Virus record (IMG/VR): IMGVR_UViG_3300031772_000206
Span: 1-28,923 of that record
Direction: 5' to 3' (one strand)
Source of the DNA: a virus
Length of the DNA stretch: 28,923 nucleotides
Below are positions 1-28,923 of this stretch, piece after piece. The notes under the pieces are model-generated. The model saw only the letters and a program-made list of their open reading frames with translations, made no database searches and was not told the origin of the DNA. The translations under genes were made by a program, and so were the position numbers. Numbering within the stretch: position 1 is the stretch's first letter; each line of letters opens with the position of its first letter.

Positions 1-1158
1 CGAGTAGAAACCGATCCCCGACCAGTGGTTATTATCGATCTCGCAATTCTGGATCGTGACGTGCGTCCCCTCAAGGTGGAGAGCGTCCGTCGCCGTACCA
101 TTGCCGCGCCTGAAGTGTAAACCGTCGCAGGTGATGTACGATCGGCCGTTCAGAACGTACAGGGGAGAATCGAACGATCCCACTTCGATTCCGGGCGATG
201 TGTAGGCCGTGTCGGGGTCGGTGGCGCTGTAGACTGAAAGAACGTTCGCAGCCCAATACCATTTCCCAGTGCCCGTACAAAGGGCCTGTGAGGCAACGTG
301 CGTACCTTTCACTCCGTCGAAAAAGACGATCTTTGGTTCGGTCGTGACAGTGGCGGTCCAGATCGTTGAATCTTCTACATCCTTGTAGATGATGAACTTC
401 AGATCGTGATTGGCGCCGGTTCCGTAGACGTGGGTTTGCGTATACTGGTGAACGGTGTAGGGGTCTGTCCCCCTATAAACGTCTCCGGTCTGTAGCGCCC
501 ACTTGACGTAGTTGGTGCCGCTAACGGCAAAGTCGCCAGTCACGGCCAGTTTATAAATGGTGTCAGCCGAGATTTCAACAGATGGCGAGAAGCTGAATCG
601 GTAACTGGCATAACTTGTCGTGAGTGTGCTCACGTCTTTGGTGTCAGATGTAGCAAGCGTGGCGGCATATCTAGCTGGAGTTCCAGAGGTCGTCCATATT
701 TCGACCCAAATGTTCCCAGTCGGAGATGCGACTTTCTTCAGGAACACGTCAACATAGGGAACGGTAATGACTGAGTCGGACTCCCACCCTTGACACGTAT
801 AGGCGTCTCCTGCGCCTGACCTAACATTCCAATCGTTGTTGGTTGAGGTTTGTTGTTCAGCAACAACCGGCGCACCTTCTACCTGTGTCCATGAACTCCC
901 GGGAGCGATGAGTGCAGACCCGTCGAGAATCGGAGCAGTTCCAGTGGAGTAGGTTCCGAACGTGATGACACTACCCGCAGAACCACTTGAGGGCGGCGTC
1001 AATCCTTCGCGCCAGGTGGAACCTTTCTTGAAGAGGATCGAATCGCCGGGGCTGAAGCTGGAGGTGTTGACTTTGTTGATCGTCTTCCACGGCAGTAGTT
1101 CGGTCAGTCCAGAGTTGCCGTCGTTGCCCGAGGGAGTGTTGACGTAATAGTTGCTCAT
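1..1158 (-). CDS. Tailspike/tail fibre with right-handed beta-helix, 3' end outside window
   Basis: An open frame of 386 codons starts with ATG at 1158 and runs without a stop to the left edge, so the protein is longer than what is seen. The start overlaps the stop of the upstream gene (ATGA). The N-terminus (YYVNTPSGNDGNSG, then a PWKTINKV segment and PGDSILFKKGSTW) is typical of pectate-lyase-like beta-helix proteins, including phage tailspikes. Residues about 120-265 look like an inserted beta-sandwich: alternating hydrophobic strands, a YRFSFSP segment and a closing DLKFIIYKD segment, as in carbohydrate-binding jelly rolls. The helix then resumes (YITCDGLHF, HVTIQNCEIDNNHWSG). The likely role is host surface recognition or polysaccharide cleavage at the tail tip. 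Catalytic residues cannot be judged because the protein is incomplete. GC content is clearly lower than in the head genes (one 60-base line counts 45 percent), which suggests recent exchange. Confidence 0.8.
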   Translation of the reverse strand, partial: MSNYYVNTPSGNDGNSGLTELLPWKTINKVNTSSFSPGDSILFKKGSTWREGLTPPSSGSAGSVITFGTYSTGTAPILDGSALIAPGSSWTQVEGAPVVAEQQTSTNNDWNVRSGAGDAYTCQGWESDSVITVPYVDVFLKKVASPTGNIWVEIWTTSGTPARYAATLATSDTKDVSTLTTSYASYRFSFSPSVEISADTIYKLAVTGDFAVSGTNYVKWALQTGDVYRGTDPYTVHQYTQTHVYGTGANHDLKFIIYKDVEDSTIWTATVTTEPKIVFFDGVKGTHVASQALCTGTGKWYWAANVLSVYSATDPDTAYTSPGIEVGSFDSPLYVLNGRSYITCDGLHFRRGNGTATDALHLEGTHVTIQNCEIDNNHWSGIGFYS

Positions 1159-1409
1159 CGAATGGCCTCATTCGCCTGTTCCTGCGTGATGACGCCCGTG
1201 TCAATCAGCAGTCGTAGGGCTTTCACCGCATGGTCCGTGAGGGTGCGGATTTCTTTGGAACGCATCGTCACGATGGAGTCCATGAGTGCGCGCATCTTGG
1301 GCTCGCTGACCGCGCGGCGTAACTCCAGAACCTGTCCCTGGAGGTTTGCTATCTGCATCGTGAGGGCGATGAGCTGTTGTTTCTTCGACGGTGCTTTCCT
1401 GATGCGCAT
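1155..1409 (-). CDS. Small coiled-coil protein of unknown function (84 aa)
   Basis: ATG at 1409 follows a good ribosome site (GGAGG, 6 bases before the start), which is why longer upstream starts were not used. The protein begins MRIRKAPSKK and is highly helical, with heptad-like runs in the first half (LIALTMQIANLQGQVLELRR) that suggest a coiled coil. It has no cysteine and no membrane segment. It sits directly before the tailspike gene and overlaps it by an ATGA, so the two are probably translated together. It may be an attachment or chaperone factor for the spike, but this is inferred only from position. I do not recognise a family. Confidence 0.75.
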   Translation of the reverse strand: MRIRKAPSKKQQLIALTMQIANLQGQVLELRRAVSEPKMRALMDSIVTMRSKEIRTLTDHAVKALRLLIDTGVITQEQANEAIR

Positions 1410-1424
1410 GGCACACCTCCAGAG

Positions 1425-1468
1425 TCGAAGCCGGGCGGGCAACCAGGCGGCCACCCGCCCGGCGTCGA
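1425..1468 (-). terminator. Long intergenic hairpin before the tailspike pair
   Basis: In the 60-base gap between two genes, GCCGGGCGGG (1430-1439) is the exact reverse complement of CCCGCCCGGC (1454-1463). Beyond one A/G mismatch the stem continues with TCGA against TCGA, giving 14 paired positions around a 14-base loop. On the transcribed strand no T run follows, so it is not a classic intrinsic terminator. It could be a factor-aided terminator, a processing site or an mRNA 3'-end stabiliser separating the 129-aa gene from the tailspike genes. Confidence 0.5.
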
Positions 1469-1469
1469 A

Positions 1470-1859
1470 CTATGCGGCGGTGATCGTGATGGTCGCGGTC
1501 AGAACCCAGGTCGAACCGGCGGCCTTCGTCCCCATGTCGGAGACGGCGCGGTTGAGCATGCACCCCGTGTCCGCTGTGACGCTGTTGAAGAAGCCCCACT
1601 CCCACCAGTGGAACTCAGCGAATGTATCGCCCCAGGTGGACTTCGCCGTGAGAACATTGTTCGTCCTCTGCGGATAGGTCGAGTCCATCCCCTTCTTGCT
1701 CTTGTTCGTCGCAGCCTGGAGGTTGGTCTGCGTGTTGGTGAACGCAAGCGAGCTGTCCCCCACGCCGAGCGCCGCAAGGGCGTTCGTGAAGTACACCGGG
1801 GAACCGTCGGTCATGATGACCTGCGCGATGAAGTCACGTCCTGCTGTTGTCAGTCCCAT
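1470..1859 (-). CDS. Putative tail-tip/fibre-associated structural protein (129 aa)
   Basis: ATG at 1859 is preceded by an AGGGAGAGG ribosome site. The protein begins MGLTTAGRDFIAQVIMTDGS, has a central FHWWEWGFFNS patch and ends in a threonine-rich strand (TWVLTATITITAA). The opening resembles small virion proteins that phages encode near tail fibres ('LTTAGRDFIA...' followed by an 'ALGVGDSS' segment). A beta-rich structural or adaptor protein of the tail tip fits both sequence and neighbours (tailspike downstream, exported Asp-box protein upstream). There is no signal peptide or membrane segment. The family assignment is from memory and not firm. Confidence 0.65.
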   Translation of the reverse strand: MGLTTAGRDFIAQVIMTDGSPVYFTNALAALGVGDSSLAFTNTQTNLQAATNKSKKGMDSTYPQRTNNVLTAKSTWGDTFAEFHWWEWGFFNSVTADTGCMLNRAVSDMGTKAAGSTWVLTATITITAA

Positions 1860-1872
1860 TGTCCTCTCCCTT

Positions 1873-2049
1873 TCATTCCGCCGCCTGATCCGGCAGCGAG
1901 TTCAGTAACTCGTTCAGCTTCTCCGCCTCTGCCGGGGTCGCCTCGTCCTCGCGGATGATGGTTTCCTCGAGCTCACCCTTCGCGTTGTACTTCTCGAGCT
2001 TGTACTCGATGTGAGCCTTCATGCCCACCGTTTCACCTTCGCCAGCCAT
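1873..2049 (-). CDS. Small acidic protein of unknown function (58 aa)
   Basis: ATG at 2049 overlaps the stop of the exported-protein gene (TGATG) and follows an AGGGGGAAG ribosome site, so translation is probably coupled. The protein is acidic and mostly charged: MAGEGETVGMKAHIEYKLEK, then GELEETIIREDEATPAEAEK and a C-terminal LNELLNSLPDQ helix. The first half may form a short beta hairpin. There is no cysteine, signal or membrane segment. I know no family. It could be a small virion accessory or regulatory protein. Confidence 0.65.
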   Translation of the reverse strand: MAGEGETVGMKAHIEYKLEKYNAKGELEETIIREDEATPAEAEKLNELLNSLPDQAAE

Positions 2050-3293
2050 CACTTCCCCCTTTCTATGTACTGCCTCACTCTCGGAATCGTTGCGCCGGGT
2101 TTGAGGCCCCACGTCCGCGGTAATACCGCGCGCTGGTCCGCCCACCAATGCAATTTCCATTCGCCGGACCTCGGATCCTGGTTGGTACTGACCAAACTAA
2201 CGATGACGGTGGAATCAAGTTGAATCGCCCCGAGACGGTCCTTGACGTACCCCGCATCCCAGGCGTATCTACCTCCAGAATCAGACCACGAGCGAGTACC
2301 CTTCGCCCAATTGTGGCCGCCGTCGCTGGAAATCCACTCGTCGATTTGATGACAGTCTCCCCACCAACACCATGGGGCACCCCCACCAGAGAGGAGGGCA
2401 CGCACCGTACCGTCATCCGCAAGTGCGACATCCGATACCGGGATGCCGACGTGACCATAGGGCCAGAACGTCCAGAATTGCTTGGTGGCAGTCAGACTCG
2501 GCCAGCCATCCAAGCGCCCCTTGAGTTCGAGGTCGATTGTCCATGCAACAAAGCCAGGAGATCCCGCCAGGAACCCCAGGCCATCACTATCGAATAACCA
2601 TAGGGTGCCGCCGCTCCAGATAAGCGATGGCATCAGCGGCCCCGGACCCTGGCCGTGGCAGGAGTTCCGCAAGGTGCAAGCGTAGTCATAGGCCGAGACC
2701 ACATCCCAAAAGACGAGGTCCGGTTGTCGAGTCAATGCGGAATAGTACGCAAACCAGACCATCGTTCGATTGCTGTTCTGGTCAATCACCCACGACAGAA
2801 ACGTCGTTCGTACCCCGGCGACCAACCATCCATCCCCATGCCCAACGACCGTCACAAACGCTATCTCATGCGGGTCGCGTGGCCAGGGCATCGCGGGCGA
2901 CAACGTTGTTACCTCAGACGGCCCATACCGGACGATGAAGACCTGCTCCCACCCCGGCCCCGGGGGCCCCGGGACCTCACAGCAGAATCCTGCGTTTCCC
3001 AAAATGTAGATTGATCCATCAAAGTCCCGTACCGCCGATGGCCCCTGAACGTAGTTTGCCGTCTCCGGTTTCCATTGGATGTCACCTTCGTATACTGCAC
3101 GAGTGCCACATGGGAACTCACTGAAGGTATTCGGCGGATCGCACTGCGCCCCGAAGATCCCAGGAACGGACCAGCACTCGCCCTCGGGACTCGTACAAAA
3201 TCCCCCTGGCGAACTCGCGGTTTCTGTGGATGGCGCGGGCACGAAAAAAGCCGCCACAAGGGCGGCTGAAAGAATCAAGGGGCAGCGTTTCAT
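2049..3293 (-). CDS. Exported Asp-box (BNR-type) beta-propeller-like protein (414 aa)
   Basis: ATG at 3293 overlaps the stop of the lysin gene (ATGA). The N-terminus is a clear Sec signal peptide: MKRC, a hydrophobic stretch (PLILSAALVAAFFVPAP), then a polar region. No lipobox is seen. The mature part has many cysteines (about residues 30-110), fitting disulfide bonds outside the cytoplasm. It is rich in Trp and Tyr, and carries an Asp-box, SSDGGHNW at about residue 322, as found in sialidase-like propellers and related sugar-binding proteins. Repeated segments such as IYILGN, WLVAGV and LWLFDSDG look like propeller blades. A signal peptide is unusual for a virion protein, so export from the infected or lysogenic cell is likely. 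The substrate is unknown, and catalytic sialidase residues are not evident. A terminator lies inside the signal-peptide codons. Confidence 0.75.
   Translation of the reverse strand: MKRCPLILSAALVAAFFVPAPSTETASSPGGFCTSPEGECWSVPGIFGAQCDPPNTFSEFPCGTRAVYEGDIQWKPETANYVQGPSAVRDFDGSIYILGNAGFCCEVPGPPGPGWEQVFIVRYGPSEVTTLSPAMPWPRDPHEIAFVTVVGHGDGWLVAGVRTTFLSWVIDQNSNRTMVWFAYYSALTRQPDLVFWDVVSAYDYACTLRNSCHGQGPGPLMPSLIWSGGTLWLFDSDGLGFLAGSPGFVAWTIDLELKGRLDGWPSLTATKQFWTFWPYGHVGIPVSDVALADDGTVRALLSGGGAPWCWWGDCHQIDEWISSDGGHNWAKGTRSWSDSGGRYAWDAGYVKDRLGAIQLDSTVIVSLVSTNQDPRSGEWKLHWWADQRAVLPRTWGLKPGATIPRVRQYIERGK
3244..3267 (-). terminator. Intrinsic terminator inside signal-peptide codons
   Basis: Read on the minus strand, AGCCGCC (3267-3261), a 5-base loop and GGCGGCT (3255-3249) form a perfect 7-bp GC-rich stem followed directly by a run of six T (3249-3244). 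This is a textbook Rho-independent terminator. It lies about 26 bases inside the exported-protein gene and codes the SAALVAAFF part of its signal peptide. It would end lysin transcripts just past the lysin gene and limit transcription of everything to the left unless read through. Confidence 0.7.
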
Positions 3294-3733
3294 CCTCCAC
3301 CGCCCTCCTGGTCTGAGGTCCGCCTGTCTACTACCGGTTCGTCGATCACCGTGACCCACAGGTCGTCTGCGGCTTCGATGAGTGGGAAGAGCTTGTTGAA
3401 CGCTTTCCGGCTATCACCGACCCAATCCGGCGCCCTCCATTCCCCCACGATGATGCAGCCCCTCGTGTCGGCCGCCGTGTTTCCGGAGTGGATGCGAATG
3501 CCGGTGAACATCGGGACCTCAAGCAGCAGTGGCATCCGCCGCTGGAAGCGTTGCGAGAAGTCGACGATCACCTTGTAGACGCCGGCGGGGATCGCGGTCT
3601 TGTCCTGCACTTTCACGCCAAGCGGTCGGACACGGTCCTCGAGTGTGAAGCAGGAGAACTCGCCGAGCCTGAGCATTCCGATGGTGCTCCGGTCGCTATA
3701 CCAACGGCGCCGGAGAAGCATTTCAGCCATCAT
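3290..3733 (-). CDS. DUF5675-type, L,D-transpeptidase-like endolysin candidate (147 aa)
   Basis: Two adjacent ATG codons (3733 and 3730) follow a GAGGA ribosome site and overlap the upstream stop; the first is used here. The protein opens with LLRRRWYSDRSTIGML and has a TLED segment and a KTAIPAGVYKV segment. Its key stretch is IRIHSGNTAADTRGCIIVG, with H82 and C93, matching the His...Ser/Thr-x-Gly-Cys pattern of the YkuD-like fold. This arrangement is typical of DUF5675 proteins, common in phage lysis regions and thought to act on peptidoglycan. The preceding gene is a holin-like membrane protein, which supports a lysis cassette. Enzymatic activity of this family is not firmly established as far as I know. 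Confidence 0.75.
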   Translation of the reverse strand: MMAEMLLRRRWYSDRSTIGMLRLGEFSCFTLEDRVRPLGVKVQDKTAIPAGVYKVIVDFSQRFQRRMPLLLEVPMFTGIRIHSGNTAADTRGCIIVGEWRAPDWVGDSRKAFNKLFPLIEAADDLWVTVIDEPVVDRRTSDQEGGGG

Positions 3734-4047
3734 CAGTCCTCACTGTTGCGCATCCGTAGGTAGATCGCATCGAGTCGGTTATTGAGGTCGCGAATCCCAT
3801 TACTCACTTCTGTGCGCAGCGATCCGATGGCGGCGAGCATTTCCTGCCGATCGCGGTTCGCATCGGAGCGCAATTGCTCACCGACAGGACACGTGGCCTG
3901 ATGTTCGAGGATGACAGAGCGCACAAGCCCAGCAACCTCCTCGCGCTTTTGTTTCTTGCTCAAGGCGTGAGCGCTCAGAACACCGGCACCCGCCGAGACA
4001 GCCGAGATGACGGCCGCCACTGCGAGCAGATCGATGGTCATTTGCAT
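3733..4047 (-). CDS. Holin-like small membrane protein (104 aa)
   Basis: Three in-frame ATGs compete (4053, 4047, 4041). The one at 4047 has the best distance (7 bases) from the GGAGG ribosome site and is chosen. The N-terminus is one hydrophobic helix (about residues 4-28, IDLLAVAAVISAVSAGAGVL). A basic stretch (SKKQKREE) and a long charged helical tail with coiled-coil character (LRTEVSNGIRDLNNRLDAI) follow. One membrane span with a cytoplasmic or periplasmic coil fits a single-span holin, or less likely an inner-membrane spanin. Its place directly before the lysin gene is the main argument for lysis. No family-specific motif is seen. Confidence 0.6.
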   Translation of the reverse strand: MQMTIDLLAVAAVISAVSAGAGVLSAHALSKKQKREEVAGLVRSVILEHQATCPVGEQLRSDANRDRQEMLAAIGSLRTEVSNGIRDLNNRLDAIYLRMRNSED

Positions 4048-4061
4048 GGGCATTCCTCCGC

Positions 4062-6947
4062 CTAGCTGAACAGATACGCCGGACCCGGCTGCGATACGCG
4101 ACCATCGATGAGCACGGCCTGGTAGTCGATGTACCAGGGCCCCGGGCTCGACAAGAAAAGCGCGGTCACCAAATCGTCGAATGTCGGCGGACTGCCCGCG
4201 ACCACCGTGAGCGAACCCCCGATCGAGACGAAGATTGTTGGCGTCTCGGGCCGCGCGTCGATCGAGCGCCACACCGTGCGCTGGAAACCGAGGAACGCTT
4301 GCAGTGCCACGAACGGCCAGGAGAGCGCGACGTGGCGATTGCCGCCGGACGGTGTGACTCCGGTGACGAGGGGAGGCTCGGGAACTGCAGAGGCATCGAT
4401 GGTCGCAAAGTCGTCGGGCGTGTATTCCACACCGGCCGCCGACACGACGTCGAGGTCTACGTCAACCGAGGGTTCGCGCAACACGCGGGAGAGGCGCGTG
4501 ATCCACCATTCGTCGGTACCGCTGAGTGAGACCCTGGAGAGGAGTCCCGCTCCGGGCGTGCCGGGTATGGCAGTCGCGTTGTTGAAGTGATCGAACCAAT
4601 CCGTATAACCCTGAGACGCTAAGGCCTCAACTGCGATGAGCACTCCTCCCGTCGTGATGGGGACGCCTGATGCGCTGAGATTCCACTGCCCCGGTTCGCT
4701 AGAAGTCGCTGGCCAGATTTTCGCTTGGAACAGGTCACCGATCGCGCAAACGCGAACGAAGTAGGGCGATCCGGTGACGATGGTGTAATGTACTGCGGCG
4801 AGTTGGTGAGCCACATCCGCGACGAGTTTCCAAATGCTGATTGAATCCTCAGCCCCCCCATTGACGTTCGGGACGATGTACATGTAGAGACCGTCTGTCC
4901 ATGCGGCGTTATACCGCACCGCTATGGTTATCGGCCCTGTATTGGGCGCGTCGGATTGGAACGCGAGAGTGACATCGAAGTCGCTGGCCGCCCAGCCGAT
5001 CGCGTCATTCTGAATGACATCGGCGCCGCTGCCGGGATTCAAACACCGGAGCAATTTTGTTGTATCCCACGAGAAACCCGGCTGCTGCACAGTCCAGTGG
5101 CTCGGGGTGCCGTAACTTGCCGTCCAGCCGGCAGGGAACGCGCCAATCGCGTTGCCTTCAAAATCGTCCGACACGCCCAGCGTTCCTGCAGTTCCTACCG
5201 GCAGCGCTTCGGCCTTCACCTTGACTGCGCTCTGCGCGCGCCGCTTCCCGAAGAAGTCCCACAGTCGATCGAGCACTTGGTGCTCCCAGGCGTAGGTGTT
5301 CATGTAGTCGCTCTGCACCTGGAGTTGACTTGCTCCCGGCCGCACCGAGCCTTTCTGCACCTTCGTCCCGTTGGCTCCCTCAACGGTGATCGACGGGTAG
5401 TACTGCTCCCATGTTGGCGAGTCCGCGCGTTCGAGGATCAGGCCGGCAGCCGACAAATCAAGCACCGATCCAAGCCCGGCATCGCGGCGCTGAAAGTTGA
5501 AAGTCACCATCGGCGTCGCCGTATTCCCGGTGAATTGGGAAGAGAGCGTGCAGTTCGAGATCATCGCGAGCTCGGTGAGTGCGTCGGCCACGCTCTTGCC
5601 CTCGAAATCCGCGTAGCGCACGATGTCGTCGCTGAAGGCGGGGACGTTAACGACAGACGCCTGCACGGCGCTCCCGCACGCGAGGAACAACAGAGCCGCG
5701 AGTTGGGCTACGGTCTTGTCACGGAAATACGGGGTCGCCATGATCGCTCCGTCCGACGGGTACAAGTCTTGTTCGATCGCGCTCGCGAGCCAAACCTGGT
5801 GATCCGTAAGTGCGGGGTCCGAGGTTTTGGGTCCGGCAAACTGCACCACCACCTCTTGAGTGGCAGCGACGTAGATGCCTCCAACCCAACCGAAACCCTC
5901 GCGGACGATCGGACCGTTGGCGGCCGTCAGATTCAGTACATCGCCCTGGTCGGTTAAAGTCTGGCCGGCGATGCCAAGCGTAGCGATTGACGGCCCCAGT
6001 GATTCCAGCAGGTTCGGGTAGTTCGACTTTCGGATGTTGTAAACCATGGGACTGACATCCGGTGTCCCGCTCGCGAAGTTGAGCCTCTGGCCGATGTTCG
6101 AGGTGATCGGGCCGAAGGCGACGCCGGCCGAGTCGAACACGTAGTAACCGTTCCACTGATTCGTGGCCCAGCTCTTGCTCGCATCGTTGAGGTAGCCAGC
6201 GCCGCTTGTCACCGCGCCGCCGCTCTGCCAGTCGTATCGCGTTGCGAAGATCATCGGCCGGATCGTGTAGGAGCCGACGGGTGGCGGCGTGGTCGGAGTC
6301 CCGCCCCAGTTCGGCGGAGGTTTGATCGGATTGTTGATGGTGAGGCCGTCACGCCCCTGGCCCGTGCCCATGCCATAGAGCCCAATGATGGTCCAGATCG
6401 TGTTGTTACCGTCGATCAGGCAGCAGTTCACCACGTCCTCTGCATACCAGACCTTTGTCGTGTCCTTCAGATACCAGTTACTCCCCGAGGTGCCGCACGA
6501 GGTGGCGATGCCGAAGTCTGAGAATCTCGGCGTCGGCCGACGCACGGTCTCCGCGCTCCATTGTTCGAGCCGGTGCAGGGGACCGAGAGAGGTGAACGAA
6601 ACGGTTTTCACCTTGCGATCAAACGAGACGCTCTTCACGTCCACATCGCCTTGGAAGACGAGCGAGCCGGCAACGAACACATTCACGTAGAGGCAGAGTG
6701 GGAACCTCGCCGTTGGATTGAGAGTACTGGAAGTGAAGGCGGTGGAATCCCACCAGCCATCGTCATTGCGGGCCGAGAGCACGATGTCGCCGGTCTCGAA
6801 TTCTGCGAGGTTCTGCTCGATCTGCGAGGTGAGGTTCGGGAGTTGTTCGGTGATGATGTCGTGCAGGCTGCCACTGGTGAGGATGTATTGAATCACGACC
6901 GGCGTGCCGCCGAAAGACGGCACCCAGAGGTCCACGCGGACGGCCAT
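4062..6947 (-). CDS. Tail hub / tail-tip protein with inserted lectin-like domain (961 aa)
   Basis: ATG at 6947 comes just after the stop of the distal-tail candidate. The long protein after the tape measure is expected to be the tail hub. Residues 1-130 contain a FETGDIVLSARNDDGWWD segment and a VFQGDVDVKSVSFDRKVKTV segment, as in hub proteins that seal the tail tube. About 430-590 resemble a second hub part (FEGKSVADALTELAMISNCTL). Residues about 593-792 look like a ConA-like jelly roll: an opening DDFEGNAIGAFPAGW, a central FVRVCAIGDLFQAKIWPA and a closing YTDWFDHFNNA. The hub seems to resume (LLSRVSLSGTDEWWITRLSR), followed by a fibronectin-III-like end (VTPSGGNRHVALSWPF). The lectin-like part probably binds host glycans. 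Exact hub family membership was not verified. Confidence 0.75.
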   Translation of the reverse strand: MAVRVDLWVPSFGGTPVVIQYILTSGSLHDIITEQLPNLTSQIEQNLAEFETGDIVLSARNDDGWWDSTAFTSSTLNPTARFPLCLYVNVFVAGSLVFQGDVDVKSVSFDRKVKTVSFTSLGPLHRLEQWSAETVRRPTPRFSDFGIATSCGTSGSNWYLKDTTKVWYAEDVVNCCLIDGNNTIWTIIGLYGMGTGQGRDGLTINNPIKPPPNWGGTPTTPPPVGSYTIRPMIFATRYDWQSGGAVTSGAGYLNDASKSWATNQWNGYYVFDSAGVAFGPITSNIGQRLNFASGTPDVSPMVYNIRKSNYPNLLESLGPSIATLGIAGQTLTDQGDVLNLTAANGPIVREGFGWVGGIYVAATQEVVVQFAGPKTSDPALTDHQVWLASAIEQDLYPSDGAIMATPYFRDKTVAQLAALLFLACGSAVQASVVNVPAFSDDIVRYADFEGKSVADALTELAMISNCTLSSQFTGNTATPMVTFNFQRRDAGLGSVLDLSAAGLILERADSPTWEQYYPSITVEGANGTKVQKGSVRPGASQLQVQSDYMNTYAWEHQVLDRLWDFFGKRRAQSAVKVKAEALPVGTAGTLGVSDDFEGNAIGAFPAGWTASYGTPSHWTVQQPGFSWDTTKLLRCLNPGSGADVIQNDAIGWAASDFDVTLAFQSDAPNTGPITIAVRYNAAWTDGLYMYIVPNVNGGAEDSISIWKLVADVAHQLAAVHYTIVTGSPYFVRVCAIGDLFQAKIWPATSSEPGQWNLSASGVPITTGGVLIAVEALASQGYTDWFDHFNNATAIPGTPGAGLLSRVSLSGTDEWWITRLSRVLREPSVDVDLDVVSAAGVEYTPDDFATIDASAVPEPPLVTGVTPSGGNRHVALSWPFVALQAFLGFQRTVWRSIDARPETPTIFVSIGGSLTVVAGSPPTFDDLVTALFLSSPGPWYIDYQAVLIDGRVSQPGPAYLFS

Positions 6948-6949
6948 GA

Positions 6950-7447
6950 TTACCAGTCCGCTGCGGCCACGCCGCCCATTGAGGAGTACACGGCTGCCGT
7001 CTCGAACTCAAGCTGCAGACCGAGCGAGACGTTCTTTCCGCTGGGCACTGCGTAGTTCACGGAGCCGAAGAGATTGACCTTGCGCCAATTGGACCCGTCA
7101 AGAGTGAGTTCGAGGTAGTTCCCGACGGTGATGATGTCTGAGAGCACGCTGTCGAGGTCGACCACGATCGGGCTCGTGCCAGCCAGGCCCCGGATGTAGT
7201 CGGATTGCTGCTCGAAGGCGACGGTCAAGTGCTTGCGGAAACCGGCATAGACGTTGTCCTTCGACCAGTCAAGTGCCTCACGCTCACCAACAAGCACCGG
7301 CTCATAGCTCGGGGGCCCGCACTTCACGGGCTGGTTGACAGCGCCGGTCGAGGCGGTGTTCGGACATGTCCAGGTATGCAGGACCGTTCCTGCGGCGTTC
7401 TTTGACCTGATCCCGAGCGTGTAGCTCCAGAGGATGATGTTCGTCAT
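6950..7447 (-). CDS. Putative distal tail protein (165 aa)
   Basis: ATG at 7447 overlaps the stop of the tape measure gene (ATGA). The protein is soluble and beta-rich, with segments such as WSYTLGIRSKNAAG, AFEQQSDYIRGLAG and NYLELTLDGSNWRKV, and an aromatic, glycine-rich end. Between tape measure and hub genes, siphoviruses usually encode the distal tail protein that forms the ring joining tube and hub, and size and position agree. The sequence itself shows no motif that I can tie to the family, so the role rests on gene order. Two cysteines lie near residues 28 and 43. Confidence 0.6.
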   Translation of the reverse strand: MTNIILWSYTLGIRSKNAAGTVLHTWTCPNTASTGAVNQPVKCGPPSYEPVLVGEREALDWSKDNVYAGFRKHLTVAFEQQSDYIRGLAGTSPIVVDLDSVLSDIITVGNYLELTLDGSNWRKVNLFGSVNYAVPSGKNVSLGLQLEFETAAVYSSMGGVAAADW

Positions 7448-9201
7448 CGCGGCCGCCTCGTGCCCACCACGACGGCCCCACGACCCACAAGCGTGCGGTC
7501 GTAGGCGCGACCAGCCGGCCGCAAGGCACGCTGCGCAGATCTGAGCGCGTCGGTCGTATCAAGGGCGTTCACGTTGACCACCGTGGTGGCTGGTGCGTTC
7601 GTGGTGACGGTGGTCGTGCTCATTGAGGTAGGCGGCGGAGTGGCCGGAGCTCCCGCTCCAGTGACGCGGATCGGCGGGCCGAATGCCCCCCCGGCCGCAC
7701 TCCCCGCTCCACCCGTGGCGCCCCCGGGTTCGGTCGCGTAAATGTTCGCAACCTGCATCATGCCAGCGGCGTAGATAAGAGCTGCGAGAATCGGCCCGAT
7801 GTAGGGACCCGCAGTCAAAGCTTTCGTGGCGGCCTCGTAGGTGTTGATGAGGGCTTGCGCGGCTGCCAGTTCCTTACTCCGAGGGAACGCTGCCATGAGC
7901 ATGCCGACAGTGCCTTGAATCGCGGCCTCCTGAAGAGCCCTCTTCTGGGCAGCAACTTTTTGTGCGAGTTCGACCTCGGCCTGCTCCACGTCTGCGACTT
8001 TGAAGTAGTAATCCTTGACCGCTCGGAAATTTGCAGCGAGCGCGTCCTTCTCCGCCTGGGTGTGCTTCTCTCGGAGATCGCGGACCTTGCCGTAGTACTT
8101 CTGGAGCGCCGCTATCTGCGCAAAGAGTTGGTCATTGAAAATCTTCGCGGCGTCCAACTCGCCACCGGCCACAATAGCCATCGCACCCCCGCCCATCGGA
8201 TGCGCGGTGACTTTGCCCGGTGCCGCAGGACCAACGGTGCCCGCCTTCGCCTTCTCGACATCGGCCGCCCATTTGTTCCAGCGCGCCCAACTTGTCTCCT
8301 GGAACTTCTTTTCCTCGATGGCGAACTGCTCCATCGCGGCCTTCATACTGGCGACGGGGTGCTTGATGTCGAAATTGTCGATCAGGATCCCCATACCGGT
8401 GAATGCGAGTTTGACCTGATCCCACATATCGACGACGCGCAGGCCGATCGCGCTGAAGAAGTAGCCGATATCCTTCAATCGGTCGATCAGCCAAACGAAC
8501 GCCGTGGCGAGCGGGCCGCCGATGCTCTTCCAAAGATCATCGATCCCGGCCCTGAACGAATCCACCCTCTGCTTGTTGTCCTTGAGCTCCGCGGCGCTAC
8601 CACCCATGGTCTTCCGCAGTTCATCAAGGGCCCCCTGCGCCGTGGTGGCCGTCGTACCGAGCAACTTGTGAGCTTGAATCACTCCGCGATCGGAACCGCC
8701 GATGAGCGTCTGCACCACGGAGAGCGCCTGTCCGTACTCCATCCCAACCTTGGCCGAGATGTCGGCTGCGAGGGTGGCACCCGAGAGCGCTTCCTTGTAG
8801 TCCTTGGTGAGGGGGATCAGATCCCGGACGGCGCGCAGGATCACATCATCGTCAAACCCCTTCGCCTGCAGGGCGTCCCCGAGAGCCTGGGCGGCCTTCG
8901 CTGCTGCGGGCCCGTCTTGCCCGAACTGCTTCGCCATGTTCGAGAGTTGCGAGAGTGCCCGCGCCTGCTCCATTGCGGCTTTCGCGCCTTCGATAAGGGC
9001 GGCGATGAGTTTGTACGCGCCGAACGCCGACACGAGTGCGAGGCCAGCGGAGGCGGCGGCCTCCTTCAGCCGGCCGAAGATGCCTGTGGTCTTCTCGGTC
9101 TCAGCTCCCAGGCGCTTCATCGCCTGTTCGCTCTGCACAATTCCAGCGTCGCCGCTGGTCGTGTTGATCCGCAGGCCGATTTCGTAGTTCTGATCAGCCA
9201 T
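7444..9201 (-). CDS. Tail tape measure protein (585 aa)
   Basis: ATG at 9201 overlaps the previous stop (TGATG). The protein opens with MADQNYEIGLRINTTSG, typical of tape measures, followed by long alanine-rich helices and a hydrophobic patch around residues 50-75 (LALVSAFGAYKLIAALIEGA). A second hydrophobic segment lies near residues 465-485 (IGPILAALIYAAGMM). The end is low-complexity Gly/Ala/Thr/Pro. It sets tail length and is thought to be injected or to help membrane passage. At about 1.5 angstrom per residue, 585 residues predict a tail near 90 nm, short for a siphovirus. No lysozyme or peptidase domain is evident. Confidence 0.88.
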   Translation of the reverse strand: MADQNYEIGLRINTTSGDAGIVQSEQAMKRLGAETEKTTGIFGRLKEAAASAGLALVSAFGAYKLIAALIEGAKAAMEQARALSQLSNMAKQFGQDGPAAAKAAQALGDALQAKGFDDDVILRAVRDLIPLTKDYKEALSGATLAADISAKVGMEYGQALSVVQTLIGGSDRGVIQAHKLLGTTATTAQGALDELRKTMGGSAAELKDNKQRVDSFRAGIDDLWKSIGGPLATAFVWLIDRLKDIGYFFSAIGLRVVDMWDQVKLAFTGMGILIDNFDIKHPVASMKAAMEQFAIEEKKFQETSWARWNKWAADVEKAKAGTVGPAAPGKVTAHPMGGGAMAIVAGGELDAAKIFNDQLFAQIAALQKYYGKVRDLREKHTQAEKDALAANFRAVKDYYFKVADVEQAEVELAQKVAAQKRALQEAAIQGTVGMLMAAFPRSKELAAAQALINTYEAATKALTAGPYIGPILAALIYAAGMMQVANIYATEPGGATGGAGSAAGGAFGPPIRVTGAGAPATPPPTSMSTTTVTTNAPATTVVNVNALDTTDALRSAQRALRPAGRAYDRTLVGRGAVVVGTRRPR

Positions 9202-9791
9202 CAGTTCACCTGCATCCCCATGCCGGCGCAGAGATTCGAGAGCTCACGTTTCTCATCGTCATCCAGCGGATCGGCGCCCTCCGGAAGGTGCGCGTTCTCC
9301 GCATTGAGCCCGCGCACTGCGGCGAGCAATTCCCGGTAGGGCATGGCCCACACGTCCTCGATCCGGTAGTGCATCTCGCGGGCGAAGACCAGCACGAGGC
9401 GGTCGATACCGCGCTTCGTGCCGGTGCCCCCCGAGAGATCGAGCGAGCCGAGCATCGCGTCGAGATCGTTGACTTCACCCCATGCGCGGAACGCCTTGTA
9501 GACCTGATCGTCGGAACACCTTCGGAAATCCCTGTCACGCAGCGGTTCGGAAACGATGAGCGGGACCAGCGGACGAAGGACGCGGGCGGGTGTCTGCTGA
9601 ACGAGCAGTTCGATCCCGCCCCGGTCCTTCAGTGTGTCCCCCAGCCGCTTCGATTGCTCGAGGTACAGGGCGAAGCGCATCGTGCTCATCGGGCCGACGG
9701 CATACCAGTGGCCTCCGAGCACGAGGCGCCCAATCCTGCGACCCCCGAGCTTTACGTCGCGGCGCTTGCGGATGAACTCGCGATAACTCAC
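9201..9791 (-). CDS. Putative tail assembly chaperone in a single frame (196 aa)
   Basis: The start at 9791 overlaps the major tail protein stop (ATGA). The gene lies between major tail protein and tape measure, the usual place of tail assembly chaperones. The N-terminal half (LGGRRIGRLVLGGHWYAVGP, then MRFALYLEQSKRLGD) is compatible with a gpG-like domain. The C-terminal half (REMHYRIEDVWAMPYRELLAAVRGLN) resembles the gpT-like end of such proteins. Many phages make the long form by ribosomal slippage. Here both parts seem to sit in one frame, and no slippery site with a continuing second frame was found. The function is inferred mostly from position. Confidence 0.65.
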   Translation of the reverse strand: MSYREFIRKRRDVKLGGRRIGRLVLGGHWYAVGPMSTMRFALYLEQSKRLGDTLKDRGGIELLVQQTPARVLRPLVPLIVSEPLRDRDFRRCSDDQVYKAFRAWGEVNDLDAMLGSLDLSGGTGTKRGIDRLVLVFAREMHYRIEDVWAMPYRELLAAVRGLNAENAHLPEGADPLDDDEKRELSNLCAGMGMQVN

Positions 9792-10405
9792 GTGGTGGAG
9801 TCGACGATCTTTCCGATGCGCCCGGTGACACCCTTGCTGTAGGTGACCGAGGTGTCGAGCAGGAAATCGATCTCGATCGGGATCACGGTTTCATCGCCAC
9901 GCTTGAACGCCTGGCTGATTGCGGCCTTCATCAAGCCGCGCCAGAAGGTGTACACGCGCTTAATGTAGTTGGCCGTCGCATCCTCGGTGTAGCCCGGGAT
10001 CATCGACTGCCCTTCGACCGTGAGCAGGACCTGCCAATACTGCATGGCACTCGGCTCATCGATCGCCCAGGTCGCCGTGTGGCCCGGCGTGGTCAGCACG
10101 GTCACGTCGCCGGTGGTGGCAGTGGGGTCGCTGCCCATCGCCATCGCCAGCTTGCGGAGCGCCGCCTCGACCATCGACGCCTTGAGCGAGGCGTGCGATT
10201 TCTGATGGTAGGCGTCGATCCCCCACGTGCAGTTATCGACCTCCACCAGCTTCGTGTCGTGACCGAGCGTGAGCTGCACGTCCCGCAGCCAACCGCCGTC
10301 GAGCAGCGTCGCGGAGCCGCCGGCCGTCACCCACTTCCCGATTTGGAGCCGCGCCAGAGCTCCCTTCATCAGGTCCAACGAGTTCGCACCAGTGATGCCA
10401 GGCAT
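9788..10405 (-). CDS. Major tail (tube) protein (205 aa)
   Basis: ATG at 10405 follows an AGGAG site 6 bases upstream. The protein begins MPGITGANSLDLMKGALARL and contains a GGSATLLDGGWLRDVQLT segment. It is beta-rich, without membrane or signal segments. Its position just upstream of the chaperone and tape measure genes, its size and its repeated strand pattern fit a tail tube subunit, assembled as stacked hexamers around the tape measure. Because the tube is made in many copies, strong expression is expected, and the ribosome site is close to ideal. No extra Ig-like domain is seen at the C-terminus. Confidence 0.78.
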   Translation of the reverse strand: MPGITGANSLDLMKGALARLQIGKWVTAGGSATLLDGGWLRDVQLTLGHDTKLVEVDNCTWGIDAYHQKSHASLKASMVEAALRKLAMAMGSDPTATTGDVTVLTTPGHTATWAIDEPSAMQYWQVLLTVEGQSMIPGYTEDATANYIKRVYTFWRGLMKAAISQAFKRGDETVIPIEIDFLLDTSVTYSKGVTGRIGKIVDSTT

Positions 10406-10408
10406 GGG

Positions 10409-10651
10409 TTACTCCTTCTCGGCCGCGGGTGCGGCCTTGGTCTTCGTCTCGACGAGCACACCGCGCTCGACGAGGTTGTCGATCTTCCGTTGCGTGTCGG
10501 GATCGGCGTCGGCGTACTGTTCGTCGGTGATCGTGTCGTGATGCCGGAACTCGCGGTGCCCGGAAGGATGCTCCGGGGTGGCGAGCGCGGCATCGGGCCC
10601 CAAGTAGAACGTCATGCCCGCAGCCATCTCCGGGCCTTCCACTTTGAACAT
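10409..10651 (-). CDS. Small protein of the tail module, unknown function (80 aa)
   Basis: ATG at 10651 overlaps the previous stop (TGATG). A GTG one codon earlier sits too close to the GGGAGG ribosome site. The protein starts MFKVEGPEMAAGMTFYLGPD, with a short beta strand region, then an acidic helix (DEQYADADPDTQRKIDNLVE) and a short Lys/Ala/Pro/Glu tail. It resembles small proteins often found between the tail terminator and major tail protein, and could be an adaptor or a small virion component. No catalytic or metal-binding pattern is visible and I do not recognise a named family. Confidence 0.65.
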   Translation of the reverse strand: MFKVEGPEMAAGMTFYLGPDAALATPEHPSGHREFRHHDTITDEQYADADPDTQRKIDNLVERGVLVETKTKAAPAAEKE

Positions 10652-11079
10652 CACGCCTCCCTTGCGTAGCGAATGACGATGGGATAGACCAGTAGGGCAT
10701 CCTTCTCGCCGACGAACGGGGTCGATTCACCGTCCGCACGAATCGTGACGTGCACGCGATCGAACAGGCCGGCGCCCATTAGCCCATCGAGCGTCTCTTC
10801 CAGTTTGAGGATCTCTTCTTGGAGCTTTGTGGCTGTGCCCGCAGTCGGTTTGATAACGCCCGTTAGGACGAACTTGGATTCGGCGACTTCGTCGTGGTCG
10901 CCGAATAGCGTCCGCGGGCCGCGCTCGACGTAGACGAGCGGCGTTGCCTCGGCTGGGATCTTCTCCGGATCGATGTTGAGGTCGGCCGTTGCCTTGCAGT
11001 TGACGTTGAACGCGGCTAGCAGGAGGTCGGTGGTCGCGATGACGACCGTAGCCATCACGCGGCTGCCGGCGTTGCTCAT
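10651..11079 (-). CDS. Putative tail terminator/tail completion protein (142 aa)
   Basis: The start at 11079 overlaps the upstream stop (ATGA); an internal ATG at 11055 is a possible alternative. The protein shows MATVVIATTDLLLAAF, a central strand segment (PLVYVERGPRTLFGDHDEVA), a helix with LQEEILKLEETLDGLMG, and a final VYPIVIRYAREA strand. The order strand-strand-helix-strand, the size and the place between the gp10-like gene and the major tail protein fit tail terminator proteins, which cap the tail tube and join it to the head. There is no diagnostic motif, so the assignment rests largely on gene order. Confidence 0.62.
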   Translation of the reverse strand: MSNAGSRVMATVVIATTDLLLAAFNVNCKATADLNIDPEKIPAEATPLVYVERGPRTLFGDHDEVAESKFVLTGVIKPTAGTATKLQEEILKLEETLDGLMGAGLFDRVHVTIRADGESTPFVGEKDALLVYPIVIRYAREA

Positions 11080-11696
11080 GGCTGCACCAGTTGGGAAAGT
11101 ATCCTGTCAACGTGCCGGTGGAGCCGCCCGCGCACGGTCATCACAGCACCGCGCCACCAGTAGCGCGCCGGGAGCGTGACCTGGGTCTTGAGCACGTACC
11201 ACGCCTCGAGGCGCGAGCCTTTGCCGCTGCCCACACGCTTGACGAGCAGCGCTGTGCCGCCTTTCGACCGGATGAAGAAGAGGCCGGTATCCGGGGCGCT
11301 GCGGAGCGATTGCCCGGCGTACCGATCTACGCCGCGGTAACTGCCGCCCTTGAATGCCGGGATCAGCGGGATGCGCAAGTACTTCTTCGTCTTCGGGCGG
11401 ATCGTCGCGCCTCTGTCCTGAACCGCCGCGATCACTGCCAGCGGGTTTCCTTTCGGTAGGCCGGTCTCGACGCCCGTCGGCAAGTCGCGGATTCCGGCGG
11501 TGAGGGTGTTGATCACATACCTCCGCAGTCGGCCGGTGCGCACATGCACCAGGTCGTTGCTCAGATTGCTGCCCGCTTCCCGGATCACATCGAGCGCGAC
11601 ATTCCTGCCCAGTAGGCGCATCGCGCGGGGCAGGTTCGTGACGCGCGCCGCCCGGAACATGGCGATCGCCTGGGTGATCGAGATGACTTCGGCCAT
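11076..11696 (-). CDS. HK97 gp10-like head-tail joining/neck protein (206 aa)
   Basis: ATG at 11696 overlaps the gp6-like gene stop (TGATG). The protein is basic and contains features seen in gp10-like and virion-morphogenesis proteins: an early helix with REAGSNLSNDLVHVRTGRLRRYV ('RTGRLR' is characteristic), a segment of alternating strands (TKKYLRIPLIPAFKGG), and an arginine-rich end. This family forms part of the neck and interacts with the tail terminator. Its length is a little longer than the usual 120-160 residues, because a central region rich in Gly/Arg is inserted. Neighbouring genes support the call. Confidence 0.75.
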   Translation of the reverse strand: MAEVISITQAIAMFRAARVTNLPRAMRLLGRNVALDVIREAGSNLSNDLVHVRTGRLRRYVINTLTAGIRDLPTGVETGLPKGNPLAVIAAVQDRGATIRPKTKKYLRIPLIPAFKGGSYRGVDRYAGQSLRSAPDTGLFFIRSKGGTALLVKRVGSGKGSRLEAWYVLKTQVTLPARYWWRGAVMTVRGRLHRHVDRILSQLVQP

Positions 11697-12277
11697 CAGT
11701 AGTGCTGCCTGTGGTGGTAGAGGGCGTCCATGATGAACTGGTAATCTTTTGAGTTGCGGACCAACTGCTGCACGTTCTCAGGGCCGAGAACCTTGCTCCC
11801 CAATCCGATCATTTGTTCCTCGATCGGGAAAAGCGCGACGGCCATGCACAGCGCCTCGATCAGGTCCTCAAGCTCGGCGGCACTCTCCGCGAATCCGGTG
11901 ACTGCCGTCAGCAGGATGTTGCCGTAACCCACGGGCCACGACTGGTAGCGAGCGATGAGGCAATGACCATCCGGGCGGAGGAACGCATTCTGCCTCGCGT
12001 CCGCATCCGCACCCTGCAGGGTCGTCCAGGCTACGGTGTCGACCGTGAGGCTGGTGACGCTCGTGATCGGCCAGAACGACGGGTACAGCAGGTTACTACC
12101 GTTCCCGGACAGGCGCATGGTGCGCGTCGCCGTGGCGAGATCACAGCCGATCTTCCATTTCGCCCACGCGAGTACGGCCTTGATGTAGTTACCAACGCGC
12201 GCCGCCACGTCCGTGTCGTCGATCGGCGTGTTCTGCTGGAACGCGCAGAAGCGCGCGAACGTGAGTAGCTCAGCCAC
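11696..12277 (-). CDS. gp6-like head-tail connector protein (193 aa)
   Basis: The GTG at 12277 overlaps the stop of the previous small gene (GTGGCTGA) and is preferred to an ATG further upstream that would overlap that gene deeply. The ribosome site is weak, so coupling is likely. The protein is mostly helical: LLTFARFCAFQQNTPIDDTD, a helix around AVLAWAKWKIGCDL, then a beta part (FWPITSVTSLTVDTVAW) and final helices (LEDLIEALCMAVALFP). This pattern, helices enclosing a small strand part, fits HK97 gp6-like connectors, which form a ring under the portal. The role is inferred from fold pattern and position. Confidence 0.7.
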   Translation of the reverse strand: MAELLTFARFCAFQQNTPIDDTDVAARVGNYIKAVLAWAKWKIGCDLATATRTMRLSGNGSNLLYPSFWPITSVTSLTVDTVAWTTLQGADADARQNAFLRPDGHCLIARYQSWPVGYGNILLTAVTGFAESAAELEDLIEALCMAVALFPIEEQMIGLGSKVLGPENVQQLVRNSKDYQFIMDALYHHRQHY

Positions 12278-12491
12278 TGGGCCGCTCGAACTTGTGAATG
12301 CTGATGAGTTGGTCGACCATCTCCGGCGGCGTCCAGCACAGGCGGCCATCGAACGTGCAGCCGGATGCTGCAGTCACGCCAGGTGGCGCAACCAGCGGAA
12401 CGAGTCCTGCGTGGACCCTGGTGCCCGCCTTGATCTCTTCGGTGGGCGGGACCCGCTCAGGTTCCTTGCCCTTTTTCTTGTACTGCGCCAT
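12270..12491 (-). CDS. Small protein after the capsid gene, unknown function (73 aa)
   Basis: ATG at 12491 follows a strong GGAGG site 5 bases away. The short protein starts with a basic stretch (AQYKKKGKEPERVPPTEE) and continues into a compact part with AGTRVHAGLVPLVAPPGV and CTFDGRLCWTP, ending with helix DQLISIHKFE. It lies just past the terminator-like hairpin that follows the capsid gene. Small proteins here can be head decoration or completion proteins, but its sequence shows no known motif. Two cysteines are separated by six residues (CTFDGRLC), which might bind a metal or form a disulfide. Confidence 0.65.
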   Translation of the reverse strand: MAQYKKKGKEPERVPPTEEIKAGTRVHAGLVPLVAPPGVTAASGCTFDGRLCWTPPEMVDQLISIHKFERPSG

Positions 12492-12506
12492 GAGTCCTCC
12501 AAAGCA

Positions 12507-12532
12507 ACGGAGGGGCCTCGCGGCCCCTCCGT
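12507..12532 (-). terminator. Terminator-like hairpin after the major capsid gene
   Basis: An 11-bp perfect stem (ACGGAGGGGCC against GGCCCCTCCGT) closes a 4-base loop. On the transcribed strand the loop reads GCGA, a GNRA tetraloop, which stabilises hairpins. A short T-rich stretch follows (TGCTTTGG). It begins 22 bases after the capsid stop codon, a place where many phages keep a partial terminator that favours capsid over downstream products or protects the capsid mRNA end. Confidence 0.7.
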
Positions 12533-12554
12533 CATCACACTGCAACTCGCCTTA

Positions 12555-14084
12555 CTAGGCGATGTTGATGTTGCCGATCGCGCCGAAACAGAACGGCGCG
12601 TAGACCTTGACGGCCTCCTGCATGTAGGCGCCGTGCCAGAAGGTGCGAGTGATCGGCGCCCAGTCCACCCGCCACAGGCCGCCGAAGCTCTGCACTTCGA
12701 CGCTGCGCTGCGAGGGGGTCCCCGGAATCGGGTAGTTCATGCGCCCGGCGAAAACCAGAGAGTCGGGCAGGTTGGGGTTCACGACGATGTCGACGATGTC
12801 CCCGGTATACGGGTTGACCACGGCCGCGACCCGGCCACCGAGCACGATGCCGGCTCGCAGTTGCTCCGGGCTGACGACGAACATGGTCCGCGGGTTGGAA
12901 GAACTGAAGGCGAGGATCTCGAGCGCCTTGTAGGTGTTCCCGCTCATGTGCAGCGCTTCGGGCGTGATCCCGTAGGTGTTGAACATGGACGCGAACAGGT
13001 CGCAGAACTGATCGACGCGCCCGTTGGTCATGGTGAGCGCCGCGTTGTCCATCGTCTTCCAGTAGGCGCCTGCGTCGTTCATCGCCTGGTAGAAGACGCC
13101 GCTCGGGGCGGTCGCTTCCTTCGAGTAGTCGGTGCCGACGGTGAGCGCGCTGATGGCCTGCTCGGTGCCCGCGGCGTCCGAATACTGCACGAACTTGTTG
13201 ACGAAGGTGATCCCCAAGAGGTAGCGAGTGGCGTCGCCGGGGTCTGTGGTGGCCGAATACGAGATGTACCAGGCGTATGCCACGGCGCCCTTCTTGGCGG
13301 TAACGCTCCAGGTGATCTTCTGGTTGGTGGTCGCAGCCACTGCGGTGCATGCGGCTGAAGCCTTGGAGATCCCGCCGTTCACGTTGTAGCTCTCTCCGGC
13401 TGGCGAGGTGACAGCCTGTACCTTCGTGAGGCCAGCCGTCAGTGCAGCGGCAGTGTTCGTGGTCGAGCACAGCGCGAGCTGGTCGACGGTGAGGCACACG
13501 ACCTTGCAGTAGAAGTTACCGGCGGTCAACGCCACGCCGCCAGAGGCAGCCACGCCTGTCGGCGTTGCCGGCACATCGAGCGCCAGGGTGTTGTTCGCGC
13601 CGAACAGAATCCGCTCTTCCTTCGCGGCGAACGCCTGCATCAGGTTCGCGATGCACAGGTCGACGATCCCGGCCTGTGAACCGCCGAACAGCGAAGCACC
13701 CTCGCTCTCCGCCTCCTGGGTGTAGGAGTCCTCGACACCGATCGTCGCGTAGGCCGCGGTCCCGGCGCCTTTGCTCTCCTGAATCGCACCGGCGCGCTTG
13801 CCTTCCGGCACGTACCCCAGGAGCTTGTTGCTGTCGATGCCGGTCAGCGTGATCCACGAGACGGCGTTGCCCTGCGCATCGGTGCGCCGGAAAACGCGGT
13901 CGCGGAACCACGTGAAGACGATCGGCACCAGGTTGACGTAGCCCTGCTCGAGGTTCGCGATGTTGAACCCCGTGCTGACCGTGATGCTCTTGCGAAGATC
14001 GTCCATGGCCTTGCGCAGGGGATCTCCCTGCAGGCCGGAGACCTTCAGAATCGCCTCACGGATGCCTTGCTGAATGGCTTGCAT
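12555..14084 (-). CDS. Major capsid protein, HK97-like, with inserted domain (509 aa)
   Basis: ATG at 14084 follows an AAGGAG site 9 bases away. It lies just downstream of the protease/scaffold gene. N-terminal helices (about 1-60) are followed by an E-loop-like part with WITLTGIDSNKLLGYVPEG. The latter part carries core strands and helices (YGITPEALHMSGNTYKALE, FVVSPEQLRAGIVLGG, IVDIVVNPNLPDSLVF) and a conserved-looking terminal strand. Residues about 170-312 (starting VPATPTGVAASGGVALTAGN, Thr/Ala-rich with several YxxxxxS strands) look like an extra beta domain inserted in the core, explaining the length. The domain may project from the capsid. The HK97 fold is inferred from position and pattern. 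Confidence 0.82.
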   Translation of the reverse strand: MQAIQQGIREAILKVSGLQGDPLRKAMDDLRKSITVSTGFNIANLEQGYVNLVPIVFTWFRDRVFRRTDAQGNAVSWITLTGIDSNKLLGYVPEGKRAGAIQESKGAGTAAYATIGVEDSYTQEAESEGASLFGGSQAGIVDLCIANLMQAFAAKEERILFGANNTLALDVPATPTGVAASGGVALTAGNFYCKVVCLTVDQLALCSTTNTAAALTAGLTKVQAVTSPAGESYNVNGGISKASAACTAVAATTNQKITWSVTAKKGAVAYAWYISYSATTDPGDATRYLLGITFVNKFVQYSDAAGTEQAISALTVGTDYSKEATAPSGVFYQAMNDAGAYWKTMDNAALTMTNGRVDQFCDLFASMFNTYGITPEALHMSGNTYKALEILAFSSSNPRTMFVVSPEQLRAGIVLGGRVAAVVNPYTGDIVDIVVNPNLPDSLVFAGRMNYPIPGTPSQRSVEVQSFGGLWRVDWAPITRTFWHGAYMQEAVKVYAPFCFGAIGNINIA

Positions 14085-14111
14085 GTTCGTTTTCTCCTTG
14101 CCCGCTGCCAG

Positions 14112-15383
14112 TTACGGCATGCGGGTCAGTTTGGCCAGCAACCCGGCATGCTCCTGCTGGAGATTGCTGCGGCGGCCACGGTTGTGCTCGGCGTCGATCG
14201 CCTTGCGCAGTCCGTCTACCCGGTCCTCGATGGCCTTGCGGGCGCTGGCTTTGTTGTCGGCTGCCGAATCCACCTTGCAGCCGGTATCAGGGGCGCTCGC
14301 CGGATCGGTGTCAGGTACCACCGGCACGACGGGCGCAGGGGGCGTGGCCTTCTGCACGGAATCGTCCGCCGCCTTCGCCTTGCGTAGGGCCTCGAACTCG
14401 CCCTTCACCTGTGCGAAGCCCTTGGTGACGATCTCCTGCAGTGCAGTCACAGCCTTGAGAGCCGGGGTGTCCGGCTCGGTGATGACTTTCTGCACGGCGC
14501 CACCGCCATCGGGAGGCGGCACTGGCGGCGTGGGTTCGGGCGGAGAATCCTTGTGCAAGCCGCATTCCGGCTCAGCCTTTGCGAGGGCCGGATCACCCGA
14601 CGCACTGAGTCCGCCAGCATCGGTGATCTCCTGCCCGACCACCGCCGCGAACTCGCGGAACGTGGCGGCCAGCAGCGCCGGCTTGTCTCCTGCAGTCCAG
14701 GCGGAAAGAATGTCCTCGATCGTCCAGCGCAACGTGTCCAGCATGTCGGGCAACTCCTCGGAGAGTTGCTGCTGCGCATAGCGCGCCGCGAACGTGGGCG
14801 GGATGTACTCGCCGTCCGGCCCCACGGCCTTTTCGATCGCGTCCTTCGGCCACCCGCGCTTCGCGAGCTCGGCAGGGTCGCCCTTAAACGCTTTGGTGAG
14901 GGCCTGCACGAGGCCAGCGCCCTGGTACACCGCACGACCCGGAAAGCACAACGCGACGTGAATGCCCTCATCCACGTCGATGTCCGTGATCTCCGTGATA
15001 CTTTTCCCGAGAGTCTTATCCCACACGGTGTTCTTGGTGACGCGCTCTGCGCCGATGGAGACTTGCGTCTTCAATTCACCGCTTTCGATGAGGCGGTGCA
15101 TCCTCATCGCGACCTGGTCTTCGCGGTCGAACGCGAAATCGATGAGCATCTCGCCATTCTCCGTACGCGGCGCATCCACACTCTTGGCGAGGGGGAAGAC
15201 AACGTCGTGACCCGGCACAAGAAATGCCTTGCCGGCCTTCGCAGCGGCTTCGAACTTGCCCAGCGCCACGTCCGTCATGCGTTCGGTCTGGCGATCGAGT
15301 ATTGGTCCGGTTGCCAGATACACCAGGTGCGGAACGCCCTTCGCATCCGTGAGGGCCTTGCTGAGAGAACCGTTCCAGAACAT
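14112..15383 (-). CDS. Prohead protease fused to scaffold (423 aa)
   Basis: The ATG at 15383 directly adjoins the previous stop. Residues 1-170 fit an XkdF-like capsid maturation protease: YLATGPILDRQTERMTDVAL, then a FLVPGHDVVFP segment carrying the likely catalytic His, and later the GELKTQVSIGAER segment with Ser. Residues 170-423 are Ala, Pro, Lys and Glu-rich and predicted helical, ending with an arginine-rich helix (ARKAIEDRVDGLRKAIDAEH), typical of scaffolds. A single polypeptide would guide capsid assembly and then cleave it. It sits between portal and capsid genes, as expected. Catalytic residues are suggested only by motif position. Confidence 0.75.
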   Translation of the reverse strand: MFWNGSLSKALTDAKGVPHLVYLATGPILDRQTERMTDVALGKFEAAAKAGKAFLVPGHDVVFPLAKSVDAPRTENGEMLIDFAFDREDQVAMRMHRLIESGELKTQVSIGAERVTKNTVWDKTLGKSITEITDIDVDEGIHVALCFPGRAVYQGAGLVQALTKAFKGDPAELAKRGWPKDAIEKAVGPDGEYIPPTFAARYAQQQLSEELPDMLDTLRWTIEDILSAWTAGDKPALLAATFREFAAVVGQEITDAGGLSASGDPALAKAEPECGLHKDSPPEPTPPVPPPDGGGAVQKVITEPDTPALKAVTALQEIVTKGFAQVKGEFEALRKAKAADDSVQKATPPAPVVPVVPDTDPASAPDTGCKVDSAADNKASARKAIEDRVDGLRKAIDAEHNRGRRSNLQQEHAGLLAKLTRMP

Positions 15384-15602
15384 TTAGACCTCCGCGGCCC
15401 TGCGGTCCTGGCGGATCTGAATCTCCGCCGAATGCAGCAGGCGCAGGGCCTTTTTCGTCCCGTGTTTCCGTTCAAGTTCGTGGGCGAGCTGCGTGTTGAT
15501 GATTTCAGCCGCCTTCAGCGCAGCGACGCGCCGGAGCAGGTAGTGCACCCACAGTCCTTCCCCGATCGCCGCCAGGGCGAGCAGGATCACGATGGTTGTC
15601 AT
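15384..15602 (-). CDS. Small membrane protein between portal and protease genes (72 aa)
   Basis: ATG at 15602 follows the portal-MuF stop by a few bases. The N-terminus is one hydrophobic span (TTIVILLALAAIGEGLWVHYLL) followed by a charged helical tail with coiled-coil character (ALKAAEIINTQLAHELERK). No signal cleavage site is obvious. A membrane protein in the head module is unusual: candidates are a holin-like, superinfection-exclusion or membrane-anchored assembly factor. I see no family motif. Its stop lies next to the start of the protease/scaffold gene, which suggests that they share a transcript. Confidence 0.68.
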   Translation of the reverse strand: MTTIVILLALAAIGEGLWVHYLLRRVAALKAAEIINTQLAHELERKHGTKKALRLLHSAEIQIRQDRRAAEV

Positions 15603-15606
15603 GGAA

Positions 15607-17943
15607 TCAGGCTCCGGGGATCACAGGTATTGCACTGCGTACGCAGTTCGGATGTTCAGTCGGGTTCGCGAGGTAGTCAGCGATCGGCCACACCTGGCCA
15701 TTCACTGCCTCGCATTCCGCGCAGGAGTTCGGTCCTTCGTCATCGAGGATCTCGACCTCGGCTACATCGAGTGCCTGCCAGTTCTCCGCGGCGCCGCGGT
15801 TGTAGGCGGCTGCGAGCTCCGCGTTCGCGATCATGGCCGCTCGCGCCTCGTCGTCGAGGATCGCGTTGAGCGCGGTCTGTAGATCGGATTCGCTCTGCCC
15901 GCCGGCGATCGCGTCGCGCAGCGCGGTCTCGATCCGCGAGCGCGTCACGGCGTCGAGCGCCATGTCGGATTCGACGTCCACCCACATGGCCTGCGCCTCA
16001 TCCCACCGACGCCCGATCAGCATGCCCGCGCGTTGCGATGCGTAGTCCATGCCGCGACTGCCGAGTTGCCCGTAGCCCGTGACCTCGGCGGAATCGTCCA
16101 CCCCCGCCTCGTGCGCCTGCCACAGGACGCGAACGAGCATGCGCCACTCATCGACCGTCGGCGGTGGCACGCTGGCGCCGGCGAGTGCACTGGCCTTCTC
16201 GGCAGTCGAGAAGTGCTTGATCGCGGCCTGCGCGAGGTGCTGGCCTATGTGGCGGACGATCGCGGCAGCCGCCGCCGTGAGATCCGGCAGCACCTTCCCT
16301 GCGCGCTCCGAAGTGTTCCACCGCTTGATCGTCTCCCGCAGGTGGGCGGTGGGCGCCTTGAACATCGCCGAACCCATACCCGAGGCGAGACCCTTGCGCA
16401 GCACGCCTTGGAGCCAGGCGGGCACTGCATCGGTGCGGAAGTCTTTCGGGGGGCGCCCGGACGCCTCAGCCTTGCGAACGACGGTCTCCCAGCGCCGGAG
16501 GTCCTCGCGGATTGCCTTGCCGAGGACCGTAGGCTGGACCCGCTGCCCTTCAGGCACGAAGGGCGCGAGTTGCGGAGGCACGACGCCAGCCGGGGGCGGT
16601 GGCGGGACCTTCGGCGGCTCAACGGTGCCGAGCGGATCGAAGGGCTGCGCAGGGAGGCCGATGACGAAGTAATGTTTCTGCGCAACGTCCGCCTCGTCGA
16701 TGCTGTCGCCTTCCTCGGAGACCATGTCCTCCCAGGCCACTAGACCCGACTTGTACCGATCAAGGCGGCTCTGCCGGCGCGCTGCGGCCAATGCCTCCTG
16801 CTCGATCTTCCACTGCAATTGATGCCCGGGGAACCCGCCAGCTGCGAGCATTTCGCCGGCGAGGGTTTGGAGCGCGAAGAGGTGCGGGCGCATCCCGCGC
16901 AGTGCCGCCCACGCGGCGAGGGCGTCGGCCGTCGAGTAGTTGACCTGCGAGACCATGGCCGTGGGGTCGACGCCGAAGGCATTGAAGATCGTCCGGATGA
17001 GCAACTCTTCGTGTTCCTTGTCGATGCGCGGGGGCGGCGTGGGGAAGTACTTGCTCGCGCCGCCGAGCACTGCTTGCAATCGGGTATCGGCACCCGGCTG
17101 CTTCATCCGCTCATCGAGCCATGCCTGATAGTTCTGCAGCTTCTCAAGCGTCTCGATCCCGTCAGGCGCGGGCACCAGACCAGCAGGGGTCCCACCCTTC
17201 TGCCACCGATAGAGATCGCGCAGGAGTTTGTGGAAGTTCACCGCGGCTCGCGCCGCTACCTGCTCGGTGGGCGAGAAGCCGCGCACCGAGTAGACGCGCC
17301 GGCGCTGCGGGCGGTACCACAGTTGCTGCGTGGTGAAGCGCTTGGGGCCGCCGTTGGAGTTGCTGGTCGATTGCTCGAAAGCGATCCCCGGCGGCTCGGG
17401 GATCCGGCCGCCGGGGTCGAGCTTAGGCGTGATGGTGGCGCCATCGATCACCTCGAGGCGCACCAGTCGCCCGCCTTGGTAGTAGGGGAACAGGCAGAGG
17501 TTGTCGCAGACCAGGATCTCCTCGATCGCCATCGCAGCCCAAGCGTCCCAGTCGAGTTTGCCGTCCGGCTTGAGGAGTAGTGTGTCGGCTTTCGGATCGG
17601 GATCGCTGCCGTCATCGACCGAGAGCGACCAATCCATGCCCTTGATCGTGCCGACGATCGCTTCGATGGCCAGACGCAGGAGATCCGCGTTGTCCGCAAG
17701 CAGCCGCAGATCACGGAAAGGCAGGCGATTCCACTCGCCCCCGCCACCGAACGCCACCTCGCGAGCATCCGCGATCTCGCGGTAATCGCGCGATGCGAGC
17801 GACGGGGGGAAAGCCTTGGCAAGGGCTCCGAAGGTGGCGAGGGTCTCGGGTCGGACATTCGGCGCCACTTCGGGCGCAAGGACAATCGCGGTCTGGACCG
17901 GGGCCGGGGTCGTTCGCGTGAAGAGACGATCGAGCAGGCTCAT
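15607..17943 (-). CDS. Portal protein fused to a MuF-like (SPP1 gp7 family) domain (778 aa)
   Basis: ATG at 17943 overlaps the terminase stop (ATGA) and has an AAGGAA site 9 bases upstream; earlier in-frame starts lie inside the terminase gene. Residues about 1-440 are portal-like: NADLLRLAIEAIVGTIKGMD, an ILVCDNLCLFPYYQGGRL stretch, and later FNAFGVDPTAMVSQVNYST, which is characteristic of portal C-terminal parts. A Pro-rich linker follows (PPPPPAGVVPPQLAPF). The last about 200 residues are helical and end in CAECEAVNGQVWP and a NPTEHPNCVRS segment, the Cys/His pattern of MuF minor head proteins. The portal forms the DNA gate, and MuF assists head assembly or is injected. Fusion means equal copy number of both. 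Confidence 0.82.
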   Translation of the reverse strand: MSLLDRLFTRTTPAPVQTAIVLAPEVAPNVRPETLATFGALAKAFPPSLASRDYREIADAREVAFGGGGEWNRLPFRDLRLLADNADLLRLAIEAIVGTIKGMDWSLSVDDGSDPDPKADTLLLKPDGKLDWDAWAAMAIEEILVCDNLCLFPYYQGGRLVRLEVIDGATITPKLDPGGRIPEPPGIAFEQSTSNSNGGPKRFTTQQLWYRPQRRRVYSVRGFSPTEQVAARAAVNFHKLLRDLYRWQKGGTPAGLVPAPDGIETLEKLQNYQAWLDERMKQPGADTRLQAVLGGASKYFPTPPPRIDKEHEELLIRTIFNAFGVDPTAMVSQVNYSTADALAAWAALRGMRPHLFALQTLAGEMLAAGGFPGHQLQWKIEQEALAAARRQSRLDRYKSGLVAWEDMVSEEGDSIDEADVAQKHYFVIGLPAQPFDPLGTVEPPKVPPPPPAGVVPPQLAPFVPEGQRVQPTVLGKAIREDLRRWETVVRKAEASGRPPKDFRTDAVPAWLQGVLRKGLASGMGSAMFKAPTAHLRETIKRWNTSERAGKVLPDLTAAAAAIVRHIGQHLAQAAIKHFSTAEKASALAGASVPPPTVDEWRMLVRVLWQAHEAGVDDSAEVTGYGQLGSRGMDYASQRAGMLIGRRWDEAQAMWVDVESDMALDAVTRSRIETALRDAIAGGQSESDLQTALNAILDDEARAAMIANAELAAAYNRGAAENWQALDVAEVEILDDEGPNSCAECEAVNGQVWPIADYLANPTEHPNCVRSAIPVIPGA

Positions 17944-19391
17944 GCGTGGGTTTCCTTCGGTTGGGCTTTGGCCGGTGTCAACTGCGTCCACCAGGGGCGC
18001 GGCGCGGTGGCGGCGTACCAGGCGAGGGCCATAGCGGCGATCGTGTCCGGCAGGTGGCCATTGCCACCGTAGACATCATCGACGCTGGCGAGGCGGTGCT
18101 CGGTCTCCATGCAGTGGATGTAGGGCGAGACGATGTCGCCGCGTTCAACCGCCGCGATGTAGTTGGTGAGCAGGTCCGAGCGATCGCGCCCCACCATGAT
18201 GAACGGCTCGACGTGCGCCTGGAGGTAGTCAGCGACGACATCGCCGACGCCCGTGGCATCGTGCGCGGCCGTGCCGCCGTACCGCCTCATGCGTTCATCG
18301 AGGACGGCCACCATCGCCGGCCAGGGTTCGCGACCCAAACGCTCAAAGGCCACGACCCTCGCGGGTTTGCAATCGGTGCGGAGCGTCGAGATGATCGTCC
18401 AGTCCTGCTTCTTGGCCCAGTCTGCCCCGGTGGAGTACTTGGCCTCGGGGTCGGGCGGCTCGATCTCCACGGGTTTCCGTGGGGCGCCTTCGAACTCGCC
18501 TCGGTCGCGGTCGAACATCGCCTTGACCTTGTCCGGATTGATGGCTCGCGACTCAGGCGACGGTTCCTGAAGGTCGTACTCGGACAGCCACATCGCATCG
18601 GTGACCTCGAGGCGCTTACGGTCCACCTCGCTCTGTGCAAGCCACCCGTGCGGCTCGAGCGTCTCGCGCCAACACCACTCGTACACCGGCCAGCCGCGGG
18701 CGCCAGCCCGGGTGAGCACCTCGGTCATCGGGCCGTCGGCATATTGGTGCGTCGAACTCAGCACGGTCTGCGCTTGAATCCCGCTTCTGGCCATCGGCTG
18801 GCCGAGTGCGGCGTCCAGGATCGCGAGTTTCATCTCGTCGATCTCGTCGCAGCGGAGACGTTGCTCGTGAGGGCCGCGCACCGACCTGGTCGAAGCCATC
18901 AACGCGCGGATGAAGTTGCCGGAGACGAAGTGTGTCTCGCGTTTTGAGGGATCATCACGCAGCAAGTAGCGTGGCGCGCTGTCCAATGCCCACCATTGCA
19001 GCATGTACGCATGGACGCGCGTGGCCTGCTCGCCCGAACCCCCGAGCACGTTGACATCCGCACCCAGCAACGCCGCCTCGGTGAGACCCAGCATTGCGAG
19101 CAAGAACGTCTTGCCCCCGAATCCGCGGCTCGCCTTCCAGACGGTCACAGGCGACCGGGCGAAGAACGCATCGGAGAACGCCCGCCAGGGCGTCGCGTGA
19201 TTCGGGCAGACCTGAAGGTCGGGGATCCGCACGCCCCACAGGCGCAGCACGGCCTCCCGCAACTCGTCATCGGTCTGGGGGCGCTGCAGAGGTCCGCTAC
19301 TGCAAGAGCGGAACCGCTGCGCCAAACCCAACGCCGACCGTTCGAGCAAGGTCTTGCCCGATTGCATCGAGGGTTGCGGGGTCGCTGACAT
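17940..19391 (-). CDS. terL: Terminase large subunit (483 aa)
   Basis: Packaging motor ATPase and nuclease. Motifs seen: Walker A KASRGFGGKT (about 86-95), Walker B LRCDEIDE (about 179-186) with catalytic Glu, coupling motif SSTHQ (about 212-216), and RNase H-like nuclease acidic residues at TGADWAKKQDWT (D324 region), HDATGVGDVV (about 377-386) and HLPDTIAAMALAW (about 447). The start chosen, 19391, makes a 95-base overlap with the terminase small subunit gene and has only a distant GGAGG. An internal ATG at 19367 would shorten it, and the true start remains uncertain. Length is typical for the family. It overlaps the portal gene by ATGA. Confidence 0.92.
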   Translation of the reverse strand: MSATPQPSMQSGKTLLERSALGLAQRFRSCSSGPLQRPQTDDELREAVLRLWGVRIPDLQVCPNHATPWRAFSDAFFARSPVTVWKASRGFGGKTFLLAMLGLTEAALLGADVNVLGGSGEQATRVHAYMLQWWALDSAPRYLLRDDPSKRETHFVSGNFIRALMASTRSVRGPHEQRLRCDEIDEMKLAILDAALGQPMARSGIQAQTVLSSTHQYADGPMTEVLTRAGARGWPVYEWCWRETLEPHGWLAQSEVDRKRLEVTDAMWLSEYDLQEPSPESRAINPDKVKAMFDRDRGEFEGAPRKPVEIEPPDPEAKYSTGADWAKKQDWTIISTLRTDCKPARVVAFERLGREPWPAMVAVLDERMRRYGGTAAHDATGVGDVVADYLQAHVEPFIMVGRDRSDLLTNYIAAVERGDIVSPYIHCMETEHRLASVDDVYGGNGHLPDTIAAMALAWYAATAPRPWWTQLTPAKAQPKETHA

Positions 19392-20094
19392 GCTTTCTGA
19401 CTGCTGCCTCCAACATCGCCATGAGGGTTTCGGCCTGCTTCGCCGTCAGAACCTGCTGCTGCTCAACTGCGTGCTGGCGCTCGGATTCCACGATGCGCAC
19501 GCGGTTATTGACGATCGAGACGATCTCCGTCCACTGCGCATATTCGGAGGCGCCAGAGTGGATCGCCGAGTCGAGCGCAGTAAGCGCCGTGGCCATCTTC
19601 TCGGTGTTGTTCTCTGCGATCGCCCTGCGGAGCGCCCGGAATGCGTAGGTGAGCTCGCGCCAGGTTGCGCCGCTCTCCCGTGAGCCAAGCTTCGCGAGCA
19701 ACTGATCGCGCCGCTTTCTGAAAAGGGCGATATCGTCGAGAAGTTCCAGCAGGTCGGGATCGTCGCGGCCTGCGAAGAGGCGCGCACGTGCTCGTGGCGA
19801 GAGGACATCGCGCACGATGCGAGTGTGCTTCGAGTTCTTCCCATGCTTCCAATGCGGACTGGCGGGGCCGGAAGGAGTATCGCCGCCGTGGTATTTGCAG
19901 GGGCCGGTGCGCTTGTGATCCTTCGTCCCCGCGCCTGGGCTGAGATCACATAAGTGCTTGTCCGGTGCTCTGGTGATGCAGTCGCAGTAGCGGCCCTGCG
20001 GGTCAGGTGTGAAGCGTGGCGGGCGGACCTTCGGGGGGCGAGGCCTCTCTACCCTCCCGGCTGCTGACGGCTGGAGGGCGGTGGGCTCAGTCAT
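19297..20094 (-). CDS. Putative terminase small subunit (265 aa)
   Basis: ATG at 20094; no Shine-Dalgarno is visible in front, only a hairpin. The N-terminus (about 1-35) is Pro/Arg-rich. Residues about 37-75 hold several Cys and His (CDC, HLCDL, CKYHGG) followed by DTPSGPASPHWKHGKNSKH. A 'C...HGG..SG/PG...KHG' stretch is common in small terminase-like proteins that start with a zinc-like element. The rest is helical, with a coiled-coil-like region (IVNNRVRIVESERQHAVEQQ). It is the first gene of the virion operon, just upstream of terL, which is the usual place. It would recognise phage DNA for packaging. Confidence 0.68.
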   Translation of the reverse strand: MTEPTALQPSAAGRVERPRPPKVRPPRFTPDPQGRYCDCITRAPDKHLCDLSPGAGTKDHKRTGPCKYHGGDTPSGPASPHWKHGKNSKHTRIVRDVLSPRARARLFAGRDDPDLLELLDDIALFRKRRDQLLAKLGSRESGATWRELTYAFRALRRAIAENNTEKMATALTALDSAIHSGASEYAQWTEIVSIVNNRVRIVESERQHAVEQQQVLTAKQAETLMAMLEAAVRKHVSDPATLDAIGQDLARTVGVGFGAAVPLLQ

Positions 20095-20104
20095 TCAAAC
20101 ACGA

Positions 20105-20125
20105 AGGCCCGGGATCACCGGGCCT
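20105..20125 (-). promoter_or_regulatory. Leader hairpin before the terminase genes
   Basis: AGGCCCGG and CCGGGCCT form a perfect 8-bp stem with a 5-base loop (20113-20117). On the transcribed strand it ends 10 bases before the terminase small subunit ATG, where a ribosome site would be expected, and no AGGAGG is seen there. No T run follows, so termination is less likely than a role in mRNA stability or translation control. It could alternatively be part of a packaging site. Confidence 0.5.
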
Positions 20126-20131
20126 GCTCAG

Positions 20132-20147
20132 ACTTCGGCTACTTCGG
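20132..20147 (-). repeat. Short direct repeat near the predicted transcription start
   Basis: ACTTCGG occurs twice (20132-20138 and 20141-20147), two bases apart, giving a 9-base period. It lies just downstream of the promoter candidate, covering about +1 to +16 of the predicted transcript. Such a position suits an operator, or a recognition repeat for the terminase. The unit is short and chance cannot be excluded. Confidence 0.35.
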
Positions 20148-20153
20148 TTAGCA

Positions 20154-20182
20154 ATCTAAGGCATGACTAGGGCGGTTGTCAA
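20154..20182 (-). promoter_or_regulatory. Sigma70-type promoter candidate for the virion operon
   Basis: On the minus strand, TTGACA (20182-20177, perfect -35 match) is followed after exactly 17 bases by TTAGAT (20159-20154, three of six -10 matches, including the important last two). It lies in the 84-base gap before the terminase genes, the longest gap of the window. The -35 overlaps the stop codon of the upstream gene. Predicted start is near 20147, giving a leader of about 50 bases with the hairpin at its end. Confidence 0.6.
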
Positions 20183-20586
20183 GTGCCCTCGTTTCTGGCA
20201 GCACGTCTCTCTACGCTCCAGATTCGCCCCGTAGGTGTCTCTCTCTCGACCTGGAGCAGTTCGTCGGGTTCGATGCCGTACTTGGCCATGAAAGCCTCGA
20301 TGATCTCCTCGCGCTGGGCCATGACCTTGTGGTAAGCGTCTCTGGCAATCGTCACCCTCTGATCCAGCGGCAGCGAATGCGTTGCGGCAGCACGGGCGGT
20401 CTCTACTTGAGACGAAAGATGCGCCAGTTCGCCACCAGCGGGTAGGGGGGTGATCCCTTTGTTGTCCCACAGCCACAACAGCGCCTTCCGCGTCTCGTCT
20501 CGTTCCTGCCGGTACGCGGTAAAGCGCCTGCGAAGTTCCTCGAATAGAGCCCGCAACTCCGCATCGTTAGATTCTCGTTCGCTCAT
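20179..20586 (-). CDS. Helical protein of unknown function (135 aa)
   Basis: ATG at 20586 has an AGGTGAGGAG site in front. The protein is charged and nearly all helical (ELRALFEELRRRFTAYRQER, then AYHKVMAQREEIIEAFMAK), with a short loop (WLWDNKGITPLPAGGEL) in between and an Arg-rich end. It is the last gene before the promoter for the virion operon. No cysteine, signal or membrane segment occurs. A DNA-binding or regulatory role is possible from its location and charge, but no helix-turn-helix was recognised and I know no family. Confidence 0.65.
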   Translation of the reverse strand: MSERESNDAELRALFEELRRRFTAYRQERDETRKALLWLWDNKGITPLPAGGELAHLSSQVETARAAATHSLPLDQRVTIARDAYHKVMAQREEIIEAFMAKYGIEPDELLQVERETPTGRIWSVERRAARNEGT

Positions 20587-20590
20587 CTCC

Positions 20591-21127
20591 TCACCTCACT
20601 CCCGGTCGGTCGGTCAGAATGCTGGGCGGTGGCATTGTACCCTCAATCCATTCCCTGAACGCCGCGCCGTGCTCGGGATGATGCCAGCAGGCAGACAGTT
20701 CTACGACGATCAAGCACCACTGGCGAGTGAACGCGGGCCAGCCCTGCGCACGGCGCGCCCAGGCGTCGGCCATCCGATCGTTCCACGCGAACCAAAGAAC
20801 CGCCCGCCGCAACGCGGGATGCTCACGCAACAGGCTCGGCACGCCCCCCCGGCTCGGAAGTGCGATCCCCGGCTGCCAGGTATCGCGCAGCCAGTTCGCC
20901 GCCTCTTGCGCCCAGAGCACGTGTTCCACTAGCGGGCAACGCGCGAGTTTCTGAGCAACCGTGCATGCGGCGTCCTGGCGTCCCGTGCTCCCGCGCGTGG
21001 GGGAGAGTTGCGAGCCGACGCCGGGTGAGGAGGAAGCATACTTGCGCAAGAGTCGCCAGCAGAGGGAGTCGGGGATGAGGTTCACGATTTGTTCCATGAG
21101 ATACGCCTCCCCGGCAGTAGTCAGCAC
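20591..21127 (-). CDS. Unknown protein, Trp-rich helical (178 aa)
   Basis: A GTG at 21127 overlaps the stop of the preceding small gene (TAGTG) and follows a GGAGGGG site. An ATG at 21097 with its own GGGGAGG site is an equally good start and would give 168 residues. Much of the protein is helical with many Trp: EHVLWAQEAANWLRDTWQPG, LRRAVLWFAWNDRMADAWAR and RQWCLIVVELSACWHHPEHG. It has several Cys and His but no clear metal pattern. It is soluble and I recognise no family. Arg and Trp content is above that of its neighbours. Confidence 0.6.
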   Translation of the reverse strand: MLTTAGEAYLMEQIVNLIPDSLCWRLLRKYASSSPGVGSQLSPTRGSTGRQDAACTVAQKLARCPLVEHVLWAQEAANWLRDTWQPGIALPSRGGVPSLLREHPALRRAVLWFAWNDRMADAWARRAQGWPAFTRQWCLIVVELSACWHHPEHGAAFREWIEGTMPPPSILTDRPGVR

Positions 21128-21300
21128 TATCCCCTCCGCATTCCCTGTTGCCACGCTGCACGCCCCTTTTCTGAGTTGCCTCCGACCAGCAGCGATGCCG
21201 CGTTGCCGATCGGGTGCCAACCCTGAGCGATCGCGAGCTGCACGAGGCGGTCGAGCTCGCGTTGGCTCGGAGCCGTGATGGTCTGAACGCGGATGGTCAT
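21127..21300 (-). CDS. DUF1737-like small protein (57 aa)
   Basis: The ATG at 21300 overlaps the previous stop (ATGA) and its TAG overlaps the next start (TAGTG). The protein opens MTIRVQTITAPSQRELDRLV, continues with QLAIAQGWHPIGNAASLLVGG and ends with AAWQQGMRRG. The pattern 'strand, ELxxLVxxxIxxGW.P.G, strand, Q.M.R' is that of DUF1737, small proteins of unknown function found in bacteria and phages. Length agrees with the family. The stop-start overlaps on both sides support translation as part of the local operon. Confidence 0.7.
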   Translation of the reverse strand: MTIRVQTITAPSQRELDRLVQLAIAQGWHPIGNAASLLVGGNSEKGRAAWQQGMRRG

Positions 21301-21674
21301 CGTTCGTCCTTCGGACCAAAAATCGCCAACTCCAACATGGCCAACCGCTCCTCGATATACGGCCGTTGCTGCCGACAGACTTCTTCACAGACGTTCTTCG
21401 CGTTTTCGAGGTCACTCGAGCCGCCGCAATACCAACGGTTTCCGTTTTGTATAAACTCCTCAGCGTTGGAAATGCCATTGGGGAGAAGATTCCCGTCCAC
21501 GTAGAAGGCTTGATAGAACGGTTGCGAGCCGAGATCACCTCCCATCTTGACGATCACGAATTTCGCATCCTTGGAAGGTGACAATGCCGCGGACCGATCC
21601 TGCGTCATGATCTGTTTGTTGACTTGCGGGGCGTCGTAGGTATCGGGCTCGGTTTGCGTCCAGATCAGCGCCAT
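21297..21674 (-). CDS. Unknown soluble protein with low GC (125 aa)
   Basis: ATG at 21674 is 5 bases after an AAGGAG site. A GTG two codons earlier touches that site and is less likely. The protein begins MALIWTQTEPDTYDAPQVNK. It has a likely strand-rich N-terminal half (DAKFVIVKMGGDLG, YQAFYVDGNLLPNG), an AEEFIQNGNRWYCGGSSD stretch, and a helical end with two Cys (CEEVCRQQRPYIEERLAML). Base composition is closer to balanced than in neighbouring genes (48 percent GC in one 60-base line), suggesting a recent arrival. I recognise no family. Confidence 0.65.
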   Translation of the reverse strand: MALIWTQTEPDTYDAPQVNKQIMTQDRSAALSPSKDAKFVIVKMGGDLGSQPFYQAFYVDGNLLPNGISNAEEFIQNGNRWYCGGSSDLENAKNVCEEVCRQQRPYIEERLAMLELAIFGPKDER

Positions 21675-21676
21675 GT

Positions 21677-22993
21677 TCACTCCTTCGGCTTCCGCCAGAT
21701 CGCCATGTCGTGCACCTCCGTGACCTCCAGGCGCAGTACATCCAGATCGGCCTTCACTCCCGGCCAGTTGTAGTCGTGGAAGACTACGGCACCCCCGACC
21801 TTGACCTTTGGTTTGAGGCGGAGGAAGACCTTCAAAGTCTCGCCCTCGGCGTGGTCGCCGTCGAGGAAGACCAGATCCAAACTCTCGTCCGGGACCTTGC
21901 CGATCGCATCGGCAAAGCTCCTGCGGATCGGGACCACGGTTCGTCCAAGCACACCCAGTTTCGCCAGGTTCTCGAGGAAGTCCGGGTAGACGCCATCGAG
22001 ATCCACAGTGGCATCGTGGTGGAACGTCGCTCGCTCATCGGGTGATCCCTCGAAATGGTCGACCGCATAGAGGCGGATCCCACGGTCGGAAGCGGTGGCA
22101 GCCATCCCCAGGAGGGCCGTGGATCGCCCTTTCCATGAGCCGAGCTCCAGGATCGTGCCACCCTTTGGCAGGAACCCCACCTCCTCGACCAGTACCGCGG
22201 CCTGCTCGTCCGTCAGCCAGCCTTGAATGAGTTTCCAGTCGTCGGTGATCTCGATGTGGTCGTGCTCGCGCTTCTGGAACCAACGCGCGATGTCCCCGGT
22301 CCAGCCCTTGACGCCGTAGTGGGTGAGCACGATGCTCGGATCGAGCCAGACACGCCCACCGATCGCTTTCCATAGTCTGCAAAAGCCATAATCCTCGCCC
22401 ACCAACTCTCCGCCCTCGACGATCGTGTTGAACAGACCATAGAGATGACGGCCAATGATCTTCTGGTCACTGGTCTTCCCGCACTTCAATTCCGGGTATG
22501 CCGCGAACATTCGCTCGAATACGCTGCGGTGCAACATCGCGAAGCCAACATTGCCGTAGAGCAGTTCCACGCAGCCGCAGTGATGACAAATAGTCATCTG
22601 CTGTTGAACATCAGGCGGGAACATCACGGCATATTCTTCGTTGTCGGTCTTCTTCCGGTAGGCGCCGCAGACCCAGTCCTTTTGTACCTCGAGCATCCGC
22701 TCCACACTGTCGGGATAGAACCTCAAATCGTCGTCGACGCACAGCATGTGACTGCAGTTCGAATCCATGAACCAGCTCGCCAGAACGTTGCGCGCCCGCA
22801 TCACGATCGAGTCGTGCGGGTCGATTCTAAGCTCGGCATGGAGACCCTTCGCATCGAGCACGGTCATCGTCTTGAGGACCGAGATCATGGTCTCGTTCCG
22901 TGGACTGCCGGTCATGCAGGGCATGGCGATGAACAGCCCGGTGAACTTGTGGCCGCCGGGTTCGAGAGACGTGTGAGCGAGGTTGACGCTCAC
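21677..22993 (-). CDS. Glycosyltransferase-methyltransferase fusion (438 aa)
   Basis: The start at 22993 overlaps the preceding stop (ATGA). Residues about 1-230 look like a GT-A fold glycosyltransferase (family 2-like): LFIAMPCMTGSPRNETMISV, a DxD at MLCVDDDL (D87-D89) for metal and nucleotide sugar, and GEDYGFC (E199 to C205) as the likely acceptor/base motif. Residues about 255-438 are a class I SAM-dependent methyltransferase: ILELGSWKGRSTALLG (motif I, 281-296), the VDHFEGS acidic loop, and DLVFLDGDHAEGET (D378, H381), as in Methyltransf_24. Together they could add a sugar and methylate it, or act on DNA or cell-surface glycans. The target cannot be read from sequence. Confidence 0.82.
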   Translation of the reverse strand: MSVNLAHTSLEPGGHKFTGLFIAMPCMTGSPRNETMISVLKTMTVLDAKGLHAELRIDPHDSIVMRARNVLASWFMDSNCSHMLCVDDDLRFYPDSVERMLEVQKDWVCGAYRKKTDNEEYAVMFPPDVQQQMTICHHCGCVELLYGNVGFAMLHRSVFERMFAAYPELKCGKTSDQKIIGRHLYGLFNTIVEGGELVGEDYGFCRLWKAIGGRVWLDPSIVLTHYGVKGWTGDIARWFQKREHDHIEITDDWKLIQGWLTDEQAAVLVEEVGFLPKGGTILELGSWKGRSTALLGMAATASDRGIRLYAVDHFEGSPDERATFHHDATVDLDGVYPDFLENLAKLGVLGRTVVPIRRSFADAIGKVPDESLDLVFLDGDHAEGETLKVFLRLKPKVKVGGAVVFHDYNWPGVKADLDVLRLEVTEVHDMAIWRKPKE

Positions 22994-23244
22994 TCGGCCT
23001 CCTTCGCGGCAGCACGAGCGGCGGCAATCGTCACGCGGTCCACCTGAACCGTGATGTAGTCCATGCGCGGGTCATCGTGTTCCACGCCCCATGCCATTAC
23101 CTCCCTCAGTGCCGTCTCCAGTTCCTTCGCGCGGGCGCGTGCGTCGAGGAGATCACGCAGGGACCGGCACCGGAAGCACTCGCACGCGGCCGGGTGCCTG
23201 CTCAGGAGTTGCAGCGCCACTTCGGTCAGCACTCGCTCGGTCAT
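22990..23244 (-). CDS. Small helical protein with clustered cysteines, unknown (84 aa)
   Basis: ATG at 23244 overlaps the preceding stop (ATGA); a start further upstream would lie inside the membrane-protein gene. The protein begins MTERVLTEVALQLLSRHPAA, then a tight cluster CECFRC with three cysteines, and a long helix (ARAKELETALREVMAWGVEH). It ends in an Ala-rich helix. The cysteine cluster may bind a metal, but histidine or further cysteine ligands are not obvious. I recognise no family. It precedes the glycosyltransferase fusion and overlaps it by ATGA. Confidence 0.6.
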   Translation of the reverse strand: MTERVLTEVALQLLSRHPAACECFRCRSLRDLLDARARAKELETALREVMAWGVEHDDPRMDYITVQVDRVTIAAARAAAKEAE

Positions 23245-23462
23245 AACTTCATCCCCTTCAACGCTCTGCGCTGCGACTCCAGCCACAATCGGAACAGCCG
23301 CCACTCCCGCTCGCGCTTGAGTTCGTCGAAGTGCGCGACTCCGACAACGAGCAGCACGAGCACCACGACGATCAGGAACTGCACGCCACCGGGCCGGCGG
23401 TTGAACCAGGTGACCGCCTGCACACCCAGCCCAGCGAGCCAGTGACCGAGGCGCTCAAGCAT
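23241..23462 (-). CDS. Small single-span membrane protein (73 aa)
   Basis: ATG at 23462 overlaps the upstream stop and has an AAGAAGG site 6 bases before it, so the longer reading from 23519 is not used. The protein is MLERLGHWLAGLGVQAVTWF, a short basic turn (NRRPGG), a strong membrane span (VQFLIVVVLVLLVVGVAHF), then a basic tail (ELKREREWRLFRLWLESQRR). It could be a membrane-anchored accessory protein, holin-like or exclusion factor. It belongs to a run of three tiny genes, two of which encode membrane proteins. Confidence 0.65.
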   Translation of the reverse strand: MLERLGHWLAGLGVQAVTWFNRRPGGVQFLIVVVLVLLVVGVAHFDELKREREWRLFRLWLESQRRALKGMKL

Positions 23463-23670
23463 CGCGGCCCTTCTTCGGAGCAGCATCCGTAAACCAGCGA
23501 CTCCACTGTTCGGGTTCAATCCTTTGGAGCATGTGCTGCACGACGAAGCCCTGGAGGACGTGAATGGCCGCCATCATCTCGTTGACATTTGCCCGCAAAC
23601 CCCAGCGCGTGATCGTCCGCATAACCGTCATCAGTGCGTCCATGACTTGACGTTCTTCGGGATCAAGCAT
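23455..23670 (-). CDS. Small helical protein of unknown function (71 aa)
   Basis: ATG at 23670 overlaps the stop of the preceding 31-aa gene (ATGCTTGA). The protein is mostly amphipathic helix with many Met: LDPEERQVMDALMTVMRTIT, then NVNEMMAAIHVLQGFVVQHM, and a C-terminal QRIEPEQWSRWFTDAAPKKG. It has no cysteine and no clear membrane segment, although the middle helix is fairly hydrophobic. It overlaps the next gene by 8 bases. No family recognised; a small structural or regulatory accessory protein is possible. Confidence 0.6.
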   Translation of the reverse strand: MLDPEERQVMDALMTVMRTITRWGLRANVNEMMAAIHVLQGFVVQHMLQRIEPEQWSRWFTDAAPKKGRDA

Positions 23671-23758
23671 TGCGGCCCCCGCGGCGCTTGGGTGGGCGGT
23701 AGACCGACAGGCCAGTGATGAGCGCGGCGATCAGGAGCAGAAAGAGCCAGGCTGGCAC
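23663..23758 (-). CDS. 31-residue single-span membrane peptide, GTG start
   Basis: A GTG at 23758 lies 3 bases after the stop of the zinc-finger gene and follows a GGGGAAG site about 8 bases away. The frame reads MPAWLFLLLIAALITGLSVY and then a basic tail (RPPKRRGGRNA) before a TGA at 23665. The first about 20 residues form one membrane span and the basic tail should stay in the cytoplasm. The stop overlaps the next ATG. The gap would otherwise be empty in an otherwise gapless run, which supports it. No family recognised. Confidence 0.6.
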   Translation of the reverse strand: MPAWLFLLLIAALITGLSVYRPPKRRGGRNA

Positions 23759-23761
23759 CGT

Positions 23762-24550
23762 TCACTTCCCCAGGTCCGCCGCATGTCCGGCGGGCGCTCG
23801 GCTCGTCACTGCCGACTGCCAGTGGTGCTTCACGTGCGGCTCCCAGCAGTCGTTGCAGATCAGGGTCGGACAGAGGTTGCACTGCATGGTCGCCGGCGCC
23901 TTCCGGCAGGCGGCGCACTTGATCGTCGGGTTCGTGCCGCGCAGTTTCGTGCAGGTCGCCGGCGGATCGGCTTTCGGCTTCTGCGGCATGGCTGTCTTCG
24001 GTTTGAGCCAGGTCGGCGGGTCGATCAGCAGTTCGTCCTCAAGGCCGTACTGGAACCTGCAGGCCTCAGCCGGGTGCTTGTCGGTGACGTCGAGCCCCTG
24101 CGCCACGGTCGTGAAGAATAGGCGAGTGGACTCCTTGCCGACGGAATAAACCGCTCGGCCATCTTTCGATGCTCGCACGCGCAACTTGCCGCCGTGCAGA
24201 TCGAGCTTCGCTTTGTCGCGAGGCTTTAGGCCCAGACGCTTCGCAACGCCCGCTGCGAGGTTCACCGCGATCTCGAGGTGCCCACAACTGCTTCGGCAGG
24301 AGATCGTGACATCGGTGGACTTCTGTGGCGGGGGCAGCGCGGGCTTGGCGCGCGGCGGTTTCTTGGCCAGCGGCTCGAGCGTGATGCGCGGAGGCGCAGT
24401 CTCGGGTTTGTGAAGAAGACCGCTCTCGGGCAGGCCAAGGCCATCGGCGAGCCTCCACTCCTCTGCGAGTGCTTCGGCATAGTCGAGAACGTCATCGAGC
24501 AGCTTGTGCGCAATGCGGCGCAGCATCTGGCTCTCAAGCGCCATGGTCAT
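23762..24550 (-). CDS. Protein with C-terminal B-box-like zinc finger (262 aa)
   Basis: ATG at 24550 is about 7 bases after a GGGAGGTG site; a second ATG at 24544 is possible. The first 60 residues are helical, starting TMALESQMLRRIAHKLLDDV. A Pro/Lys-rich linker follows, then a beta-rich part (ISCRSSCGHLEIAVNLAAGV, then KAKLDLHGGKLRVRASKDG) which may be AbrB-like or a novel fold. After a second Pro/Lys linker comes a zinc-binding stretch with ligands C212, C215, C224, C227, C232, C235, H239 and H242 or H243, spaced as in B-box fingers. These are best known from eukaryotic TRIM proteins but also occur in bacteria. Protein or DNA interaction is likely; the exact role is unknown. Confidence 0.7.
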   Translation of the reverse strand: MTMALESQMLRRIAHKLLDDVLDYAEALAEEWRLADGLGLPESGLLHKPETAPPRITLEPLAKKPPRAKPALPPPQKSTDVTISCRSSCGHLEIAVNLAAGVAKRLGLKPRDKAKLDLHGGKLRVRASKDGRAVYSVGKESTRLFFTTVAQGLDVTDKHPAEACRFQYGLEDELLIDPPTWLKPKTAMPQKPKADPPATCTKLRGTNPTIKCAACRKAPATMQCNLCPTLICNDCWEPHVKHHWQSAVTSRAPAGHAADLGK

Positions 24551-24896
24551 GGGGGGCACCTCCCGGGCGCTGCGCGAGGATGGACAGCGCCAGATCCCAG
24601 TCCTTGAACCTCCACAGGTAGGCTTCCTGGCCGCACACGAGCAGCGTGGCGTACCAGTGGAGCTGCTCTTCGGTGAACGCACGCTCGTCGTTCTTGAGCT
24701 CAGCGAAGATCGTCCGCCGCTGGCGTAGGTGGCACATCACGAGATCGAGGAAACCCGCAGGCGAGTGACGGCTGTCGTGCGTAAAATAGATCGGGTCCCA
24801 GCCCATTCGCTTCGCCGCGTTGACGAACTGCGCTTGGAAGTCAGCCTCGTCGGCGAAGAAGGGGAGGCGATCGAAGACCACGGCGTTGCGCCTCAT
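24534..24896 (-). CDS. VRR-NUC domain nuclease (120 aa)
   Basis: ATG at 24896 overlaps the previous stop (ATGA). The protein is the stand-alone VRR-NUC form common in phages: ADEADFQAQFVNAAKRMGW (helix with conserved E and Q), a GFLDLVM segment with D51, an IFAELKND segment with E66 and K68 of the PD-(D/E)xK core, and TEEQLHWYATL with Q78. It ends with EAYLWRFKDWD. These nucleases are thought to act on branched DNA, as Holliday-junction resolvases or flap nucleases in recombination and replication. The surrounding replication and recombination genes agree. Length is typical for phage members. Confidence 0.85.
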   Translation of the reverse strand: MRRNAVVFDRLPFFADEADFQAQFVNAAKRMGWDPIYFTHDSRHSPAGFLDLVMCHLRQRRTIFAELKNDERAFTEEQLHWYATLLVCGQEAYLWRFKDWDLALSILAQRPGGAPHDHGA

Positions 24897-25291
24897 ACCA
24901 TCACCCTCGGGAACAGCCGCCGCTCCACCGGCTCCCCCGGCAGCGTCACCGCGCGAATCTTCCGCGCCTTCGCGAAGAGTCGCGTCGCCTGACGCTCAGC
25001 GAGCTGGGCCGCGCGCTCCCTCTCGGCTGGCGTCGCTCGGCTCGCGAGTTTGTACCCGTGGCCCGCAGAGATCACTGGCTCCTCACCCTGCAGCAGAATC
25101 TCGAGCGCCTCACGCACACGACGCGCGGCGGTCGCCCGCTTCCAACAGAGACCTAGGCTGGCGAAGCTGTGATCGAGCACGCGCTCGGTGAGCTCGTCAC
25201 GAGTCAACGAGGTGGTGCAGGACCACAGGCCGGATAGTTCGGCCAGCAGGAACAGCGCGACCCAGGCGTTGTCATCAGACCGCTGGTGCAT
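24893..25291 (-). CDS. Putative winged-helix DNA-binding protein (132 aa)
   Basis: ATG at 25291 lies 7 bases after a very strong AAGGAGG site, so longer upstream starts are rejected. The first 45 residues are helical (AWVALFLLAELSGLWSCTTS, RDELTERVLDHSF). After a helix (RRVREALEILLQGEEPV) comes ISAGHGYKLA, an 'xxGxGYxLA' wing that closes many phage winged-helix domains. The last 45 residues are charged helix (PAERERAAQLAERQATRLFA). It may regulate or assist the initiator gene, which it overlaps by 17 bases. The fold is inferred from pattern; the specific role is not known. Confidence 0.55.
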   Translation of the reverse strand: MHQRSDDNAWVALFLLAELSGLWSCTTSLTRDELTERVLDHSFASLGLCWKRATAARRVREALEILLQGEEPVISAGHGYKLASRATPAERERAAQLAERQATRLFAKARKIRAVTLPGEPVERRLFPRVMV

Positions 25292-26153
25292 CGGGCGCCT
25301 CCTTCCTATCGGCTTCACGGGCTTTCCGCGGGTCCACGGGGTTGCGGGCTTTCTCCCGTTGCGCGCGTCGTTGCACGTCATCTTTGAGCCAAGGTAAGAA
25401 CCGCGGCCAGGGTGGCGGAGTTTTCTGCGCCATGTGGACCTCGACGTAGTCGCGCCAGCGACCGTGGGGTTTTTCCGCCTCGCCGAAGTCACGCTCGTCC
25501 TCCGGGTGCCAGGGGTAGGCGTTGGCCTCCGGCTCAGAGACCTCGGCCGGCGGGTCGCCATCGGGTGGGAGTTCGGGCTCCTCTGGATAGGGTATCGAAG
25601 GGGTATCCGCCGTCGTCGCCGCGTCGCCGTCTACGGCTACGGTCTCAGGTGCGGTAGCAGGTGCGGTAGCAGGTGCAGGTGCGGTACGGGGAATTCCTGG
25701 AGTCCGGGAAAGGGTATCGGAAGGGTACCGATACCCTTTCGATAGCCATTCAGAGGGGTATGACAGGCCAAGCTCATCAAGGAGACCCCGGGCGATTTGG
25801 AGGTGCCCGAGCGCTGCTAGATGGCGGTGCACGGCGACCAGGTGCTTCGAGTTCACCGCTGGCTTGAATGTCGGCTCGAACCGCAGGGCGTTCCGGATGA
25901 GGATGTAGCCGGTCTCGAGGCGGACGTAGTCCTGGGTCACAAGCTCATTCAAGTAGCGCTTGAGGTTTTCTTCTGTCACCCGCATCCGCGAGGAGGTCAG
26001 CGGCGGGTACCAGCGGAACAGACCCGTGGGTCCGCACTCCTGGGAGAACCGCAGGAAGAACCACAGCCGCTGGGCCTCGGGGGAAAGTGCCTGGAAGTCG
26101 GGGTCGTCGAGCAGCCGGCAGTAGGCGGAGCGGTAATCGTCAGAGCTTTGCAT
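25275..26153 (-). CDS. Putative replication initiator, with repeats inside the gene (292 aa)
   Basis: The ATG at 26153 overlaps the end of the HNH gene. Residues 1-110 look like a winged-helix DNA-binding part: YRSAYCRLLDDPDFQALSPE, LWFFLRFSQECGPTGLFRWY, then the recognition-like TSSRMRVTEENLKRYLNELV and DYVRLETGYILIRNALRF. This opening is seen in phage replisome organiser-like proteins. Residues about 140-230 are a flexible Ala/Pro/Thr/Glu linker coded by the repeat-rich DNA. The C-terminus (PPPWPRFLPWLKDDVQRRAQ) is basic and may bind a helicase or loader. Initiators of lambda-like phages often contain the origin inside the gene. No helicase or loader gene is in the window. Confidence 0.65.
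   Translation of the reverse strand: MQSSDDYRSAYCRLLDDPDFQALSPEAQRLWFFLRFSQECGPTGLFRWYPPLTSSRMRVTEENLKRYLNELVTQDYVRLETGYILIRNALRFEPTFKPAVNSKHLVAVHRHLAALGHLQIARGLLDELGLSYPSEWLSKGYRYPSDTLSRTPGIPRTAPAPATAPATAPETVAVDGDAATTADTPSIPYPEEPELPPDGDPPAEVSEPEANAYPWHPEDERDFGEAEKPHGRWRDYVEVHMAQKTPPPWPRFLPWLKDDVQRRAQREKARNPVDPRKAREADRKEAPDAPAV
25588..25762. repeat. Iteron-like repeat cluster, candidate replication origin
   Basis: The motif GGGTATC occurs at 25590, 25601 and 25712 on the plus strand, once on the minus strand (25736-25728), and in altered form at 25723 (GGGTACC) and 25756 (GGGTATG). AAAGGGTATCGG (25709-25720) and CCGATACCCTTT (25728-25739) form a perfect 12-bp hairpin around a 7-base loop. 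All lie within the initiator gene linker. No AT-rich unwinding region stands out nearby. Confidence 0.5.
25646..25687. repeat. 12-bp tandem repeat inside the initiator gene
   Basis: CAGGTGCGGTAG occurs twice in tandem (25646-25657, 25658-25669), followed by a half unit CAGGTG and a near copy CAGGTGCGGTAC (25676-25687). It encodes the Ala/Pro/Thr linker of the initiator-like protein. It lies between the two groups of GGGTATC copies, so it may be part of an origin, or may be only a coding repeat that expanded by slippage. Confidence 0.6.
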
Positions 26154-26532
26154 GGATCAACCTCGAGAGCGCCATGGCTTCATCTCCCCTGTTGCCAACC
26201 GCCTGGATCCTCGAGAACGCTTTGGCCAGCACCTCCAAGTCAAACGACCAAAAACCCGCTCGCCTCAGCGCCCGCAAGAGAGCGGCTTCGGATCTCGGTC
26301 GTTCGTCGTACTCGAGTTGGTGACAGCGCTCACAGAGCGTCACTAGCGACTCGTCCGACTGCTCCCAAGGTTCAATGTCCTTCTCGTACCAGCGATGGTG
26401 AACGGCGAGCGTCGAAATATCATCGCCACAAAGAGCGCAGGCCCAGCCGTCTCGTTCGAGAATCTCAAGCCGCCTCCTCTGCCATCTGGGATCGCGCAAC
26501 TTTTTTCCGTATGGTGTAGGACGCTCGATCAC
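26140..26532 (-). CDS. HNH endonuclease-like protein (130 aa)
   Basis: The start is a GTG at 26532, 6 bases after an AAGGGG site. The protein begins MIERPTPYGKKLRDPRWQRR and has the full HNH pattern: RDGWACALCGDD (first CxxC), AVHHRWYEKD (catalytic His pair region), and SLVTLCERCHQLEYDE (second CxxC with H). The C-terminal helices (ALLRALRRAGFWSFDLEVLA) are of unknown function. HNH proteins act as nicking or cutting nucleases, often in recombination, packaging or homing. Here it sits among replication genes, away from the terminase, so a recombination or defence role is more likely than packaging. Family details were not verified. Confidence 0.8.
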   Translation of the reverse strand: MIERPTPYGKKLRDPRWQRRRLEILERDGWACALCGDDISTLAVHHRWYEKDIEPWEQSDESLVTLCERCHQLEYDERPRSEAALLRALRRAGFWSFDLEVLAKAFSRIQAVGNRGDEAMALSRLIHAKL

Positions 26533-26535
26533 CTC

Positions 26536-26751
26536 TCACCCCTTCCTGTGCTTGTCGCTGTTCGGGCAGGTTGCGAAGTGACTCCGGTATCCCGCGCGCA
26601 CCTCGTACTCCGGCTGGGGACCATGGCCGACGTCCACCATGCGGCCGGTGGCCACCAGCACCTTCAGCGGCTCGGGATCACACGGCATTGGGCGGCCGGC
26701 CTTGGTGACGACCCAGATGATCGGCGCGCCGCACGAGGAGCAGGTGGTCAT
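26536..26751 (-). CDS. Small zinc-ribbon-like protein (71 aa)
   Basis: ATG at 26751 overlaps the preceding stop (ATGA). The protein opens with MTTCSSCGAPIIWVVTKAGR, has PCDPEP and a beta-rich middle (LKVLVATGRMVDVGHG), and ends SHFATCPNSDKHRK. The CxxC at residues 4-7 together with C24 and a late C/H pair suggest a zinc ribbon. Similar small phage proteins start 'CxxCGAPIxWxxTxxGKxMPxD' and have unknown function. It might bind nucleic acid or a protein partner. Length is usual for that group. Confidence 0.7.
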   Translation of the reverse strand: MTTCSSCGAPIIWVVTKAGRPMPCDPEPLKVLVATGRMVDVGHGPQPEYEVRAGYRSHFATCPNSDKHRKG

Positions 26752-26882
26752 GATGCGACCTCCACGAAGAGTGGCGCCGTCCCTTCGATCCTGCGGCGCG
26801 CCACCTTGACGTACTCCGCGTTCAGGTCAATGCCGATGAAATCCCGCCCGCCGATCTGGGAGAGTGACGTCAGTGCGTGCAT
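26748..26882 (-). pseudogene. C-terminal tail of a DNA methyltransferase (44 aa)
   Basis: An ATG at 26882 sits two bases after the SbcC-like gene's stop. The 44 residues read MHALTSLSQIGGRDFIGIDL and NAEYVKVARRRIEGTAPLFV, then end. 'GRDFIGIDLNxEYxxxARRRI' is the standard end of phage N4/N6 DNA methyltransferases, just behind the FxGSGTT SAM-binding motif. That motif and the DPPY catalytic motif are absent, and upstream sequence in this frame is only the shadow of the ATPase gene. It is most likely a remnant left by a deletion next to the ATPase gene, still translated in principle. A functional small protein is less likely. Confidence 0.55.
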
Positions 26883-26884
26883 TC

Positions 26885-28923
26885 TCAGGCTCTCACTTCG
26901 ACGTGGCCGTTTTCCACCCACAGAACGGCGTCCGCTTGAGACCAGAGTTCCTCCTGTTGGGCTATGAAGATGAGCTGCGAGGCGCCCGCCATTCCCCGCG
27001 CCTTCCGCAACATCTGCAGGTAACGGTTCGCATTGTCGGGGTCCAACGCTCCGGCGGTTTCGTCCCTCCATAGGGTGCTGTAGTGCCGGCCCGAATGCTT
27101 GCCGACGTAGATCGCCAGCGCGAGGCTGATAGCTTCGCTCGCGATCGTCTTCTCGCCGCCCGAGAGGCTGTCCACCGCCCCCTCGCGGCCGCGGTCGTGG
27201 TCGATTACCTGGACGTCGAAGACCTCCTTCTGGCTCTTGCCGTCTGCCTTTGGCGCCTGCGTCACGAACCGGAGCTCGAAGCGCGGCCCGAAGCACGAGG
27301 TGAGCAGCTCGTTGGTCAGGGCGGAAAGTTCGGGACCAGCCGCATCAATTTCCAAGGCCTGTATCCCGTCGCGGCCGAAGCCGCGCTCGAGCATTCCCCA
27401 CTCGCCGAGGTCGCCAGCGAGCTTCTCGGCGGCCGCGTGATTCAGCGCCACCCTCTGCCCAAGTTCCGCACGGCGCTTGGCTTCCGCTTCAGCCTGGGCG
27501 ATCGCTCGCACGAGCCCCTGAAGATCGGCCTGGAGCTCCTCCACCGTTGCCCGCAGCTCCTGTACCTGCCGAGCGACTAGGTCGATCTCGGCCTTGATCC
27601 CCGCCGCATCGGTGGCCACCATCCCCTCGAGGTCGAGGGCGAGGGCGGTGCGCTTGGTGGCCAGCGCCTCGATCTGCTCGCGGTACTCCTGCTCACGGGC
27701 TGTCAGGGCGATGAGCGTTTCCTCAAGTTGTTCTTGAAGTTCCGCCGCGCGCTTCACGGCAGCCTGAGCAACTGGCACGGCACCCGCCAAGGGGTCGAGC
27801 CGCTGCACCTCCGCCTCGGCCCCCTGGAGCGCCACCAGGCCGTCCTTGACCGCGACCTCGGCCCGGTCTACCGCGTGCTGGTACTCGGGCAGTGCGGCCT
27901 CGAGGACCTGGACGTCAGACAGTTCCCCCTCGAGGACCCCGATCGCCGCCTTGGCGCCGCGGGCATCGGCAAGGAGGGGGCAGGTTGCAGCCAGCGGCGA
28001 CGCAGTTACTCCAGACACGTTCCCATCCGGGCCGGTGTCCACTCGCTGCCAGTAATCTCGGACAGTACACGGCACTTCGCCGAGCAACCCGGCCTGGCGC
28101 TGGGCAGCCGCCAGGCGCGTCCGCACGCTCCCCGCCTTGCCGGTCTCCCGGGTCTTGGCGAGGAGGGTCTCGCGGGCCTCCCGAAGCCTTGTGTTCCATT
28201 CCCGCAGATCGTCCTGCGCCTGGGTGCGGTGTCCCCGGGCTGGCGGCAGGGCGGTAGCCGCCGCCTCATACTCCGGCAGTCGCTCAGCCTCGCGCTCCGC
28301 CTCGAGGATCCCGGCTTGGGTCCTGTCATGGGCGCGGATTTGCTCCAGTGGTAGTGCCATGAGTTTGCCATTTAAGCTGAGGCTCTGTTGATCGATCCCG
28401 GAGAGTTCGCGCTGTTTTCCAGCGCGTTGCTTCTCTGCCTCGACCGCCAGGGCGTGCTGCGTCTGCAGCTCGGCGTGGCGTTGGCGTGCGGCCTCGAGGT
28501 CCGCCGCGCTGGCCTTGATCTCCGCCTCGATGCCGGAGCGCTCGATGGTGAGATTTTCGGTATTGTCGATCTCCCCGTCTGGATGCGCATCATCCCAGAG
28601 CACTCCCGCTGCGGGCTCGTGCCTGGGCCTGGCCCCGAGACGCACCAACTCCTCCTCAGCCTCTGCCAGTTGACCGCGTAGGCGCTCGAGCTGCAACTCA
28701 CCGGTCTTGCCCCTGGCGCGCGCGGCCTCGGAGAGCCGCTGCAGGCCACCAGTGTCAAGAATTTCCGCTAGCAGGTCCTTGCGTTCCGCCTTCGAGAGGT
28801 CGAGGAAGCTGCCGCGCTTCGTCTGACAGGAGAGCGCCGCGGAGAGCATGAGGCGGGCGCTGCCGAAGCGGCGCTCCACCTCCGCGTTGTACTCGCGCAC
28901 CTTGCCGCTGGTGAGAGGCTGGC
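26885..28923 (-). CDS. SbcC/Rad50-like ATPase, N-terminal part outside window
   Basis: The frame is open to the right edge and continues before the GTG at 28900, so the start and Walker A lie outside. The visible 679 or so residues show the end of the N-terminal ATPase lobe (ERRFGSARLMLSAALSCQTK, SKAERKDLLAEILDTGG), two long coiled coils, and between them C278 and C307 (numbered from 28900) with a VPC...TCPLLADA arrangement like a modified zinc hook. The C-terminal lobe has the ABC signature SLSGGEK (about 578-584), Walker B LWRDETAGALD (D613, E614) and a later LIFIAQQEEL. It would work with an SbcD-like nuclease in DNA end processing, probably encoded just to the right. It was not confirmed. 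Confidence 0.85.
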   Translation of the reverse strand, partial: QPLTSGKVREYNAEVERRFGSARLMLSAALSCQTKRGSFLDLSKAERKDLLAEILDTGGLQRLSEAARARGKTGELQLERLRGQLAEAEEELVRLGARPRHEPAAGVLWDDAHPDGEIDNTENLTIERSGIEAEIKASAADLEAARQRHAELQTQHALAVEAEKQRAGKQRELSGIDQQSLSLNGKLMALPLEQIRAHDRTQAGILEAEREAERLPEYEAAATALPPARGHRTQAQDDLREWNTRLREARETLLAKTRETGKAGSVRTRLAAAQRQAGLLGEVPCTVRDYWQRVDTGPDGNVSGVTASPLAATCPLLADARGAKAAIGVLEGELSDVQVLEAALPEYQHAVDRAEVAVKDGLVALQGAEAEVQRLDPLAGAVPVAQAAVKRAAELQEQLEETLIALTAREQEYREQIEALATKRTALALDLEGMVATDAAGIKAEIDLVARQVQELRATVEELQADLQGLVRAIAQAEAEAKRRAELGQRVALNHAAAEKLAGDLGEWGMLERGFGRDGIQALEIDAAGPELSALTNELLTSCFGPRFELRFVTQAPKADGKSQKEVFDVQVIDHDRGREGAVDSLSGGEKTIASEAISLALAIYVGKHSGRHYSTLWRDETAGALDPDNANRYLQMLRKARGMAGASQLIFIAQQEELWSQADAVLWVENGHVEVRA

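Follow-up and report, generated by a model that had tools for sequence, protein, structure and literature searches.

A candidate phage replication origin formed by 11-bp iterons nested in the linker codons of an initiator-like gene

The placement of a replication origin within the gene of its own initiator is a known principle, described for lambda O, RepA_N plasmids, and repC, and to our knowledge origins are unmapped in most phages. The lambda origin lies in the middle of gene O and comprises 4–6 iterons and an adjacent AT-rich region (PMC7466680). In RepA_N plasmids, the iterons are semi-palindromic (PMC7145576) and are bound by the winged-helix N-terminal domain of an initiator that is DnaD-like in both its N- and C-terminal domains (PMC5703833, PMC7145576). 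The Rep boxes of pSK41 lie centrally within rep, and the linker they encode is dispensable (PMC5703833). In repABC plasmids, oriV is found inside repC, without identified iterons and with an essential AT-rich region (PMC3155836). Plasmid iterons are phased with the DNA helix (PMC5043065).

The window analyzed here is the whole 28,923-nt stretch of IMG/VR record IMGVR_UViG_3300031772_000206, a 28.9-kb phage record with portal, terminase, tape-measure, and SbcC-like genes, for which capsid and portal yielded only distant matches to phages of Arthrobacter, Brevundimonas, Thermoanaerobacterium, and Alicyclobacillus. Its minus strand includes a gene for a 292-aa initiator-like protein (positions 25275–26153). 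AlphaFold predicts a winged helix at residues ~4–90 (pLDDT about 90), helices up to ~137, low confidence for residues 140–184 and beyond, with a putatively disordered linker at pLDDT <50, and small C-terminal helices. The codons of the predicted winged-helix DNA-binding domain (residues 2–90) span positions 25884–26150 (minus strand), and the domain could be structurally aligned to RepA_N initiators (4pql, 5kbj, 4pt7, and 4pta; VIA-align Z 7.3–6.8), which were its nearest full-domain fold matches. The best of these alignments (4pql: Z 7.3, 84 residues, rmsd 3.1) is to be read with the caution that Z values under 8 may reflect a common arrangement. Sequence comparison placed the protein weakly, over its whole length, in phrog_3171 “replication initiation protein” (E 7.6e-4, residues 12–284). 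This was the only PHROG family at E ≤ 0.1, O families being unmatched, and no Pfam family was found at the same threshold, including the RepA_N domain (PF06970). A PDB sequence search likewise returned nothing, with profile matches at chance level, while the best named matches among the predicted viral proteins of BFVD were a “Replisome organizer” (E 4.5e-4) and a “Replication initiator protein” (E 5.8e-4).

Within the codons of the predicted disordered linker, where the first-pass annotation had already placed repeats in a winged-helix initiator-like protein, we identified five arrayed copies of an 11-bp unit with consensus GAAAGGGTATC (positions 25708–25762), distributed over both strands in an exact 11-bp register that this annotation did not include. 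In coding-strand order (gene positions are 0-based), the array opens with AGAGGGGTATG (25752–25762, plus strand, gene position 391), a GGGTATG copy with four mismatches that is in register with the next copies and was retained as weak only. It continues with GAATGGCTATC (25741–25751, minus strand, gene position 402, frame 0; two mismatches, GGCTATC), an exact GAAAGGGTATC (25730–25740, minus strand, gene position 413, frame 2), GGAAGGGTACC (25719–25729, plus strand, gene position 424, frame 1; two mismatches, GGGTACC), and a second exact GAAAGGGTATC (25708–25718, plus strand, gene position 435, frame 0). A distal pair follows, consisting of GAAGGGGTATC (25597–25607, plus strand, gene position 546; one mismatch) and, 11 bp from it, the perfect 4-3-4 palindrome GATAGGGTATC (25586–25596, plus strand, gene position 557). 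The units at 402 and 413 share one orientation, and those at 391, 424, 435, 546, and 557 have the opposite one. As 11 is not divisible by 3, every codon frame is represented among the copies, and the peptide contains no matching repeat; an exact register spread over three frames and both strands thus means that no peptide repeat explains the array.

Two of the facing iterons form a perfect hairpin (25708–25740), and the single-strand fold of this region is strong (z −3.84), compared to z 0.34 for the distal pair. The hairpin had been reported with 12-bp arms; its perfection held, but the arms are 13 bp long (25708–25720 and 25728–25740, with a 7-nt loop). Also recovered were a GGGTATC-type cluster, with four exact copies besides the three degenerate forms above, and, between the main array and the distal pair, a 12-bp tandem tract CAGGTGCGGTAG (25646–25686), with copies of CAGGTGCGGTA at 25646, 25658, and 25676. 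The lag-12 excess of this tract was reached by none of 100 synonymous shuffles.

Both the motif and the full unit were specific to the initiator gene. GGGTATC occurs at 25590, 25601, and 25712 on the plus strand and at 25730 on the minus strand, with a single further copy in the record, at 17082, against a chance expectation of 1.42 for all 28.9 kb. When the gene was shuffled synonymously with its protein held fixed, GGGTATC appeared 0.53 times per gene on average, and none of 2000 shuffles reached the observed 4. At ≤1 mismatch, all 4 record copies of GAAAGGGTATC lie inside the initiator gene, and the reversed control pattern gave none. As had been remarked at first pass, no AT-rich segment lies near the array; this is right in absolute terms, although the relatively weak duplex at 25726–25765 still ranks in the lowest 0.5% of the record's 40-bp windows by stability. 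The DnaA-box pattern used had no match in the record (a near-match with 2 mismatches lies at 25582), and GC skew, flat and noisy in both the window and the 38.5-kb record of a relative (L003), gave no support as an origin marker.

Close relatives of the window gene are few. Among 2.9 million viral contigs, we found just two distinct homologues of its subfamily, L003 and L004; a search of 84,980 species genomes for the subfamily returned none, tblastn with the window protein gave no match in 50,697 cultured-phage records, and the peptide query SKGYRKGIERV... gave no useful match. At the same linker place, L003 (54% protein identity) carries GAATGGGCATC-GAGAGGGTATC-GAAAGGGTATC-GAAGGGCCATC, and L004 (44% identity) carries a different 11-bp tandem unit, GAAGGGCCTCG-GAAGGCCCTGC-GAAGGCCCTTC. 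The expectation that relatives would keep these repeats in position despite protein change was thus borne out with the same unit in L003 and with another 11-bp unit in L004, so that place and register hold while the unit changes. Near-exact sites were likewise concentrated inside the initiator gene for L003 (2/2), L018 (3/3), L011 (2/2), and L015 (5/6), and 6- or 12-bp tracts occupy the place of the window's 12-bp tract in relatives.

The genomic surroundings of the array are also partly shared with L003. Window positions 24534–28900 correspond to a common replication block, including SbcC (58%), the initiator (54%), VRR-NUC (50%), and a small gene between them, and the structural genes are unmatched save for one weak 36% match over 97 residues, which suggests module exchange. 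The small gene (24893–25306, minus strand) overlaps the 3′ end of the initiator gene, is also found in L003 (36% over the longer ORF), and has no PHROG match; its product could be an additional protein of the replication block that binds DNA. Elsewhere in the window, a 438-aa gene (21677–22993, minus strand) unites phrog_1574 (function unknown, E 4.7e-21) with a methyltransferase domain of the Methyltransf_24/TylF type, and a 306-aa protein (23762–24682, minus strand) shows, close to its C-terminus, a weak, sub-threshold match to a B-box zinc finger (E 3.9e-4), which is unusual for a phage.

Next, we evaluated how widely such arrays occur among phage initiators. The two-unit pattern GGGTATCGRAAGGGTA matched 14 viral stretches, a number not above our rough estimate for chance. 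Only the concentration in initiator genes is telling: 8 of these matches fall within genes encoding winged-helix replication proteins, from phages of 33–66% GC. The family has hundreds of members, 559 of them in the viral contigs alone. We then considered 43 dereplicated initiators gathered by protein similarity only, with protein queries that included the pattern-found genes. A lag-11 repeat beyond synonymous shuffles was detected at P < 0.05 in 30 of these 43 genes, the P values being per gene and non-independent since the compared genes share ancestry. In a scan of lags, 60% of genes stood out at lag 11, 40–44% at lags 6, 12, and 18, and 23% at lag 22, compared to 0–7% at all other lags. 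The 6/12-bp tract beside the array was constrained at the DNA level in 44% of genes; our guess is that it may be an opening element or a spacer. In an earlier set that included the pattern-found genes, 23 of 32 initiators had lag-11 repeats, compared to 0.9% of the 213 neighboring ORFs.

Further sites, obtained by scanning each locus with its own array and leaving that query array out of the count, reached 1.64/kb within the gene, compared to 0.14/kb outside it and 0.125 for shuffled arrays. They cluster in two places of the gene, with 44 of 50 at nt 160–240 or 380–500, and the window array (nt 391–446) occupies the second. Relatives with the same kind of array belong to phrog_1701, 6251, and 3171 (“DnaD-like helicase loader / replisome organizer”), and one, L014, matched phrog_678 “replication initiation O-like” (1.9e-12). 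Another, L016, aligned to the RepA_N fold over 88 residues with Z 8.8, tied with CRP-type folds; RepA_N initiators were also its top Foldseek rows, yet at E 0.037. A DnaC-like gene follows the initiator in L022 and L025, the latter being the PhiR5_2 initiator region, from a relative able to replicate in laboratory E. coli K-12. In Acinetobacter phage A3926.3 (L024:3955–3987), two more iteron copies, CCCCTTCAAAG, lie just upstream of the initiator gene and are possibly an autoregulatory operator.

Separately, arrays of GATACCC / TCGAAAGGGTATCGAAAGGG were observed in AT-rich viral contigs, in stretches that are apparently non-coding (L006:2806–2997, L007:1945–2136, L008:1060–1110, L009:3930–3975, and L019:5460–5620). 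In L006 and L019, a small gene (MPRKSRRINSYTKPK.. / MPKKRRKLNVTITTP..) that does not resemble an initiator lies downstream of the arrays, and the arrays possibly represent an intergenic origin or an unrelated motif.

Across the wider family, the unit is a 4-3-4 semi-palindrome, as in GAAA-GGG-TTTC, GATA-GGG-TATC, GAAG-GGG-CTTC, and CAAG-CCC-CTTG. Perfect arms occurred in 14 of the 45 best units, compared to 3.9% of shuffles, and at least 3 paired positions in 41 of 45, compared to about 50% of shuffles, an excess that is suggestive rather than a strict test given the choice of the best rotation (for shuffles too) and shared ancestry. Sites of one gene match each other better than they match sites across types. 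In many relatives, outside the window subfamily, which has linker sites only, the first site cluster coincides with codons that encode the beginning of helix 3. In the L016 model, helix 3 is predicted at residues 58–70, and the repeat at nt 167–189 covers its first turns, a placement with which the alignment of L016 to the window model agrees. Examples of such helix codons are GAAAGGGTTTC-GAAAGGGTTT, encoding E-R-V-S-K-G-F, and GAAGGGGCTTC-(A/T)AAGGGGCTTC, encoding E-G-A-S-K-G-L. For 27 of 41 initiators, the helix-codon repeat was in excess of synonymous shuffles, compared to 2 of 41 when a control region was taken, and AGG was used for 25 of 47 arginines in the helix-codon region and for 58 of 710 elsewhere, which together indicate that the DNA is constrained beyond the protein. 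Helix-codon and linker sites also tend toward the same type within a gene. From these sequence patterns, we tentatively suggest that in the broad phage initiator family the recognition-helix codons might be a working copy of the site that the helix binds, a possibility we judge somewhat less likely than not. If true, both the specificity of the protein and the sequence of its site would be set by the same nucleotides; initiator and origin would thereby be locked to each other, and new replicon specificities could arise through linked changes.

Taken together, we consider it likely that the cluster is the iteron array of a phage replication origin that lies inside the initiator gene, in the codons for the linker. 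The N-terminal winged helix would bind the 11-bp semi-palindromic units, one per helical turn, and a repeat of this length would place the bound proteins on the same side of the helix, where they could stack and wrap or bend the DNA. DNA opening may then occur in or beside the array, after which the initiator or a partner would recruit the helicase; no helicase or helicase-loader (P/DnaC-like) gene was recognized among the window ORFs with the families scanned. Since the linker peptide is under little constraint of its own, its codons are free to carry such sites.

Initiator-binding arrays often serve as operators too, and the array might instead be an autoregulatory operator, bound by the initiator or by the small neighboring protein (24893–25306, minus strand) and controlling transcription of the replication genes rather than the start of replication. 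The presence of this small gene beside the initiator in L003 as well (36% over the longer ORF) and the upstream copies in the Acinetobacter phage fit such a role, which we nevertheless judge unlikely because the sites lie deep within the coding region, with a site less than 200 bp upstream of the initiator gene at only 2 of the 43 loci. The array may also have been recognized by another protein, as a centromere-like partition site or a packaging site. Repeat arrays do serve in partition, and a ParB-like gene adjoins the initiator in one relative, L022; however, the same position is kept in initiator genes across phages with unrelated neighbors, and no partition gene was recognized beside the window array with the families scanned, leaving this as the least probable of the alternatives considered.

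Two further explanations bear on the repeats themselves, and we regard both as very improbable. An mRNA hairpin, acting as an attenuator, a translational pause, or a processing site, would account for the strong single-strand folds of the arrays in the window, L003 (z −3.57), and L004 (z −3.21). However, the pairing geometry differs in each of the three, the distal pair does not fold, and neither the 11-bp register nor the head-to-tail pairs of most relatives would be needed for a hairpin, which facing semi-palindromic DNA sites yield for free. Similarly, emergence of the repeats without function, by chance or by slippage expansion of low-complexity linker codons, would be in keeping with a predicted disordered linker and with a 6/12-bp tract that encodes low-complexity peptide (PATA, EQEQ, TDTD). 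This explanation is disfavored by a unit length that is not a multiple of 3, by copies in three frames and two orientations, by the synonymous-shuffle and control-region tests, and by the L004 unit, which has changed yet remains in register.

If the origin reading is right, a rule read from sequence would place the origin to within about 100 bp, and give the site sequence for each, in numerous phages and prophages of several bacterial groups whose initiators are DnaD/O-like. A large phage family, for the most part unstudied, would then join lambda and the plasmids of Gram-positive bacteria in carrying an origin inside the initiator gene, and the connection of recognition helix to site could be tested directly. 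Within the open-access literature (subscription papers lay outside the search), we found no report of such an 11-bp semi-palindromic iteron family, and no description of how its iterons are spread among DnaD/O-like initiators of phages or of recognition-helix codons that contain sites. A text search for the iteron letters gave no phage-origin paper among the matches listed. For phrog_1701, 6251, and 3171, which are annotation families, an origin of this kind was likewise not found described in the searchable literature.

Compared to known systems, the comparison with lambda-type phages made at first pass was apt, and RepA_N plasmids, which it did not name, are an equally close parallel. The window shares with lambdoid O/ori-lambda a phage setting and repeats in the middle of the initiator gene, but its 11-bp units run in continuous register, whereas lambda iterons are longer, at about 18–20 bp. 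It also has no AT-rich region, and its protein is unmatched to O families, though that of L014 matches phrog_678. With RepA_N theta plasmids (pSK41, pTZ2162) and PLE RepA, it shares a predicted winged-helix N-terminus and semi-palindromic repeats central in the replication gene; unlike these, its unit is 11 bp long with a GGG center instead of the RepA_N A-tract, its protein has no Pfam RepA_N match at E ≤ 0.1, and its setting is a tailed phage. repABC plasmids provide a further case of an origin within the initiator coding sequence, as proposed here for the window, but one in which no iterons were found. By analogy, the array would most likely work like that of lambda O and, for binding and layout, like that of pSK41 Rep.
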